Under the pieces are notes generated by a model. It was not told where the DNA came from. It saw nothing but the letters and a program-made list of their open reading frames with translations, and did no database searches. This document shows, in pieces, positions 1 through 64,000 of a stretch of DNA of 64,000 bases. The DNA comes from Erythrobacteraceae bacterium. Its GTDB lineage: Bacteria > Pseudomonadota > Alphaproteobacteria > Sphingomonadales > Sphingomonadaceae. Location of the stretch: assembly GCA_024642525.1 (NCBI GenBank), contig JAHEAX010000059.1:248001-312000 (forward strand). Direction: 5' to 3'. Both the position numbers and the translations under genes were made by a program. Position 1 is the first letter of the stretch; each line of letters opens with the position of its first letter.

Positions 1-76
1 CGCCGGTGCCTATGGTGCCACGGCGTCCCCCTCGGCATTTCTTGGTCAGGGCCCGGCGCGCGAAATATTGTTATGA

Positions 77-254
77 TCTAGCCCTTTCACTGTCCTGTTT
101 CGGGACTTGGGTGATTAACGGCATCGTCCGGGCGATAAGGCTAACGGTATATTCACCCTTATCAGCGAGGAAGCATTCTTGAACCACAGGTTCGAAGGGC
201 AGGTCGCTCCTGTTCTCCGCTTGATAACCTGCACCAGGGCAAGGATGCGCATCG
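77..254 (+). promoter_or_regulatory. Leader region upstream of the XrtA/EPS operon
   Basis: This non-coding stretch precedes the first gene of the exopolysaccharide locus and should contain its promoter. Two structures are visible: a perfect 7-bp inverted repeat (GATAAGG at 134-140, CCTTATC at 157-163) flanking the AT-rich segment TATATT at 148-153, and a small stem-loop (TTGAACC at 179-185, GGTTCGA at 189-195, one wobble pair). No convincing -35 element sits at the right distance from TATATT, so I do not call a sigma-70 promoter. The first dyad could be an operator; this is inference. Confidence 0.3.
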
Positions 255-899
255 ATGCCGAGTACCAATTTCACCCGCCTGCTGGCCAGCTGTGCCGTGC
301 TTTCACTGACCCTTACCGGCTGCGCCGCCAGCAGCGGCAATGAACTGCCGCCTGCGTCCTTTGTGGCGATGGAGCAGGGGCCGGGCGAGGAATACATCAT
401 TGGTCCGCTTGACGAATTGACCATCCACGTATGGCGTAATCCGGAATTGGGCGCTGAAAAAATCCAGGTCCGCCCTGATGGCCGGATCACCACTCCGCTG
501 GTCACTGACATGGCAGCTGTGGGCAAGACCCCCACGGCGCTGGCACAGGATATTCGCGAGAAATTGTCGCAATATATCGAGGAACCGCTGGTTTCGGTCA
601 TTGTGAACAAGTTTGCGGGCACTTTCAGCCAGCAGATCAGGGTGGTGGGCGCGACTGAACAACCTGCCTCCATACCCTATCGTGCGAACATGACCGTGCT
701 CGATGCAATGATCGCAGTGGGCGGTCTTTCCGAATATGCCGCCGGCAACCGGGCCAAGCTGATCCGTTTCGACAGGAATACCGGCGGGCAGGAAGAATAT
801 GCGCTGCGCCTGGGCGATCTGCTGAAGAAGGGCGAGAGCAAGGCCAATGTCACGCTGATGCCGGGTGATGTCATCATCATCCCGGAAAGCATGTTCTGA
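255..899 (+). CDS. XrtA-associated polysaccharide export lipoprotein (Wza/BexD family)
   Basis: A 214-residue outer-membrane polysaccharide export protein, expected to form the exit channel for the exopolysaccharide made by this locus. The N-terminus is a lipoprotein signal ending in the lipobox LTGC near residues 20-23. A Poly_export (BON-like) domain follows, starting around the segment YIIGPLDELTIHVWRNPELG, then an SLBB-like domain (RVVGATEQPASIPY ... MTVLDAMIAVGGL) and the typical closing motif MPGDVIIIPESMF. It is much shorter than E. coli Wza (about 380 residues), as is usual for the exosortase-associated subfamily. It is the first gene of the operon; an AAGGA-like site lies upstream of the ATG. 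Confidence 0.9.
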   Translation: MPSTNFTRLLASCAVLSLTLTGCAASSGNELPPASFVAMEQGPGEEYIIGPLDELTIHVWRNPELGAEKIQVRPDGRITTPLVTDMAAVGKTPTALAQDIREKLSQYIEEPLVSVIVNKFAGTFSQQIRVVGATEQPASIPYRANMTVLDAMIAVGGLSEYAAGNRAKLIRFDRNTGGQEEYALRLGDLLKKGESKANVTLMPGDVIIIPESMF

Positions 900-915
900 G
901 GGATATGCGCGCGCC

Positions 916-2436
916 ATGAACGAGGTTTTCGACGAATTGAGGGCAGCAGCCTATTCGGTGTGGCATCGCCGATGGCTGGCGCTTGCCATTGCCTGGGGTG
1001 TCTGCATCCTCGGCTGGCTGGTGGTCGCGCTGATCCCCAATTCCTATCAGTCGGATGCGCGTATTTACGTGCAGCTTGAAGATGTGCTGTCGCAGCAAAT
1101 CGGGATCGCTGGTGGCGGTGAACGCGATATCACCCGCGTGCGCCAGACACTGACCAGCTCTGTGAACCTCGAAAAGGTGATCCGTTCCACCCGTTTGGGC
1201 AATGGCGTGACCAACCAGCGCGAAATGGAAGCTGCGATTGCAGAGCTGACCAAGAATGTCAGCGTCAAGAGCCAAGAAGACAATCTCTTCGAACTGAGCG
1301 CGACCATCGGTCATGGCGATCTGTCGGATAGCCAGAATGCGGAACTGGCGCGCGATGTAGTGCAGAAACTGATCGACATTTTCCGCGAGGAAAACATTGC
1401 CGGCAATCGCGGTGAAGTGGCGGAAACGCTCGTGTTTCTCGACCAGCAGTTGAATGACCGCAAACGCGAACTGGAAGTTGCCGAACAGCGCCGACTGGCG
1501 TTTGAGGCGCAGAACCCGGAAATGGTCGGCGGTAGTCTGGCCCTGGCGACCAAGGTTCAGGGCCTGCGCAGTGAACTGCGCGGCGTGGAAGCCGACCTTG
1601 CCGCCGCGCAAAGCGCGCTGGCGGCCATTAACGGCCAATTGGCCGGCACACCGCGAACTCTGTCGACGCCGGGTGAAGGTGGGGGCGCGCGTAATGCATT
1701 GGCCCAGTCCGAATCGCAGCTGGCCACGGCACAGGCACGGGGCCTTACCGATAGCCATCCCGATGTGATTGCATTGAAGCGGCAGATACAGCTGCTGAAA
1801 CGGCAGGCAGCCAGGGAAAACCCCGATGTGGGCGGCACGCCCAACCCGGCCTACAGCTCCATGGTATCCATCCGCGCTGAACGCGAAGCCAATGTTCAGG
1901 CGATGGTGGCGCGCAAGGCTGCATTGCAGTCGGATGTGGCATCGATGATGGCCAACCAGGCCAGCGAACCCGCCGCTGCCGCAGAAGCCAACCGCATCAG
2001 CCGCGACTATGACGTGCTGCGCAAGAATTATGACGAATTGTTGCAGGACCGTGAGGAAATGCGCCTGCGCGGCCAGGTCGAAAACGAGCGAAGCAGCTTC
2101 AAATTCGAAGTGATCGACCCGCCAACAACGCCGCGCCTGCCTGCAGCCCCCAACCGGCCATTGTTGCTGATCGGCGTGCTGCTGGCTGGTCTTGGTGCAG
2201 GTGTTGGCGGGGCGTTTGCCTTGTCCCAGCTACGCAGCACCTTTGCCACGACCGGCAAGCTGGAGCGGGCAATGGGCCTGCCCGTGCTTGGCTCGATCTC
2301 CACATCACTGACCGATGCCGCGCGCGAAATACGGCGCAAGCGCCTGCGGATGTTCTCTGCCGGACTTGGCGCTCTTGGCGGGCTGCTGGTCGTGCTTCTG
2401 GCGGTGGAATTCCTTCAGCGTGGAATGGTGGCGTGA
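916..2436 (+). CDS. XrtA-associated chain-length determinant protein (Wzz/GumC type)
   Basis: A 506-residue inner-membrane polysaccharide co-polymerase that would control chain length and contact the export lipoprotein and the tyrosine kinase. There is a transmembrane segment at about residues 20-40 (LAIAWGVCILGWLVVALIP), a Wzz domain, a long periplasmic coiled coil (about 170-360), the GNVR-like region before the second membrane segment (PNRPLLLIGVLLAGLG), and a third hydrophobic segment at the C-terminus. I chose the ATG at 916, preceded by GAGGGAT, over an in-frame ATG at 865 inside the upstream gene. The kinase domain is not fused; it is supplied by the next gene. Confidence 0.9.
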   Translation: MNEVFDELRAAAYSVWHRRWLALAIAWGVCILGWLVVALIPNSYQSDARIYVQLEDVLSQQIGIAGGGERDITRVRQTLTSSVNLEKVIRSTRLGNGVTNQREMEAAIAELTKNVSVKSQEDNLFELSATIGHGDLSDSQNAELARDVVQKLIDIFREENIAGNRGEVAETLVFLDQQLNDRKRELEVAEQRRLAFEAQNPEMVGGSLALATKVQGLRSELRGVEADLAAAQSALAAINGQLAGTPRTLSTPGEGGGARNALAQSESQLATAQARGLTDSHPDVIALKRQIQLLKRQAARENPDVGGTPNPAYSSMVSIRAEREANVQAMVARKAALQSDVASMMANQASEPAAAAEANRISRDYDVLRKNYDELLQDREEMRLRGQVENERSSFKFEVIDPPTTPRLPAAPNRPLLLIGVLLAGLGAGVGGAFALSQLRSTFATTGKLERAMGLPVLGSISTSLTDAAREIRRKRLRMFSAGLGALGGLLVVLLAVEFLQRGMVA

Positions 2437-2446
2437 GGAAACGGAC

Positions 2447-3481
2447 ATGACCGAACATCGCAAAATCCCCGTGCCCGGCGAAGGCAAAGACAAGCGAGAC
2501 GGTTCGCTGTTCGAAAGGGCTGGCGGCTCCTTCGGGCTTGACCAGTTCAGAGCGCCCCCTGTTCCTCCTTCTTTGGCGGAACCGCCAATGAAACAGGCAC
2601 GGCTGGCGCGTCGTGCCGAGGTGAAGGCCGCACAAGCAGCACCGCAGCCAGTGAAACAGCCAGCGCCGCAGCCAGTGCAGCAGACATTCGTTGCGCCTGT
2701 GCAGGCAGCGCCAGTGGCAACGCCTGCGGAAGAAGAATTGCCGCAAGTCGTGTTCACAGGTGTGCACCACTGTGTGGACCGTGAGCATTTGCGCGATCAG
2801 GGCATGATTGTGCCCGAAGGGTCAGTCACTGCGTTGATCGAGGAATTCCGCATCGTGAAGCGCCAGATACTGTCATCGGCGCATGAACGCGGCACGGCGC
2901 GATCGCGCCGCGTGCTTGTCTGTTCGCCTCATCCGGGCGAGGGCAAGACGTTCTGTGCCACCAATCTGGCCATTGCCATGGCGGCTGAACGCGATAGCGA
3001 AGTGCTGCTGGTGGATGCAGACTTTGCCAAGCCGTCCATCCTCTCGACCTTGGGATTGCCCAAGGGGCCGGGCTTCATGGATTGTCTGGCAGATCACACG
3101 ATCATGCCTGAAGACCTGGTAATCGGCACTGATATTCCGGGCCTGTGGGTCTTGCCGGCAGGCAACCAGACCGCCTTTGACAGCGAATATCTCAGCAGCA
3201 GCCGCACCGCCGAAGTGGTTGACCGGCTGACGGTTGGCGCGCCCAATCGCATGGTCATATTCGACAGTCCGCCTGCGCTTTCCGCATCACCTGCGGCAGA
3301 ACTGGCAAAACACGTGGGCCAGGCCGTGCTGGTCGCTCGCGCAGACCGTTCGGGGCAGAATGCGTTGGAAGATGCCGTGCATCTGCTGTCTGCCTGCCCT
3401 GATATCAAGCTGCTGCTCAATGCGACAGATTACAGCCCTAGTGGCCGGAATTTCGGCTCCTATTACGGGTATGGTGGCTGA
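2447..3481 (+). CDS. XrtA-associated tyrosine autokinase (BY-kinase)
   Basis: A 344-residue cytoplasmic bacterial tyrosine kinase/MinD-like ATPase that would switch polysaccharide assembly with the chain-length protein encoded just upstream. It has a Walker A at residues 160-168 (SPHPGEGKT), a Walker A' LLVDAD at 187-192 and a Walker B around VIFDSPP (about 270). Residues 60-95 form a Pro/Gln/Ala-rich linker. The C-terminus has a short tyrosine cluster (Tyr339, Tyr340, Tyr342), the usual autophosphorylation tail, though reduced. No membrane segment is present. The start at 2447 follows GAGGAAACG and lies 11 bases after the preceding stop. Confidence 0.9.
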   Translation: MTEHRKIPVPGEGKDKRDGSLFERAGGSFGLDQFRAPPVPPSLAEPPMKQARLARRAEVKAAQAAPQPVKQPAPQPVQQTFVAPVQAAPVATPAEEELPQVVFTGVHHCVDREHLRDQGMIVPEGSVTALIEEFRIVKRQILSSAHERGTARSRRVLVCSPHPGEGKTFCATNLAIAMAAERDSEVLLVDADFAKPSILSTLGLPKGPGFMDCLADHTIMPEDLVIGTDIPGLWVLPAGNQTAFDSEYLSSSRTAEVVDRLTVGAPNRMVIFDSPPALSASPAAELAKHVGQAVLVARADRSGQNALEDAVHLLSACPDIKLLLNATDYSPSGRNFGSYYGYGG

Positions 3482-3486
3482 AGCTC

Positions 3487-5142
3487 ATGATCTTGCGTGC
3501 TTCTTCCGGCTTTGCTGCCCTTGCAGCGCTCTGCCTTTCCGGCACGGCGCTGGCGGGCAATGCGGATGCGGGTGACCGGTCATCGCGTGGGGGCGAGGAA
3601 TCGCGGTCCGGCGTTGCAGTCAATCCGTACATCGAAGCATCGCAGATTTTGGTCGCCCAATTTTCGCCAGAAGATGATGTCGTGACCTATACCCAGCTTG
3701 CAGCAGGTGTGGATGCGTCGATCAGCGGCCGGAATAACGGCGGTTCAATATCGCTGAGGTATGAACGCAATATCGGCTACGGCGACAATATCCGAAGTTC
3801 CGATACGCTGAGCGGCATTGCCCGCGGCTATGCGACGATTGTGCCGCGCGTGCTGACCGTGGAAGCTGGCGCGCTGGCTGCCCGCACGCGGGTGGACGGC
3901 AATGGTTCTGCTTCGCTCAATCCGATTGGCGGCAGCGATGCCACCAGCCGCATCTATTCCGCCTATGCCGGTCCGAACCTGCATACGAGCGCAGGCGAGG
4001 CCGAGATAAATGCAAATTACCGCATCGGTTATACAAGGGTCGAAACGCCGGGGGCATCGTTTGCGACGTCCGGTTCCGCTCCGCTTGATATTTTTGACGA
4101 CAGCGTGGTTCAGGCGGCCAATTTCCACATTGCCACCCGTCCGGGTGAACCTTTGCCAGTCGGCCTCGGCATCGGCGGCGGCTGGATGCGAGAAGATATC
4201 TCCAATTTCGATCAACGTGTGCATGATGCCCATGTGCGCGCCGATGTCACCGTGCCGGTCAGCCACAGCCTTGCCGTGGTGGGCGGCATTGGGTATGAAG
4301 ATGTCGAGGTTTCGAGCCGCGATGCATTGCTCGATTCCAGCGGGTTTCCGGTTGCAGGCCCAGATGGCCGCATCGTTACCGATAAAGCCTCTGCGCGCCG
4401 GATTGCCTATGATGTTTCCGGGCTGATCTGGGATGTGGGCGTGGTCTGGCGGCCCAGCCGCAGGACAACGCTGGAAGCAAGCGTTGGCCGCCGATACGAT
4501 TCTGCGACCTATTACGGCAGTTTCGACTGGGCACCGACCAGCCGCAGTAGGCTGGGCATTTCCGTTTACGACGCGATTGCAGGCTTTGGCGGGCAGTTGA
4601 ACAATACGCTGGCAAATTTGCCCACCCAGTTTTCCGCCACGCGCAATTCGCTGACAGGCGATCTGGGCGGATGCGTTGCCAGCAGTGAAGGCAACAGTTG
4701 CCTTGCAGGTGCATTCGGTTCGATCCGTTCCGCCACATTTCGTTCGCGCGGCATCGCTGCGAGTTATTCCGCCAGCCTTGGCCGCATGAACGCAGGCGTT
4801 GGTGCCGGATATGACCGCCGCCGCTTCATCGCCGCGCCGGGCACCGTGCTGGCCGCAGCCAATGGTGTGGTTGACGAGAATTACTGGGTCGCCTTCTATC
4901 TCGACGGCGAGTTGGGGCCGGGTGCAGGCTTTTCTGCCAACACGTATGCCAATTGGCTCAAAAGTGGTTTCAATAACACTGGTGACGTCCTCGCCATCGG
5001 CGCATCTGCCGCCTACCGCCGGCGCCTGACCGGCAACCTTTCCGCAAGAGCAGCGCTCGCCATCGATCATATCGACAGCACCCTGTCGGTTGATGACGTG
5101 ACTGCCGCATCGGCCCTGCTGGGCCTGCGATACGATTTCTGA
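3487..5142 (+). CDS. XrtA-associated outer-membrane beta-barrel protein (TIGR03016-like)
   Basis: A 551-residue secreted protein with an N-terminal signal peptide (cleavage probably after GTALA, near residue 23). The mature part is rich in alternating short hydrophobic strands separated by polar turns and ends in a phenylalanine preceded by aromatic/hydrophobic residues (LLGLRYDF), the signature of outer-membrane barrels. Its place between the autokinase and the ATPase matches the exosortase-associated outer-membrane family; it probably forms the periplasm-spanning or outer-membrane exit component. The precise role of the family is not established. Confidence 0.75.
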   Translation: MILRASSGFAALAALCLSGTALAGNADAGDRSSRGGEESRSGVAVNPYIEASQILVAQFSPEDDVVTYTQLAAGVDASISGRNNGGSISLRYERNIGYGDNIRSSDTLSGIARGYATIVPRVLTVEAGALAARTRVDGNGSASLNPIGGSDATSRIYSAYAGPNLHTSAGEAEINANYRIGYTRVETPGASFATSGSAPLDIFDDSVVQAANFHIATRPGEPLPVGLGIGGGWMREDISNFDQRVHDAHVRADVTVPVSHSLAVVGGIGYEDVEVSSRDALLDSSGFPVAGPDGRIVTDKASARRIAYDVSGLIWDVGVVWRPSRRTTLEASVGRRYDSATYYGSFDWAPTSRSRLGISVYDAIAGFGGQLNNTLANLPTQFSATRNSLTGDLGGCVASSEGNSCLAGAFGSIRSATFRSRGIAASYSASLGRMNAGVGAGYDRRRFIAAPGTVLAAANGVVDENYWVAFYLDGELGPGAGFSANTYANWLKSGFNNTGDVLAIGASAAYRRRLTGNLSARAALAIDHIDSTLSVDDVTAASALLGLRYDF

Positions 5143-5159
5143 CGCTGGGAGCACAGAGT

Positions 5160-6323
5160 ATGTTCGACGAATATTACGGGTTAACAGGGCGGCCTTTCCA
5201 GCTGACGCCAGACCCGGATTTCTATTTCGAAAGCGCCACACACAGAAAGGCGCTGTCCTACCTCGGCTATGGCATGGCGCAGGCAGAAGGCTTCATCGTC
5301 ATCACTGGCGAAGTGGGGGCAGGCAAGTCCACGCTGGTGGCCCATCTGATGAAGAAGATTGATCCTGCACGCCTGACCGTGGGGCAAGTCGTCACCAGCA
5401 ATCTCGATGGCGAGGAACTGGTCCATGTGGTTGCGAACAGTTTCGGCCTCGATATCGACGGGCATGACAAGGCCGCCGCACTGGGCGCGATCGAGGCATT
5501 TCTTCACGCAGAAGCGCGCGAGGGCCGCCGCTGCCTGCTGGTGGTGGACGAATCCCAGAACCTTTCGGTCGAAGCGCTGGAAGAATTGCGGATGCTGTCG
5601 AATTTCCAGCTGGGCGCGCATCCGTTGTTGCAGGTGCTGCTGCTTGGCCAGCCGGAATTCAAGGCGGTCCTGGCCAATCACCAGGCGCTGGAACAGCTGC
5701 GCCAGCGGGTAATTGCAACCCACCATCTCGAAGCGATGGAGCAGGCAGAGCTTGAACCCTATATCGAACACCGCCTCGGCTGTGTTGGCTGGAAGGGCAG
5801 CCCGCGTTTTGCAGAGGGTGTCTTTGGCGATCTTTACGATGCGACAGGCGGCATTCCGCGCCGCGTAAACCAGGTGGTGACACGGCTGCTGCTGCTTGGC
5901 GCAGTCGAACAGCGCGACCTCATCGACGAGGCGATGCTGGCATCGGTGCTGAACGAAATGGACAGCGACAATGCCGCCCCTGCAAGCACCGTCCGGCAAG
6001 GCTTCGCCGCGCATTCCGCGCCCGGCCCTGTGAAGCACGTGGAAGCTGCTGCCGCACCTTTGCATGATGCGCCTTCTGACAGCGAAGCGCTGGAAGCGAT
6101 GCTGGCATACCGCGATGCACAGATCGAGGAATTGCAGCAGGCAGTCGTCGAACTGGCACAGATTGAACGCAAGCGCCGCCGTGCGCCTGAGACTTCCGAC
6201 ATGACCGAACAGTTGGAAGCGATGCAGGCCCGTCTGGATGAACAGGAACGCACCGTTCGCCATGTGCTGACCATGCTCATCGAATGGATCGAAAGCGGTG
6301 AAAAGCCGCGCGCGGCAGCCTGA
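5160..6323 (+). CDS. XrtA-associated AAA ATPase (ExeA/GspA-like)
   Basis: A 387-residue ATPase beginning MFDEYYGLTGRPFQLTPDPD, the characteristic start of ExeA/MSHA-type AAA proteins. Walker A is at residues 50-58 (GEVGAGKST) and Walker B at 128-131 (VVDE), followed by an AAA_22-type lid. Residues about 300-370 are charged and heptad-like, suggesting a coiled coil ending near a membrane-proximal C-terminus. In the XrtA family it accompanies the export machinery and may energise or organise assembly; its exact function is unproven. It follows the barrel gene by 17 bases with a GGGAG site. Confidence 0.85.
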   Translation: MFDEYYGLTGRPFQLTPDPDFYFESATHRKALSYLGYGMAQAEGFIVITGEVGAGKSTLVAHLMKKIDPARLTVGQVVTSNLDGEELVHVVANSFGLDIDGHDKAAALGAIEAFLHAEAREGRRCLLVVDESQNLSVEALEELRMLSNFQLGAHPLLQVLLLGQPEFKAVLANHQALEQLRQRVIATHHLEAMEQAELEPYIEHRLGCVGWKGSPRFAEGVFGDLYDATGGIPRRVNQVVTRLLLLGAVEQRDLIDEAMLASVLNEMDSDNAAPASTVRQGFAAHSAPGPVKHVEAAAAPLHDAPSDSEALEAMLAYRDAQIEELQQAVVELAQIERKRRRAPETSDMTEQLEAMQARLDEQERTVRHVLTMLIEWIESGEKPRAAA

Positions 6324-6330
6324 TCGAGCC

Positions 6331-7209
6331 ATGACCGGGACGCATCCGAAAATCATCAACGGCCTGTCTGTTGACGTGGAAGACTGGTTCCAGGTCGGTG
6401 CGTTTGAAAAAGTCATCGACCGGCGGGACTGGGACGACCTTTCCCTTCGGGTGGAGGACAATGTCCTGCGCATTCTCGACATGTTCGCCGAAGCAGATGT
6501 GAAGGCGACATTCTTCACACTTGGCTGGGTGGCGCGGCGTAATCCTGCGCTTATCCGCAAAATTGTGGATGCAGGGCATGAACTCGCCAGCCACGGATAT
6601 GATCATGCCCGGGTATTCAACCTCGGGCGTAAGGATTTTGCGGCAGATATAAAGCTGGCGAGGGAAATCCTCGAAGATGCTTCCGGAGTTGCGATTTCCG
6701 GATATCGTGCACCCAGTTTCTCGATCGATCAGCGCACGCCCTGGGCGTATATGGAACTCGCCGAACAGGGATACGCCTATTCTTCCAGCGTCGCGCCTGT
6801 CGCGCATGATCATTACGGGTGGAGCGCGGCACCCCGGTTTGCCTTCAAGCCCCTGCCATGGTCCGATCTGGTTGAAATTCCTGTCACTACGGCAATTCTA
6901 GGCGGCAGGCGCGTTGCCGCAGGCGGGGGCGGGTTTTTCCGCGTGCTGCCTTACGGGTTTTCGCGCTGGGCCATTCGGCAGGTAAACCGGACAGAACAGC
7001 GCCCGGCGGTGTTCTATTTCCATCCATGGGAAATCGACCCGGCCCAGCCGCGTGTTCCTGATGCGCCGATCCGGTCGAAGCTGCGCCATTATACCAACCT
7101 TTCGAAGATGGCGCCAAAGCTGCGCGAACTGGTCCAGGAATTCGACTGGGGCCGGATGGATTTGCTCGCCCACCGCGAGGCTGAGACGGCCACGGGGCTG
7201 GCTGCATGA
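6331..7209 (+). CDS. XrtA-associated polysaccharide deacetylase
   Basis: A 292-residue NodB-fold carbohydrate deacetylase with a DUF3473-like C-terminal part. Motif 1 is SVDVEDWFQ near residue 14 (metal-binding Asp plus adjacent acid), motif 2 is SHGYDH (about 90) with the metal-binding histidines, and motif 3 is YRAPSFS. It would remove N-acetyl groups from the exopolysaccharide or an intermediate. No signal peptide is visible, as in the exosortase-associated subfamily. I prefer the ATG at 6331 to an upstream in-frame ATG at 6298, which would overlap the ATPase gene. The stop overlaps the next start by four bases. Confidence 0.88.
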   Translation: MTGTHPKIINGLSVDVEDWFQVGAFEKVIDRRDWDDLSLRVEDNVLRILDMFAEADVKATFFTLGWVARRNPALIRKIVDAGHELASHGYDHARVFNLGRKDFAADIKLAREILEDASGVAISGYRAPSFSIDQRTPWAYMELAEQGYAYSSSVAPVAHDHYGWSAAPRFAFKPLPWSDLVEIPVTTAILGGRRVAAGGGGFFRVLPYGFSRWAIRQVNRTEQRPAVFYFHPWEIDPAQPRVPDAPIRSKLRHYTNLSKMAPKLRELVQEFDWGRMDLLAHREAETATGLAA

Positions 7210-8270
7210 ACGCGCCGTTTTCCCTTTCCGCCAGCCGCATAAGCACGGCCGATCTGCGTGACCCGAACGAGGCCCAGCGGATTGAGGAATTTGTGGCGCG
7301 CATGGCAGGGACGCCGTTTCATCGGCCACTTTGGCTGAACGCAGTCGAACGCGGCACCGGACAGATCGCCACGGGCCTGGTCGCCGAAGACGAAAGCGGG
7401 ATTATCGGCTGGCTGCCTTTGACACAGGTCCATTCACCTATTTTCGGTCGGGCGCTGGTATCGAGCGGCTTTGCCGTGGGTGGCGGCGTGCTGGCCAGGG
7501 ATGACCGAACCGCCATTGCGCTTTGCCGCAAGGCAGAAGAACTGGCCCAGCGCAGGTCCTGCCCGACTGTTGAATTACGCGGCGGAAATGCCCCGGGTGA
7601 CTGGGACTGGCAGACAGATAGCCACTGCGGCTTCGTTGCAGAAATTGTTGCTGACCGAGACGCCCAATTGCTGGCCATCCCGCGCAAACAGCGCGCGGAA
7701 ATTCGAAAGGGCCTGAACATGGGCCTCAGCATCGAAACAGGCAGCAGCGAAGCCGGCCGTGCAGCGCATTATTCGGTCTATGCCCAATCGGTGCATAATC
7801 TGGGCACGCCGGTTTTTCCGCGATCCCTGTTCGATGCAGTGCTGGATGCGTTCGGGGCGGATGCAAATATCCTTACCGTTCGGCACGAGGGAGCGCCGGT
7901 GGCCAGTGTGCTGTCACTTTATCACCGCGGCGCAGTCATGCCCTATTGGGGCGGCGGCACAGTTGCAGCGCGGCATTTACGCGCCAACGAAGTGATGTAT
8001 TTCGAACTGATGGCGCATGCCGCACTACGCGGCTGTGACACATTCGATTTCGGCAGGTCCAAAACCGGTAGCGGGGCATATCATTACAAGAAGAACTGGG
8101 GCTTTGTGCCGCAGTCGCTGCAATATGCCAGCTGGACTGCACCGGGTGCAAAACGTCGGGATATAAGCCCTGCCAATGATGCCTATTCGGCGAAGATTGC
8201 CTTGTGGAAACGCCTGCCACTCAAAGTCGCCAGCACCATAGGACCATTCATCGCCAGAGGGCTGGCATAA
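7206..8270 (+). CDS. XrtA-associated FemAB-like transferase
   Basis: A 354-residue GNAT-fold protein of the FemAB/Acetyltransf_6 type, a family that transfers aminoacyl or acyl groups onto cell-envelope precursors. The signature of the exosortase-associated group is visible: IPRKQRAEIRKGLN near residue 158, VLSLYHRGAVMPYWGG near 238, and the C-terminal block FDFGRSKTGSGAYHYKKNWG. The substrate is unknown; the context suggests it decorates the polysaccharide or a lipid-linked intermediate. The start overlaps the deacetylase stop (ATGA). Confidence 0.85.
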   Translation: MNAPFSLSASRISTADLRDPNEAQRIEEFVARMAGTPFHRPLWLNAVERGTGQIATGLVAEDESGIIGWLPLTQVHSPIFGRALVSSGFAVGGGVLARDDRTAIALCRKAEELAQRRSCPTVELRGGNAPGDWDWQTDSHCGFVAEIVADRDAQLLAIPRKQRAEIRKGLNMGLSIETGSSEAGRAAHYSVYAQSVHNLGTPVFPRSLFDAVLDAFGADANILTVRHEGAPVASVLSLYHRGAVMPYWGGGTVAARHLRANEVMYFELMAHAALRGCDTFDFGRSKTGSGAYHYKKNWGFVPQSLQYASWTAPGAKRRDISPANDAYSAKIALWKRLPLKVASTIGPFIARGLA

Positions 8271-9502
8271 TGGGCGATATACTCTTCCTCGCGCATCGCA
8301 TCCCGTTCCCGCCCGATCGTGGGGACAAGATCCGGTCGCATCACTTGCTGAAAGCGCTGCAACAGCTTGCCCCTGTTCACATCGGCTGTTTTGCCGACAC
8401 CGACAGTGATCTGCAGCATGAAGACAAGCTGCACGAACATGCCGCCAGCCACATATTGATTCGCCGCACGAAAAGCATGGTGCGGGCAGGGGTGGAAGCA
8501 GTGGCGAGCGGCAAACCGGTGAGCGTGACGGCGTTTGCCCATTGCGCCATGCGCGAATGGGTGCGCCATACGCTGGCCGACCATCAGATTGATACGATCT
8601 TCGTGTTTTCCGGGCAGATGGGCCAATATGTGCCGGACAGTTTCGACGGGCGCGTGGTGATCGACCTTTGCGATGTCGATTCCGCCAAATTTGAAGCCTA
8701 CGCAAAATCAGGCAGTTCGCTGCGCAGCAGGGTGGACGCGCGCGAAGGCCGGGTGCTGGCGGCTGAGGAACACCGCCTTGCACAGCGTGCCGACTTCACC
8801 TTGCTGGTCAGCGAGGCCGAAGCGGCACTGTTCCGGTCAAGGATAAGCCCGCAATTGGCAGGCTCTGTTTTCGCCTTGCGCAACGGCATCGACGCGCAAT
8901 TTTTTGACCCGCAAGCCGTTGGCCCGCATCCCGACATTATCAGCGAGGCAGGACCGCATATCGTCTTTACCGGACAGATGGATTATGCGCCCAACATCGC
9001 CGCCACCATGCGATTTATTGACCATGTCCTGCCGCAAATCCGCGAAATTCATCCCGATGCACAGTTCCACGTGGTGGGCCGCGCGCCGGTTGAACGGCTG
9101 ACAGCCTGCGACGGCATAGGTGGTGTCAGGGTGTGGGGCGAAGTGGCCGATGTAAGGCCCTTTATCGCGGCTGCGGATCTGGTGGTGGCACCTCTCGAAA
9201 TCGCACGCGGCATCCAGAACAAGGTGCTGGAAGCGATGGCCATGGCCCGCCCAGTGCTGCTTACACCTGAAGCAGCAACCGGAATAGATGCGGCAAGCGG
9301 CACGCATTTCGCTGTCGAAGCTAGCAACCAGGCATTGGCAGATCGGGCATTGGCGCTACTCGGCGACGGGCTCACCTCGCTCCGCATGGCCGCAGCAGCG
9401 CGGCGCTATGTGGTCGAGCATCAAAGCTGGCCAGCCATGCTTGCGCCCCTTGCAGGGTTTGTCGGCAAGCCTGCGGCAGAAGCGCACCGTGATGTCGCTT
9501 GA
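8270..9502 (+). CDS. XrtA-associated glycosyltransferase (GT4-like)
   Basis: A 410-residue glycosyltransferase of the exosortase-associated group (TIGR03087-like). The N-terminus has the typical ILFLAHRIPFPPDRGDKIRS segment. The C-terminal Rossmann domain carries HIVFTGQMDYAPNIAA and the donor-binding stretch GIQNKVLEAMAMARPVL, which ends in the conserved Glu of GT-B retaining enzymes. It would add a sugar during repeat-unit assembly on the cytoplasmic face. The ATG at 8270 overlaps the previous stop (TAATG); the longer in-frame version from 8204 lies wholly inside the FemAB gene. Confidence 0.88.
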   Translation: MGDILFLAHRIPFPPDRGDKIRSHHLLKALQQLAPVHIGCFADTDSDLQHEDKLHEHAASHILIRRTKSMVRAGVEAVASGKPVSVTAFAHCAMREWVRHTLADHQIDTIFVFSGQMGQYVPDSFDGRVVIDLCDVDSAKFEAYAKSGSSLRSRVDAREGRVLAAEEHRLAQRADFTLLVSEAEAALFRSRISPQLAGSVFALRNGIDAQFFDPQAVGPHPDIISEAGPHIVFTGQMDYAPNIAATMRFIDHVLPQIREIHPDAQFHVVGRAPVERLTACDGIGGVRVWGEVADVRPFIAAADLVVAPLEIARGIQNKVLEAMAMARPVLLTPEAATGIDAASGTHFAVEASNQALADRALALLGDGLTSLRMAAAARRYVVEHQSWPAMLAPLAGFVGKPAAEAHRDVA

Positions 9503-11054
9503 AGCGCGCCTTCCCTTTTTGCCCGCAGCAATCTTGGCCAGTAGAATAGCGCCTGCATGGCGCAGCCCGTTGCTGCACCTCTGTCTGGGTTGGGCGTTGC
9601 TGGTTTTGCTGGCAAGCCATGACTGGGCCGTGATGATCGACAAGTGGTGGAATGTGTCCACCTACAACCATGTCATCTTCATCCCTTTCATCACCGGCTG
9701 GCTGGTGTGGAACCGCAGGGGCCTGCTGGCCCGGCTGGTGCCTGCTGCATGGTGGCCCGGCCTCGTCGCTTTGGGCGGCGCGCTGTTCCTGTGGCTGCTG
9801 GGCACCATTTCCGGGGTGAATACCGCCAGCCAGCTTGGCGCGGTGCTGTCTTTGCAAGCGGCACTGCTAGCCTTGCTTGGGCCGCGGGTTGGCGCAGCCT
9901 TGCTGTTCCCGCTCGCCTTTCTGCTTTTCCTCGTGCCTTTTGGCGACGAACTTGTGCCGGCGCTGCAGACTATCACGGCCAAACTGGTCATCATGTTGAC
10001 CCATTGGAGCGGCATTCCTGCGGTAATCGATGGGGTATTCATCGAAACCCCGGGCGGGCTCTTCGAAGTGGCAGAAGCCTGCTCGGGCGTGAAATTCCTT
10101 ATCGCAATGGCGGCGTTGGGCGTGCTGGTGGCCAATGTCTGCTTCAAAAGCCCGCTGCGCCGGGCGCTGTTCATGGGCGCGGCCATCCTCCTGCCGATCT
10201 TGGCCAACGGCATCAGGGCGTGGGCGACGATCTATATTGCCCAGTCGCAGGGCATCGAATTTGCCGCAGGTTTCGATCATATTTTCTACGGCTGGGTCTT
10301 TTTCGCGCTGGTGGTGTTTGCCCTGCTGGCCGGTGCCTGGCGCTGGTTCGACCGCGTGCCTGATGACACGGTGCCAGACATTTTGCCCATCATGTCATCG
10401 CCCCGCCTCGGCGCGTTGGCGCGGATGGGCATGAACAGCAAACGCGCGACCCTTATAATGGCCCTTATGATAGGTGCCTTCGCCGGTTGGTCAGTCCTTG
10501 CATCGCAGGTAGAGGCGAAATTGCCGCAATCCATCGACTTGCCAGCGGTCAGCGGGTGGCAGCGGACGGATTATGCACCCGCTGTTCCATGGTCGCCGCG
10601 GGCAACAGGTGCGGCCCATCGTTTGCTTGGCAGTTATGAAGCTGCTGACGGCAGCCAGGTCGATGTGTTTCTCGCGCTATATGCAGCGCAGGAAGATGGG
10701 CGCGAAGCAAGCGCGGCGGGCGAAGGCGCTCTGGTGCCCGATACCGCATGGCGATGGTTGGCAAGCGGGCCGAATGTTCCAGATGCAGCCAGCGAATACC
10801 TTCTCGCCAATGGCCATACGAAAAGGCTTGCCCAGACTTCCTATCGCAGCGGCGAATTGCTGACAGGCAGTGCCGCGCGACTGAAAATGGCGGTGATGGT
10901 TGATCGGCTGTTGCTGCGCGAACGGCCGGCTATGTTGCTCATCCTGTCAGCAGAAGAGCGCGAAGGTGCCGATGCCGCGCAATCCATCGCAAAATTTCGC
11001 CGTGCCGTCGGTGACCAGGGCGAATGGATGGACCGCATCGCCAGTCTTCGATAG
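9492..11054 (+). CDS. xrtA: Exosortase A fused to an EpsI domain
   Basis: A 520-residue multi-pass membrane protein. Residues about 1-310 form the exosortase: around eight hydrophobic helices carrying the catalytic Cys197 (AEACSG), Arg242 (NGIR) and His263 (FDHIFYGW), the transpeptidase-like triad of the family. Residues about 320-520, after one more membrane segment, match the EpsI domain (SGWQRTDYAP, then a polar periplasmic region). It should cleave PEP-CTERM tails and transfer the proteins onto a membrane or polysaccharide anchor. The ATG at 9492 overlaps the glycosyltransferase end by 11 bases; an in-frame extension to 9288 lies inside that gene and is rejected. Confidence 0.93.
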   Translation: MSLEARLPFLPAAILASRIAPAWRSPLLHLCLGWALLVLLASHDWAVMIDKWWNVSTYNHVIFIPFITGWLVWNRRGLLARLVPAAWWPGLVALGGALFLWLLGTISGVNTASQLGAVLSLQAALLALLGPRVGAALLFPLAFLLFLVPFGDELVPALQTITAKLVIMLTHWSGIPAVIDGVFIETPGGLFEVAEACSGVKFLIAMAALGVLVANVCFKSPLRRALFMGAAILLPILANGIRAWATIYIAQSQGIEFAAGFDHIFYGWVFFALVVFALLAGAWRWFDRVPDDTVPDILPIMSSPRLGALARMGMNSKRATLIMALMIGAFAGWSVLASQVEAKLPQSIDLPAVSGWQRTDYAPAVPWSPRATGAAHRLLGSYEAADGSQVDVFLALYAAQEDGREASAAGEGALVPDTAWRWLASGPNVPDAASEYLLANGHTKRLAQTSYRSGELLTGSAARLKMAVMVDRLLLRERPAMLLILSAEEREGADAAQSIAKFRRAVGDQGEWMDRIASLR

Positions 11055-11063
11055 GGCCGCGCC

Positions 11064-12962
11064 ATGTGCGGAATTGCCGGAATATTCCATTGCGAAACAC
11101 CCAAGCCGGTTGATCCGCGCAGGGTAGAACGGATGTGCGATGCGCTGGCGCACCGTGGGCCGGATGGCGCTGCCGTATGGACCGCGCCGGGTATCGGCCT
11201 GGGCCATCGCCGCCTTTCGATCATCGATCTTCATGGTTCGCCGCAGCCGATGCATTCGGCAGACGGGCGCGCGGTCATCGTCTTTAATGGCGAAATCTAC
11301 AATTTCCGTGAATTGCGGGCCGAATTGAAAAGCCTGGGCGCACAGTTCCAGACTGATGGCGATACCGAAGTCATTCTGGCTGCCTACCAGCAATGGGGAA
11401 CTGCGTGCCTGACCCGTTTGCAGGGCATGTTCGCCTTCGCCATTTATGACCTGTCGCGGCGCGAACTGTTTCTTGCGAGGGATAGGCTCGGCGTGAAGCC
11501 ATTGTTCATGGCACCGCTTAGCGATGGCAGCATTGCCTTTGCGTCTGAATTGAAGGGACTGCTAGGTCACCCGCTGCTGCGGCGCGAGGCTGACCCGCTG
11601 GCAGTGGAGGATTACCTTGCCTGGGGCTACGTGCCCGATCATCGCAGTTTTCTAAAGGGCGTGGAAAAATTGCCCGCAGGCCATTTCCGCCTGATGAAAC
11701 ATGGCGCTCCAGCGCCGCGAAGTGTCGAATGGTGGGATGTGAGCTTTGCCGAACGGCGCAAGGGTTCAACCGCCGATCTGTCTGCAGAATTGCTGCATCA
11801 CATGCGCAGCGGCGTCACTTCGCGGATGGTTGCGGACGTGCCGCTGGGCGCCTTCCTGTCGGGTGGTGTCGATTCATCCAGCGTTGTTGCGCTGATGGCA
11901 GAAGCCAGCCGTGAACCGGTGCAGACCTGTTCCATCGGCTTCGATGTCCAGGCGCTCGATGAAACTGAATATGCGCGGCAGGTCTCGAAACTGTTTGGCA
12001 CGCAGCACCATAGCAAGGTCGTCGACCCCGACGATTTTGAAGCGATTGACCGGATCGCCGGTATTTTCGATGAACCCTTTGCCGATGCTTCGGCATTGCC
12101 GATGCTGCGGGTATGCGAACTGGCGCGTGAAAATGTCACCGTTGCCCTGTCCGGCGACGGGGCGGACGAGGCATTTGCGGGATATCGCCGGCAGATTTTT
12201 CATGCGCGTGAAGAACAGGCTCGGTCGGTTTTGCCCGAAGCCCTGCGCCAGCCTGTTTTCGGTGCGTTGGGCAGGGCATGGCCCAAGGCTGACTGGGCAC
12301 CACGTCCACTGCGCGCCAAAAGCACGCTGCTGGCGATGGCTGGCAGCGGCGAAGAAGGCTATGCCCGCGGACTGTCTGTTATCCCGCCGGAATTGCGACA
12401 GGCGCTTTATTCCGACGCATTCTTGAAAACACGCGGTGATTATCGGGCGGAAGACCCGCTGGTAAAACTGATGCGCAATGCGCCGGCCAGGTCGGGCCTC
12501 GACCGGGCGCAATATGCCGATCTCAAATTCTGGTTGCCGGGTGATATTCTGACCAAGGTCGATCGCACCAGCATGGCCGTGAGCCTTGAAGCACGTGAAC
12601 CGCTGCTGGACCACAGATTGATCGAATTTGCTGCCCAATTGCCCCACCGCCAGCGCATTCGCGGGCGGCAGGGCAAATGGCTGATGAAGCACACGATGGA
12701 ACGTTATCTGCCTGACAATATCCTGTATCGCCAGAAACAGGGTTTCGTCACACCGCTGGCGCAATGGCTGCGCGGTCCATTGGCGGGCCAGGCCCGCGCC
12801 ATTGGCCACAGTGCAGCATTGGCGCGGACCGGTTGGTTCAATTCAAAGCGACTTTCCAGCCTTGCGGACGAACATATTTCGGGCCGCAGCGACCATGCCA
12901 GGCTGCTGTGGCAATTGTTGATGCTCGACCGCGCCATTGAAAAGCTTGGACTTTCAAGCTGA
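11064..12962 (+). CDS. XrtA-associated glutamine amidotransferase (asparagine synthase-like)
   Basis: A 632-residue two-domain enzyme. The N-terminal class II glutaminase starts MCGIAGIF, with Cys2 as nucleophile; HRGPDG, GHRRLSIID and FNGEIYN follow. The C-terminal AsnB synthetase domain has the PP-loop FLSGGVDSS (about residue 270) and ALSGDGADEAFAGY. It would use glutamine nitrogen to amidate a carboxylate, most likely a uronic-acid or similar group of the exopolysaccharide, since these homologues are restricted to exosortase loci. It is the last gene of the co-oriented operon, followed within 30 bases by a convergent gene. Confidence 0.9.
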   Translation: MCGIAGIFHCETPKPVDPRRVERMCDALAHRGPDGAAVWTAPGIGLGHRRLSIIDLHGSPQPMHSADGRAVIVFNGEIYNFRELRAELKSLGAQFQTDGDTEVILAAYQQWGTACLTRLQGMFAFAIYDLSRRELFLARDRLGVKPLFMAPLSDGSIAFASELKGLLGHPLLRREADPLAVEDYLAWGYVPDHRSFLKGVEKLPAGHFRLMKHGAPAPRSVEWWDVSFAERRKGSTADLSAELLHHMRSGVTSRMVADVPLGAFLSGGVDSSSVVALMAEASREPVQTCSIGFDVQALDETEYARQVSKLFGTQHHSKVVDPDDFEAIDRIAGIFDEPFADASALPMLRVCELARENVTVALSGDGADEAFAGYRRQIFHAREEQARSVLPEALRQPVFGALGRAWPKADWAPRPLRAKSTLLAMAGSGEEGYARGLSVIPPELRQALYSDAFLKTRGDYRAEDPLVKLMRNAPARSGLDRAQYADLKFWLPGDILTKVDRTSMAVSLEAREPLLDHRLIEFAAQLPHRQRIRGRQGKWLMKHTMERYLPDNILYRQKQGFVTPLAQWLRGPLAGQARAIGHSAALARTGWFNSKRLSSLADEHISGRSDHARLLWQLLMLDRAIEKLGLSS

Positions 12963-12989
12963 GCGCAGGCAGGTTTTGCGCAATGATGT

Positions 12990-13688
12990 CTAGCGGGCGT
13001 CAACCATTACCAGTTCGGCATCGTCCAACGCCTCGACCAGTATTTCCGCCTCGCCCGTGATGGCAACACCGTCACGCGCCTGTGCTTCCTTGCCGTTCAC
13101 GCGGATGCGGCCCGTTGGTGCGACCAGATATTGGTGCCGCACCGGATCGGCGATGTAGGTCGCGGTTTCGCCAGCACCAAGTGTGGCCGCCAGCACGCGG
13201 GCATCGGCGCGGATCGCCAGCGCATTGTCTGCATCTGCGTTGCCGCTGGCGACGATTTCCCATCTTCCGGCACGTTCGCCGCGCGGAAATTCGCGCTGTC
13301 CCCATGCCGGCTGGCCGCCGCGCTGATCAGGAATGATCCAGATCTGGAACAAGGTGGTCGCTTCGTCTTCCAGATTGAATTCGGCATGGGTTATGCCGCT
13401 GCCCGCGCTCATCACCTGCACATCGCCTGCACCGGTGCGGCCCATATTGCCGAGCGAATCCTTGTGTGTAATCGCACCAGTGCGAACAAAGGTGACAATT
13501 TCCATGTCGGAATGGGGGTGGGGCGGAAATCCGCTTTTCGCTGCAATCGTATCATCATTCCAGACACGGATCTGACCCCAGTTGATCCGCTGGGGATCGT
13601 GATATTGGGCGAAACTGAAGTGATGACGCGCGTCGAGCCAGCCGTGATCGGCTGCACCAAGTGAGGCAAATGGCCTGATATCAATCAT
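12990..13688 (-). CDS. Pirin family protein
   Basis: A 232-residue bicupin of the pirin/YhhW type. The N-terminal cupin has the metal-binding motif HPHSDMEI and later SAGSGITHAE, supplying the His/Glu ligands; the start MIDIRPFASLG and the HHFSF segment are typical. Related proteins act as quercetin dioxygenases or as redox-sensing cofactors; the role here is unknown. I chose the ATG at 13688, preceded by GTGGAA, over a GTG four codons upstream. It converges on the XrtA operon. Confidence 0.9.
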   Translation of the reverse strand: MIDIRPFASLGAADHGWLDARHHFSFAQYHDPQRINWGQIRVWNDDTIAAKSGFPPHPHSDMEIVTFVRTGAITHKDSLGNMGRTGAGDVQVMSAGSGITHAEFNLEDEATTLFQIWIIPDQRGGQPAWGQREFPRGERAGRWEIVASGNADADNALAIRADARVLAATLGAGETATYIADPVRHQYLVAPTGRIRVNGKEAQARDGVAITGEAEILVEALDDAELVMVDAR

Positions 13689-13756
13689 GTGAAGTTCCAC
13701 ATCGGCGGGGTGTTTGCGCCGGAAGACCTGCTATCTCGGAAGCCTGCCTGTTGATT

Positions 13757-14872
13757 TCAACCCTCGGTCCCATGGCCGGTAGCCATATATTCCGCGCTCT
13801 GCATTTCCATAAGGCGGCTGACTGTGCGTTCGAATTCGAAACTGCCATCGCCTGCACGATAAAGGTTTTCCGGTTCAGCATCGGCAGTGGCGAACAGCTT
13901 GACGCGGTGTTCATACAACGCATCGATCAGCGTTACGAAACGCGCGGCTTCGTTGCGGTCTTCTGCCCCCATCACCGGAATGCCGACAATGATAACAGTA
14001 TGATATGTCTGTGCAATCGCGAGGTAATCAGGCGCACCGCGGGCTTCCCCGCAAAGCCGTTTGAAGCTGAAAACCGCCACGCCCTTCAGGCTTTTCGGGA
14101 CCATCAGCGTTCGCCCGCCGCCAAGGTCAAGTTCGCCCGACGGGACATGCGCCTTGTCTTCGGGCGGATAGTCGGTGAGGCGAAAGAACGCCTCTGTCAC
14201 TTGCGCAGTTGCGGCATCGCCCAATGGGGAATGCCAGCTTGCAATCCCGGCCAGCCGTTCAAGCCGGTAATCCACCGGACCGTTCAACGGCAACACATCC
14301 AGCTTGGTTTCAATGAGCTCGATGAACGGCAGGAAATGTTCCCGGTTCAGACCATCCTTGTAAAGACCGGATGGCGGCCGATTGGAAGTGGTGACGACGG
14401 TCACGCCTTCATCCACGATCAGGGCGCGAAACAGGCGGCTCATGATCATGGCATCAGCGCTGTTGTTTACCACCATTTCATCGAAAGCGAGGCAGCGTAG
14501 GCCCTCCGCCAGTTTGGCTGCGACAGGCGGTATAGGGTCGCCGCTTTCCTTCTTGCGTTCTTCCCGCAAGTGGCGGTGAACTTCCAGCATGAATGCATGG
14601 AAATGCACGCGGCGCTTTTCCGGTATGGCCAGCGTTTCGTGGAACAGGTCCATCAGCATCGACTTGCCGCGCCCGACGCCGCCCCACATGTAAATGCCGT
14701 GCGGCGTTGCTGGCTTGCGGCCCATCAGCTTACCGAGAAAACCATTGCTCGGCTGATGTTCCAGCTGGGTCTGCAACTGGTCGAGACGAGCTGCTGCGGC
14801 GGCCTGTTCCGCATCGGCACGCAATTCACCTGCCGCGACCAGCTGATTATACCGCGCGAGAAGCCCGCTCAT
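13757..14872 (-). CDS. zapE: Cell division ATPase ZapE (AFG1-like)
   Basis: A 371-residue P-loop ATPase of the AFG1/ZapE family. Walker A is GGVGRGKSMLMDLF near residue 65, Walker B is LAFDEMVV, and further family blocks are TTSNRPP, LYKDGLNRE and the C-terminal DALYEHRVKL. ZapE modulates Z-ring stability in enterobacteria; the mitochondrial homologue AFG1 works in respiratory-complex quality control, which fits the sdhB gene just upstream in this minus-strand cluster. It starts 10 bases after the thioesterase stop, so the two are probably co-transcribed. Confidence 0.92.
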   Translation of the reverse strand: MSGLLARYNQLVAAGELRADAEQAAAAARLDQLQTQLEHQPSNGFLGKLMGRKPATPHGIYMWGGVGRGKSMLMDLFHETLAIPEKRRVHFHAFMLEVHRHLREERKKESGDPIPPVAAKLAEGLRCLAFDEMVVNNSADAMIMSRLFRALIVDEGVTVVTTSNRPPSGLYKDGLNREHFLPFIELIETKLDVLPLNGPVDYRLERLAGIASWHSPLGDAATAQVTEAFFRLTDYPPEDKAHVPSGELDLGGGRTLMVPKSLKGVAVFSFKRLCGEARGAPDYLAIAQTYHTVIIVGIPVMGAEDRNEAARFVTLIDALYEHRVKLFATADAEPENLYRAGDGSFEFERTVSRLMEMQSAEYMATGHGTEG

Positions 14873-14882
14873 GCTGGAAAGG

Positions 14883-15347
14883 TCACTTTCTCGGCGACTT
14901 GCGGACGATGCCCGAGAAGGAAGCGACGCGGTGGTCTTCCTGTTCCACCATCCCGCGCAGGAACATCATGCGGCCTGTTTCGCGGACAAGTTCCACCACC
15001 GAATCGAGCGGCATTCCGGGCTTGCCTGCGCCGATGAACTGGGTGGAAAGTTCCAGCGTAACCGCCATGCCGGCATCGCCGCTGCCAAGTGTGCGCATGG
15101 CGGCAAATAGCGAAATGTCGATCAGTGATAATGTCACTGCGCCGTGGATCATTTCCTGCAAATTGGTGTGACGCCGTTCCGGCATCATCCGCAGACGGCA
15201 TTTGTCGCCTTCCTTGCGGGTCAGCAAGCGGCCCATGACAGCGCCGTTGAAACGCGTGTCGTCAACCAGGTCCCAGGTATACCAGCCCGGGTTGGCAGGG
15301 TCTTCGCGGTAATCGAAGAAGCCCGAATCTCCGTCAGCCTGCAGCAC
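14883..15347 (-). CDS. PaaI-like hotdog thioesterase
   Basis: A 154-residue hotdog-fold acyl-CoA thioesterase candidate. The family core is HTNLQEMIHGAVTLSLIDI, with the NxxxxxHGG-like motif (here N-LQEMIHGAV) and a following Asp, then the central strand MAVTLELSTQFIGAGKPG. The substrate cannot be told from sequence. The start is a GTG three bases after the sdhB stop, so translation is probably coupled to sdhB; an ATG-only reading would remove much of the N-terminal region. Confidence 0.8.
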   Translation of the reverse strand: MLQADGDSGFFDYREDPANPGWYTWDLVDDTRFNGAVMGRLLTRKEGDKCRLRMMPERRHTNLQEMIHGAVTLSLIDISLFAAMRTLGSGDAGMAVTLELSTQFIGAGKPGMPLDSVVELVRETGRMMFLRGMVEQEDHRVASFSGIVRKSPRK

Positions 15348-15350
15348 CGA

Positions 15351-16133
15351 TCAGATTTGCCGTTCGGCCATCATCTTCTTGGTTTCGGCAATCGCCTTGG
15401 CTGGCGAAAGGCCCTTGGGGCAGACATTCGCGCAGTTCATGATGGTGTGACAGCGATAGAGTTTGAACGGATCTTCCAGATCGTCCAGCCGCTCGCCCGT
15501 CATTTCATCGCGGCTGTCCGCCAGCCAGCGATATGCCTGAAGCAGGATGGCGGGGCCAAGGAACTTGTCGGAATTCCACCAGTAGCTGGGGCATGCGGTG
15601 GAACAGCACGCGCACAGGATGCATTCGTACAGGCCATCCAGCTTTTCACGCTGTTCAGGGCTTTGCAGGCGCTCCTTGCCCGAAGGCGTGGTGCTGACAG
15701 TCTGCAACCAAGGGCGGATCGAGGCGTATTGCGCATAGAAATGGGTGAAGTCAGGGACGAGGTCCTTGATCACTTCCATGTGCGGCAGCGGGGTGATGCG
15801 GATTTCACCCGTCAGGTCTTCCATGGCAGTGGTGCAGGCAAGGCCGTTCTTGCCATTCAGGTTCATCGAGCACGAACCGCAGATGCCTTCCCGGCACGAA
15901 CGGCGGAACGTCAGTGACGGGTCAATCTCGTTCTTGATCTTGATCAGCGCGTCGAGAACCATGGGCCCGCAATCGTCGAGGTCGATTTCGAACGTATCAT
16001 AACGCGGGTTTTCGCCGCTATCAGGATCGTAGCGATAGATCTTGAATTTTTGCACGCGAGCAGCGCCTTGCGCGCCGTAAGTACGGCCCTTGCCGTTGAT
16101 CTTGGAGTTCTTCGGGAGGGTGAAAGTGGCCAT
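15351..16133 (-). CDS. sdhB: Succinate dehydrogenase iron-sulfur subunit SdhB
   Basis: A 260-residue complex II subunit passing electrons from SdhA flavin to quinone. The [2Fe-2S] ligands are in CREGICGSC plus a later Cys of GLAC. The [4Fe-4S] and [3Fe-4S] motifs are [12 protein letters not shown] and [15 protein letters not shown]. It has the usual length and a clean ATG. No sdhC, sdhD or sdhA lies upstream: the next gene is divergent. The subunit is therefore encoded apart from its partners, or they lie outside the window. A thioesterase and zapE follow in the same direction. Confidence 0.96.
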
Positions 16134-16320
16134 TTGGAATGCTTTCTGTACTGCGTGCGGGTTCTATCTAGCGTCATTCTCGGCAAGGGCAAGACGGGGG
16201 TGCGCTGGTTCTGCAATGATCGCAGGTGAAAGAGGGGCTGGCGCAACAGGGGCAGGGCGGGCAACATGGCTCTCACGGGCCGAAACCGCGTCGCGTATTC
16301 TGGGTAACTGGCAATAAATC

Positions 16321-17115
16321 ATGAGCTTACCGTCTCGGAATGACCTATTTGGACAAGGGCGCAAAAGAAGGCAGTCACAATTGAAGGATACATCGCCAGA
16401 CCAGAGGACTGCCGCCATTTTCGGTGCATCGGGTGGAATCGGCTCGGCCTTGTGCGAATTGCTGCACCATCAAGGCTATGCGCGCATTTATGCCGGATCC
16501 CGGTCTGGCAAGGTGCCGTCAAGCAGCGCAATTCGCCCTTTCACGTTTGATCTTGCCGATGAAGCCAGCATTGTAGCGGCCGCAGGCCAAATGGCGGACC
16601 ACCCGCCTGATCTGGTCATGGTAGCCACCGGCGTGCTTACGCTTGAAAGTGGTGACGGGCCGGAACGGTCATTGCGCAAACTGGATGCCGAAGTGATGCA
16701 GCAGGTTTTCCTTCTGAATACCATTGGACCGGCACTGATTGCGAAGCATGTGCTGCCGTTGTTGGCGCGTGACGGGCGCTCCGTCTTTGCTGCCCTGTCG
16801 GCACGTGTCGGCTCGATCGGGGACAACCGCATGGGCGGATGGCATTCCTACCGCGCGTCGAAAGCCGCGCTGAATATGCTCATCCGCAATTTCGCCATTG
16901 AAATGGCTCGCACCCACAAGCAGTCCGTGATTGTCGGGCTTCATCCCGGCACTGTCGACACGCAGCTGTCAGAGCCGTTTCAGAACGGGCTGCCTCAAGG
17001 GCAATTGACCACGCCCGCCCAATCAGCCGCGTATTTGCTGGACGTGCTCGGCAAGCTTGGCCCACAGGATAGCGGGGGTATCTACGACTGGGCTGGCAAG
17101 CGAATCGCTGACTGA
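16321..17115 (+). CDS. SDR-family oxidoreductase (C-factor-like)
   Basis: A 264-residue short-chain dehydrogenase/reductase. The NAD(P)-binding motif is GASGGIG near residues 35-41, and the YxxxK active site is in HSYRASKAALNMLIRN, preceded by a Ser in ALSARVGSIGD. The tail PGTVDTQLSEPFQ and the overall layout resemble the CsgA/C-factor subgroup, whose substrates are poorly defined. The ATG at 16321 gives a charged 30-residue N-terminal extension without a clear ribosome site; TTG at 16381, behind AGAAGG, is a plausible alternative start. It is divergent from sdhB across a 187-bp gap. Confidence 0.8.
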   Translation: MSLPSRNDLFGQGRKRRQSQLKDTSPDQRTAAIFGASGGIGSALCELLHHQGYARIYAGSRSGKVPSSSAIRPFTFDLADEASIVAAAGQMADHPPDLVMVATGVLTLESGDGPERSLRKLDAEVMQQVFLLNTIGPALIAKHVLPLLARDGRSVFAALSARVGSIGDNRMGGWHSYRASKAALNMLIRNFAIEMARTHKQSVIVGLHPGTVDTQLSEPFQNGLPQGQLTTPAQSAAYLLDVLGKLGPQDSGGIYDWAGKRIAD

Positions 17116-17135
17116 TCAGCTACTTGCCGAATGGA

Positions 17136-18140
17136 TCAGTCCATCAGACCGTTGCGGCGCAGGCTTTCTGCAAGGATAGTTTCGATCAGCTGGGACTGCG
17201 ACAGCCCGGCCAGTTTGGCAGCGCGGCCATAGACTTTTTCAGACCAGAGGTTGCAGTTGAGGTTCAATTCCAGGAACGTTACGTCGCCTGTTTCCTCGTT
17301 CACCCTGAATTCGAAACGGCCGTAGTCAAACGGACGGTATTCACCCCATAATTTCTGGGTGTATTCCGTTATTTTCGCAGCCATTTCAGGGTTTTCAAAG
17401 GCATCCAGCGAATATTTCTGGCTTCGGTCCACCAGATCGCGCTTTTCGTAATAAGTGCGCAGATGTGCCGGGTCTGCCTGGCGGAAAATCAGCATCGGCA
17501 GGATGACAGGTTCGCCAATGGTGATAACCGGTACTTCGACATCGCTGCCTTCAAGGAAAGGTTCGACGATGGCATCATGCTTGTCGTCGTGAATTTCCTG
17601 GATTGCAGCGCGCACGCCTGCCCAGTCGGTGGCGTCATGCACGCCCCAGCTGGCCGAAGATGCGTTTGGCTTGATGACATAGCGTTCAGCCTTGGGGCAA
17701 TTCGCTTCGTCCACCGGCGCGCCGCGGCGATAGATTGCCCATGGCGCGGTTGGTACGCCAGCAGCCACTGCGGCGCGCTTTGCCAGGTGTTTGTCATCCG
17801 ACAATCCACGCAAGATCGGGCTGGCACCAAGGAAAGGGATGCCCAGCCGAGTGCACAAAAGCGGGCCGAGCATCTCGGAATTGAAGAAACCGGCACGGTT
17901 GAGAAGCGGGAAGACGAAATCAACATCCGGATTTTCGAACAGCACTTCGAAGCTGTTGGCCAGCGTCAGGTTCAGGCCAAGGTCTTCGAGAATGCCACGC
18001 ACTTCGTGATGGTAAACCGCATGGTTGCCATCTTCAGGGTGCAGGGTTCCGTCGCCCATCGCGTGCTTGGCAATGAACATGATCCGCAGGCGATCCTTGG
18101 TTGCCTGGTCAATCGTCAGTGGGGTAATTTCTAAAGCCAA
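17136..18140 (-). CDS. ATP-grasp ligase (D-Ala-D-Ala ligase/RimK-like), substrate unknown
   Basis: A 334-residue ATP-grasp enzyme. Visible features are a preATP-grasp strand (LRIMFIAKHAM), the nucleotide-binding segment RYVIKPNASSASWGVH, the acidic ATP-clamp block IVEPFLEGSDVEVPVI, and the C-terminal metal-binding loop FLELNLNCNLW. Such enzymes join a carboxylate to an amine via an acylphosphate. I place the start at a TTG at 18140 because GAAGGG lies 7 bases upstream and the first beta-strand would otherwise be cut; the next ATG is at 18080. The frame stays open to 18323, but that part overlaps the divergent gene. It probably acts with the neighbouring PLP enzyme (inference). Confidence 0.7.
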   Translation of the reverse strand: MALEITPLTIDQATKDRLRIMFIAKHAMGDGTLHPEDGNHAVYHHEVRGILEDLGLNLTLANSFEVLFENPDVDFVFPLLNRAGFFNSEMLGPLLCTRLGIPFLGASPILRGLSDDKHLAKRAAVAAGVPTAPWAIYRRGAPVDEANCPKAERYVIKPNASSASWGVHDATDWAGVRAAIQEIHDDKHDAIVEPFLEGSDVEVPVITIGEPVILPMLIFRQADPAHLRTYYEKRDLVDRSQKYSLDAFENPEMAAKITEYTQKLWGEYRPFDYGRFEFRVNEETGDVTFLELNLNCNLWSEKVYGRAAKLAGLSQSQLIETILAESLRRNGLMD

Positions 18141-18163
18141 AATAGGGCCCTTCAATTGCTTTA

Positions 18164-18194
18164 AACCGCCCTTTAGGTCTGCTAACGGGCGGTT
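18164..18194. promoter_or_regulatory. Long inverted repeat in the ATP-grasp/PLP divergent intergenic region
   Basis: Two 13-base arms (18164-18176 AACCGCCCTTTAG and 18182-18194 CTAACGGGCGGTT) pair at 12 of 13 positions around a 5-base spacer. The element sits in the 82-bp gap between the two divergent start codons. It could be an operator shared by both promoters, or a hairpin in one or both leader RNAs. No T-run follows on either side, which argues against an intrinsic terminator. Confidence 0.6.
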
Positions 18195-18222
18195 CCAAGC
18201 AGAATTCTGGGAAGAAGCCCAC

Positions 18223-19695
18223 ATGGCACCCGATTTTCCGGACTTCGCTCCGGATTCATTATTGTCCGATACAGCACGGCAGGCAATCGCACTTTTGTCC
18301 AGCGGGGGCGATGCGCGGATCACTCTTGACCCGCAGACCGGCCTTAACCGGTATATGTCTGCGCCCTATCCGCGCAAGGCATTGGCCTTTGCTTCGTCCA
18401 CCGCAAATGACCTCTCAAAAGCTGCATTCAGCCATGTGGTTGGCATCGTGGAAAACGGGCTGGGCGCCTATGCGCCGCGCCTCGCCGCATTGCGCGACCG
18501 GATTCGCGCCGCCTATACCATCGGCGATGCCGCGGATGTGGTCTTCGCGCCATCTGGTACCGATCTCGAATATGTCGCGCTGGCGGCGGTGCTTGGCCGC
18601 AGCGAAGGCGGCATCCACAATATCCTGCTGGGCGCGGACGAAGTCGGCAGGGGCTGCGTCCATTCCGCCAATGGCGATTATTTCGCGGGCGAAACCGCGC
18701 TTGGTGTCGCAACAGAGCCGAAGCGATCGGTCGAGGGGCTCGAAAATGTCAGCCTGACCGATATTGCCGTGCGCTGCGAAGAAGGGATTGCACTCGAAAG
18801 TAGTGAAATACTCGATGCCATAATCATCGAGTTGGAACGTGCGCGTTCGATGGGCAAACATGCGCTGGTCCACGTGGTCCACGGGTCAAAGACCGGCCTG
18901 ATTTTGCCGCAGGGGGCAGAGCTTGATCGGCTGGAAGCGGAATTTCCTGGCCAGTTTACTCTGGTCGTGGATGCCTGCCAGGCTCGCATCGCCAGCCCTG
19001 CCGTGCATGAATATCTGGACCGCGGGGCGATTGTGTTCCTGACAGGGTCGAAATTCATGGGTGGTCCGCCATTCAGCGGCTTTGCAGTTTTGCCCAAGGC
19101 AATGGTGCGCGACGCTGCGGCAATGCCCGCCGGTTTTGCGACCATTTTCCGGCGCGCGGAATGGCCTGCCGACTGGGCCGGCACCGAAATCTTGAGCGAT
19201 GATGAAAATCAGGGTCTTGCCCTGCGTCTGGAAGCTTCGGTGTTCGAGCTTGAGCGGTTCCAGTTGCTGCCCGTGCCGCAAGTTTATGCGGTTATCGCCA
19301 GCTTCCAGCGGGCGCTGGCTGATACGCTGCTGGCACCCTTCGGCTTTAATCTGGTCAAACCTTATCCTGATGGTGAGGAATCCGAAGCGCGCGAGCATCC
19401 GATTGAAATGCAGACGCTGGCGACACTGGATGTAAGCTCCTTGCCATGTGCGCGCAGTTTCGAGCAGGCAGAAGCGCTGCACAAGGCGCTGGCGCTGTCA
19501 GGCGTGCGGCTGGGGCAGCCGGTTAAAAGCGTGCGGACGATTGAAGGCGAATGGGCGGGGACGCTCCGTGTTGGCCTGTCGATGGGGCAAATCAGCCGCT
19601 GGGCTTCGCTCACCCCGGACGAACAGCTTGCCACCATTTCAGCCGAATTGCAGCAAGTCGCGCAAGCGATGCGCGAAGCAGCCGCGCTGGCCTGA
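18223..19695 (+). CDS. PLP-dependent fold-type I enzyme (aminotransferase class V-like), function unknown
   Basis: A 490-residue pyridoxal-phosphate enzyme. The phosphate-binding turn is APSGTDLEY (residues 109-117), the pyridine-N aspartate is Asp250 in VVDACQARI, and the Schiff-base lysine is Lys277 in LTGSKFMGGPPFSG. The arrangement resembles class V aminotransferases, cysteine desulfurases and kynureninases, but the length and C-terminal part match none of these clearly. The start at 18223 has a good GGGAAGAAG site. It is divergent from the ATP-grasp gene; the pair suggests amino-acid-derived metabolite synthesis, which is inference. Confidence 0.7.
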   Translation: MAPDFPDFAPDSLLSDTARQAIALLSSGGDARITLDPQTGLNRYMSAPYPRKALAFASSTANDLSKAAFSHVVGIVENGLGAYAPRLAALRDRIRAAYTIGDAADVVFAPSGTDLEYVALAAVLGRSEGGIHNILLGADEVGRGCVHSANGDYFAGETALGVATEPKRSVEGLENVSLTDIAVRCEEGIALESSEILDAIIIELERARSMGKHALVHVVHGSKTGLILPQGAELDRLEAEFPGQFTLVVDACQARIASPAVHEYLDRGAIVFLTGSKFMGGPPFSGFAVLPKAMVRDAAAMPAGFATIFRRAEWPADWAGTEILSDDENQGLALRLEASVFELERFQLLPVPQVYAVIASFQRALADTLLAPFGFNLVKPYPDGEESEAREHPIEMQTLATLDVSSLPCARSFEQAEALHKALALSGVRLGQPVKSVRTIEGEWAGTLRVGLSMGQISRWASLTPDEQLATISAELQQVAQAMREAAALA

Positions 19696-19714
19696 CAGCC
19701 CGCACTGGCTCAGG

Positions 19715-20608
19715 TCAAATGCCTGCCAGTTTCGCTGTATCGAGAATCGCGGCCGCAAACCCGTCAGGATCGTCTTCCTGAATGAAATGCCCGCCCTTCA
19801 AGGTGCGATGCAGATCGTGTTTCGCACCCGGAATCCGTTCCCTGAACGGAGCATCGCCGCCCCGCGTTATCGGATCGCCATCGCTGAAACAGCAGGTGAA
19901 GGGTTTGTCGAAAGTTTCGAGGACTTTCCACGCTGCCAACTGATCCGGCACGGCAACATTTTCGCCCAATGGCACCAGTGACGGGAATATCCGCGCACCG
20001 GCCTTGCTGGCACGGGTGGCAAAGGGCGCATCATAGGCGCACACGACATCGTCACCGAGTTCAGTTGTGGTGGCCCGCTGGATGATGCCACCAATCGGGA
20101 ACACGGGGCTCATCTTTGAAAAGGCGCGCCACGCGGCAAAGGCCGGCGGCGGGTCCTGACCGGCCGGAAGCCCGCCATTGGCGAGTACAACCCCTGCAAA
20201 TTTGTCAGGCATCGCTGCAACCAGCCGCAGGCCGATCAGTGAGCCCCAGTCCTGGCAGGCCAGGATCACGCGTTCCAGCCCGAGCGCGGTGAACCATTCC
20301 TGCATCCATGCAACATGGCCCGCATAGGAATATGCGCCCTTGGATGTCAGCTTGTCCGATTTGCCAAAGCCCACCAGATCTGGCGCAACCACCCGGTAGC
20401 CTGCTTGCACCACAGGCGGAATCATCTTGCGGTAAAGGAAGCTCCAGCTCGGTTCGCCATGGATCATCAGAACAATGGGCGCATCGCGCGGACCTTCGTC
20501 GACATAATGCATACGCAAACCGTCGCCCAGCGTGTGATAATGCGGGGGGAAGGGAAAGTCAGGCACATTGGAGAACCTGTCATCAGGTGTGCGATAGATT
20601 TCGGCCAT
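19715..20608 (-). CDS. dhmA: Haloalkane dehalogenase (HLD-I type)
   Basis: A 297-residue alpha/beta hydrolase. The nucleophile is Asp120 followed by Trp121 (ACQDWGS), the oxyanion/halide motif is HGEPSWSFLYR with Glu52, the catalytic acid is probably Asp245 (DGDPITRG) and the base is His274 (KGGHFIQED). The placement of the acid after strand 7 fits subfamily I (DhlA/DhmA). The reaction would be hydrolysis of haloalkanes to alcohol and halide; substrate range cannot be predicted. The start ATG at 20608 follows AAAGGA; in-frame sequence upstream to 20779 overlaps the divergent methyltransferase gene and is rejected. Confidence 0.88.
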   Translation of the reverse strand: MAEIYRTPDDRFSNVPDFPFPPHYHTLGDGLRMHYVDEGPRDAPIVLMIHGEPSWSFLYRKMIPPVVQAGYRVVAPDLVGFGKSDKLTSKGAYSYAGHVAWMQEWFTALGLERVILACQDWGSLIGLRLVAAMPDKFAGVVLANGGLPAGQDPPPAFAAWRAFSKMSPVFPIGGIIQRATTTELGDDVVCAYDAPFATRASKAGARIFPSLVPLGENVAVPDQLAAWKVLETFDKPFTCCFSDGDPITRGGDAPFRERIPGAKHDLHRTLKGGHFIQEDDPDGFAAAILDTAKLAGI

Positions 20609-20669
20609 GGAAATTCCTTTCAGTCCGGCGCATGATGCCTGTCGAGGGCGCGATTGGGAAGGGATGACG

Positions 20670-21305
20670 ATGGGGCTGGCAAGTTGGTGGGATAGGCATG
20701 GCGTTCCGCGAATAATCAAGGTGGCGTGCGGTGCGCCGCAAATATTGAAACTGCGTTCGCAGCTTATTCCCCTGGCCAAGGGCGATGTGTTTGAACTGGG
20801 CTGCGGCGGCGGGATAAACCAGCAGTTCTACCGCGCCGATGCCATCACCAGCTATGCCGGTATCGACCCGGGTGCCAAGCTGCTGGAATATGCGCGCGGC
20901 GAGGCTGAAAAGAAGGGATGGAAAGCCGATATCCGCGATGGAATTGGCGAAGATATCCCCTTCGAGAGCGAAAGCTTCGACACGGTTGTCTGCACCTACA
21001 CGCTATGTTCGGTGCAGGATTCAGCGCAGGTTCTGAAGGAAATGCGCCGTATATTGCGGCCCGGCGGCACATTGCTGTTCCTCGAACATGGTCGTGCGCC
21101 CGATGCCGATGTCGCCAAATGGCAGGATCGCATCGAACCTGTCTGGAAACCCATTGCAGGCGGTTGCCATCTGACCCGCCCGATCACCAGTGCCGTCAGG
21201 CAAGGGGGTTTCGAAGTGCAGCCAATGGGCGCGCAATATACGCCCAAGACGCCGCGCTGGGCTGGCTGGATGGAATGGGGTTCGGCAGTAAAAAGCGATA
21301 CCTGA
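20670..21305 (+). CDS. Class I SAM-dependent methyltransferase
   Basis: A 211-residue Rossmann-fold methyltransferase of the UbiE/METTL7-like group. Motif I is VFELGCGGGINQQFY (about residue 40), motif II is SYAGIDPG, motif III is DIPFESESFDTVVCTYTLC and the post-motif is LRPGGTLLFLEHGR. There is no membrane segment, and the substrate is unknown. I prefer the ATG at 20670, with GGAAGG 6-7 bases upstream, over the ATG at 20664, which abuts that site. It is divergent from the dehalogenase (61-bp gap) and followed 13 bases later by a hydrolase. Confidence 0.85.
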   Translation: MGLASWWDRHGVPRIIKVACGAPQILKLRSQLIPLAKGDVFELGCGGGINQQFYRADAITSYAGIDPGAKLLEYARGEAEKKGWKADIRDGIGEDIPFESESFDTVVCTYTLCSVQDSAQVLKEMRRILRPGGTLLFLEHGRAPDADVAKWQDRIEPVWKPIAGGCHLTRPITSAVRQGGFEVQPMGAQYTPKTPRWAGWMEWGSAVKSDT

Positions 21306-21318
21306 CAGGGGCTTGGCT

Positions 21319-22071
21319 ATGGCTGTGGCCGCGAAAATCTATTTCCACGGGATGCCCGGTTCGGCAGATGAACTGGCTTTTTTGGACGCCGGGGCTTGCG
21401 CAGACATCTGGGCACCGGATCGAGTCCGCGATGCACCCCAACTGCAGTTTCAGGAATATCTGACCCATCTGGAACTTGGCATTCGGCACCGGTTTCCGGC
21501 GGGCCCGCTCCATCTGATCGGCTTTTCGCTCGGCGCTCGAATGGCGCTCGAAATGGCGGCGCGGTTGGGTGAACGGGTCGAGAAAATCGACCTCGTATCT
21601 GCTGCTGCGCCCCTTGAATGTGGTGTCGATCTCAATGCCATGGCCGGTGGGCGTGTGTTTCGTCTGGCCCGTGATGCACCGCGCCGATTTGCGCTGCTGA
21701 CCACGGCCCAGCATTTTCTGTCTTCTTTAAGTTCGGCCCTGACATTTCGGCTGATCTTCAGCAGCGTCAAAGGCGGCGATATCGCCTTGGCAAAGGATCC
21801 GGACTTCCGGCAGATTCTGGAACGGGCATTACGGACCAGTTTTTCTTCCTCGCGAAACGGATATCTGCGCGAGATGATTGCCTATGTCGCCCCGTGGACC
21901 GAGATCCTCGCACGCGTGAAGGCTCCGGTCACGTTGTGGCATGGAAGTGATGACAATTGGTCTCCGCCCCAGATGTCCGATTGGCTGGCATCGAAGTTGC
22001 AATGCGTTGCGGCGCACCATATTCTCGACGGACAATCACATTATTCCACTCTGAAGCGGGCGGAACTATAG
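21319..22071 (+). CDS. Alpha/beta hydrolase
   Basis: A 250-residue serine hydrolase. The nucleophile elbow is IGFSLGAR with Ser70, the acid is probably Asp in LWHGSDDNW, and the base is His in DGQSHYS near the C-terminus. The N-terminus KIYFHGMPGS supplies the HG oxyanion motif. It may be a thioesterase or esterase; it resembles no named enzyme closely. An in-frame TTG at 21313 could replace the chosen ATG at 21319. It is probably co-transcribed with the methyltransferase and ends just before a strong terminator. Confidence 0.75.
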   Translation: MAVAAKIYFHGMPGSADELAFLDAGACADIWAPDRVRDAPQLQFQEYLTHLELGIRHRFPAGPLHLIGFSLGARMALEMAARLGERVEKIDLVSAAAPLECGVDLNAMAGGRVFRLARDAPRRFALLTTAQHFLSSLSSALTFRLIFSSVKGGDIALAKDPDFRQILERALRTSFSSSRNGYLREMIAYVAPWTEILARVKAPVTLWHGSDDNWSPPQMSDWLASKLQCVAAHHILDGQSHYSTLKRAEL

Positions 22072-22083
22072 GCGCGAAGATAA

Positions 22084-22119
22084 AAAAGGCCCCCGATCCG
22101 GCAGGAAAGGGGGCCTTTT
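22084..22119. terminator. Bidirectional intrinsic terminator
   Basis: Perfect 11-bp arms AAAAGGCCCCC (22084-22094) and GGGGGCCTTTT (22109-22119) around a 14-base loop give a GC-rich hairpin with A- and T-runs on both sides. It separates the convergent hydrolase and RNase E genes and should work in both directions. Confidence 0.9.
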
Positions 22120-22135
22120 GTCTTATCGGTAGCGC

Positions 22136-24973
22136 TTACCCGAAGGTGCGCTGCCACCAGCCACCGCGGCGCGGGGCGTCGGATTGTTCGCCAGTGCCGC
22201 TCTCTTCAGCCGTCTGCTGCGCAGTATCTGCCTTTTCAGCGGATTTGGCAGCGGTCTTGGGTGCGGCGCGTTTGCGGGCGGGTTTGGCTGCTGGTGCAGC
22301 TTCGCCTTCTGCCGCTTCTTCAGCAGCTGCAGGTGCGGCTTTCTTGCGGCTGGCGCGCTTCGGCTTTTCAGCGGCTGGCGCTTCATCCGAAGGGACATCT
22401 GCCACGTCTGCTGCAGGTTCGGCAACCTTCTTGCGGCTGCGGCTAGCGCGCTTGGGCTTTTCATCCGCCGGTGCTTCGGCTTCACCTGCAGGTGCTGCTT
22501 CTGCATCGACAACCTTCTTTGCGCGTGAGCGACGTTTCGGCTTCGGTGCTTCTTCGGCGGTTTCAGCTGCTCCATCAGGGCCGGATACGACAGCCATGTC
22601 GTCCTTCACCTGCTCGGCAATGGCGTCGAGGTTTGCAGCATCCTGCTCGGTTACTTCGCCATTCGCGTTGCCATTTTCAGGGCCATCTTCGTTGGTGTTC
22701 TCACCGGCATTTTCACCGGCGTTCTCACCATCACCGCGGCCACGTCCACGGCGGCGACGGCCACCACGGCGACGACGCTTCTTTGGCCGTTCTTCGCCAT
22801 CATCGTCATGATCGGTTGCTGGTGATGCAGATTCGGCTTGGGCTTCATCGCCGTTCGCGCCGCTCTGTTCTCCGGCTTGATCACCACCGTTTTCGCCGTT
22901 TGGCTTCTTGCGGCCACGGCCGCCACGGCGGCGGCGGCGGCGCTTGTTATCACCGTCGCCATCGTCGGCATCATTGCGCGCGTTGCTGCGGCCCTGATTG
23001 CGGTCGCTGGTTTCTTCCTCATCATCATCATAATCATCTTCGACGATATCACTGTCATCGTCTTCCTCGATCATGATTGGCGCGAATTTCGGCGCTTCGG
23101 TCGGGCGTGGGCCCGAACTGCTGACAGCCATCTTGGCGCCTTCGTCTTCACCTTCCGGCACGACCTGCACTGTCACGCCGTAGCGATCTTCGATCTCGGT
23201 CAGGTCAGCACGCTTGGTGTTGAGCATATATACCGCTGCTTCGGTGCTGGCTGCCAGCGTGATGATGGTGCCGCGGCCCTTGGCTGCTTCATCCTCGATC
23301 AGGCGCAGGGCGGAAAGGCCGGCGCTGGATGCAGTGCGGACCAGGCCTGTGCCATCGCAATGCGGGCAATCGCGTGTGGTGGCTTCAAGCACGCCTGTGC
23401 GCAGGCGCTGACGGCTCATTTCCATCAGGCCGAAGCCGGAAATGCGGCCAACCTGAATGCGGGCGCGGTCATTCTTCAGCGCGTCCTTCATCGCCTTTTC
23501 AACCTTACGGACGTTGGAGTTATACTCCATGTCGATAAAGTCGATCACCACGAGGCCGGCCATATCGCGCAGGCGCAACTGGCGGGCAATTTCGCGGGCG
23601 GCTTCAAGGTTGGTTGCAGTGGCGGTCGCTTCAATCCCGTGTTCCTTGGTGGAACGGCCGGAGTTGATGTCGATGGAGACCAGCGCTTCTGTCGGGTTGA
23701 TGACGAGATAGCCGCCGGATTTCAGCTGGACTACCGGATCATACATGGCCCGCAGCTGGTCTTCCGCGCCAAAACGCTGGAACAGCGGCACAGGGTCCGA
23801 ATAGGCTTTTACCCGGCGCGCATGGCTGGGCATCAGCAGTTTCATGAATTCCTTGGCGGCCTTGTAACCCGCTTCGCCTTCAACCACGACTTCTTCGATT
23901 TCGCGGTTGTAGATATCGCGAATGGCGCGCTTGATCAGGTCGCTGTCCGAATGGATCAGCGCCGGTGCGCTTGACCCCAATGTGCGATCACGGATTTCGT
24001 CCCACAGACGAGCAAGATAATCGAAGTCACGCTTGATTTCGGTCTTGGTGCGCGAAAGGCCTGCCGTGCGGACGATAAGGCCCATGTTGCGCGGCAGGCT
24101 GAGGTCAGAAACGACCTGCTTCAAACGCTTGCGATCCTGCGCGCTGGAAATCTTGCGCGAGATCCCGCCGCCGTGGCTGCTGTTCGGCATCAACACGGTG
24201 TAGCGGCCCGCCAGGCTGAGATAAGTCGTCAGGGCAGCGCCCTTGTTGCCGCGTTCTTCCTTGACCACCTGGACAAGCAGAACCTGGCGGCGCTGGATCA
24301 CATCCTGGATCTTGTAGCGGCGACGCAGCGCCATGCGCTTTGCACGGGCTTCGTCCACGGCCTTGGCACGGCTCTTGTTGCCGCCGCGGCCACGGCCCTT
24401 TGCACGGCGTGCACGGCCACGACCACCGCGCGAATTGTCACTGTCTTCGCCGTCAGCGCCGTTTTCATCGTCACTGTCGTCATCGTCATCATCATCGTCG
24501 CCATCGAGATGGCCTTCCTCGATGGTGGCGACCTTGTCTTTTTCGGACGTGTCGATTTCTTCAAGGCCGTCTTCAGCAAGGTCTTCGACCAGTGCTTCGG
24601 ACGATTCATCTTCCGCATCATATTCGTCGCCGGGAAGATTGCCTTCGTCTTCCTCTGCAGCGCGCAGGGCGGCTTCTTCTTCGGCGGCTTCGGCTTCTTC
24701 AGCCAGAAGTGCTTCGCGATCCTCTTTCGGGATCTGGTAATAGTCGGGATGAATTTCGCTAAAGGCGAGGAAGCCGTGCCGGTTTCCGCCGAAGTCGACA
24801 AATGCCGCCTGCAGCGAAGGTTCTACACGGGTTACCTTTGCGAGATAGATATTGCCCTTGATCTGCTTGTGTTCGGCAGATTCGAAATCGAATTCTTCAA
24901 TCCGGTTTCCTTTGAGCACCGCCACCCGGGTCTCTTCCGAGTGGCGCGCATCGATTAGCATGCGCGTTGCCAT
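22136..24973 (-). CDS. rne: Ribonuclease E
   Basis: A 945-residue endoribonuclease, the core of the RNA degradosome. The N-terminus MATRMLIDARHSEETRVAVL begins the RNase H-like/S1 part. The S1 domain is split by a very acidic insertion (about residues 85-180, with a run of eight Asp) followed by an Arg/Gly-rich stretch (181-215), and resumes at YKIQDVIQRRQVLLVQV. The catalytic DNase I-like region has VSIDINSGRST and VVIDFIDM; the Zn-link is CPHCDGTG. The last 330 or so residues are disordered, Lys/Arg/Ala/Glu-rich and probably bind RNA or partner proteins. The start at 24973 follows GGAGA; an 11-codon GTG extension is rejected. Confidence 0.95.
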   Translation of the reverse strand: MATRMLIDARHSEETRVAVLKGNRIEEFDFESAEHKQIKGNIYLAKVTRVEPSLQAAFVDFGGNRHGFLAFSEIHPDYYQIPKEDREALLAEEAEAAEEEAALRAAEEDEGNLPGDEYDAEDESSEALVEDLAEDGLEEIDTSEKDKVATIEEGHLDGDDDDDDDDSDDENGADGEDSDNSRGGRGRARRAKGRGRGGNKSRAKAVDEARAKRMALRRRYKIQDVIQRRQVLLVQVVKEERGNKGAALTTYLSLAGRYTVLMPNSSHGGGISRKISSAQDRKRLKQVVSDLSLPRNMGLIVRTAGLSRTKTEIKRDFDYLARLWDEIRDRTLGSSAPALIHSDSDLIKRAIRDIYNREIEEVVVEGEAGYKAAKEFMKLLMPSHARRVKAYSDPVPLFQRFGAEDQLRAMYDPVVQLKSGGYLVINPTEALVSIDINSGRSTKEHGIEATATATNLEAAREIARQLRLRDMAGLVVIDFIDMEYNSNVRKVEKAMKDALKNDRARIQVGRISGFGLMEMSRQRLRTGVLEATTRDCPHCDGTGLVRTASSAGLSALRLIEDEAAKGRGTIITLAASTEAAVYMLNTKRADLTEIEDRYGVTVQVVPEGEDEGAKMAVSSSGPRPTEAPKFAPIMIEEDDDSDIVEDDYDDDEEETSDRNQGRSNARNDADDGDGDNKRRRRRRGGRGRKKPNGENGGDQAGEQSGANGDEAQAESASPATDHDDDGEERPKKRRRRGGRRRRGRGRGDGENAGENAGENTNEDGPENGNANGEVTEQDAANLDAIAEQVKDDMAVVSGPDGAAETAEEAPKPKRRSRAKKVVDAEAAPAGEAEAPADEKPKRASRSRKKVAEPAADVADVPSDEAPAAEKPKRASRKKAAPAAAEEAAEGEAAPAAKPARKRAAPKTAAKSAEKADTAQQTAEESGTGEQSDAPRRGGWWQRTFG

Positions 24974-25423
24974 TATAGTGTCTCCAGGCGCAACCGGGCG
25001 GACCATGGTCTGAAACCACGCCAGCCAGAGTGTTGCGCGCCATTATGTGGAAACCGCGCGCCCCGTGGGGACGTGCGGCAATATGAAACCGGCCCGTGCG
25101 CGTTGGCGCGGCGGACCGGGGTGATGTGTCTGCAATTTTGGGAATGCGCTTTGTTAGCGCTGCCTGACCGGCCCATACCCCGACGCAGCGCTGCGGCTGA
25201 ATCGTAAGGGTGGCGGGGAGGCTTCTCATCTATGCATCAACCTGTAGGAGCGACGGGCATAAGGCCCGAAGCCGGTTCCGGTTGTCCTTTCACCAGTCAT
25301 TACGCCAATTGCGTAACCCCGGTTTGAAAGAACGGTTTACCGGTGCCCGTCAGCTAGCACTGTGCGTTTCGTTGAGCAACCATATTGCGCATCACCCCCG
25401 CAACATCGTAACGATAGCGCGCA
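24974..25423. promoter_or_regulatory. Divergent rne/amiC intergenic region
   Basis: 450 bases without a supported gene lie between the two divergent starts. Most of it probably forms the 5' leader of rne on the minus strand; rne leaders in other bacteria mediate autoregulation, but I see no conserved structure here beyond short GC dyads such as CCCCGTGGGG at 25061-25070 and paired GCGCGC hexamers at 25035-25040 and 25056-25061. No convincing -35/-10 pair could be assigned on either strand. Short open frames here lack ribosome sites and typical codon use. Confidence 0.35.
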
Positions 25424-26293
25424 ATGTCACTGCGCACGCAACTCTGGCTGATATTCCTTGTCCCTCTGGCGATTGTCGCAGGGGTGGTGGCCTTCGGGCT
25501 GACGGTGCCTGTGCCTTACCTGGGCCGGGACTATGTATTGCGCCTGCTGCTGCCGGATGGGGGCGAGCCGGTTGACCTGCCCAGAGTGTATGGGCCGCAG
25601 GACAAAAGCCGGCCGCTGCTGGTGATTGATCCCGGTCACGGGGGAAGGGACCCTGGCGCAAGCGGGGTGGGCTTCAAGGAAAAGGGGCTGGTGCTGGATC
25701 TTGCCAAGGCCCTGCGCGACAAGCTTGTCGCAGATGGCGGCATCCGTGTGGCACTGACCCGCGATGATGACCGTTTTCTTGTCCTGGGCGAAAGATTTGA
25801 AATTGCGCGGCGGCTGGATGCGGACCTGTTCCTGTCCATCCACGGCGATTCTGCAGGGGATGGCAACGAAGCGAGCGGGGCCAGCATCTATACGCTGTCG
25901 GAAAAAGCGTCGAGTAATGCTGCGGCACGCTTCGCCGCGCGCGAAAACAGCGCGGATGCCATCAATGGCGTGGTGCTGGATACGAAAAACGCGGATGTGA
26001 ACGCCATTCTGGTCGAACTTTCGCAGCGCAGGGTGCTTGAGGATTCGGCTGAATTTGCGCGGCTGATTGTGCGCGAAGGTAATGGCAAGCTGGTTTTCCA
26101 TCCGCAGCCCCGCCGGTCGGCATCGCTGGCGGTGCTGAAAGCGCCCGATGTGCCCTCCATCCTGTTTGAATCGGGTTATATCACCAATCCTGACGATGCC
26201 GCCCGCCTTGCATCGCCTGCGGGCCAACAGGAATTTGCCGATGTCATGGCCCGCGCTGTGCGCATTTACTTCGCCCGCCAGACGGGAAATTAG
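25424..26293 (+). CDS. amiC: N-acetylmuramoyl-L-alanine amidase
   Basis: A 289-residue Amidase_3 peptidoglycan hydrolase. An N-terminal signal-anchor (LWLIFLVPLAIVAGVVAFGL) directs it to the periplasm. The zinc ligands are visible as DPGHGGRDPGA, the Glu of FKEKGLVLDLAK, SIHGDS and the catalytic Glu of ILFESGYITNPDD. It cleaves the bond between MurNAc and the stem peptide during daughter-cell separation. There is no AMIN domain, so it is shorter than E. coli AmiC. It leads a cluster with mrcA and prfB, an order common in alphaproteobacteria. Confidence 0.9.
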   Translation: MSLRTQLWLIFLVPLAIVAGVVAFGLTVPVPYLGRDYVLRLLLPDGGEPVDLPRVYGPQDKSRPLLVIDPGHGGRDPGASGVGFKEKGLVLDLAKALRDKLVADGGIRVALTRDDDRFLVLGERFEIARRLDADLFLSIHGDSAGDGNEASGASIYTLSEKASSNAAARFAARENSADAINGVVLDTKNADVNAILVELSQRRVLEDSAEFARLIVREGNGKLVFHPQPRRSASLAVLKAPDVPSILFESGYITNPDDAARLASPAGQQEFADVMARAVRIYFARQTGN

Positions 26294-26304
26294 CCCCGAT
26301 TATT

Positions 26305-26346
26305 GCAGCCGTTGATGTGCATCGGCTGCGCAACCATGCAATGGTT
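26305..26346. repeat. Two adjacent small inverted repeats between amiC and mrcA
   Basis: GCAGCCG (26305-26311) pairs with CGGCTGC (26323-26329), and AACCAT (26332-26337) pairs with ATGGTT (26341-26346) around GCA. There is no T-run. They may be a weak terminator, an mRNA-stability element or an operator in front of mrcA. Confidence 0.3.
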
Positions 26347-26389
26347 CTGGTATCTGACAGAATCCCCGTGCTAGAGGCTTCGACCGATT

Positions 26390-28906
26390 ATGGCCGAACA
26401 ATCCACTTCCGAATATTTCCGTTACCGGATTCGCCGCGATACGCAGGGCGTGATCGCCTGGTTCAGGCATGGCTGGGGCGAGAGCAGGCGTTTTCGCTAT
26501 GCCGCCATCGGCCTTGGCTCGGCGCTGGTGCTGTTTCTTCTCGCCTGGGTCATGCTGGCACGCGATCTGCCCGATGCCGAATCGTTGCTCGATTACGAAC
26601 CGCCTTTGCCGACGGTAGTGCGCGGGATTGATGGCGAGATTGTCCATTCCTATGCGCGTGAACGCCGGGTCCAGCTGCAATATTCCGATTTTCCGCAGAC
26701 GCTGATCGAAGCCTATCTGGCCGCAGAAGATAAGACCTTCTTTACCCATGGCGGGGTCGACTTCACCGGGCTTGCGGGCGCAGTGATTGACTATGTGTCG
26801 AAGCTGGGCAGCGGAGAGCGTGCAAAGGGCGGCTCCACCATTACCCAGCAGGTTGCCAAGAACATCCTCGTGGGGGACGAATATTCGGTCACCCGCAAGC
26901 TGAAGGAAATGATCCTCGCCAGCCGCATCGAAGGTGTTCTGACGAAGCAGCAGATTCTCGAACTCTATCTCAATGAAATTCCGCTCGGCCGCCGCAGCTT
27001 TGGTGTGCAGGCAGCCTCGCGTGCCTATTTTGACAGGGACGTGGGCGATCTTGAACTGCATCAGGCTGCCTATCTGGCCATCCTGCCAAAGGCGCCTGAA
27101 ACCTACAGCCGCGAGAAGAATTACGGACTTGCACTTGAACGGCGCAATTTCGTGCTGGGCCAGATGGCAGCCAACGGCTTCATTACCGAAGCAGAAGCAG
27201 CCGCCGCGCGGGCAAAGCCGCTTGGCATCGTCAAGCAGCGTTCCGACACGCGCACGGTCGATGCGGGATATTTCCTCGAGGAAGTCCGCCGCCAGCTGAT
27301 CGACGAATTTGGCGAAACCGCTGAAACGTCGAAGAACAGCGTATATGCTGGCGGATTGTGGGTGCGCACTTCGCTTGACCCGGAATTGCAGGTCGCCGCA
27401 CGCGATGCGCTGCGGGCAGGGATGCTTGCCTATCACGGCAATCGCGGCTGGACCGGGCCGATTGCCACGCTGAAGGAATCCGATGGCAGCCTGACCAGCC
27501 AGTTGGCGAGTTCCTATCTCGACATCAATTACAAGGATTGGCGCGTAGGCGTGGTTACATCGCGCAGCGGTTCCAGCGCAAGGATTGGCTTTGGTGATGG
27601 CACGGATGCGCCGCTTGGCGGCTTGCCCAATGCGCTGAAGGTCGGCGATGTTGTGGCCGTGTCGCCCAGTGGCAATTCCTATAATGTGCGCACTATTCCC
27701 GAAGTATCAGGCGGCTTTGTCGCCGAAGACCCGCAGACCGGGCGCGTTCTGGCGATGCAGGGCGGCTTTGACAGCAGGCTGGGTTCGTTCAACCGCGCAA
27801 CGCAGGCAGAACGCCAGCCGGGTTCCACCATCAAGCCGTTCGTTTATGCGACGGGTCTCGACAATGGCATGACCCCGGCCACTGAAGTGCCTGACCAGAC
27901 ATATTGCTTCTATCAGGGCGCTGCCCTTGGCGAAAAATGCTTCCGTAACTTTGGCGGCGGAGGCGGCGGTGTCCACACCATGCGCTGGGGCCTGGAACAG
28001 TCGCGCAATCTCATGACTATACACATCGCGATGGAAGCAGGCATGCCCAATGTGGTGAAGACCATCGACCGGGTCGGCATCGGCAAATACGAGGCATATC
28101 CCGCCTTCGCCCTGGGTGCTGGTGACACCACGGTGATGAAGATGGTCAACGCTTATTCCGCGCTGGCCAACCAGGGCAGGCAGTTCGCGCCGACCCTCAT
28201 TGATTATGTGCAGGACCGCCGCGGCAAGGTTATCTGGCGCGCGGACAAGCGCAAGTGCGGCAATTGCAACATGGCTGAATGGGACGGCAAGGCGATGCCG
28301 CGCCTCAACCCTGGCGGCAAGCAGGTGCTCGATCCGCGCACAGCGTTCCAGACGGTACATATGCTGCAAGGCGTTGTCATTCGCGGCACGGCTGTCAGGC
28401 TGCGCGATCTGAACCTGCCATTGTTCGGCAAGACCGGTACAACAAGCGGCCCGACCAATGCGTGGTTTGTCGGCGGCACTCCTGAAATCGTCGCCGGCAC
28501 CTATCTTGGCTTTGACCAGCCTCGCAATATGGGCGGTTATGTGCAGGGCGGGAACACGGCGGCCCCCATTTTCAAACGCTTCGTCACCGACACCAGGAAG
28601 CGCTGGAGCGACGAGCCATTTGCAGCCCCCGCAGGTGTGCGGATGGTGCGCATTGACCGTGTATCGGGCAAGCGCGTCTTTGCCGGTGTGCCCAGCGATG
28701 ATCCCAAGGCAGCGGTCATCTGGGAAGCCTTTAAGCCTGATACAGAGCCCCCGCGGGCAACGCGTCAGGATGAAATCGAAACAAGGCGCAAGCAGATACT
28801 CGACCTGATCAGGCGCGGCACCAGTGCTGAAAGCGATGCATCGCGCGCAGCGCAGGGTTCTGACAACCAGGCTGACTTCGTGGAGGAACAGGGCGGGCTC
28901 TACTGA
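26390..28906 (+). CDS. mrcA: Penicillin-binding protein 1A (bifunctional)
   Basis: An 838-residue class A penicillin-binding protein. One membrane anchor lies near residues 40-60 (IGLGSALVLFLLAWVMLA). The GT51 glycosyltransferase has the catalytic Glu in AAEDKTFFTHGG and the motif KGGSTITQQVAKN. The transpeptidase has SxxK in RQPGSTIKPF, SxN in LEQSRNLMT and KTGT in FGKTGTTSGPTNAW. An OB-like PCB_OB domain lies between them. It polymerises and cross-links peptidoglycan. The C-terminal tail is polar and low-complexity. It sits between amiC and prfB. Confidence 0.96.
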   Translation: MAEQSTSEYFRYRIRRDTQGVIAWFRHGWGESRRFRYAAIGLGSALVLFLLAWVMLARDLPDAESLLDYEPPLPTVVRGIDGEIVHSYARERRVQLQYSDFPQTLIEAYLAAEDKTFFTHGGVDFTGLAGAVIDYVSKLGSGERAKGGSTITQQVAKNILVGDEYSVTRKLKEMILASRIEGVLTKQQILELYLNEIPLGRRSFGVQAASRAYFDRDVGDLELHQAAYLAILPKAPETYSREKNYGLALERRNFVLGQMAANGFITEAEAAAARAKPLGIVKQRSDTRTVDAGYFLEEVRRQLIDEFGETAETSKNSVYAGGLWVRTSLDPELQVAARDALRAGMLAYHGNRGWTGPIATLKESDGSLTSQLASSYLDINYKDWRVGVVTSRSGSSARIGFGDGTDAPLGGLPNALKVGDVVAVSPSGNSYNVRTIPEVSGGFVAEDPQTGRVLAMQGGFDSRLGSFNRATQAERQPGSTIKPFVYATGLDNGMTPATEVPDQTYCFYQGAALGEKCFRNFGGGGGGVHTMRWGLEQSRNLMTIHIAMEAGMPNVVKTIDRVGIGKYEAYPAFALGAGDTTVMKMVNAYSALANQGRQFAPTLIDYVQDRRGKVIWRADKRKCGNCNMAEWDGKAMPRLNPGGKQVLDPRTAFQTVHMLQGVVIRGTAVRLRDLNLPLFGKTGTTSGPTNAWFVGGTPEIVAGTYLGFDQPRNMGGYVQGGNTAAPIFKRFVTDTRKRWSDEPFAAPAGVRMVRIDRVSGKRVFAGVPSDDPKAAVIWEAFKPDTEPPRATRQDEIETRRKQILDLIRRGTSAESDASRAAQGSDNQADFVEEQGGLY

Positions 28907-29010
28907 TTGCGGGCATTTGCGCCGTGATCCGTCCTGTTCACCCCGTCTGCTATCCTTTACATTCGAAACACGTCCGCTAAGCGGGCCGCAAATTCGCGGA
29001 GAAGATGACC

Positions 29011-30138
29011 ATGCGTGCCGAGGGGCAGGCCAATATTGACCGGATCGAAGCTGCGCTGGCGCTGGTGCGCCTGTCGCTGGACTGGGATCGTGCGCTGCGT
29101 CGGCTGGACGAGCTGAACGCGCGGGTGGAAGACCCGACTCTTTGGGATTCTCCGAAGGAAGCAGAAGCCGTCATGCGCGAACGCCGCCGCCTTGAAGGCG
29201 CGATTGGCACTGTGCGCGAGATTTCGACCGAAATGTCGGATGCCATCGAATTCGTCGAAATGGGCGAAGCGGAAGGCGATGACGACATCGTGGCAGAAGG
29301 GCTGACTAGCCTTGAAAAGCTGGCAGAACGCGCCGATGCCGACAAGGTGCAGGCCCTGCTGGCGGGCGAAGCTGATGCAAACGATGCCTATATCGAAATC
29401 CATGCAGGCGCAGGCGGAACGGAAAGCCAGGACTGGGCAGAAATGCTCCAGCGGATGTATTCGCGCTGGGCCGAAAAGCGCGGCTACAAAGTCGAAGTCG
29501 TCGATTACCACGGCGGCGAACAGGCCGGTATCAAATCGGCCACTCTGCTGGTCAAAGGCGAAAACGCCTATGGCTATGCAAAGACGGAAAGCGGTGTTCA
29601 CCGGCTGGTCCGCATCAGCCCTTACGACAGTTCCGCGCGCCGCCACACCAGCTTCAGCTCGGTCTGGGTTTATCCGGTTATCGATGACGATATCGATATC
29701 GAGATCAACGAAAGTGATCTGAAGATCGACACCTACCGTGCGAGCGGCGCGGGCGGCCAGCACGTCAACACGACCGATTCAGCGGTGCGTATCACCCACC
29801 AGCCAACCGGCATCGTGGTGGCCAGCCAGAACGACCGTTCTCAGCACAAGAACCGCGCAACCGCGATGAACATGCTGAAGGCGCGCCTGTTCGAAAAGGA
29901 AATGGCTGAACGCGAAGCGGCGGCATCGGGCGAATATCAGGAAAAGACCGAAATCGGCTGGGGCCACCAAATCCGCAGCTATGTGCTGCAGCCCTACCAG
30001 ATGGTGAAAGACCTGCGCACTGGCGTAACATCGCCTGCGCCTGACGTGGTGCTGGATGGCGGGTTGGATGAATTCATCTCCGCTGCGCTGGCACAGCGCG
30101 TCACCGGTGAAACGGTCGAGGTGGAGGACGTGGAGTGA
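29011..30138 (+). CDS. prfB: Peptide chain release factor 2
   Basis: A 375-residue class I release factor reading UGA and UAA. The catalytic GGQ is in [15 protein letters not shown]. The codon-recognition tripeptide is SPY in [15 protein letters not shown], where E. coli has SPF. The frame is continuous from the start; there is no in-frame UGA with an internal frameshift as in E. coli prfB. I chose the ATG at 29011, 6 bases after GGAGAAG, over the ATG at 29005, which abuts that site. It follows mrcA and overlaps the next gene by four bases. Confidence 0.95.
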
Positions 30139-30878
30139 TCTGGCGGGTTGCCATATGCGCCTTGGCGCTGGCGGCGACCAGTGCGTGCGAGCGTATTCCC
30201 GGCGACGATGACCGGACGGCAACTTCCACCAGCTTCCCGCGGGCAGACAGGGCTGTATCCTCGACGCAAAGCAACCAGTTCTCCACTGAAACGCAGCGCG
30301 ACAGTGTCGGCGAGGCGCAAAAGGTGATGGACCTTGCCGAATTGAAGCCCGGCATGACGGTGGCAGATATCGGCGCGGGCGAGGGCTATTACACCGTCCG
30401 CCTCGCAGAACGCGTGGGCGCCAAGGGCCGGGTGCTGGCGCAGGACATTGACCGTGATGCACTTCAGCGGTTGGGCCAACGGGTCGAGCGTGAACGGTTG
30501 GACAATGTTTCCATAAAACTGGGCGCGCCGGATGATCCGGGCCTGCCCGAAAACAGTTTTGACCGCATTTTCCTGGTTCATATGTACCACGAAGTGCGCG
30601 AACCCTATGCCTTCCTGTGGCATCTGTGGCCAGCGCTGCGTGAAGGCGGGCAAGTGGTCGTGGTAGATGTAGACCGTCCGACCGACCGCCACGGAATCGA
30701 CCCGCTGCTGCTTTCCTGCGAAATGGAACGGGTCGGTTTTGAACTGGTGGCCTTTAAGGACGCGCCGGAACTTGCAGGGTACTATGCACAGTTCAAGGCA
30801 GCGGCTACGAGGCCAGAACCGAATAAGATAAAGCCATGCCGCGGTTCGCCGGGCGGGGCGGGGAACGCGGCCAAATAG
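30135..30878 (+). CDS. Methyltransferase-domain lipoprotein
   Basis: A 247-residue protein combining a lipoprotein signal (hydrophobic [12 protein letters not shown] with the lipobox Cys at residue 18) and a SAM-methyltransferase fold: motif I is [17 protein letters not shown], followed by [26 protein letters not shown] and [15 protein letters not shown]. The signal predicts export and lipid anchoring, whereas the cofactor SAM is cytoplasmic. The GTG start overlaps the prfB stop, so it is translationally coupled to prfB. It may be a non-catalytic periplasmic derivative, or the N-terminus may act as a simple anchor. The last 25 residues are low-complexity. Confidence 0.65.
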
Positions 30879-30904
30879 GCCGCCCTAATGGGACGTAAGA
30901 TAAA

Positions 30905-32311
30905 ATGGCTTTCAAGGGTCTGACGCCGATCAATTACGGCGGACGCGAAGTTTGGCCGCTGATCGAAGGCGGCAAGGGTGTGTCTGCAACCAATGGTGCC
31001 AGTTCGGGCGCGTGGGCTGCTGCGGGCGGCATCGGCACGGTCAGCGCGGTCAACGCTGATAGCTATGATGCCGAAGGCAAGATCGTTCCGCAGGTCTATG
31101 ACGCGCTGACCCGCAAGGAACGCCACGAACAGCTTATCCGCTATGCCATCGATGGCGCTACCGAACAGGTGCGCCGCGCACATGAAATCGCAAGCGGAAA
31201 TGGCGCAATCAACATCAACGTGCTGTGGGAAATGGGCGGCGCGCAGCAGGTTCTCGAAGGTGTGCTGGAACAGACCAGGGGCCTTGTCACTGGCGTAACC
31301 TGCGGCGCGGGCATGCCTTACAAGCTCGCTGAAATTGCCGAGCATTACAACGTCCATTACCTGCCGATCATCAGTTCTGCCCGCGCGTTCCGCGCTTTGT
31401 GGAAACGGTCCTATAACAAGGTCCCGCATCTGATGGCGGCCGTGGTTTATGAAGACCCGTGGCTGGCCGGCGGGCACAATGGTCTTTCCAACGCGGAAGA
31501 CCCCAAGGTGCCGCAAGACCCCTATCCGCGCGTGAAAGCGCTGCGTGAAACCATGCGCGCAGAAGGCGTGTCGGAAGATTGCGCCATCGTGATGGCTGGC
31601 GGCGTCTGGTTCCTGCGCGATTGGGAAAACTGGATCGACAACCCTGAACTGGGCAAGATTGCATTCCAGTTCGGCACGCGTCCGCTCCTGACGGTGGAAA
31701 GCCCTATTCCACAGGGTTGGAAGGACATGCTCCGCACGGTCGAGCCGGGCGATGTGCTGCTGCACAAGTTCTCTCCCACCGGTTTCTATTCTTCGGCGGT
31801 CAAGAACCCGTTCCTGTGGGACCTTATCCACCGCAGCGAACGCCAGATTCCTTATTCCAAGGTTGCCGCTGGCGAACACACTGAACAACTTAATGTCGGT
31901 GTGCGCGGCAAGAATTTCTGGGTTGCACCCAAAGATCTGGAACGGGCCAAGGTGTGGTTCGGCGAAGGCTTTACAGAAGCGCTCAAGACGCCTGACGATA
32001 CCATCGTCTATGTCACGCCTGAGAGCCGGGACATCATCCGCAAGGACCAGAAGGATTGCATGGGCTGCCTGTCGCACTGCGCGTTTTCATCGTGGAAGGA
32101 CCATGATGATTACACCACCGGCAGGCTGGCCGATCCGCGTAGTTTCTGCATCCAGAAAACACTGCAGGATATCGCCCATGGCGGCGACACGGATGAAAAT
32201 CTCGCCTTCGCTGGACACACGGCATACAAGTTCAAGCAGGACCCGTTCTATTCGAACAATTTCACCCCAACGGTGAAGGAACTGGTCGACCGGATTCTGA
32301 CTGGCGACTGA
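30905..32311 (+). CDS. Nitronate monooxygenase-like flavin oxidoreductase
   Basis: A 468-residue TIM-barrel FMN enzyme of the 2-nitropropane dioxygenase/NAD(P)H-dependent oxidoreductase superfamily. Visible blocks are NINVLWEMGGAQQVLEGVLE, VTCGAGMPYKLAEIA and the phosphate-binding loop CAIVMAGGVWF, with IAFQFGTRPLLTVESP after it. It is longer than typical nitronate monooxygenases (about 330) and has a C-terminal part with the cysteine cluster CMGCLSHC and a further Cys in SFCIQKT, which could bind a metal or iron-sulfur cluster. The physiological substrate is unknown. It ends before a strong terminator. Confidence 0.75.
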   Translation: MAFKGLTPINYGGREVWPLIEGGKGVSATNGASSGAWAAAGGIGTVSAVNADSYDAEGKIVPQVYDALTRKERHEQLIRYAIDGATEQVRRAHEIASGNGAININVLWEMGGAQQVLEGVLEQTRGLVTGVTCGAGMPYKLAEIAEHYNVHYLPIISSARAFRALWKRSYNKVPHLMAAVVYEDPWLAGGHNGLSNAEDPKVPQDPYPRVKALRETMRAEGVSEDCAIVMAGGVWFLRDWENWIDNPELGKIAFQFGTRPLLTVESPIPQGWKDMLRTVEPGDVLLHKFSPTGFYSSAVKNPFLWDLIHRSERQIPYSKVAAGEHTEQLNVGVRGKNFWVAPKDLERAKVWFGEGFTEALKTPDDTIVYVTPESRDIIRKDQKDCMGCLSHCAFSSWKDHDDYTTGRLADPRSFCIQKTLQDIAHGGDTDENLAFAGHTAYKFKQDPFYSNNFTPTVKELVDRILTGD

Positions 32312-32347
32312 GCTTATCAGCGCCGACTGGCGCGGATTGAAACACTG

Positions 32348-32388
32348 AAAAGGCCCCTTGCGATCATTCCGGGCGCAAGGGGCCTTTT
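32348..32388. terminator. Bidirectional intrinsic terminator
   Basis: 15-base arms AAAAGGCCCCTTGCG (32348-32362) and CGCAAGGGGCCTTTT (32374-32388) pair perfectly around an 11-base loop. The hairpin ends in a T-run on both strands and separates the convergent flavoenzyme and amtB genes. Confidence 0.93.
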
Positions 32389-32406
32389 CATGTCAGCCGT
32401 GGTGGT

Positions 32407-33678
32407 TCAGTCCATTTCCCAAGCGCGTTCACCATGGCTGGTGATGTCCAGGCCTTCGCGTTCTTCATCCTCGGAAACCCGCATCGGGAAAAGCAACGAG
32501 ATTGCCCACGCCAGGGCGGCGCTCACGATGATGCTGTAGGCTGCAACGATGCCTACTCCGGCCAATTGCGCGCCCAACTGGCTACCCATGGACATACCTT
32601 CGGCATAGCCTGTGCCGCCCATGCCTTCCGATACGAAAATTGCGAGCATGATTGATCCGATGATGCCGCCAACCCCGTGGACAGCAAAGACATCAAGCGA
32701 ATCGTCGACATGAAGCTTGCCCTTCACCAGCTGGATAGCCCCGTAACAAACCACGGAACCTGCAGCGCCAAGGAAGATGGCGGCGGCAGGGGCGATGAAG
32801 CCAGCCGCCGGTGTTACAGTGGCAAGACCCGCAATCGCGCCCGTTGCCCAGCCAACACTGGTGGCTTTGCCGACGGTGAATTTTTCAACCAGCAACCACA
32901 CCAAGGCCGCAACGCTGGCAGCGACATGGGTGTTGATGATGGCAGCAGAAGCATCGGCGGATGCCGACAGGGCGCTGCCGCCGTTGAACCCGAACCAGCC
33001 AACCCACAGCATGCCTGCGCCAGCCATGGTCAGGGCAGGGGCGTGCGGCAGCATCAGTTTTTGCGGGAAGCCGGTGCGTTTGCCCAGCATCAGCGCGATG
33101 ACCAGTGCCGAAACGCCTGCGGTGGTGTGGACCACGATGCCGCCTGCAAAATCAAGCACGCCAAGTTTGCTGGCCATCCAACCGCCGCCCCAGATCCAGT
33201 GTGTGACAGGTGCATAAACCGCAAGGCCCCACAGGGCACAAAAGGCAACGACCCAGCCAAACCGCGCACGATCGACCCATGCGCCCACCATCAAGGCAGG
33301 CGTGATGACGGCAAAAGTCATCTGGAACAGGGCAAAGGTGCTTTCAGGAACGGCCAGTCCGTCACGTACGGCTGCTAGATTGCGCAGCATCCATGCATTG
33401 CCGCCGCCAAACAGGCCGTGGCCGCCGACGGTGCCGAATGCGATGGTATAGCCCGCCACGACCCACAGTATCGATGCGACCGCGGCAATTGCGCCGATCT
33501 GAAGCAGGACTGACAGGAAATTCTTGCCTCGAACAAGCCCGCCGTAAAACAGGCCGAGACCGGGCAGGGTCATGAACAGGACAAGCGCCGAAGCAGTCAA
33601 TATCCACGCAGTATCGCCTGTGTCGCTGGCAGCACCCATCGCTTCGGGCATCGCCGCAGTCGCCAGTAATTCAAGCAT
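32407..33678 (-). CDS. amtB: Ammonium transporter
   Basis: A 423-residue Amt/MEP/Rh channel with about 11 membrane helices that conducts ammonium across the inner membrane. The twin pore histidines are in LDFAGGIVVHTTAG, which also holds the conserved Asp, and DVFAVHGVGGIIGS; GWFGFNGGSAL is also typical. The N-terminal 25 residues are not strongly hydrophobic, so a cleavable signal is uncertain. No glnK lies next to it, unlike the common glnK-amtB arrangement. It starts 15 bases after the gyaR-like gene stop and is probably co-transcribed with it. Confidence 0.94.
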   Translation of the reverse strand: MLELLATAAMPEAMGAASDTGDTAWILTASALVLFMTLPGLGLFYGGLVRGKNFLSVLLQIGAIAAVASILWVVAGYTIAFGTVGGHGLFGGGNAWMLRNLAAVRDGLAVPESTFALFQMTFAVITPALMVGAWVDRARFGWVVAFCALWGLAVYAPVTHWIWGGGWMASKLGVLDFAGGIVVHTTAGVSALVIALMLGKRTGFPQKLMLPHAPALTMAGAGMLWVGWFGFNGGSALSASADASAAIINTHVAASVAALVWLLVEKFTVGKATSVGWATGAIAGLATVTPAAGFIAPAAAIFLGAAGSVVCYGAIQLVKGKLHVDDSLDVFAVHGVGGIIGSIMLAIFVSEGMGGTGYAEGMSMGSQLGAQLAGVGIVAAYSIIVSAALAWAISLLFPMRVSEDEEREGLDITSHGERAWEMD

Positions 33679-33693
33679 CTATTGGGCTCTCCC

Positions 33694-34734
33694 CTAAACC
33701 AGCCCTTCAAGAACCTGGTCTGGCGGGCGGTGCCCATCCATCCAGAAACGAATATTGGCGATGACTTTCTCTCCCGAAGCCTCCCGCCCTTCAACCGTTG
33801 CGCTGCCGATGTGCGGCAGGGTCATTACATTGGGGTGGTCAAACAGCCGTTCGTCCACTGCAGGTTCGTTGGGGTAAACATCCAGACCCGCTCCGGCGAG
33901 ATGACCCGATTGCAGAGCTGCCACCAGCGCATCCTGGTCCACCAGGTCGCCGCGGGCGGTGTTGATGAGGGAGGAACCCTGTTTCATCAGACCGATCCTG
34001 CGTTCATCCATCATGCCCACGGTTTTGTCGCTGGCGGGGCAATGCAGCGTCAGAATGTCTGACATGGCCACCAGATCGTCCAACTGTTCAACAAATTGCG
34101 CGCCGAACATGGCTTCGACCGATTGCGGCAGGCGGTGCCGGTTGTGGTAGGCAATCGACAGGCCAAAAGACCGGGCGCGATATGCCACAGCCTGCCCAAT
34201 GCGGCCCATCCCGACAATGCCGAGCACTTTGCCGCCAATCTGGCGACCCAGCATTCCGGAAGGCGTCCAGCCTGTCCACTGCCCCCGGCGCACCAGCGAA
34301 ACACCTTCGCGCACACGGCGCGGGACGCCGATGATCATCGACATGGCAAGGTCAGCGGTATCATCGGTGAATACGCCGGGCGTATTGGTAACGATAATCC
34401 CGCGGCGTCTGGCGGCAGCAAGGTCGATATGATCCGTTCCCGCGCCGAAACTGGCAATAAGGCCCAGCCGGTCGCTGGCCGAATCGATCAGTTCTGCGTC
34501 AATCCGGTCTGTCACCGTCGGCACCAGAACATCGCAATCCTGCACCGCATCCATCAATTCCGCCCGCGACAGGGGAATGTCCTGCGAATTGAGTTTTGTA
34601 TCAAACAGTTCTGCCATTCGCGCTTCTACCGAAGGCATCAGGTGGCGGGTGACGATGATGCGCGGCGTGCCAGAGAACCGGCGATTGCCGTTGTCTGCGG
34701 TCTGCGAAGCGGAATTTGAGGAATAATGGGGCAT
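33694..34734 (-). CDS. gyaR: D-2-hydroxyacid dehydrogenase (glyoxylate/hydroxypyruvate reductase-like)
   Basis: A 346-residue NAD(P)-dependent dehydrogenase. The dinucleotide motif is VLGIVGMGRIGQA (about 170-182); the catalytic Arg is in NTARGDLVD, the Glu in the DVYPNEP region and the His in LPHIGSAT. The best match is the glyoxylate reductase/D-glycerate dehydrogenase group; a related 2-hydroxyacid substrate is possible. The first 25 residues are polar and may be an over-long start. It is upstream of amtB on the same strand, which might link it to nitrogen or glycine/serine metabolism (inference). Confidence 0.85.
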   Translation of the reverse strand: MPHYSSNSASQTADNGNRRFSGTPRIIVTRHLMPSVEARMAELFDTKLNSQDIPLSRAELMDAVQDCDVLVPTVTDRIDAELIDSASDRLGLIASFGAGTDHIDLAAARRRGIIVTNTPGVFTDDTADLAMSMIIGVPRRVREGVSLVRRGQWTGWTPSGMLGRQIGGKVLGIVGMGRIGQAVAYRARSFGLSIAYHNRHRLPQSVEAMFGAQFVEQLDDLVAMSDILTLHCPASDKTVGMMDERRIGLMKQGSSLINTARGDLVDQDALVAALQSGHLAGAGLDVYPNEPAVDERLFDHPNVMTLPHIGSATVEGREASGEKVIANIRFWMDGHRPPDQVLEGLV

Positions 34735-34836
34735 TGGAATGCGCTAGGACGGCTTGCCCCGCACGGTCAAGCAATGTGGGCGCAACCGGGTGCTTGGCGC
34801 TTGTCTGCGCGGCAGGCTGCGATGTATGGAATAGCG

Positions 34837-35307
34837 ATGATCAACAGACTCTTGCCGCTTTTTTCTCTCTTGATTCTGGCCTTTGCCACGCCTGCTTCGG
34901 CCCAGCAGCGCGAAGTGCCCTATTGGGCAACCATCAGGGCGAGCGAAATCAACATGCGCGTCGGCCCCAGCGCCGAGTTCAAGATTGACTGGGTCTATCG
35001 CCGCCAAGGCTTGCCGGTGAAAGTCATTCGCGTGGTGGAAGGCTGGCGGCTGATCCAGGATTCTGAAGGGACGCAGGGCTGGGTGGTCGCACGCCTTCTC
35101 AGCCCCGATCGTGGCGCAGTTGTGATAGGGGGTGATCTTGCGCCCATGCGCGATGCGCCAAGCAGCAGCGGCAAACTGAAATGGAAGGCCGAACCCGGTG
35201 TGGTCGGCAAGATCGGAGACTGCGAAGCGGGCTGGTGTGAATTCGACGTGGCAGGCCGCGCAGGCTGGATCAAGGCATCACGGGTATGGGGTTCTGGCGA
35301 GCCGTAA
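34837..35307 (+). CDS. Secreted SH3-domain protein
   Basis: A 156-residue protein with a clear signal peptide (LLPLFSLLILAFATPASA, cleaved near residue 22). Two bacterial SH3-like repeats follow: the first has SEINMRVGPSAEF and GWRLIQDSEGTQGWV, the second APMRDAPSSSGK and GWCEFDVAGRAGWIKAS. Such domains bind peptidoglycan or partner proteins in the periplasm. I chose the ATG at 34837 with GGAA upstream; the ATG at 34822 is also possible. It is divergent from the dehydrogenase gene and ends before a hairpin. Confidence 0.85.
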   Translation: MINRLLPLFSLLILAFATPASAQQREVPYWATIRASEINMRVGPSAEFKIDWVYRRQGLPVKVIRVVEGWRLIQDSEGTQGWVVARLLSPDRGAVVIGGDLAPMRDAPSSSGKLKWKAEPGVVGKIGDCEAGWCEFDVAGRAGWIKASRVWGSGEP

Positions 35308-35342
35308 GTTTATTTCCGGCGAAACCAGATCGCACAAACAAA

Positions 35343-35366
35343 AAGGGCGGCCGATGGGCCGCCCTT
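35343..35366. terminator. Bidirectional hairpin terminator
   Basis: 10-base arms AAGGGCGGCC (35343-35352) and GGCCGCCCTT (35357-35366) around GATG, preceded by AACAAAAA, which becomes a T-run on the minus strand. It lies between the convergent SH3 gene and the lipoprotein pair. It should be strong for minus-strand transcripts and weaker for plus-strand ones. Confidence 0.8.
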
Positions 35367-35385
35367 CGTGCTTGAAGCACTCTGC

Positions 35386-35808
35386 CTATTCGGCTGCTGG
35401 TGCAGCTTCGGCGGGTGCTTCTGCAGCAGGTTCAGCTGCTGCAACAGTCAGGCTCACCGTTTCGCCGGCATCGCTGACGGAAGTAAAGCTGCCATCAGCA
35501 GCCGCTTCGCTGTTGGTCCAGCATTCAGCTTCGGACCCTTCGGCAGATGATGTGAAGCAGATTTTGCCGTCCTTCACTTCATAGGTGCCGGTGTCTGTCA
35601 CATCGTCACGTGTGCCGGAATATGTGCCATCGTCATTGATGGTGAAGCTCGATACGCTGCCATCAGACCAGGCAACATCATAGGTGCCTGCAGCAACGCT
35701 GCCTGCAGGCGCGGCGGCGACGGTTTCTTCAGCAACAGGTGCTTCTGGTTCGGATGGCGTGCACGCAGCCAATGCGGCGACCCCGGCAAGTAAAATCATT
35801 TTCTTCAT
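35386..35808 (-). CDS. Small lipoprotein, paralogue 2 of a tandem pair
   Basis: A 140-residue predicted lipoprotein: MKKMILLAGVAALAAC gives the signal and lipobox Cys at 16. The mature part begins with an Ala/Glu/Pro-rich linker, followed by a compact beta-rich domain with GTYDVAWSDGSVSSF, GTYSGTRDDVTDTGTYEV and ICFTSSAEGSEAECW (two Cys), then an Ala/Glu/Pro tail. It is clearly related to the gene immediately upstream on the same strand. An exceptionally strong ribosome site (AAGGAGGGGA) precedes the ATG, suggesting high expression. Function unknown. Confidence 0.8.
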   Translation of the reverse strand: MKKMILLAGVAALAACTPSEPEAPVAEETVAAAPAGSVAAGTYDVAWSDGSVSSFTINDDGTYSGTRDDVTDTGTYEVKDGKICFTSSAEGSEAECWTNSEAAADGSFTSVSDAGETVSLTVAAAEPAAEAPAEAAPAAE

Positions 35809-35829
35809 ATCATTCCCCTCCTTGAAATT

Positions 35830-35857
35830 CACCGCCCTGCCACCCGGCAGGACGGTG
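35830..35857 (-). repeat. Stem-loop between the tandem lipoprotein genes
   Basis: CACCG-C-CCTGCC (35830-35841) pairs with GGCAGG-A-CGGTG (35846-35857), 11 of 12 positions, around ACCC. On the transcribed minus strand it falls between the stop of the first lipoprotein gene and the ribosome site of the second, with only a weak T-run. It is probably an attenuator or an mRNA-stability hairpin. Confidence 0.5.
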
Positions 35858-35880
35858 TTTGAAGCGCGATAATCGAACGA

Positions 35881-36255
35881 TCAGGCGACGGGTTTCACCG
35901 TCACGGTTTCTCCGGCGTCACTGGTTGCCACCCAGCTACCATCAGGAGCGGTTTCACCGGCAGTCCAGCACATGGCGCCTTCTTCGTCGCCATCGGCGTC
36001 AAAGCAGGCCTTGCCATCCACCTGGGCAACGGTGCCGGTGGCGGTCTGGTCGCCGTTGACGCTGCTGAATTTGCCGTCTTCGGTTGATGTCATCGTGACC
36101 ACGGTGCCATCGCCATAAGTGACTTCATAGGTGCCCGGGCCGCCCACAGCCGTTTCAGCCACTTCGACTGTTTCAGGCGCAGCTTCGGCTTCCGGCGCAG
36201 CTTCCGAGCATGCAGCAAGAGCAGCAACACCGGCCAATAGAGCAAGTTTCTTCAT
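35881..36255 (-). CDS. Small lipoprotein, paralogue 1 of a tandem pair
   Basis: A 124-residue predicted lipoprotein with nearly the same signal as its downstream paralogue (MKKLALLAGVAALAAC). The mature part has an acidic Ala/Glu linker and the related domain: GTYEVTYGDGTVVTM, a GKFSSVNGDQTATGTV segment, ACFDADGDEEGAMCW with the same Cys pair, and DAGETVTVKPVA at the end. The start at 36255 follows GGGGAGGGAAAG; an upstream in-frame start at 36285 would spoil the signal peptide. Function unknown. Confidence 0.8.
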   Translation of the reverse strand: MKKLALLAGVAALAACSEAAPEAEAAPETVEVAETAVGGPGTYEVTYGDGTVVTMTSTEDGKFSSVNGDQTATGTVAQVDGKACFDADGDEEGAMCWTAGETAPDGSWVATSDAGETVTVKPVA

Positions 36256-36345
36256 GGTCTTTCCCTCCCCAAGTGAAGGGAGCAAGTTATCATGAATTAA
36301 CCATGCAACCTAATGACCGATATTACCGACACTTAGGGCACGATT

Positions 36346-37542
36346 CTATGGGAGTTCGACGGCAATTGCGGTCGCTTCTCCGCCGCCGATGCAGAGACTC
36401 GCAATACCGCGTTTCTTGCCTTGCTGCTTCAGCGCATTCAGCAGCGTTACTATGATCCGCGTGCCGCTGGCGCCAATGGGATGGCCCAATGCAGTGCCGC
36501 CACCGTTTACGTTGATCTTTTCGTGGGCAATGCCGATGTCGCGCATGGCGAACATGGCCACACAGGCAAAGGCTTCGTTCACTTCCCACAGATCGACATC
36601 GTCGACTGACCAGCCAGCCTTTTCCAGAACCTTGTTGATCGCGCCGATGGGGGCGACGGTAAATTCGGACGGTTCCTGCGCATGGGCTGCGCTGGCGATA
36701 ATTTTCGCAACGGGGCTGTAACCTTTGGCCGCGGCCACACTTTCGCGGGTCAGCACAACTGCTGCTGCACCGTCAGAGATGGAACTGGAAGTGGCCGCCG
36801 TGATGGTCCCGTCCTTCGCGAAGGCCGGGCGCAGTGTGGGGATCTTGTCCGGATTGCCGCGGCCAGGCGCTTCGTCGGTGTCGACGACGGTATCGCCGCG
36901 GCGTGTTGAAATGGTCACCGGCACGACTTCATCGGCAAAGGCACCGCTGGCGATTGCGGCGTTGGCGCGGCGCAGCGATTCAATCGAATAATCGTCCATC
37001 GCTTCGCGGGTCAGCTGGTATTCGTTGGCGGTGTCCTGCGCGAAGGTGCCCATGGCGCGGCCTTCTTCATAGGCATCTTCCAGCCCGTCAAGGAACATGT
37101 GGTCATAGGCCGTATCATGGCCAAGCCGCGCGCCCGAGCGGTGCTTCTTCAGCAGATATGGCGCGTTGGTCATGCTTTCCATGCCGCCTGCGACCACTGT
37201 ATCGGCAGTGCCGGAAGCAAGGGCTTCTGCACCCATGATGACCGTCTGCATGCCGGAACCGCAAACTTTGTTGACGGTAGTTGCCTGCACTGACTTGGGC
37301 AGGCCAGCCTTGATCGCCGCCTGACGGGCAGGGGCCTGACCAAGCCCGGCCGGCAACACGCAGCCCATGTAGAGGCGGTCCACATCCGCGCCTGCAACCC
37401 CGGCCCGTTCCACCGCAGCCTTGACTGCTGTTGCGCCCAGTTCGGTCGCGGTCGCGTCAGACAGGGCACCTTGCATGCTGCCCATCGGCGTGCGGGCATA
37501 GGAAAGGATCACGATCGGGTCATTGGCGGAAAACTGGGACAT
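36346..37542 (-). CDS. Acetyl-CoA C-acyltransferase (thiolase)
   Basis: A 398-residue biosynthetic-type thiolase. The acyl-accepting Cys is in NKVCGSGM (about 93), the general base His is in NVNGGGTALGHPIGASG and the second active-site Cys is in IASLCIGGGEATA. It condenses two acetyl-CoA, or cleaves 3-ketoacyl-CoA; the layout favours the acetoacetyl-CoA thiolase (PhaA/AtoB) group, but no phaB or other pathway gene is adjacent. It is divergent from the aldehyde dehydrogenase gene across 87 bases. Confidence 0.92.
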   Translation of the reverse strand: MSQFSANDPIVILSYARTPMGSMQGALSDATATELGATAVKAAVERAGVAGADVDRLYMGCVLPAGLGQAPARQAAIKAGLPKSVQATTVNKVCGSGMQTVIMGAEALASGTADTVVAGGMESMTNAPYLLKKHRSGARLGHDTAYDHMFLDGLEDAYEEGRAMGTFAQDTANEYQLTREAMDDYSIESLRRANAAIASGAFADEVVPVTISTRRGDTVVDTDEAPGRGNPDKIPTLRPAFAKDGTITAATSSSISDGAAAVVLTRESVAAAKGYSPVAKIIASAAHAQEPSEFTVAPIGAINKVLEKAGWSVDDVDLWEVNEAFACVAMFAMRDIGIAHEKINVNGGGTALGHPIGASGTRIIVTLLNALKQQGKKRGIASLCIGGGEATAIAVELP

Positions 37543-37629
37543 GGGGGCACTTGCCTTTCTGTGCGAAGCGTGTTGCTATTTGTTTCAAACTGTAGTGCTG
37601 CAGCGCAACAAAATCAAACGGAGAGAGTG

Positions 37630-39066
37630 ATGGCTGACAACAAGAAAGAGCAATTGGACGAAATCCTGCGCACACAGCGCGAAGCGTTCACGGCCGCACG
37701 TCCCGAAGGGCTCGATATCCGGCGTGACCGTGTGAAGCGGGTGATTTCGCTGCTGGTCGATCACGGGGAAGATCTGGCGAAGGCGATGAGTTCCGATTTT
37801 GGTAATCGCAGCAGCGATCTCAGCATGATGACTGACATCGTTTCGACCGTGAATTTCGGGAAATATTGCCTCAAGCACCTCGACAAGTGGGCGAAGCCGG
37901 AAAAGCGCAAGGTGCAATTCCCGCTTGGCCTGCTGGGCGCCAAGGCGGAGCTGCGTTTTGAACCCAAGGGCGTGATTGGTATCCTGTCGCCGTGGAACTT
38001 CCCCATCAACCTGTCGCTTGGGCCGTTGATGCAGGTGCTCATCGCGGGCAACCGCGCCATGATCAAACCCAGCGAGTTCACCGAAGCCACATCGGAATTG
38101 ACGCGCGAACTGGTCGAGAAATATTTCTCGGTCGAGGAAGTGGCGGTCATCACCGGCAGCCCCGAAGTCGCGCAGGCATTCTCGTCTCTGCAATTTGACC
38201 ACCTGGTGTTCACCGGTTCAACGGAAACCGGGCGCAAGGTGATGGAAGCGGCAGCGCGCAATCTGGTCCCGGTCACGCTGGAACTTGGTGGAAAATCGCC
38301 CGTCGTGCTGGGCCGCAGCGCAGATTTCGAAAAGGCTGGCGAACGCATTGCCATGGGCAAGATGATGAATGCCGGCCAGATCTGCCTTGCGCCGGATTAC
38401 ATGTATGTGCCGGAAGAACGCGAGGAAGGGGCAATTGCCGCTGTCCAGCTGGGCGTGCTCAATATGTATCCCACTCTGCTGGAAAATGACGATTACACGT
38501 CGGTCGTGACAGACCGCCATTTTGACCGGCTTCAGGGCCTGGTAGAAGATGCCCGCAGCAAGGGCGCTGAAGTGATCGAAGTGAATCCGGCGGACGAGGA
38601 TTTTTCCAACACCAACTCGCGCAAGATGCCGCTGACCATTCTGCGCAATGTCACCGATGACATGAAGGCGATGCAGGAAGAAATCTTCGGCCCCGTTCTT
38701 CCGGTTAAGACATACAAGGCGGTGGATGAAGCAATCGACTATATCAACAAGCGCGACCGGCCGCTGGGCCTTTATTATTTTGGCGGCGACAGCGGCGAGC
38801 GGGAGCAGGTGTTGCAGCGGACCATTTCGGGCGGTGTCACGGTGAATGACGTGATTTTCCACGTCTCAATGGAAGACTTGCCATTTGGCGGGGTCGGCCC
38901 GTCCGGCATCGGTTCCTATCACGGGCCTGAAGGCTTCAGGGAATTCAGCCATGCACGGTCAGTCTATTCCCAGCCCAAGATCGATGTTGCGGGACTTGCC
39001 GGTTTCAAGCCACCTTATGGCAAGAAAACGGAAAAAGCTTTGGCATCCCAGCTCAAGAAAGCCTGA
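37630..39066 (+). CDS. Coniferyl-aldehyde-dehydrogenase-like enzyme
   Basis: A 478-residue NAD(P)-dependent aldehyde dehydrogenase. The cofactor motif FTGSTETGRKVME, the catalytic Glu in LELGGKSPVV and the catalytic Cys in MNAGQICLAPDYM are visible. The C-terminal hydrophobic/proline region (FKPPYGKKTEKAL) and the early segment ILSPWNFPINLSLGP resemble the coniferyl aldehyde dehydrogenase (CalB)/class 3 group, which oxidises aromatic or long-chain aldehydes. The start at 37630 follows GGAGAG. A lipoprotein gene follows one base after its stop. Confidence 0.88.
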   Translation: MADNKKEQLDEILRTQREAFTAARPEGLDIRRDRVKRVISLLVDHGEDLAKAMSSDFGNRSSDLSMMTDIVSTVNFGKYCLKHLDKWAKPEKRKVQFPLGLLGAKAELRFEPKGVIGILSPWNFPINLSLGPLMQVLIAGNRAMIKPSEFTEATSELTRELVEKYFSVEEVAVITGSPEVAQAFSSLQFDHLVFTGSTETGRKVMEAAARNLVPVTLELGGKSPVVLGRSADFEKAGERIAMGKMMNAGQICLAPDYMYVPEEREEGAIAAVQLGVLNMYPTLLENDDYTSVVTDRHFDRLQGLVEDARSKGAEVIEVNPADEDFSNTNSRKMPLTILRNVTDDMKAMQEEIFGPVLPVKTYKAVDEAIDYINKRDRPLGLYYFGGDSGEREQVLQRTISGGVTVNDVIFHVSMEDLPFGGVGPSGIGSYHGPEGFREFSHARSVYSQPKIDVAGLAGFKPPYGKKTEKALASQLKKA

Positions 39067-39067
39067 G

Positions 39068-40345
39068 ATGAAGGCAGCGATATTGTCTGCGGTGCTTGCC
39101 CTCGCGGCGTGCACCGCAGGCGAGGTTGTCTCTGCCCCGCCGGAAAAAAGCGCAGCGCAGCCGTGGCGCGCGGTCGATGCGCAAACCGGCAAGATTTCCG
39201 ATGCCCCGGCGCTGGAACAATTGGCGAAGGACTTTCCTGACAGCAGCTCTGTGCGCCTGCGTCTGCTCAATGCATATTTCGAAGCTGGTGAAACAGATGC
39301 AACACTGCGGCAGGTGGAATGGCTCGCCGCGCGTGGATATGTTTTGAGCGATGACGCCTTGCAGCAATTGCTTGGCACGGGTGACACCGAAACAGCGCAA
39401 GCTCTGTTCGCCCGGTTCAAGGCAAATGCGGTGCCGTCCGAGAACAGCACTCTGCTCGACATAATTCCGGCCAATGCGTTGCTGGTTGAAGGCGTGGCCG
39501 CGCTGGAAGGTGGCCAAACCCTGTTGGCCAATTCCATCGTATCAAGAGACGTTTTCATCCGAGAGACGCAACGCGCTTGGCGGGCTGCGGGGCTGAAAGG
39601 TGTTTCGAGCCTTACCGGAATGGCTGCGCAGCCGGACGCGGCGCTGGTTTGGCTTTCAGCGGGCAGGCTGGACGTGACGCCTGTATCTGGCAGCGAAAGC
39701 TTTACAGGCTTGCTGGCAATCGACCCGCGATCTGCGTCCATCGTCAGAAAAATTCCTTCAGGCGATGGCATTACCCTGTCTGACATCCACGTGGCAGGCG
39801 ATGGCACTGTCTATGCCAGCGATCCGCTGACCGGCGGTGTCTATAGGGCGAAGCCGGGGGTAATGGGGCTGGAGACTGTGGTCGCGCGCGGTGTGCTGCG
39901 ATCACCGCAGGGGTTGACAACATCGGCAGACGGGCAGCTGCTATATGTGTCAGATTATCGCTATGGGATCGCGATTATTGATCTGATGAGCGGCAAAGTA
40001 GGCAGGCTGGTTGCGGACAGTCCAGTTGCGGACAGTCCAATGGTTCTTGACGGAATTGACGGGCTGTTCCGGCACGGGGACAGCCTGATCGCCATCCAGA
40101 ACGGGATGCGCCCGATGCGGATCGTGAAGATCGACCTTGCCGAAAGTGGCCGTTCGGCGGCCGCGATGCAGGTACTGGAAAGTGCACATAGCGCCTGGAC
40201 AGAGCCTGTCGGCGGCAGCATTTCGGGCGGGCAGCTGGTCTATATTGCGACCGGACAATGGGACCGCTTTGGCGATGGAGGGGTGCCGGTTGACACAAAA
40301 CCGCCGCTTCCAACACAAGTCCGCAAGCTGCAACTGCCGCAATAA
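39068..40345 (+). CDS. Beta-propeller lipoprotein of unknown function
   Basis: A 425-residue predicted lipoprotein (signal ILSAVLALAAC, lipobox Cys at residue 15). Residues about 35-170 are helical and resemble tetratricopeptide-like repeats (LRLLNAYFEAGETDATLRQ). The remainder has propeller-type repeats as in SMP-30/NHL proteins: SDIHVAGDGTVYASDPLTGG, SPQGLTTSADGQLLYVSDYR. A 15-base tandem repeat inside duplicates the residues VADSP. It is tightly linked to the aldehyde dehydrogenase gene, so it may act in the same pathway or in substrate sensing; this is inference. Confidence 0.65.
   Translation: MKAAILSAVLALAACTAGEVVSAPPEKSAAQPWRAVDAQTGKISDAPALEQLAKDFPDSSSVRLRLLNAYFEAGETDATLRQVEWLAARGYVLSDDALQQLLGTGDTETAQALFARFKANAVPSENSTLLDIIPANALLVEGVAALEGGQTLLANSIVSRDVFIRETQRAWRAAGLKGVSSLTGMAAQPDAALVWLSAGRLDVTPVSGSESFTGLLAIDPRSASIVRKIPSGDGITLSDIHVAGDGTVYASDPLTGGVYRAKPGVMGLETVVARGVLRSPQGLTTSADGQLLYVSDYRYGIAIIDLMSGKVGRLVADSPVADSPMVLDGIDGLFRHGDSLIAIQNGMRPMRIVKIDLAESGRSAAAMQVLESAHSAWTEPVGGSISGGQLVYIATGQWDRFGDGGVPVDTKPPLPTQVRKLQLPQ
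40010..40039. repeat. 15-base perfect tandem duplication within the propeller lipoprotein gene
   Basis: GTTGCGGACAGTCCA occurs twice in direct succession (40010-40024 and 40025-40039). The unit length is a multiple of three, so the frame is kept and five residues are duplicated. It is a likely slippage site. Confidence 0.9.
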
Positions 40346-40443
40346 CTGGCCTTAAAGGGTGGAATTAGCCCGAACCGGCCCTTGCACCATGCGGGTCAGA
40401 GGCTTAGAGGCTGGCCCAACTTACGCCCAAACGGGAATCATTT

Positions 40444-40818
40444 GTGGTCGATTTAAGCCAATATCTTCCGATCCTGATTTTTCTGGCCATTGCGCTGGGA
40501 TTGTCAGCGGCATTCGTATTTCTGCCCATGGGCGTTTCACGCCTCACCGGTACGAACAATCCGGATGCGAGCAAGCTGAGCGAATATGAATGCGGCTTTC
40601 CCGCATTCGAGGATTCGCGCAGCCAGTTCGATGTGCGCTTTTACCTGGTGGCGATCCTGTTCATCATTTTCGACCTCGAAGCTGCGTTCCTGTTCCCATG
40701 GGCGGTCAGCCTTGAATTTACCGGCTGGGCAGGGTGGATCACCATGATGATCTTCCTGTTCGAACTGATCATCGGTTTTGCATATGCATGGAAAGTAGGA
40801 GCGCTGGAATGGGAGTAG
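40444..40818 (+). CDS. nuoA: NADH-quinone oxidoreductase subunit A
   Basis: A 124-residue membrane subunit of complex I with three helices. The conserved loop [20 protein letters not shown] holds the acidic residues next to the quinone tunnel, followed by [17 protein letters not shown]. The start is GTG at 40444, first gene of the nuo operon. The 98 bases upstream should hold the operon promoter, but I could not assign one confidently. The end overlaps nuoB by ten bases. Confidence 0.95.
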
Positions 40819-41360
40819 TAGCAGGCCTTCCAGCTGCGGCGCAGCCCGGCGAAATCCGTCAGCCGGATGAAGACTATTTCAGGGCCATGCAGGCCGAGGT
40901 GAATGACAAGGGTTTCCTGGTCACCAGCACCGAAGACCTGTTCCAGTGGGCGCGCACCGGTTCGCTGTGGTGGATGACCTTTGGTCTGGCGTGCTGCGCT
41001 GTGGAAATGATCCACGTGAACATGCCGCGTTATGACATGGAACGCTTCGGCGCTGCCCCGCGCGCGTCACCGCGCCAGTCTGACGTGATGATCGTGGCGG
41101 GCACACTGTGCAACAAGATGGCTCCGGCCCTGCGCAAGGTCTATGACCAGATGTCCGATCCGAAATATGTCATTTCGATGGGCAGCTGCGCCAATGGCGG
41201 CGGCTATTACCATTACAGCTATTCGGTTGTGCGCGGCTGTGATCGCATTGTGCCGGTTGATATCTATATCCCTGGCTGCCCGCCTACTGCCGAGGCGCTG
41301 CTGTATGGCGTGATGCAATTGCAGCGCAAGATCCGCCGTTCAGGCACGATAGAGCGTTAA
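40809..41360 (+). CDS. nuoB: NADH-quinone oxidoreductase subunit B
   Basis: A 183-residue peripheral-arm subunit that carries the terminal cluster N2 and passes electrons to quinone. Its four ligands lie in GLACCAVEM (adjacent Cys pair), [11 protein letters not shown] and [14 protein letters not shown]. The ATG at 40809 lies within the nuoA end. It is one base from nuoC. Length and motifs are normal for the family. Confidence 0.97.
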
Positions 41361-41361
41361 G

Positions 41362-42336
41362 ATGGCTGTTCTCCATTCCGCACCGAAGATCACGTCCAAT
41401 GCTGGTGTGAAGGACGCGCTTTCCGCAGCGATGGGCACCATGCTGGTATCCGCGCACGAGGAGCATGGCGAAATCCTTTTCACCGTGAAGCGGGAAAGCA
41501 TCGAGGACGCGTTGCGCCTGCTGCGCGATAGCTACGACTATCAGCAGCTGATGGAAATTGCCGGTGTCGATTACCCGGGCCGTAATGACCGGTTCGAAGT
41601 GGTCTACATGCTGCTGTCACTGACCAAAAACCATCGCGTTATGGTCAAGGTGTCGACCAACGAGGCAACGCCTGTCCCCACCGTCACCACATTGTGGCCC
41701 AATGCCGGCTGGCTCGAGCGCGAAGTGTTCGATATGTATGGGGTGCTGTTTTCGGGTAATACCGACCTGCGCCGCATTCTGACCGATTACGGTTTTGAAG
41801 GGCATCCCTTCCGCAAGGACTTTCCGCTCACCGGCTATAGCGAATTGCGCTATTCGGAAGAGGAAAAGCGGGTTGTGTACGAGCCTGTGGAACTCGCGCA
41901 GGACCTGCGCCAGTTCGATTTCATGAGCCCGTGGGAAGGCGCTGATTACGTGCTTCCGGGCGATGAAAAGGCAGATACGCCGCCGGTCGATGAACCCAAG
42001 ACTACAGAATCGCCCAAGCAGACCGGCGCAGGCGCAAAAACTGATGCCAAGGCCGCAGAAAAGGTAAGCGCCGATGCGCCTGCCGAAAAAGGCAGCGCGG
42101 TAAAGGGTGCTGGCGCACCTGAACCGACCGAGACACGCAAATCCCGCGCGGCGCGCAAGGGCAAGACCGCAGATACCAAGGCGGCGACAGAGCCAGCCAA
42201 GGCGAAAGCCGCAAAGCCCAAGGCTGCAAAGCAGAAAGCGGCTTCCACAAAGACAGTGAAGCCAAAGGCTGCCAAAGCCAAAGCGGCCAAACCCAAGGCA
42301 ACCAAGCCCAAACCTGCCAAAGGTGACGAAGCATGA
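41362..42336 (+). CDS. nuoC: NADH-quinone oxidoreductase subunit C with a Lys/Ala-rich C-terminal tail
   Basis: A 324-residue protein. Residues 1-200 are ordinary NuoC (30-kDa subunit; [18 protein letters not shown] and [16 protein letters not shown] are signatures), which normally ends near [13 protein letters not shown]. About 124 extra residues follow (201-324): an acidic/Thr/Pro part, then Lys-Ala-Pro repeats ([26 protein letters not shown]) like those of histone H1 and HupB/AlgP-type tails. The tail is in frame and ends at the nuoD overlap. It is probably disordered and could bind nucleic acid, membranes or other proteins. Confidence 0.93.
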
Positions 42337-43544
42337 GCATGCAGCTCGAACAGTCGCCCACGACCGGCGACGAGGTGATCTCGAACTACACGATTAATTT
42401 CGGTCCCCAACATCCTGCTGCGCACGGTGTGCTGCGCATGGTGATGGAACTGGATGGCGAAATTATCGAACGGATTGATCCGCATATCGGCCTGCTTCAT
42501 CGCGGCACGGAAAAGCTGATCGAACACAAGACATATCTGCAGGCGCTGCCCTATTTCGACAGGCTCGATTACTGTTCGCCGCTATGTCAGGAACATAGCT
42601 ATGTGCTGGCAATCGAGAAGCTGCTGAACGTCGAAGTTCCGATCCGCGCCCAATATCTTCGGGTATTGTTCGCCGAATTGACGCGTATTTCCAACCATAT
42701 GCTCAACATCGGTGCGCATGTGATGGATGTGGGCGCGATGACGCCCAACCTTTGGGTTTTCGAACTGCGCGAAGACTGCATGAACTTCTTCGAGCGTGCT
42801 TCAGGTGCGCGGATGCATTCGGCATGGTTCCGTCCGGGCGGTGTCCACCAGGACGTGCCGCTGAAGTTGCTGACCGACATTGGCGACTGGGTCGACAAGC
42901 GTCTGCCTGAACTGTTCGGCGATGCGATGAGCCTCGTGGTCGACAACCGCATCTTCAAGCAGCGCAACGTCGATATTGCGATTGTGAGCAAGGAAGACGC
43001 GATCCGCTGGGGCTTCTCCGGCCCGATGATCCGCGCCGCAGGTATACCGTGGGACCTGCGCAAATCGCAGCCATATGATGTCTATGACCGGATGGATTTT
43101 GAAATTCCTGTCGGCACCAATTCCGACTGCTACGACCGGTTCATGGTCCGGGTGGAAGAGGTGAAACAGTCTGCTCGCATCATCAAGCAGTGCCTTGCCG
43201 AAATGCCGGAAGGCCCGATTGCCAGCGAAGACCGCAAGGTTTCTCCGCCCAAACGCGGCGAAATGAAGCAGTCGATGGAAGCGCTGATTCATCACTTCAA
43301 GCTTTACACCGAGGGTTTCCACGTCCCTGCGGGCGAAGTTTACGTCGCAACTGAAAGCCCCAAAGGCGAATTCGGCGTCTATCTGGTCAGCGATGGCAGC
43401 AACAAGCCCTATCGCTGCAAGATCCGCCCCACCGCCTTCAGTCACCTTCAGGCAATGGATTTCATGAGCAAGGGCCATATGCTGCCAGACGCAACCGCCA
43501 TTTTGGGCGCAATTGATGTCGTGTTCGGGGAGTGTGACCGCTAA
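42333..43544 (+). CDS. nuoD: NADH-quinone oxidoreductase subunit D
   Basis: A 403-residue subunit (49-kDa homologue) forming the quinone site with Nuo[16 protein letters not shown] contains the quinone-binding His; [26 protein letters not shown] and [12 protein letters not shown] are signatures. It is a separate gene rather than a NuoCD fusion. The start overlaps nuoC by four bases (ATGA) and the stop overlaps nuoE (TAATG). Confidence 0.97.
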
Positions 43545-44215
43545 TGGCCAATCGTCACCTCGAACCGGATACGCCGGAACTGCGCGCCCGCTGGGGCTCT
43601 TTCGAATGGACGAAAGAGAACAAGGCGAAAGCGGACAAGTTCATCGCGTCCTATCCCGAAGGCCGTCAGAAATCTGCGGTGATGCCGCTGCTCGATCTGG
43701 CTCAGCGTCAGGTTGGCGCGGAAACTGATACGCAAGGCTGGTTGCCATTGCCGGTCATGGAATATGTCGCGCAATATCTCGACATGCCGATCATCCGCGT
43801 GGTCGAAGTCGCGACATTTTATTTTATGTATAACCTCGTTCCCGTCGGTAAATTCCATGTGCAGGTGTGCGGCACGACGCCCTGCATGCTGCGTGGCAGC
43901 GACGACATCATTTCGGCCTGCAAGAAGCGCGGGATGGAAAAGGGCAAGGTTTCGGCAGACGGCCTGTGGACCCTCTCCGAAGTGGAATGCATGGGCAATT
44001 GCGCAACAGCGCCCATGGTCCAGATCAACGATGGCAATTACGAAGACCTGACGGTGGAACGTCTCGACGCTGTGCTTGATGCACTGGCGGCAGGCGGCCA
44101 GCCCAAGGAAGGTACGCAAGAGCCTGGGCGGCACACGTCCGAACCATCCGGCGGCCCGACCACGCTGACCGACATGGTCAAGGAAAACCACGATTATCGG
44201 GACGAATGGGCATGA
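43544..44215 (+). CDS. nuoE: NADH-quinone oxidoreductase subunit E
   Basis: A 223-residue thioredoxin-like [2Fe-2S] subunit (24-kDa homologue) of the NADH-dehydrogenase module. The ligands are in CGTTPCMLRGS and VECMGNCATAPM (N1a cluster). About 45 residues of the C-terminus are polar and Gly/Pro-rich beyond the folded domain. The stop overlaps the start of the 45-residue membrane protein gene. Confidence 0.96.
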   Translation: MANRHLEPDTPELRARWGSFEWTKENKAKADKFIASYPEGRQKSAVMPLLDLAQRQVGAETDTQGWLPLPVMEYVAQYLDMPIIRVVEVATFYFMYNLVPVGKFHVQVCGTTPCMLRGSDDIISACKKRGMEKGKVSADGLWTLSEVECMGNCATAPMVQINDGNYEDLTVERLDAVLDALAAGGQPKEGTQEPGRHTSEPSGGPTTLTDMVKENHDYRDEWA

Positions 44216-44349
44216 GCATTGTGACCATTATCGTCGCGCTGATCCTCGTGTTCGTCGCGTTCAAGGTGCTGACCGGATTGCTTAAATTTGGTGCGATTAT
44301 CGCCGTGCTGCTGATCGCCGCCTATCTTGTTTCGCAGGGAATTGTCTGA
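44212..44349 (+). CDS. 45-residue membrane protein encoded between nuoE and nuoF
   Basis: A short gene of 46 codons that overlaps nuoE by four bases (ATGA) and nuoF by one base (TGATG), so it is translationally coupled on both sides. The product is almost entirely hydrophobic: [20 protein letters not shown], then a short KF break, then [16 protein letters not shown], compatible with two short or one long membrane helix. It is not one of the 14 canonical subunits. Possible roles are a supernumerary complex I subunit or an assembly factor; both are inference. The tight packing is strong evidence that it is real. Confidence 0.8.
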
Positions 44350-45644
44350 TGGCGCTCGCTGACAAGGATCGTATCTTCACCAACGTCTATGGCTTCCAGG
44401 ACTGGGGTCTCAAGGCGGCGCAGATGCGCGGTGACTGGGACAATACCAAGGATATCATCGCACGCGGCAATGATGCCATCATCGACGAGATGAAGGCATC
44501 GGGCCTGCGCGGGCGGGGCGGGGCAGGCTTCCCCACCGGCCTGAAATGGTCCTTCATGCCCAAGGAAAGCAAGGATGGCCGTCCATCCTTCCTTGTTATC
44601 AATGCCGACGAATCCGAGCCTGGTTCTTGCAAGGACCGCGAGATTATCCGCCACGATCCGCACAAGCTGATCGAAGGCGCGCTGATTGCCGGCTTCGCCA
44701 TGCGTGCGCGTGCCGCCTATATCTATATTCGCGGCGAATATATCCGCGAAGCCCAGACACTGCAGGCAGCCATCGACGAAGCCTATGCTGCCGGTCTGAT
44801 TGGCAAGAATGCCAGTGGATCGGGTTATGATTTCGACGTGTTCATGCACCGCGGTGCGGGCGCGTATATTTGCGGTGAAGAAACCGCGATGATCGAAAGC
44901 CTCGAAGGCAAGAAGGGCCAGCCGCGCCTGAAGCCGCCATTTCCGGCGGGCGCGGGTCTTTATGGCTGCCCGACCACGGTCAACAACGTCGAAAGCATCG
45001 CGGTTGTGCCAACCATTTTGCGGCGCGGCGCGAGTTGGTTTGCCGGCTTCGGACGCGAAGGCAATGCAGGCACCAAGCTGTTCCAGATCAGCGGCCATGT
45101 CGACAAGCCATGCGTCGTCGAAGAAGAAATGAGCATTCCGTTCAAGGAACTCATCGAACGCCACTGCGGCGGAATTCGCGGCGGGTGGGACAATCTGCTT
45201 GCGGTCATTCCCGGAGGTTCTTCTGTTCCACTGGTTCCCGCAGCTGAAATCATGGATGCGCCGATGGATTTCGACGGCCTCAAGGCAGTCGGGTCGGGCC
45301 TTGGCACAGCGGCAGTTATCGTAATGGACAAGTCCACCGATATCGTCCGCGCGATCAGCCGTTTGAGCTATTTCTACAAGCATGAAAGCTGCGGTCAGTG
45401 CACGCCTTGCCGCGAAGGCACTGGCTGGATGTGGCGCATGATGGAACGTCTGCGCACCGGCGATGCCGAAATCGAAGAAATCGATATGCTGCAGCAGGTT
45501 ACCAAGCAGGTCGAAGGCCACACCATCTGCGCCTTGGGCGATGCAGCGGCATGGCCGATCCAGGGCCTGATCAAGCATTTCCGGCCAGAACTGGAACGGC
45601 GCATTCACGAACATAATGCAGCCTTTGCGGAGGCTGCCGAGTGA
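44349..45644 (+). CDS. nuoF: NADH-quinone oxidoreductase subunit F
   Basis: A 431-residue flavoprotein subunit (51-kDa homologue) that oxidises [20 protein letters not shown] binds FMN and NADH; the N3 [4Fe-4S] ligands are in [12 protein letters not shown] and the Cys of [13 protein letters not shown]. It has the usual length. The start overlaps the stop of the 45-residue gene, and the end overlaps the start of the secreted-protein gene. Confidence 0.97.
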
Positions 45645-46375
45645 TGTCGCGCCTGTCCTTCTGCATTGGTGCCTTGTCCGCATTGGGCGGCGTGGCCGCC
45701 CATGCGCAGATGCTGCCCAATCCGATGGGTTTCACTATCGGGCAGGAACAGCGTGACTGGCGCACAGTCGGCCCCGACACGCCTGCGCAGCTGACCCTGA
45801 TGCGGACTGCAGAATGCCTGGTGCGCAAGCGCGACGGCGAAACAACAGCCTATCTGGCAGCAGCACCCGGTTCAGACGCGGAGCAAGTGGCCTACGCCGG
45901 TTTTTCCGGCCAGATTAATGATTGCATGCCGCAGATCGACTTTTCCGCGATCGGAAATGCGCGCCGCGCTCATGGCACACTGACCATGCGCTTTGAAAAT
46001 TCAGCCTTGCGCGGGGCGCTGGCGGAAGCCAAGTTGCGCCGTGACAAGACCCTCATCCAGCCTGCCGCCTTGGCAATTGGCGATGATGGCATGTTCGCTG
46101 CCGAGCGTTTTCATGGCCAACGTTCCGCGGATGTTGCGCGGTCATTCGCGCTGGGTTTTGCAGGCTGCGTCATGGGTAACAATTCGTCTGCCATGGCAGG
46201 TCTGTTCGCGACTGAACCGGGCAGTGAAGACGAAAAGTCCGCCATCGTCGCAATGGCACCGAGTTTCGGCCAATGCGTGCTTGAAGGACAACAGTTGAAA
46301 CTGGACGCGCCAACCCTGCGCAACCAGTTGGCTGAAACAGTGTATTATTCGATCATGGGATCAAAAGATGCCTAA
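45644..46375 (+). CDS. Secreted protein with an internal cysteine-pair repeat, encoded between nuoF and nuoG
   Basis: A 243-residue protein with a signal peptide (FCIGALSALGGVAAHAQ, cleavage near residue 21). The mature part holds two related units. Cys58-Cys94 and Cys175-Cys211 have identical spacing (36 residues), each with PGS at +17 to +19 and Glu at +22, followed by LRGALAEA and LRNQLAET respectively. The cysteines are probably disulfide-bonded in the periplasm. It is not a known complex I subunit. ATG at 45644 overlaps the nuoF stop (a GTG one codon earlier is possible); the end overlaps nuoG by eight bases. Function unknown. Confidence 0.78.
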   Translation: MSRLSFCIGALSALGGVAAHAQMLPNPMGFTIGQEQRDWRTVGPDTPAQLTLMRTAECLVRKRDGETTAYLAAAPGSDAEQVAYAGFSGQINDCMPQIDFSAIGNARRAHGTLTMRFENSALRGALAEAKLRRDKTLIQPAALAIGDDGMFAAERFHGQRSADVARSFALGFAGCVMGNNSSAMAGLFATEPGSEDEKSAIVAMAPSFGQCVLEGQQLKLDAPTLRNQLAETVYYSIMGSKDA

Positions 46376-48380
46376 AGTCACCGTAGATGGACAGGAAATC
46401 GAGGTCCCTAACGGCGCCACCGTGCTGCAGGCTTGCGAGCTTGCGGGCAAGGAAATTCCCCGTTTCTGCTATCATGAACGCCTGACCATCGCGGGCAATT
46501 GCCGCATGTGTCTGGTCGAAGTGAAGCCGGGTCCACCAAAGCCACAGGCATCCTGCGCGCTGCCGGCCACTGAAGGCCAGGAAATCCGCACGGACAGCGA
46601 AATGGTGAAAACCGCGCGCGAAGGCGTGATGGAATTTCTGCTGATCAACCACCCGCTTGATTGCCCGATCTGCGACCAGGGCGGCGAATGTGACCTGCAG
46701 GACCAGTCGGTTGCCTATGGCCGCGGCGGTTCGCGCTATGATCGTGAGCCCAAGCGTGCAGTGACCGAAAAGAACATGGGCCCGCTGATCAAGACGATCA
46801 TGACCCGCTGCATCCATTGCACCCGCTGCGTGCGTTTTTCGGAAGAAATCGCCGGTGTGGATGAAATCGGCGCGCTGTATCGCGGCGAAGACATGCAGAT
46901 CACGACCTATCTCGAACAGGCGGCCAGTCACGAGCTTTCTGCCAATGTGATTGATCTGTGCCCGGTTGGCGCGCTGACATCGCGGCCTTACGCCTTCGAG
47001 GCCCGCCCATGGGAATTGAAGAAAACACTCAGCATCGACGTGTCCGATGCGGTGGGCGCGAATATCCGTCTCGACAGCCGCGGCCGCGAAGTGATGCGTG
47101 CATTGCCGCGCATCAATGATGACGTGAACGAGGAATGGCTGTCCGATAAAGGCCGTTACATGGTCGATGGCCTGACCAGGCGCCGCCTCGACAAGGTATT
47201 CATGCGCAAGCGCGGCAAGCTGGTCGAAGCAAGCTGGGACGAAGCATTCAAGGCAATTGCGGCGGCCAAGCCAGGCAAGAGTATGGCTGCGGTTGCGGGC
47301 GATATGGTCGATTGCGAAACCATGTTTGCTGCCAAGGCGCTGCTCGGCGCGATGGGCTCGAAATTGCTCGAAGGCCGTCAGACGGGCATGGATTACGATG
47401 TATCCAGCCTTTCAGCCGTGAACTTCAATTCCACGCTGGCCGGTATCGAAACGGCTGATGCGATCCTGATTGTTGGCAGCCATGTCCGCTGGGAAGCGCC
47501 GCTCGTGAATGTGCGCCTGCGCAAGGCTGCAAAGCGCGGCGCAAAGGTGTTCATCGTTGGGCCCGAATGGGAAACGACATATCCTGCGACCTTCCTTGGT
47601 GAAGATCTTGGCGTGCTGTCCAAACTGCCCAAGGACGTTGCCGATGCCTTCAAGGGCGCTGAACGTCCCGCCATCATCATGGGCGGCGCGGCATTGGCCA
47701 AAGGTGCTTTGGCCGCCGGCCTCGCCTTTGCAGCGCAGTTCAAGCTTGAGCGTGATGGCTGGAACGGTTTCAACGTGCTGCATTTCTCCGCGGCACGGAT
47801 GGGCGGCCTGATGCTTGGCTTTGCGCAGGCAGGCGGCATGGCAGATATTGCCAAGGCAAAGCCCAAAGTTATCCTGTCACTGGGCGCGGATGAAATGAAT
47901 TTCGAACCCTTCGCCGATGCGCTGAAGGTCTATATCGGCCATCACGGTGACAAGGGTGCCCATGCAGCGGATATCATCCTGCCTGCAGCATCCTACGCCG
48001 AAAAGGATGGCACTTACGTCAACACCGAAGGCCGCGTGCAATTTGCCGAAAAGGCCGTGTTTGCGCCGGGCGATGCCCGTGAAGACTGGACCATATTGCG
48101 CGCTTTGGCTGATGCCCTTGGCGTCAGTGTCGGGTTTGACAGCTTTGCCGAATTGCAGAACGCAATGATTGCCGCTGTTCCTGCACTTGGCGTGGAAGGT
48201 CTTGCCGATTATGGCGCGCTGCCCAAAGCCGATGCGAAGGCCAAGGCCGAAGGCGTGATCCCGGCCTATCCGATCAAGGACTTCTATCTTACCAATCCGA
48301 TCGCACGCGCCAGTGCGGTGATGCAGCAATGTTCGGCAGAACTGCTGCACGGCGATGAACTGGCGGAGGCGGCAGAGTGA
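46368..48380 (+). CDS. nuoG: NADH-quinone oxidoreductase subunit G
   Basis: A 670-residue subunit (75-kDa homologue). The N-terminal [2Fe-2S] ligands are in [17 protein letters not shown] and ASCALP. The His-ligated N5 cluster is in [18 protein letters not shown], and N4 is in [11 protein letters not shown] plus [15 protein letters not shown] molybdopterin-oxidoreductase-like domain follows without the active-site ligand. The length is of the mitochondrial/alphaproteobacterial kind, shorter than E. coli NuoG. Confidence 0.97.
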
Positions 48381-49429
48381 CCGAATTCTTCCAATCTCTG
48401 GGCCTGACCTATGAAGCTGCATGGGCGTTTGCGACTATTTCCGGTATTCTGCTGATTGCACTGCCGTTGATGCTGGCAGTCGCCATGATCATTTATGTCG
48501 ACCGCAAGATCTGGGCTTCGATGGCCCTGCGGCGCGGCCCCAATGTGGTCGGCCCGTTCGGCCTGCTCCAGTCTTTTGCCGATGGCTTGAAGGTATTCCT
48601 TCAGGAAACCATCATTCCCAGCGCGGCGAACAAGGGCCTGTTCCTGATCGCGCCGATTGTCACTTTCACCGTGGCGCTGCTGGCGTGGGCGGTCATTCCC
48701 TTCGGCCCTGAAGCAGTGCTGGCCAACATCAATGTCGGTCTGTTGTATGTCCTCGCGATTTCGTCGCTCGGTGTATATGGCGTGGTTGTCGCTGGCTGGG
48801 CGTCGAATTCCAAATATCCGTTTTTCTCCGCCATGCGCGCCGCCGCACAGATGATTTCCTATGAAGTCTCCATCGGGTTTATCCTGATCTGCGTGGTGCT
48901 GTGGGCCGGCACGTTCAACATGAACGGCATTATCGAGGCGCAGCGCGGCCATGGGCTTGGCATCGTCAACGGCTTTGTTTTCAACATTCTGCTGTTCCCG
49001 ATGTGGGTCATGTTCCTCATTTCCAGCCTCGCGGAAACGGCGCGCGCGCCGTTCGATCTGACCGAAGCGGAATCCGAACTCGTCGCTGGGTACCAGACCG
49101 AATACAGCTCCATGAGTTTCGCCCTGTTCTGGCTGGGCGAATATGCCAACGTGCTGCTGATGTGTGCGCTCAATGCCATCCTGTTCTTCGGCGGGTGGCT
49201 GCCGCCGCTCAATGTCGACTGGCTTCCGGGTTATTACGTGCCGGGCTGGATCTGGCTGTTCGGCAAGATCTTCTTCTTCTTCTTCATTTTCAGCTGGGTG
49301 AAGGCCACCGTGCCGCGTTATCGCTATGACCAGCTGATGCGGCTTGGTTGGAAGATATTCCTGCCACTCAGCCTGTTTTTCGTGGTGCTGGTTTCCGGCT
49401 ATCTGATGCTTACGAGGTATGCGGCATGA
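48377..49429 (+). CDS. nuoH: NADH-quinone oxidoreductase subunit H
   Basis: A 350-residue membrane subunit with about eight helices that connects the quinone site to the proton pumps. Signatures are [20 protein letters not shown] and [20 protein letters not shown], with the acidic residues of the E-channel. It starts with GTG at 48377, overlapping the nuoG stop, and overlaps nuoI by four bases. Confidence 0.97.
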
Positions 49430-49914
49430 GCACGATCACGCATCTGATCAAATCGTTCACCTTGTGGGAGTTTGTGAAAGCGCACGCCCTGACGCTGAAA
49501 TATTTTTTCAAGCCCAAGGCGACAATCAACTATCCGTTCGAAAAGAACCCGCTGTCTCCTCGTTTCCGCGGCGAACACGCCTTGCGCCGTTATCCCAACG
49601 GGGAAGAACGCTGCATCGCCTGCAAATTGTGTGAAGCTGTCTGCCCGGCGCAGGCCATCACCATCGAAAGCGAACCGCGTGAGGACGGCAGCCGCCGGAC
49701 CACGCGCTACGATATCGACATGACCAAGTGCATCTATTGCGGTTTCTGTCAGGAAGCCTGCCCGGTGGATGCCGTGGTTGAAGGGCCGAACTTCGAATAT
49801 GCGACGGAAACGCGCGAAGAACTTCTCTATGACAAAGCCAAATTGCTGGCGAACGGGGACAAGTGGGAGCGGGCGATCGCCGCGAACCTTGAAGCCGATG
49901 CACCCTATCGCTAA
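49426..49914 (+). CDS. nuoI: NADH-quinone oxidoreductase subunit I
   Basis: A 162-residue ferredoxin-like subunit carrying clusters N6a and N6b: [15 protein letters not shown] and [15 protein letters not shown]. An N-terminal amphipathic helix lies against the membrane arm. The ATG at 49426 overlaps the nuoH stop (ATGA); in-frame sequence upstream to 49348 is inside nuoH and rejected. A gap of 27 bases precedes nuoJ. Confidence 0.97.
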
Positions 49915-49941
49915 CCCGCGCGCTCAGGACTGACAGGACCC

Positions 49942-50565
49942 ATGATCCAGACCTTCGCCTTTTATCTCTTCGCAATCCTGGTGATTGCCAGCGGCTCGCT
50001 GACCATCTTGGCGCGTAATCCGGTGCATTCCGTGTTGTGGCTCATCGTGTCGTTCTTCAACGCGGCGGGCCTGATGGTGCTGGTCGGCGCTGAATTCATC
50101 GCCATGCTGCTGGTCATTGTCTATGTCGGCGCGGTCGCGGTGCTGTTCTTGTTCGTGGTGATGATGCTGAACATCGATTTTGCCGAGCTTCGGGCAGGTT
50201 TCATGAAAAATTTTCCGTTCGGCATCGCGATTGCGCTGGTGCTGCTGGCAGAACTCATCCTCGGAATTGGTGCCTACCGCGCAGGCGCACTGAAGCTGGG
50301 CGTGCCTGATGGCACTGCTGCGCCAATGGCAGGCCAGAGCAATATCGAGAATATCGGCGCGCTTCTTTACAGCGAATATCTGTTCCTGTTCGAAACGGCC
50401 GGCCTTATCCTGCTGGTAGCCATGATCGGGGCAATCGTCCTGACCCACCGCGAACGTGCAACCGCGCACCGCGGTCACCAGAACATATCGAAGCAGGTCC
50501 GCCGCCGTCCGGAGGATGCGACCATCAACGCCAGCCCCGAAGTCGGGAAGGGGGTATCGCTGTGA
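49942..50565 (+). CDS. nuoJ: NADH-quinone oxidoreductase subunit J
   Basis: A 207-residue membrane subunit with five helices; [20 protein letters not shown] and [20 protein letters not shown] are signatures, the latter including the pi-bulge helix. The cytoplasmic tail is Arg/His-rich ([14 protein letters not shown]). It overlaps nuoK by four bases. Confidence 0.95.
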
Positions 50566-50867
50566 TCGGCATTGAACATTACGTAGTCGTCAGCGCGATC
50601 CTGTTCGTGCTCGGCGTGCTCGGTATTTTCCTCAACCGGAAAAATATCATTGTCATCCTGATGGCGATCGAGCTGATCCTGCTGTCGGTAAACATCAATC
50701 TCGTGGCGTTCAGCGCCTTCCTCGGCGATCTGACCGGCCAGATTTTTGCCATGTTCGTTCTCACCGTTGCAGCAGGCGAAGCCGCCATCGGCCTGGCCAT
50801 CCTGGTGATCTATTTCCGCGGCCGCGGCACGATTGCGGTCGATGACGTCAACCGGATGAAGGGTTAA
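50562..50867 (+). CDS. nuoK: NADH-quinone oxidoreductase subunit K
   Basis: A 101-residue membrane subunit with three helices and the two conserved Glu residues of the proton path ([16 protein letters not shown] and [14 protein letters not shown]). The GTG start at 50562 overlaps the nuoJ stop. It is MrpC-like and of normal length. Confidence 0.96.
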
Positions 50868-50873
50868 ATCACA

Positions 50874-52865
50874 GTGTCCTCCATCCTCATCATCGTCTTC
50901 CTGCCATTGCTTGCGGCAATCGTCGCAGGGCTTTGCAATCGCGCGCTCGGCAACACCGTTACCAAGTCGATCACGACTGGCGCCTTGTTTGTATCCTGCG
51001 GGCTGAGCTGGCACATTTTCCTCGGCTTTGTCGGCGGCAGTGCCGAAGCTACGGTGGTTCCGGTCCTGCAATGGGTGCAGTCGGGCAATCTCAGCTTCGA
51101 CTGGGCGCTGCGCGTTGATACGCTGACGGCCGTCATGCTGGTGGTCATCACCACCGTATCGGCATTGGTCCACCTGTATAGCTGGGGCTATATGGAGGAA
51201 GACCCCGACCAGCCGCGCTTCTTCGCCTATCTCAGCCTGTTCACCTTCGCCATGCTGATGCTGGTCACTGCCGATAACCTCGTTCAGATGTTCTTCGGGT
51301 GGGAAGGGGTTGGTCTGGCGTCCTATCTGCTCATCGGTTTCTGGTTCCGCAAACCCAGCGCCAATGCCGCCGCGATCAAGGCGTTCGTGGTCAACCGCGT
51401 AGGCGATCTTGGCTTCATGCTCGGCATTTTCGGCACGTTCCTCGTGTTCGGCACCGTATCCATTCCCGAAATCCTGGCTGCCTCCCCCTCGATGAGCGGG
51501 TCGACCATCGGCTTCCTCGGCTACCGTATGCACACGATGGATATTCTGTGCATCCTGTTGTTCATCGGCGCGATGGGCAAATCCGCGCAGCTTGGGCTTC
51601 ACACCTGGTTGCCTGATGCCATGGAAGGCCCGACACCTGTTTCGGCGCTGATCCACGCAGCAACCATGGTTACCGCAGGCGTGTTCATGGTTTGCCGCCT
51701 GTCACCCATGTTTGAAACCGCGCCTGTTGCGCTTGGTTTCGTCACATTCATTGGCGCTGCGACCTGCCTGTTTGCCGCAACGGTCGGCACCACGCAGTGG
51801 GATATCAAGCGAGTCATTGCTTATTCCACCTGTTCGCAGCTGGGCTATATGTTCTTCGCAGCAGGCGTTGGTGCCTATGGCGCGGCCATGTTCCACCTGT
51901 TTACCCATGCCTTCTTCAAGGCGCTGCTGTTCCTCGGTGCAGGCTCGGTCATCCACTCGATGCACCATGAACAGGATATGCGCTATTATGGCGGCCTGCG
52001 TAAGAAAATCCCGCTGACCTTCTTTGCCATGCTGGCAGGCACGCTCGCCATCACCGGTGTTGGCGTTTACTGGCTGCATGCAGGTTTTGCAGGCTTCCAT
52101 TCCAAGGACGCCATTCTGGAAGTGGCCTTTGCCCGTGGGACCGAGCTCAGCCAGTTTGCTTTCTGGGTTGGCTGCTTTGCTGCGCTTCTCACCAGTTTTT
52201 ACAGCTGGCGCCTCATGTTCCTTACCTTCTGGGGCAAGCCGCGCTGGATCGAGAGCGAGCATATCCAGCACAGCGTTCACAAGACGCCCGAACAAGCTGG
52301 CGAAGACACAACCGGCGGCTATCACCCGCATGAAAGCCCGGTCAGCATGCTCGTTCCGCTGGGTGTCTTGTCACTCGGCGCGATCTTCGCAGGCTTCGTG
52401 TTCAACCCGCAATTCCTCGACAGCGCGGAATTTTGGGCGGGCAGCATCTATTATAACGAAAACCTCATCCATGCGATGCACGCCGTACCGCTGTGGGTTA
52501 AACTGAGCGCAACGATTGTCATGCTGCTGGGCGTGCTCATCGCATGGATGGCTTACATCCGCGATACGTCCATCCCCGGCAAGTTTGTCGAGCAGTTCCG
52601 CAACCTGCACAATTTCGTGTACAACAAATGGTACTTCGACGAGCTGTATAACCTCATTTTCGTCCGGCCTGCCTTCTGGCTCGGCCGCAAGTTCTGGAAG
52701 ATCGGCGATGAAGGCATCATCGATCGCTTCGGGCCCAATGGTGCGGCATGGCTGGTGTCCAAGGGCACCGTTGCCGCCCGGAAAGTCCAGTCCGGTTATC
52801 TCTATTCCTATGCGTTGGTCATGCTGCTCGGGCTGGTCGCCGCCGTTACTTGGGTTCTGATGTGA
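50874..52865 (+). CDS. nuoL: NADH-quinone oxidoreductase subunit L
   Basis: A 663-residue MrpA-like antiporter subunit with about 16 helices, the distal proton pump with the long lateral helix. [38 protein letters not shown] and [16 protein letters not shown] are signatures with the key Glu and Lys. The start is GTG at 50874, six bases after nuoK. The stop overlaps the nuoM start (TGATG). Confidence 0.97.
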
Positions 52866-54448
52866 TGGGCGGTTTCCCGATCCTCTCGATAATGCTGCTG
52901 GTTCCGCTGGCAGCCGCAATCATCTGTCTGATGGTGGAAGCCAGTCTGGCCCGCAGCGTTGCGCTGGGTGCGACGCTGGTCAATCTGGCGCTCGGCATCC
53001 TACTCTGGCTCAATTACGACATTGGCGGCGCGCAGTGGCAGTTTACCGAACGGGCCGAACTGTTCGCCGGCTTCAGCTATGCGCTGGGCATTGATGGTAT
53101 CGCCCTGTTGCTAATCGTGCTGTCGGTATTCCTGATGCCGATCTGTATCCTTGCCAGCTGGACTTCGATTACCAAGCGTGTCGGTGAATATATGGCTGCG
53201 TTCCTGTTTATGGAACTGCTGATGATCGGGGTCTTCGCGGCGCAGGATATGTTCCTGTTCTACATTTTCTTCGAAGCAGGCCTGATCCCGATGTATCTTA
53301 TCATCGGCATCTGGGGCGGCGATAACCGCATCTACGCCAGCTACAAATTCTTCCTCTACACGCTGCTCGGCTCGGTCCTGATGCTGATCGCGATGATGTG
53401 GATGGTGAATGAAGCAGGCACCACTGACATCCCTACGCTGATGAATTACGATTTCGATCCGAAGGCCCAGACGTGGCTATGGCTCGCCTTCTTCGCCAGC
53501 TTTGCGGTGAAAATGCCGATGTGGCCGGTGCATACATGGCTTCCCGATGCCCACGTTCAGGCACCGACGGCAGGTTCCGTCATCCTGGCAGGCGTGCTGC
53601 TGAAGATGGGCGGTTACGGCTTCATCCGCTTCTCGTTGCCGATGTTCCCCGAAGCATCCGCACAGTTTGCCTGGCTGATCTTCATCCTCTCGATGCTGGC
53701 AGTGGTCATTACCAGCCTTATCGCACTGGTGCAGAACGACATGAAGAAGCTGATCGCCTATTCCTCCGTCGCCCATATGGCGATCGTGACGGTGGGCTTG
53801 TTTTCTTTCAACGTTCAAGGCCTTGAAGGCTCGATGATCGTGATGCTCAGCCACGGGCTTGTATCGGGCGCGTTGTTCCTTTGCGTCGGCGTTATTTACG
53901 ACCGGCTGCATACCCGCGAAATTGACCGTTACGGCGGCCTTTCGATTAACATGCCGAAATACGCCATGCTGTTCCTGCTGTTTACCATGGCTAGCATTGG
54001 CCTGCCCGGAACCAGTGGTTTTGTTGGCGAATTCCTGTCGCTGGCCGGCATTTACGAAGTGTCGAGCCTGGTCACGCTGGTCTGCACCACCAGTATCATC
54101 CTTGGCGCAGCATATATGCTCTATCTCTATCGCCGCGTGGCCTTTGGCCCGCAGAAAAATGCCGACGCTGCTGCCATGCAGGACATTGGCATCCGCGAAT
54201 GGCTGATGCTGGGGCCAATTGCGGCCGCCGTGCTGTGGATGGGTGTTTATCCTGAAAGCTTCCTTGCCCCGATGCGCAAGGACATTGCGGCGCTCGATGC
54301 CCGTCTTGCCCGCGCCGCGCCTGAAGGCGATGCGAAACTGGTGGCTGGCAAGCCGCGCGAGACGATTGCAAACGAAATGCCCCATGTGGCTGGCGAACAT
54401 AGCGGCGCAGGTGCCGAACACGGCGAAGCCGCTGAGGGAGCGCATTGA
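52865..54448 (+). CDS. nuoM: NADH-quinone oxidoreductase subunit M
   Basis: A 527-residue antiporter-like proton-pumping subunit with about 14 helices. FYIFFEAGLIPMYLIIGIWG and VHTWLPDAHVQAPTAGSVIL are signatures. The last 20 or so residues are an unusual His/Glu/Ala/Gly-rich tail (EHSGAGAEHGEAAEGAH). I chose the ATG at 52865; in-frame sequence upstream from 52748 lies within nuoL. Confidence 0.96.
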   Translation: MGGFPILSIMLLVPLAAAIICLMVEASLARSVALGATLVNLALGILLWLNYDIGGAQWQFTERAELFAGFSYALGIDGIALLLIVLSVFLMPICILASWTSITKRVGEYMAAFLFMELLMIGVFAAQDMFLFYIFFEAGLIPMYLIIGIWGGDNRIYASYKFFLYTLLGSVLMLIAMMWMVNEAGTTDIPTLMNYDFDPKAQTWLWLAFFASFAVKMPMWPVHTWLPDAHVQAPTAGSVILAGVLLKMGGYGFIRFSLPMFPEASAQFAWLIFILSMLAVVITSLIALVQNDMKKLIAYSSVAHMAIVTVGLFSFNVQGLEGSMIVMLSHGLVSGALFLCVGVIYDRLHTREIDRYGGLSINMPKYAMLFLLFTMASIGLPGTSGFVGEFLSLAGIYEVSSLVTLVCTTSIILGAAYMLYLYRRVAFGPQKNADAAAMQDIGIREWLMLGPIAAAVLWMGVYPESFLAPMRKDIAALDARLARAAPEGDAKLVAGKPRETIANEMPHVAGEHSGAGAEHGEAAEGAH

Positions 54449-55911
54449 TGGACTACGGTTACTCCCTCTACCTCACTGGCCCGGAAGTCTTCCTTTCGGT
54501 CAGCGGCCTTGTGCTTACGCTGGTTGCAGCCTGGGGCGGCCGTAATTCCGGCCGTCTTTGCACCATTCTTGCTGTTGTTGCGCTGGTTGGTGCCAGTGTC
54601 ATCACCGGTTCGCTCATGCTCAGCGATGCCTCCGTGCAGGGTGCGGAAGCCTTTGGCGGCCTCTACCGGATGGATACATTTGGCAGCTTTGCCAAATTGC
54701 TCATTTATCTCGCCAGCATTGGCTGCCTGATGATTACGCCGCGCTTTTTTGCCAGCGGCGATGAATACCGGCCTGAATATCCGCTGCTGATGGTGTTTGG
54801 AGCCGTTGGCATGGGCATGATGGTTTCCGCTGTCGACCTGATGACGCTTTATATTGGCCTCGAATTGAGCAGCCTGTCGTCTTATGTACTGGCATCCTTC
54901 ACCCGCAGCGATGACCGCTCGGCAGAAGCTGGCCTCAAGTATTTCGTCCTTGGCGCGCTCGCCAGTGGCATCCTGCTCTACGGAATGAGCCTGGTCTACG
55001 GTTTCTCTGGCAGCACGGGCTATGGCGCGATCCGCGCCGCATTCGATGGCACGCTCGGCACTGGCGCATTGTTTGGCGTGATCTTCGTTCTGGCCGGTCT
55101 TGCCTTCAAGATTTCCGCTGTGCCGTTCCACATGTGGACGCCTGACGTTTACGAAGGTGCGCCGACACCGGTGACCACCTTCTTTGCCACCGCGCCCAAG
55201 GTTGCCGCCATTGCCATGACCGCGCGCATCGCCCTCGAAGCATTCGGCAACCAGGCGTCAGCATGGCAACAGATCGTCATTTTTGCTGCACTTGCATCGA
55301 TTGTTGTCGGCGCATTGGGCGCCATCGGTCAGTCCAACGTCAAACGCCTTCTGGCCTATTCCTCGATCAACAATGTCGGCTTCATCCTGATCGGCCTTGC
55401 TGCGGCGACCGAAGCGGGGGCCAGCGCTATGCTGGTCTACCTCGCCATCTATGTCGCCATGTCGCTCGGCAGCTTTGTCGCTGTGCTGATGATGCGCGAT
55501 GCAGACGGTAACCAGGTCGAAGCAATTGCCGATATGGCCGGTCTGTCGCGCACCAATCCCATGCTCGCCTTGTGTCTTGCGGCCATGATGCTCAGCCTTG
55601 CCGGCATCCCGCCCTTGTTCGGGTTCTGGGGCAAGTTCGTGGTGTTCCAGGCAGCGGTCCAGGCTGATCTGGTGATCCTTGCCGCAATCGGCATTGCTGC
55701 CAGTGTCATCGGTGCGTTCTACTACCTCAAAATCGTCAAGATCATGTATTTTGATGAACCTGCCAACGTGGTGACGGGGAAGAGCGATGCTGCCCACTGG
55801 GCGGTGCTGGTCGGCTCGACGCTGGTAGTATCCCCGCTTGGCTACTTGCTGACAAAACCGCTGGGCATGGTGGCCGACCGCGCTGCGCAAGCCTTGTTCT
55901 TCATGGTCTGA
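54448..55911 (+). CDS. nuoN: NADH-quinone oxidoreductase subunit N
   Basis: A 487-residue antiporter-like subunit next to NuoK. YIGLELSSLSSYVLASF, VPFHMWTPDVYEGAPTPVT and LLAYSSINNVGFILIG are signatures with the conserved Glu and Lys residues. ATG at 54448 is used; a TTG one codon upstream overlaps the nuoM stop. It is the last nuo gene, followed nine bases later by birA. Confidence 0.96.
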   Translation: MDYGYSLYLTGPEVFLSVSGLVLTLVAAWGGRNSGRLCTILAVVALVGASVITGSLMLSDASVQGAEAFGGLYRMDTFGSFAKLLIYLASIGCLMITPRFFASGDEYRPEYPLLMVFGAVGMGMMVSAVDLMTLYIGLELSSLSSYVLASFTRSDDRSAEAGLKYFVLGALASGILLYGMSLVYGFSGSTGYGAIRAAFDGTLGTGALFGVIFVLAGLAFKISAVPFHMWTPDVYEGAPTPVTTFFATAPKVAAIAMTARIALEAFGNQASAWQQIVIFAALASIVVGALGAIGQSNVKRLLAYSSINNVGFILIGLAAATEAGASAMLVYLAIYVAMSLGSFVAVLMMRDADGNQVEAIADMAGLSRTNPMLALCLAAMMLSLAGIPPLFGFWGKFVVFQAAVQADLVILAAIGIAASVIGAFYYLKIVKIMYFDEPANVVTGKSDAAHWAVLVGSTLVVSPLGYLLTKPLGMVADRAAQALFFMV

Positions 55912-55920
55912 ACCCGGCGC

Positions 55921-56631
55921 TTGATTGAAACTCTCGAACACACCGGATCGACCAACGCCGACATCGCATCGCGCCTGAAATCCGGCGAGCGGATTGCCGA
56001 AGGTTTCTGGCTTGTTGCAGACAGGCAAACCGCCGGCCGCGGGCGGCAAGGGCGCGAATGGTTCGACGGCCATGGTAATTTCATGGGTTCGACTGTTGTA
56101 TATCCCGCTGATCGTGATCCTCCGGCGCCAACGCTGGCGCTGGTTGCCGGGCTCGCTGCATATGAAGCGGCACTGGGTTTCTGTCCTGATCCGGCAGAGT
56201 TGAAACTTAAATGGCCCAACGACCTGATGCTGTCGGGCGCCAAACTGGCTGGCATCTTGCTGGAACGCCAGATGGGTGCGGTGATTGTCGGCATCGGCGT
56301 CAATCTTGCCGTTGCACCCGATTTGCCTGACAGGCCGACAGCGGCACTCAGCCATTTCGGGCCATCGCCCGATCGTGACCATTTCGCATCCCTGCTTGCC
56401 ACCAGTTTCGCAACGGAACTGGAGCGTTGGCGCATTTATGGCCTCGATCCGCTGCTGCGCCGCTGGGAAAGCGCGGCACATCCAAAAGGCACGGCTCTGT
56501 CCGTGCATGAACAATCCGAAGGCATCATTCATGGCCAGTTTGATGGTCTTGTGGCTGATGGCTCCCTCCGCCTGCGCTTGGCTGATGGCTCCACCCGTGC
56601 CATCCACGCAGGTGATGTGACGCTCGCTTGA
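55921..56631 (+). CDS. birA: Biotin-[acetyl-CoA-carboxylase] ligase
   Basis: A 236-residue biotin protein ligase that makes biotinyl-AMP and transfers biotin to carboxylase carrier proteins. Signatures are [11 protein letters not shown], the adenylate loop [13 protein letters not shown] and [19 protein letters not shown]. There is no N-terminal helix-turn-helix, so it is monofunctional and not a repressor like E. coli BirA. The start is a TTG at 55921, nine bases after nuoN. The stop region overlaps the coaX ribosome site. Confidence 0.9.
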
Positions 56632-56642
56632 AGGAAACGAAA

Positions 56643-57419
56643 ATGCTGCTCGTCGCCGATGTCGGTAATACCAACGTTGTGTTCGCCCTGTTCGACGGGA
56701 AGGAAATCCGTTCGCGCTGGCGCATTGCGACCGACCCGCGCCGGACCGGCGATCAATATGCTGTCTGGCTGACCCAGTTGCTGACGCTCGAAGGAATTGG
56801 CCGGGACGAAATCAAGCAGTTCATCATCGGTTCTGTCGTCCCGCGGGCTATTCATAATCTGACGGTGTTGAGCGAGAAATATTTCGGGGTCACACCCATG
56901 GTCGCCGGTGAAGGTGCCGCAGAATGGGGCGTCACGCTGGATGTGGATGAACCGCGCACAGTGGGGGCGGACCGTGTCCTGAACGCAATTGCTGCCCATG
57001 CCAAATATGAGGGCGACCTCATCCTCATCGATTTCGGCACGGCGACCACTTTCGATGCGGTGGATTTCACCGGAGCGTATAAAGGGGGCATCATTGCGCC
57101 GGGAATCAACCTCTCGCTCGACGCATTGGTTGGCAATACTGCCAAATTACCGCGTATCGCCATCGAAGCGCCGCGCACTACCAGCGTTATCGGACGTAAC
57201 ACCGAAGACCAGATGCTGATCGGCGTCTTCTGGGGCTATGTCGCGATGATGGAAGGATTGATTGCCAAAATGCGTGAAGAAATCGGCCGGCCTGCCAAGG
57301 TGGTGGCCACTGGCGGCCTCGCCATATTGTTCGACAAGCACACGCAGATGTTTGACGCGGTCGATTCCGATCTCACCCTGGAAGGGCTCTCCATTCTGGC
57401 GGGGCGTGTCTCGGCGTGA
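56643..57419 (+). CDS. coaX: Type III pantothenate kinase
   Basis: A 258-residue ASKHA-fold kinase, first step of CoA synthesis, that works without feedback inhibition by CoA and needs a monovalent cation. DVGNTN is the phosphate-1 loop, [11 protein letters not shown] the pantothenate site and [12 protein letters not shown] the phosphate-2 loop; VVATGGLA follows. The ATG at 56643 has AAGGAA seven bases upstream; the TTG at 56628 is less likely. The end overlaps the RNase J gene by four bases. Confidence 0.94.
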
Positions 57420-59062
57420 AGAAGGATTTTACACCGGAAAAAGAACTCCTCTTCCTCGCATTGGGTGGTTCGGCCGAAATCGGGATGAACGTCAACCTTT
57501 ACGGGTGTGACGGCAAATGGCTGATGGTCGATCTCGGGATGACATTTTCGGGCGATCAATATCCCGGTGTGGACCTGGTATTTGCCGATCTGGAATTCAT
57601 CGAGGAACGCCTCGATGACCTGGTCGGCATTGTCCTGACCCATGGCCATGAAGACCACATTGGTGCCATCCCCTATTTTGCAGAAGAACTGGGCGTTCCG
57701 CTTTATGCAACGCCGTTCACCGCTGACCTAATTGCGCGCAAGCTGGAAGAAGCAGGTCTTCTGGGCCAGGTCGAACTTAATATCATCGAAGGTACAGACA
57801 GCTTCGCCGTTGGTCCGTTCGACGTAGGATATGTGCCGCTGGCCCATTCCATCGCTGAAGGCAACGGGCTGGTCATCGACACGCCCTATGGCCGTATATT
57901 CCACACCGGCGACTGGAAGCTGGATGAAGAGCCAATCATTGGCGAGCCCACGACAGAGGAAGAACTGACAGAGCTGGGCGATGACGGCATTCTGGCAATG
58001 GTCTGCGATTCCACCAATGTCTTCAATCCCAACCCCAGCGGTTCCGAAGGCGGCGTGTATCGCGGTCTGATGGAAGAAGTGAAGCGCCACGAGGGGCGCA
58101 GGGTCATGGTCACCACATTCGCCTCGAATGTCGCGCGCCTGCAAACGCTGGGCGAAGTCGCCAAGGCGACAGGGCGCAAACTGTGCGTGGCCGGGCGTTC
58201 GCTCGATCGCATTATCGAGGTGGCACAGGATAGCGGCTATCTCCATGATTTCCCCAAGACGGTGGATTTCCAGACGGCCATGCAGTTGCCGCGCGGCGAT
58301 GTGTTGATCATCGCCACAGGCGGGCAGGGCGAACCGCGCGCTGCACTGGCGCGTGTGGCAGAGGACAATCACCCGATCAGCCTGCAAAAAGGCGATGTGG
58401 TGCTGTTTTCCAGCCGTCAGATCCCCGGCAACGAAATTGCCATTGGCCGCGTGCAGAACAAGCTGGCCGAACGCGGTATCGTGATGGTGACTGATCGCCA
58501 GAGCGATATCCACGTTTCCGGCCACCCCGGGCGGCCTGAACTGGAAGCTCTGTATTCGTGGCTCCGCCCTGAAATCCTCGTGCCTGTGCACGGCGAAATA
58601 CGCCATATGCAGGAACAGGTCCGCGTCGGGCAGGCAGCGGGCATTCCGCATAATGTGTTCCAGAAAAATGGCGACATCATCCGTCTCGCTCCCGGTCGTC
58701 CGGGCAAGCTGGCAGAAGTGCGCACTGGTCGCCTGGTGCTGGATGGCGACATGATCGTGCCCGCAGATGGCGAGGCGATCTCCATGCGCCGGCGCATGGC
58801 GCGTGAAGGCGTGATCGTGGTTGCTCTGGATTCAGGCCTGAAGCCGAGCTTCGAGGTGCTGGGCATGCCGCTTGATGACGATCTGGAGGCATTCGAGGCT
58901 GAGGCATCGGCTGACATTGTTGAAGCTCTGGGCAAGCTCAAAGGTGCAGCGCGCAAGGAACGCAAGGAACTGAGCGAGGCTGTGCGCCTCGCCACGCGCC
59001 GCGCTGCGACCCGATGGAGCGGGAAGCGCCCGCAGGTTAAAGTCATTCTGATCGGGAGCTGA
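57416..59062 (+). CDS. rnj: Ribonuclease J
   Basis: A 548-residue metallo-beta-lactamase/beta-CASP exo- and endoribonuclease that matures and degrades RNA from the 5' end. The metal-binding motif is [15 protein letters not shown]; later histidines are in PLAHSI and HTGDWK, and the RNA-binding motif is [11 protein letters not shown]. The GTG start at 57416 overlaps the coaX stop. With RNase E also encoded in the window, both degradation systems coexist, as in many alphaproteobacteria. Confidence 0.94.
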
Positions 59063-59067
59063 CGCAG

Positions 59068-59343
59068 ATGCAGTGGACGTCCATTATCGCAATCTACGTG
59101 CTGTTCTGGGTGATGTGCGCTTTCGTGCTGCTGCCCTTTGGTGTCAGGACGCATGATGAAATGGGCATCGAGAAAATTCCCGGTCAGGCCGATAGCGCGC
59201 CTGCGAATTTTCGGCCCCGGCGCGTGGTGCTGATCGCGTCCTTGGTCGCGGCTGTCGTCACCACGATTTACGTTCTCAATTATGAAAACGGTTGGGTGAC
59301 AGTGGATGACATCAATTTCTTCACGCCGCCCGATCTTTCCTGA
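59068..59343 (+). CDS. DUF1467-family membrane protein
   Basis: A 91-residue protein with two membrane helices (IIAIYVLFWVMCAFVLLPFG and VVLIASLVAAVVTTIYVLNY) around the motif RTHDEMG and a Pro-rich loop. It follows the RNase J gene by five bases, an order seen in many alphaproteobacteria. Function unknown. It ends the long plus-strand run that begins with nuoA. Confidence 0.85.
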   Translation: MQWTSIIAIYVLFWVMCAFVLLPFGVRTHDEMGIEKIPGQADSAPANFRPRRVVLIASLVAAVVTTIYVLNYENGWVTVDDINFFTPPDLS

Positions 59344-59362
59344 TTAGCAATCGGTTTGGCGA

Positions 59363-61981
59363 TCAGCTGCGCAGCCGCTCGATCGCCTGCGCCAGCGCGA
59401 CATACAGCTTGCCCATGTCCGAACTCAGCAAGGTAACGCCCAGCGCATTGCCATCCCTGGTGGAAAGCATGGTGCGCAGCATTGCCTCGAAATCGTGGAT
59501 GTAGCGGCTGACATTGGCTGAAAATTCGCTGTCAGATGCATAGACTTCCGCAATCTCGCGCGCCTCGGTGTTGTCCAGAAGGCGCACTGCGCGCCTTGTG
59601 AAAATGCCCCGGTCGCCGCGCAGATAAGATGCCCACGCCGTGTCGGTGACATCGTTTGACAGGGCTTTCGAAATGTCGATGGCGTTGGAATTCAGGCTCT
59701 CGGTAATCAGGGCAACCCGGCGCGAGAAATCATTGTCGACCTGTTCTTCTGCACGTTCGCGCGCGCGGGCCACACGCGCTTCGAGGTTGCTTGCCAATTC
59801 GTTGACCTTGCCCAACTGGTCGCGCAGCTGGATGGTCGCTTCCCGGCTTGCGCCCGAGGCACTGGCGGCGGCAGCTTCCAGTTCTGCCACTGCTTCAACG
59901 GTTCGTGCCTTCACAGCGCGGTCAATCGCATCCGAAGTCTGACTGCCGATGCTTTCGGCAAGTGCGGATATCTTATCTGCCGACCCGCTTTCAATAGCAG
60001 CAACCGCGTCGCGGGCGGCACCTTCCAGCTTGGCAATTGCGTCACTCAATTCTGCCTGCGCCTTTTCAGACAGTGCTTCGCTGTTTTCGCCAAGGCTGGC
60101 GAGGGATGCCTGCAGGCGTTCGATTTCTTCTACGTGGCTGGCGTTGGCTTGGGACAGGCGCGTGTGGAATGCGTCTGCCTGCTGGATCGCCTCGTTGCCT
60201 GTATCACGTGCGCCAAGGACATATTCCGACAGTTCCTCGCCCTTGCGGCTTGCCTCTGAAAGCAGGAGATGCAGGCCGTTGACCCGGTCTTCCGTGCTCG
60301 AAAGAAGTGCGGTCGCCTCGCCAATGGCGGCAGGCAGGTCCTTGCGGCTGTGGTCTGCGCTGGCCTGGATGAGTTCCAGCAGGCGGACGGTCTCTTCGGT
60401 CAGCATCCTGATGGCATGCGCAGTGCCATCGACACTCTCGCGGCTCTGCTTCAGCTGGTTGGCCAGATTTTCAGCGTTTTGCCCAAGCAGGCTTTGCGTA
60501 TCGCTGCCCTGCTTTGCCAGCGCTTCGAGGTCGGAACGCAGGTCCCACATTCTCTGTGCAATTGCTTCGCCATGTTCGGCCAGCTTTGTCGTATGTTCGA
60601 TCTGTTCGGCGCGGCGGGATGCAATTGCCTCGTCCAGTTCCGAAAGGCGCAACGCCAGTGCCTCGGTGGCTTCCTGCTCGTCACGGGCCATCTGCCCCCG
60701 GCGGACTTCGATCTGGTCGCTGAGCAGGCTGCTACGCTCTGCCAAGACTGCATCGACCCGCTCTGCCTCTTCCTTGAGGTCATGCAGCTTGCGATTGGAT
60801 GCATCAAGCGCGGCCTCGTCGATCTTGGCAATCTGGGAGAGGGCTTCTTCAAGCCGGCCCTGCATGCCTTCGATCTGTTCGCCCCATGCGGAAAGTGCGC
60901 CTTGTTCCCCGTCACGGACGGAGCGGCTGACCACGCGCGATTCTTCCTTCAGCGCATTGAGCCGGGCGCGCAGCGAGAGGATGGCTTCTTCTTCCTGGTC
61001 CTCAAGTGCATTACGCGAGGCGGCAAGTTCTTCGGCAAGCGTGTCGGCACGTCTGCGCATGGCAGCGAGCGCTTCGACTTCGCGCCCATCGAGGTCAGCG
61101 CGGAAATCTTCGCTTCTTGTTCGCAAGGTTTCGAAACGGGCGTTGGTAATTTCGCCCATCTGGCCGGACTGGGCCTCGAATTCTGCCAATGCGGCATCAA
61201 TCTTTGCCTGCAATGCGATGACCTGGCGTTCGCTCGCCTGCCCGAATTCGTTCAGCCGCTGGAAGCCGGTGACCAGTTCATCGATCTGGGCATGGGCTGT
61301 GCGGCCTGCGCCGCCAATCTGGTTGGTCACATCGCGCGCCGAATTGGCGACAACCGGCAAATCGTCGCGCAGGCGGACCATGTTTTCCAGCGCAGTGGTG
61401 CTGACATCGGCGATGCGGTCAACCTGCGCGCCATTATTCCGGATCAGTTCCTGCAAATGGTCAGCATTGTGCGACAGGCGCTCTGTCGCGATGCGTCCGA
61501 GCGATTCCAGTTCACGCGACTGGGCAGCAAGGAATTCACGCGCAAGGCTCAGTTCGCGGTTCACGGTCGAAAGGCGCATTTCCAGCGCTGCTGATTCGCC
61601 GGAAAGAATACGGGCGACTTCGCCAAAACGCACAGCTTCACGCCGGCTGTTGCGCGATGCGAGTATCCAGACCGAAACGACCAGCAGCACAGGAACAGCC
61701 CATGCCACGATCCACGCGCTCCATTGCTGGGGCGTACCGCCACCCAATATTTCGAGCCGGTTCGCCCATCCGTAAAATCCGGTCCATCCGGCGATGAGGG
61801 CAAGGGCAGCAGCAGGGATCATCCAGCCGCGATCAGCGGGGGCGGATGCGTCTTCTTCCCAGCCTTCGATCCATTCATCTTCGAGCGCGAACGGTTCTTC
61901 AACCGCTGTGTCCTGATGGTCAACCTGCGCCTCTGGCGCGCTATCGGGCCCGACGACCCGGATGTTCGATCCACTGCTCAT
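59363..61981 (-). CDS. TipN-like polarity protein (two membrane segments plus long coiled coil)
   Basis: An 872-residue protein. The N-terminus is acidic and cytoplasmic; two membrane helices follow (about residues 53-72 and 87-108, IVAWAVPVLLVVSVWILA), then roughly 640 residues of heptad-rich coiled coil with many Glu/Ala/Arg/Leu, and a conserved globular C-terminus (TDTAWASYLRGDRGIFTRRA, SSDMGKLYVALAQAIERLR). The length, the two N-terminal helices and the C-terminal block resemble Caulobacter TipN, a birth-scar pole marker. Assignment rests on architecture and remembered similarity, so it is tentative; a generic coiled-coil membrane protein is the alternative. Confidence 0.5.
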   Translation of the reverse strand: MSSGSNIRVVGPDSAPEAQVDHQDTAVEEPFALEDEWIEGWEEDASAPADRGWMIPAAALALIAGWTGFYGWANRLEILGGGTPQQWSAWIVAWAVPVLLVVSVWILASRNSRREAVRFGEVARILSGESAALEMRLSTVNRELSLAREFLAAQSRELESLGRIATERLSHNADHLQELIRNNGAQVDRIADVSTTALENMVRLRDDLPVVANSARDVTNQIGGAGRTAHAQIDELVTGFQRLNEFGQASERQVIALQAKIDAALAEFEAQSGQMGEITNARFETLRTRSEDFRADLDGREVEALAAMRRRADTLAEELAASRNALEDQEEEAILSLRARLNALKEESRVVSRSVRDGEQGALSAWGEQIEGMQGRLEEALSQIAKIDEAALDASNRKLHDLKEEAERVDAVLAERSSLLSDQIEVRRGQMARDEQEATEALALRLSELDEAIASRRAEQIEHTTKLAEHGEAIAQRMWDLRSDLEALAKQGSDTQSLLGQNAENLANQLKQSRESVDGTAHAIRMLTEETVRLLELIQASADHSRKDLPAAIGEATALLSSTEDRVNGLHLLLSEASRKGEELSEYVLGARDTGNEAIQQADAFHTRLSQANASHVEEIERLQASLASLGENSEALSEKAQAELSDAIAKLEGAARDAVAAIESGSADKISALAESIGSQTSDAIDRAVKARTVEAVAELEAAAASASGASREATIQLRDQLGKVNELASNLEARVARARERAEEQVDNDFSRRVALITESLNSNAIDISKALSNDVTDTAWASYLRGDRGIFTRRAVRLLDNTEAREIAEVYASDSEFSANVSRYIHDFEAMLRTMLSTRDGNALGVTLLSSDMGKLYVALAQAIERLRS

Positions 61982-62052
61982 GAGGGGAATCTATCACTTT
62001 TGTGAAAGTGTTAAACCCTGTCTTAACCCTCCTGCCCCTAGAATTATTCCCG
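61982..62052. promoter_or_regulatory. Divergent regulatory region with a CtrA-like box and a GANTC site
   Basis: The 71-bp gap between the TipN-like and Hpt-like genes contains TAAA-N7-TTAAC (62012-62027), a relaxed version of the CtrA consensus TTAA-N7-TTAAC, and a GAATC site at 61987-61991, the target of CcrM-type methyltransferases, overlapping the expected leader of the minus-strand gene. Cell-cycle control is inferred. Confidence 0.4.
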
Positions 62053-62361
62053 ATGTTGTATGAAAACGGCGCTCTTGATGCCACTTTGGCAGCTGCGGCA
62101 GGCGATGACACCGCCTTGCTGGCAGAATTGCGTTCGGCCTTTGTCGAGAGCCTGGAACGACAGATCGACTTGCTGAAACGTTCCAGATGCGATGGAAACT
62201 GGAACGTTGCGGCCATGCGGCTGAAGGGCCTTGCAGCCAGTTTCCATGCCAGCGGATTGATAGAGCTTGCCGACGACGCGATTGCATCAGCTCCGGGCGA
62301 GCCAACGGTCATTCGCAAGATCGAGAAATTTCTCACCGATTTTACCGTCGAAACCCGCTAG
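62053..62361 (+). CDS. Degenerate Hpt-domain protein
   Basis: A 102-residue helical protein. The segment NVAAMRLKGLAASF aligns with the Hpt consensus (His-x-Leu-Lys-Gly), but the phospho-accepting His is replaced by Met55, while Leu57-Lys58-Gly59 are retained. It probably keeps the four-helix-bundle fold and may bind response regulators or kinases without transferring phosphate. I prefer the ATG at 62053; a GTG at 62002 would extend it through the putative promoter. It is divergent from the TipN-like gene. Confidence 0.6.
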   Translation: MLYENGALDATLAAAAGDDTALLAELRSAFVESLERQIDLLKRSRCDGNWNVAAMRLKGLAASFHASGLIELADDAIASAPGEPTVIRKIEKFLTDFTVETR

Positions 62362-62365
62362 ACAG

Positions 62366-62408
62366 AGCAGCGCCCGCTGCTGACCGCTTGGCACCGGGCC
62401 AGCCAAGC
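62366..62408 (+). repeat. Two consecutive perfect stem-loops downstream of the Hpt-like gene
   Basis: AGCAGCG (62366-62372) pairs with CGCTGCT (62375-62381), and GCTTGGC (62386-62392) pairs with GCCAAGC (62402-62408). Both have 7-bp perfect stems; neither is followed by a T-run. They fill most of the 82-bp gap before the next gene and may control read-through or mRNA stability. Confidence 0.45.
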
Positions 62409-62443
62409 CTTACAGCCGCAACTCCACTTGAAGGAGCCTGCGT

Positions 62444-63658
62444 GTGAGGGTCGCACTATTATCGACCATTGAATCCCTGTCCGACACTGGCGGCGATCCC
62501 GCCGCATTCCTGCCAATTGCCGGGCGCACGATTGTCCAGCACCAGCTGGAATGCGCCTTGGCTTTAGGGTGCGAGCGTATCGCCTGCCATGCAATCGGTC
62601 TGCCACAGGAACTTGTGGCCTTGCAGCACGTGGCGGAAGATGCAGGCGCGCAGTTCCATGTCATCAATGGTAACCGTTCGCTGTCAGGACTGGTGCGGGC
62701 AGCCGACGAACTTCTGGTATTTGCAGATAGTCTGCTGGCGGATCAATCACTTGCAGCCAAGTTGATTGGCGATCATCCTTGTGTTCTTGCGCTGCCTGCC
62801 GATGAAGGCGTTGCCGCAGGATATGAGCGGATTGACCGCGACCATGCCTGGGCCGGCCTTTTCCTGGTGCGCGGTTCGGCAGTCGAACGTCTGGCTGATC
62901 TTTCCGCTGATGCCGACCCGGTGCCGAGCCTGCTGCGAATTGCGCTGCAATCGGGAACGACCATCAAGATGATGCCGAAAAATACGCTGGCGGGCCATGA
63001 ATGGGGCCTCGTTCATTCACCGGAAGACGCAGCGGCGATGGAAGCATCCTGGCTCGACCGGTTTACCAAGGTCGCACCTGTTTATGCGCCCGCTCTGACC
63101 TTGTCTGACAGGCTTGCAGTCAGGCTTGCCTCGCGCCCCGAAGGCGCGCCAGTGGGCAGCAGGGGCATGATGGTGGGCGCGGCGGGCCTCGCTATGCTCG
63201 CAGGTGCGGCAGGATGGTATCTTGGACCCGTAGCCGGTTTTGCGCTTCTTTCCGTCTCCGGAATTGCCGCAAGGATCGGCAAGACGCTTTGCTCTGTCGA
63301 AGCGATCGGGCGGAGCGTCATCAACGCTCCTGCGGCAAAGAAGCGAGTTTATTGGGGAGGAGCGCTGGACCTCATCTCGGATCTGGCTCTGGTCGGGATA
63401 AGCTGGCTTGCAAGCCCCGGTTTCGAGCGGATTTCTGTGTTGGTGGCCATTCTCAGTCTGATCCTGATTTGCAGGTTGGCAGAAAAATTGCCGCTGCGGG
63501 GCTGGAAAATATTACTGGCAGACCGCCCGTTAATGTTGATTTTGCTGGCTTCGGGGACATTTTACGGCGAATTAGTCATGACAATACAGGTGCTTAGCCT
63601 GATTTCACTCGCCGCCATAGTGCTCGATACAATGCGATCTGGGCTAACGCGGGCTTAA
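62444..63658 (+). CDS. Nucleotidyltransferase-like/membrane fusion protein, function unknown
   Basis: A 404-residue protein. Residues 1-190 look like a GT-A/nucleotidyltransferase fold (AAFLPIAGRTIVQHQLECAL resembles the start of MobA/GlmU-like domains) but lack the N-terminal Gly-rich, Lys-containing NTP loop. Residues about 230-404 contain four or five hydrophobic helices (GMMVGAAGLAMLAGAAGWYL, ISVLVAILSLILICRL, LMLILLASGTFYGELVM). The order recalls enzymes with a cytidylyltransferase fused to a CDP-alcohol phosphotransferase, yet the DG-x2-AR signature is absent. GTG start with AAGGAG eight bases upstream. Confidence 0.55.
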   Translation: MRVALLSTIESLSDTGGDPAAFLPIAGRTIVQHQLECALALGCERIACHAIGLPQELVALQHVAEDAGAQFHVINGNRSLSGLVRAADELLVFADSLLADQSLAAKLIGDHPCVLALPADEGVAAGYERIDRDHAWAGLFLVRGSAVERLADLSADADPVPSLLRIALQSGTTIKMMPKNTLAGHEWGLVHSPEDAAAMEASWLDRFTKVAPVYAPALTLSDRLAVRLASRPEGAPVGSRGMMVGAAGLAMLAGAAGWYLGPVAGFALLSVSGIAARIGKTLCSVEAIGRSVINAPAAKKRVYWGGALDLISDLALVGISWLASPGFERISVLVAILSLILICRLAEKLPLRGWKILLADRPLMLILLASGTFYGELVMTIQVLSLISLAAIVLDTMRSGLTRA

Positions 63659-63659
63659 C
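63644..63659 (+). promoter_or_regulatory. CtrA-like box upstream of the last gene
   Basis: CTAA-N7-TTAAC (63644-63659) matches the CtrA consensus TTAA-N7-TTAAC with one mismatch and lies 24 bases before the next start codon, overlapping the end of the preceding gene. A binding site is inferred from the motif only. Confidence 0.4.
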
Positions 63660-63683
63660 CATGCATCTGTATGGGAATATGCC

Positions 63684-64000
63684 ATGATCGAGAGCGGTGT
63701 ATCCCTGCTACCCCAAGCGCTTGCCGAAAGCGCCCTGTGCGATGACCTCGCGCATGGTGATGTCGTGCTTGGAACAATCGGGCCGGTCATGGGCCATCTG
63801 CTGGCCAATCAGGACCAGTCGCTGTTCAGCGATGAAGTGGTGGCACGGGTGCGCGGCATGGTTTCCCATGTCGCGATGCAATTGCTGGTGGCGCAGGCCG
63901 AAGCTGCTGGCGAGGCTGAACCTTATGCCTTTGCCGAAGGCCGGCGGGACGCGTTGGCCTCAGCATTGGCCGTGTTTCAGCCGCTGCTGACCCATTGCCA
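63684..64000 (+). CDS. Protein of unknown function, cut by the window edge
   Basis: An open frame starting MIESGVSLLPQALAESALCD and still open at base 64000 (105 residues seen). The visible part is helical and acidic/hydrophobic (GDVVLGTIGPVMGHLLANQD, RVRGMVSHVAMQLLVAQAEA), with no recognised motif. I prefer this frame over the overlapping +1 frame from 63697 because its composition is protein-like (Asp/Glu/Leu/Ala-rich) while the other is Cys/Arg/Pro/Trp-rich. A CtrA-like box lies just upstream. Confidence 0.6.
   Translation, partial: MIESGVSLLPQALAESALCDDLAHGDVVLGTIGPVMGHLLANQDQSLFSDEVVARVRGMVSHVAMQLLVAQAEAAGEAEPYAFAEGRRDALASALAVFQPLLTHC

Follow-up and report, generated by a model that had tools for sequence, protein, structure and literature searches.

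Small peptides are made without a non-ribosomal peptide synthetase (NRPS) in the phosphonoalamide pathway (PnaA-PnaD), in which a pyridoxal phosphate (PLP) enzyme acts with two ATP-grasp ligases (PMC11867202, in the accessible part of the article). In the fungal E-64 pathway, an ATP-grasp ligase is used and a PLP decarboxylase is reasoned to provide the amine (PMC12568646, accessible part). The loss of an ATP-grasp protein of the Shewanella flagellin modification cluster sfmABCDE leads to a mass shift of flagellin, according to the excerpted text of PMC3765264. The genes of archaeal pseudomurein clusters include those for an ATP-grasp protein and for a MobA-like NTP transferase, as far as the available text of PMC11915815 describes these clusters.

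The gene pair described here lies in a 64,000-nucleotide stretch of an Erythrobacteraceae genome, the whole of which is referred to as the window. It joins a ligase resembling D-alanine--D-alanine ligase (Ddl) to a divergent PLP enzyme. An open-access literature search returned no recognised description of the gene pair, of the four-gene set presented below or of the PLP family. Probably the pair is part of a small and so far undescribed pathway that also comprises a MobA-like nucleotidyltransferase (NTP) and a Wzx-like flippase, both encoded at another place in the genome. The likeness to the phosphonoalamide pathway is a second Ddl-like ligase paralogue, present in 9 of the 80 closest ligase loci. 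In contrast, PnaA belongs, in the part of the source at hand, to the aspartate aminotransferase superfamily, unlike the class-V-like PLP protein of the window, and an NTP and a flippase are linked here instead. A phosphonate route was rejected since the own genome holds no match to PEP mutase (TIGR02320). The E-64 pathway, in its excerpted description, resembles a row of three genes found in distant relatives (decarboxylase, ATP-grasp-like protein and PLP enzyme) but is fungal and uses a different ATP-grasp family, and that text shows no homologue of the present PLP enzyme. A decarboxylase partner as in these distant rows was rejected for the window, no group-II decarboxylase (PF00282) being matched in its genome. 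The likeness to sfmABCDE is that 4 of 12 distant three-gene rows stand beside flagellar genes; the words pyridoxal and aminotransferase are absent from the main text of PMC3765264. The ATP-grasp protein of archaeal pseudomurein clusters is, in the available excerpt, carbamoyl-phosphate-synthase-like and is accompanied by an MraY-like enzyme and Mur ligases; the present module has none of these.

Both open reading frames were found where the earlier note had placed them (Table 1). The minus-strand frame of the ligase stays open as far as 18323, with two alternative starts: the TTG at 18140 used here and an in-frame ATG at 18080 favoured by the codon-usage script. The 82-bp gap announced in that note stands with the TTG start, but could be 142 bp if the ATG is used. 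Both genes look to be under purifying selection, as judged from dN/dS values of 0.037 for the ligase and 0.097 for the PLP gene in the comparison with L021, the closest locus, and of 0.037-0.166 in 7 of 8 comparisons across four relatives, the eighth having a saturated dS. The nearby sdhB gene is a landmark of the common neighbourhood and stands outside the module.

Table 1. Coordinates of the gene pair, its surroundings and the separately located partner genes
Feature	Position	Strand	Description
Ligase gene (AG)	17136..18140	minus	334 aa from TTG start; Ddl-fold ATP-grasp (predicted)
PLP gene	18223..19695	plus	ATG start, 490 aa; predicted fold-type-I (class-V-like), unnamed family
Divergent intergenic region	18141..18222		82 bp
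Perfect 8-bp inverted repeat	18164..18194		within the 82-bp gap
sdhB	15351..16133	minus	succinate dehydrogenase iron-sulfur subunit; NCBIfam NF004616, 378.2 bits
NTP and flippase genes of own genome	L109 (contig C24) 6392-8472		side by side; relatives of cluster copies

The ligase matches the Pfam domain Dala_Dala_lig_C with 56.5 bits (cut-off 24). Its predicted model (pLDDT 92.8) has a Ddl-type ATP-grasp fold whose best matching chain is DdlB (8evz), aligned over 301 residues at 2.7 A (Z 30.3, 20% identity). While the fold is shared with D-alanine--D-alanine ligases, the score against their family model TIGR01205 is only 72.9 bits, below the curated cut-off of 245.65. The housekeeping role was rejected for the window ligase, which is unlikely to be the D-Ala-D-Ala enzyme because a separate, stronger Dala_Dala_lig_C match (131.6 bits) is carried by contig C30 of the same genome. 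An alignment of 41 ligase sequences contains 22 invariant columns, which include K117, K121, K157, E193, K233, D272, E291 and N293. Some of these invariant residues (K157, E193, K233, D272, E291 and N293 among others) may correspond to Ddl catalytic positions and are candidates for ATP and metal binding. Beyond the last metal-type residues, the ligase reads NLNCNLWS at the position where Ddl has NTxPGMT. From its family and fold, the ligase would form an amide or peptide bond.

That the PLP enzyme fits no named family, as had been proposed, holds true: the protein matched no Pfam or NCBIfam family at E up to 0.1, the aminotransferase class V and cysteine desulfurase models included, and no PDB sequence at E up to 1. 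Its model was predicted with high scores (pLDDT 95.7, pTM 0.94). Class-V, NifS-like folds appear closest to it: the NifS-like 4ixo aligns over 339 residues at 3.5 A (Z 24.4, 13% identity) and the AEP transaminase 7e7g over 346 residues at 3.6 A (Z 22.9, 16% identity), all 50 matches listed lying within 2.5 Z of 4ixo. In the Foldseek ranking, serine hydroxymethyltransferases and a carbon-sulfoxide lyase come on top with a TM of about 0.5. Many fold-type-I enzymes reach similar scores with Foldseek and VIA, and these predicted-model comparisons do not single out a reaction. The predicted fold is that of the class-V enzymes (NifS/SufS cysteine desulfurases, AEP and alanine-glyoxylate transaminases), but the sequence matches none of their families, and about 150 of the 490 residues fall outside the structurally aligned core. 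Residues K277, D250, Q253 and R449 are invariant across 60 aligned PLP sequences; judging from the motif, K277 would be the Schiff-base lysine and D250 the PLP-ring aspartate. An alignment of borderline significance (E = 0.016) with a cysteine desulfurase sequence brings a D-A-C-Q block into register and places the invariant K223 opposite the desulfurase asparagine.

The pair is kept as divergent neighbours beyond a few strains. Among the 80 closest ligase loci (16 named genera), 75 have a divergent PLP gene or its remnant adjoining the ligase. The chosen starts yielded 69 divergent pairs, to which were added six loci with overlapping starts (L021, L025, L032 and L061) or short PLP pieces (L027 and L064). 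An sdhB match accompanies 56 of the 74 full-length pairs; the other 18 have none within the stretch examined, so the pairing is more than regional synteny. PLP and ligase distances are correlated over 52 loci (r = 0.725, or 0.51 once sdhB and zapE are removed). The residual ligase-zapE correlation is sizeable (0.38) and regional inheritance therefore accounts for part of the signal. In a draw of 147 genomes, the ligase was found beside the PLP gene in all eight PLP-bearing genomes. Conversely, only 8 of the 36 ligase-bearing genomes had a PLP match in a single-sequence search, and a profile check at the ligase locus of 18 of the 28 others recovered none. In L064 and L067, the ligase is intact and the PLP gene is reduced to a remnant. 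The link is one-sided: the ligase being common without the PLP enzyme and intact beside its remnants, the PLP enzyme is at most accessory to the ligase.

The ligase has further partners. An NTP gene follows it in 24 of the 80 loci, starting within about 21 nt of the ligase end and overlapping it in 11 cases, and the flippase is present in 12 loci, all with the NTP. No NTP was found in 56 loci and no flippase in 68, within the stretch examined. The NTP of contig C24 is 46% identical to the cluster copy of L033 and the neighbouring flippase shares 32-54% identity with six copies from clusters. The suggestion that the pathway is partly encoded elsewhere is borne out by these two genes, whose relatives are both part of the cluster at 12 of the 80 loci. 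All members of the four-gene set (PLP enzyme, ligase, NTP and flippase) are hence present in the own genome, over the window and C24, in terms of presence only. In ligase-bearing genomes whose NTP is apart from the ligase, a flippase adjoins the NTP in 8 of 11 cases; in the five genomes that have a weaker NTP and no ligase, it does so in none. An NTP above 300 bits was found in 15 of the 147 genomes, each of them one of the 16 own-family genomes with the ligase, a co-occurrence inflated by shared ancestry since the profile includes sequences from at least two scored genomes and relatives and the 300-bit line was set after the scores were seen. One genome (G059) has the pair with an NTP of just 151 bits, and two (G122 and G065) have an NTP without an adjoining flippase of this cluster's family. 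Around the separate NTP-flippase pairs, no conserved third gene was found beyond apparent regional synteny.

The comparisons show that the pair is conserved and diverges in a correlated manner, which genes accompany it and which folds are predicted. Our tentative reading, somewhat short of probable, is that the pair is half of a four-gene, NRPS-independent pathway split over two loci, with the PLP enzyme and the ligase in the window and the NTP and the flippase on C24. The PLP enzyme would convert an alpha-amino acid into a building block, an amine or amino acid of unusual kind. The ligase, given its Ddl fold and conserved residues, would phosphorylate a carboxylate and couple it to an amine, giving an amide. 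The MobA-like enzyme may then activate the product or its acceptor by attaching a nucleotide, and the flippase may move the product across the inner membrane, either bound to a lipid carrier or forming the head group of a lipid, as the families of the two proteins suggest. The product would most likely be amide-bearing, nucleotide-activated and membrane-flipped. Such a membrane-linked product seems to fit the flippase partner at least as well as the small amino-acid-derived metabolite first envisaged. What began as a two-gene hunch can now be tested as a named set of genes, two of which lie on another contig of this genome.

Beyond the order, the neighbours of the PLP family differ. Its homologues in other families of the phylum occur with ATP-grasp-like proteins in 14 of the 17 loci examined, a decarboxylase being also among the companions. 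The best PDB match of the partner of about 400 aa is a RimK-type protein (E 2.6e-5), ahead of Ddl chains (E 0.0025). A profile comparison with the Ddl-like ligase did not support a direct relation (probability 1.5%, E 0.034), so that the ATP-grasp label of this partner comes from weak PDB and NCBIfam matches and a motif. Whether each gene clusters with different pathways, a question raised by the earlier note, thus has a divided answer: the PLP gene is always beside the ligase in the draw, but the ligase often occurs without it, and PLP homologues from outside the order stand beside other ATP-grasp-like proteins, a decarboxylase or an NRPS. A PLP family without any Pfam or NCBIfam match recurs beside amide-forming enzymes of differing kinds. 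It is a doubtful but conceivable extension that these proteins are a widespread unrecognised class that provides or tailors the amine part of surface structures conjugated through amides. They would do so together with Ddl-like ligase, NTP and flippase for a lipid or glycan of the sphingomonad envelope, together with decarboxylase and RimK-like ATP-grasp protein for flagella in other Pseudomonadota, and together with very large NRPSs on rhizobial plasmids. Once the reaction of one member is solved, many genomes would gain an annotation, and a building block new to envelope or flagellar decoration might come to light.

A free, diffusible pseudo-peptide is a rather unlikely alternative to the four-gene pathway, albeit one with clear precedents. 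The PLP enzyme would make an odd amino acid that one or more ligases couple to another, and the NTP and the flippase would belong to another pathway. The combination of an ATP-grasp ligase and a PLP enzyme is well established, as described in the accessible parts of PMC11867202 and PMC12568646, and the occasional second paralogue recalls the two-ligase logic of phosphonoalamides, although the missing PEP mutase excludes the phosphonate of that route. The many loci devoid of NTP also agree with it, as does the PLP homologue found directly 3' of an NRPS/PKS gene on two rhizobial plasmids (2 of 5 plasmid loci). It sits less well with the NTP directly following the ligase in 24 loci and adjoining it in several PLP-less genomes. 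Moreover, among the 60 commonest neighbour families, judged by eye, the flippase is the only exporter recognised.

The Ddl fold of the ligase also recalls D-amino acids, and the PLP enzyme might be a racemase or epimerase that feeds one to the ligase, altering a peptide or the envelope peptide. The homologue of L009, on a Neorhizobium plasmid, stands beside genes annotated as D-aminopeptidase, D-alanine aminotransferase and peptide/nickel ABC transporter, and K223 could be an extra base. This role is improbable: the D-amino-acid context is met at that one locus, the distant ATP-grasp-like partner is nearer to RimK-type proteins than to Ddl, and the desulfurase alignment that places K223 is borderline. 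Much of the conservation of the pair is regional synteny, as the 56 pairs with sdhB indicate, and the frequent ligase without PLP gene would agree with two functionally unrelated genes that are neighbours solely by shared regional ancestry. That explanation is very improbable in view of the pairs devoid of sdhB, the partial correlation of 0.51, the constant presence of the ligase beside the PLP gene in the draw and the recurrence of the PLP family beside other ATP-grasp-like proteins.

The 82-bp gap has a predicted folding energy of -34.4 kcal/mol (z -4.38). It is found as a single copy in the own genome, which rules out a genomic repeat. Its inverted repeat is not evident in L022 but is also present in L021, and the pattern has one match in the whole window; it is possibly an operator or a leader hairpin.

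In the order Sphingomonadales, the gene for the 490-residue vitamin-B6-type enzyme (here PLP) accompanies that for the Ddl-fold ATP-grasp ligase (AG), and AG can do without PLP. The AG alignment was used to scan one genome per species (221 relatives), and the best 80 loci were retained. PLP sequence is found immediately upstream of AG, in the opposite orientation, in 75 of these 80 best loci, a share to be read as a maximum for the AG family because the 80 are its closest relatives. By record title, the 75 loci cover 16 named genera. Four of them are truncated by contig ends (L025, L027, L092, L095) and in two PLP is partial or split into two frames (L050, L054). Only a PLP remnant is left in two others (L064 7357-7536 and L067 7545-7886), both with an intact AG, which indicates that PLP can be lost while AG is kept. 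The five loci lacking PLP are L029, L030 (at a contig start), L041, L068 and L096. Among 147 genomes drawn evenly from the order, AG was found in 36 and PLP in eight, the latter with a single query sequence that diverged copies could escape. All eight PLP-bearing genomes, the source genome included, carry AG divergently alongside, and the PLP profile was negative at the AG locus in all 18 genomes checked among the 28 with AG and no PLP match. It is from these two results that PLP is seen to go with AG, and AG to be independent of PLP.

Coordinates of the paired genes and of the nucleotidyltransferase (NTP) and flippase relatives in the source genome
Feature	Location	Strand	Remarks
AG, ATP-grasp	window 17136-18140	minus	TTG start, 334 aa
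PLP	window 18223-19695	plus	490 aa
NTP relative	contig C24, L109 7684-8472	minus	46% identity to the L033 NTP
Flippase relative	contig C24, L109 6392-7663	minus	32-54% identity to six cluster flippases

Regional synteny was weighed as a source of this conservation using 74 loci with a PLP of >440 aa and an AG of >300 aa, three of which are duplicates as judged by contig (L014/L022, L016/L053, L018/L079). The landmark gene sdhB is matched in 56 of the 74 and in none of the other 18, one of which (L082) lies on a 4.9-kb contig. In the 52 loci also carrying sdhB and zapE, the PLP-AG distance correlation was 0.725, and 0.51 as a partial correlation once both controls were removed; the corresponding partial values were 0.16 for PLP-zapE and 0.38 for AG-zapE. 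Judged from the sdhB counts and these distances, conservation of the pair goes beyond synteny, the AG-zapE value implying that part of the signal is regional inheritance. The ratio dN/dS was 0.037-0.166 in seven of eight comparisons of the AG and PLP genes with relatives.

AG matches Dala_Dala_lig_C at 56.5 bits and, at 72.9 bits, lies far below the Ddl cut-off of 245.65 bits. Aligned with DdlB, its predicted model (from 41 sequences, pLDDT 92.8) scores Z 30.3, with 301 residues superposed at 2.7 A and 20% identical. Because contig C30 of the source genome holds a stronger Dala_Dala_lig_C match (131.6 bits), AG is probably something other than the housekeeping Ddl. PLP had no match in Pfam, NCBIfam or PDB sequences. 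Its predicted model (from 60 sequences, pLDDT 95.7, pTM 0.94) adopts a fold-type-I fold; VIA-align paired it with NifS-like 4ixo (Z 24.4, 339 residues at 3.5 A) and, at Z 22.9, with AEP transaminase 7e7g, and Foldseek ranked serine hydroxymethyltransferases and a carbon-sulfoxide lyase highest (TM about 0.5). The 60-sequence family alignment contains 26 invariant columns, among them K277 (in GSK), D250 and Q253 (in DACQ), K223 and R449. In a borderline cysteine desulfurase match to the PLP profile (E 0.016) DACQ falls on DACQ and a desulfurase asparagine stands opposite K223. Judging by class-V enzymes in general, the Schiff-base lysine would correspond to K277, the ring aspartate to D250 and the carboxylate-binding arginine to R449, roles that would point to an alpha-amino acid as substrate.

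Within the class, 7 of 385 genomes searched gave a PLP family member (in one case a weak fragment), as did 25 of 398 within the phylum. With the order and this fragment excluded, 23 genomes remained, and flanks were fetched for 17. Twelve of these present a three-gene row of a group-II decarboxylase, a TPR/ATP-grasp-like protein of ~400 aa and PLP. Two combine the decarboxylase with a different ATP-grasp protein (L227 by Pfam, L235 by weak profile matches), neither kind of partner was present at L204 or L228, and L233 lies at a contig end. The ~400-aa protein may be an ATP-grasp enzyme, given a motif and weak matches to RimK-type 3vpd (E 2.6e-5) and rimK_fam (E 0.0018); direct profile comparison with AG gave a probability of only 1.5%. 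It occurs in 30 of 369 genomes, 17 of them PLP-positive in the phylum search: 16 of the 18 scoring >530 bits (exceptions G778 and G840) and, among the 12 lower-scoring genomes, only G476. Flagellin, FliD, FliS, FlaG or FlbT genes lie beside four of the 12 rows (L205, L206, L231 and L234, from three taxonomic families), for which flagellin decoration is a possible role. PLP homologues were further found in 33 plasmid records. On two of the five fetched the homologue directly follows a very large NRPS/PKS gene, and on one it adjoins genes annotated as D-aminopeptidase and D-alanine aminotransferase. Profile searches found no ATP-grasp partner at the unannotated plasmid loci L011 and L013; the ORF list of L013 contains no NRPS, and the neighbour families of L013 recur at L011. 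Near the homologue on a Rhizobium jaguaris plasmid (L012 13238-17098), a four-gene row encodes a cytidylyltransferase-family protein, a SelA/DgaE-like PLP protein, a GHMP kinase and a CDP-alcohol phosphatidyltransferase.

Two further genes recur with AG. One encodes a MobA-like nucleotidyltransferase (NTP_transf_3, 32 bits), whose top PDB match is a Thermus protein without characterisation; in 24 of the 80 loci its start lies no more than about 21 nt from the AG end (starts approximate), with overlap in 11. A Wzx-like flippase occurs in 12 of the 80, always with NTP (12/12); two cluster flippases score 36.8 and 49.2 bits against Polysacc_synt. In the source genome their relatives adjoin each other on contig C24, away from AG, and such a separate pair was found in seven other genomes (L188, L189, L191-L195). 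The flippase adjoins NTP in 8 of the 11 AG-bearing genomes whose separate NTP locus was fetched, the source genome counted (exceptions G122, G065 and G059), and a weaker NTP in none of the five AG-free genomes fetched. NTP exceeded 300 bits in 15 of the 147 genomes, each of them one of the 16 in the source family that bear AG (the sixteenth is G059), a co-occurrence that is supportive rather than a clean test since the line was set after the scores were seen and the profile includes sequences of at least two scored genomes. AG-NTP adjacency is also found in several PLP-free genomes of this and other families. Nine of the 80 loci have a second AG paralogue, of which L030 holds a fragment where its contig begins, and in G077 a 'sugar-transfer associated ATP-grasp' (PF14397, 119.6 bits; L175 8607-9770) directly follows a Ddl-like paralogue. 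The Sphingobium loci L065 and L066 carry, alongside the flippase, an extra NTP copy and two further proteins, in L066 one weakly thymidylate-kinase-like (below cut-off) and one phospholipid-methyltransferase-like.

What is shown is genetic linkage and predicted folds; the most likely reading is a four-gene scheme, in which PLP would use an amino acid to make or tailor an amine, AG would convert this amine into an amide, NTP would attach a nucleotide handle and the flippase would export the lipid-linked product. Pathways combining ATP-grasp and PLP enzymes are already known, and the chief alternative is a free pseudo-peptide resembling those of the phosphonoalamide or E-64 pathways, as outlined in excerpts of PMC11867202 and PMC12568646. 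Its phosphonate version is unlikely in the source genome because no PEP mutase was found there; nor was the group-II decarboxylase of the distant rows. What seems new is the PLP family lacking a model, the way it recurs beside amide-forming enzymes of differing types, and the four-gene layout split over two loci; in searches of open-access literature no paper was recognised as describing any of the family, the pairing or the layout.

The AG-PLP spacing is 82 bp with the TTG start of AG, which is uncertain, an in-frame ATG at 18080 being favoured by a codon-usage script. The 82-nt gap has a predicted folding energy of -34.4 kcal/mol (z -4.38) and contains an 8-bp perfect inverted repeat (window 18164-18194), not evident in L022 and kept in L021, the closest relative. 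Convergent with the PLP gene lies a haloalkane-dehalogenase-like alpha/beta hydrolase (window 19715-20779, minus strand; NF002043, 397 bits, cut-off 265). Window 9288-12962 encodes an XrtA/PEP-CTERM system amidotransferase (TIGR03108, 962.9 bits) and an adjoining membrane protein that was recognised by eye as exosortase-like.
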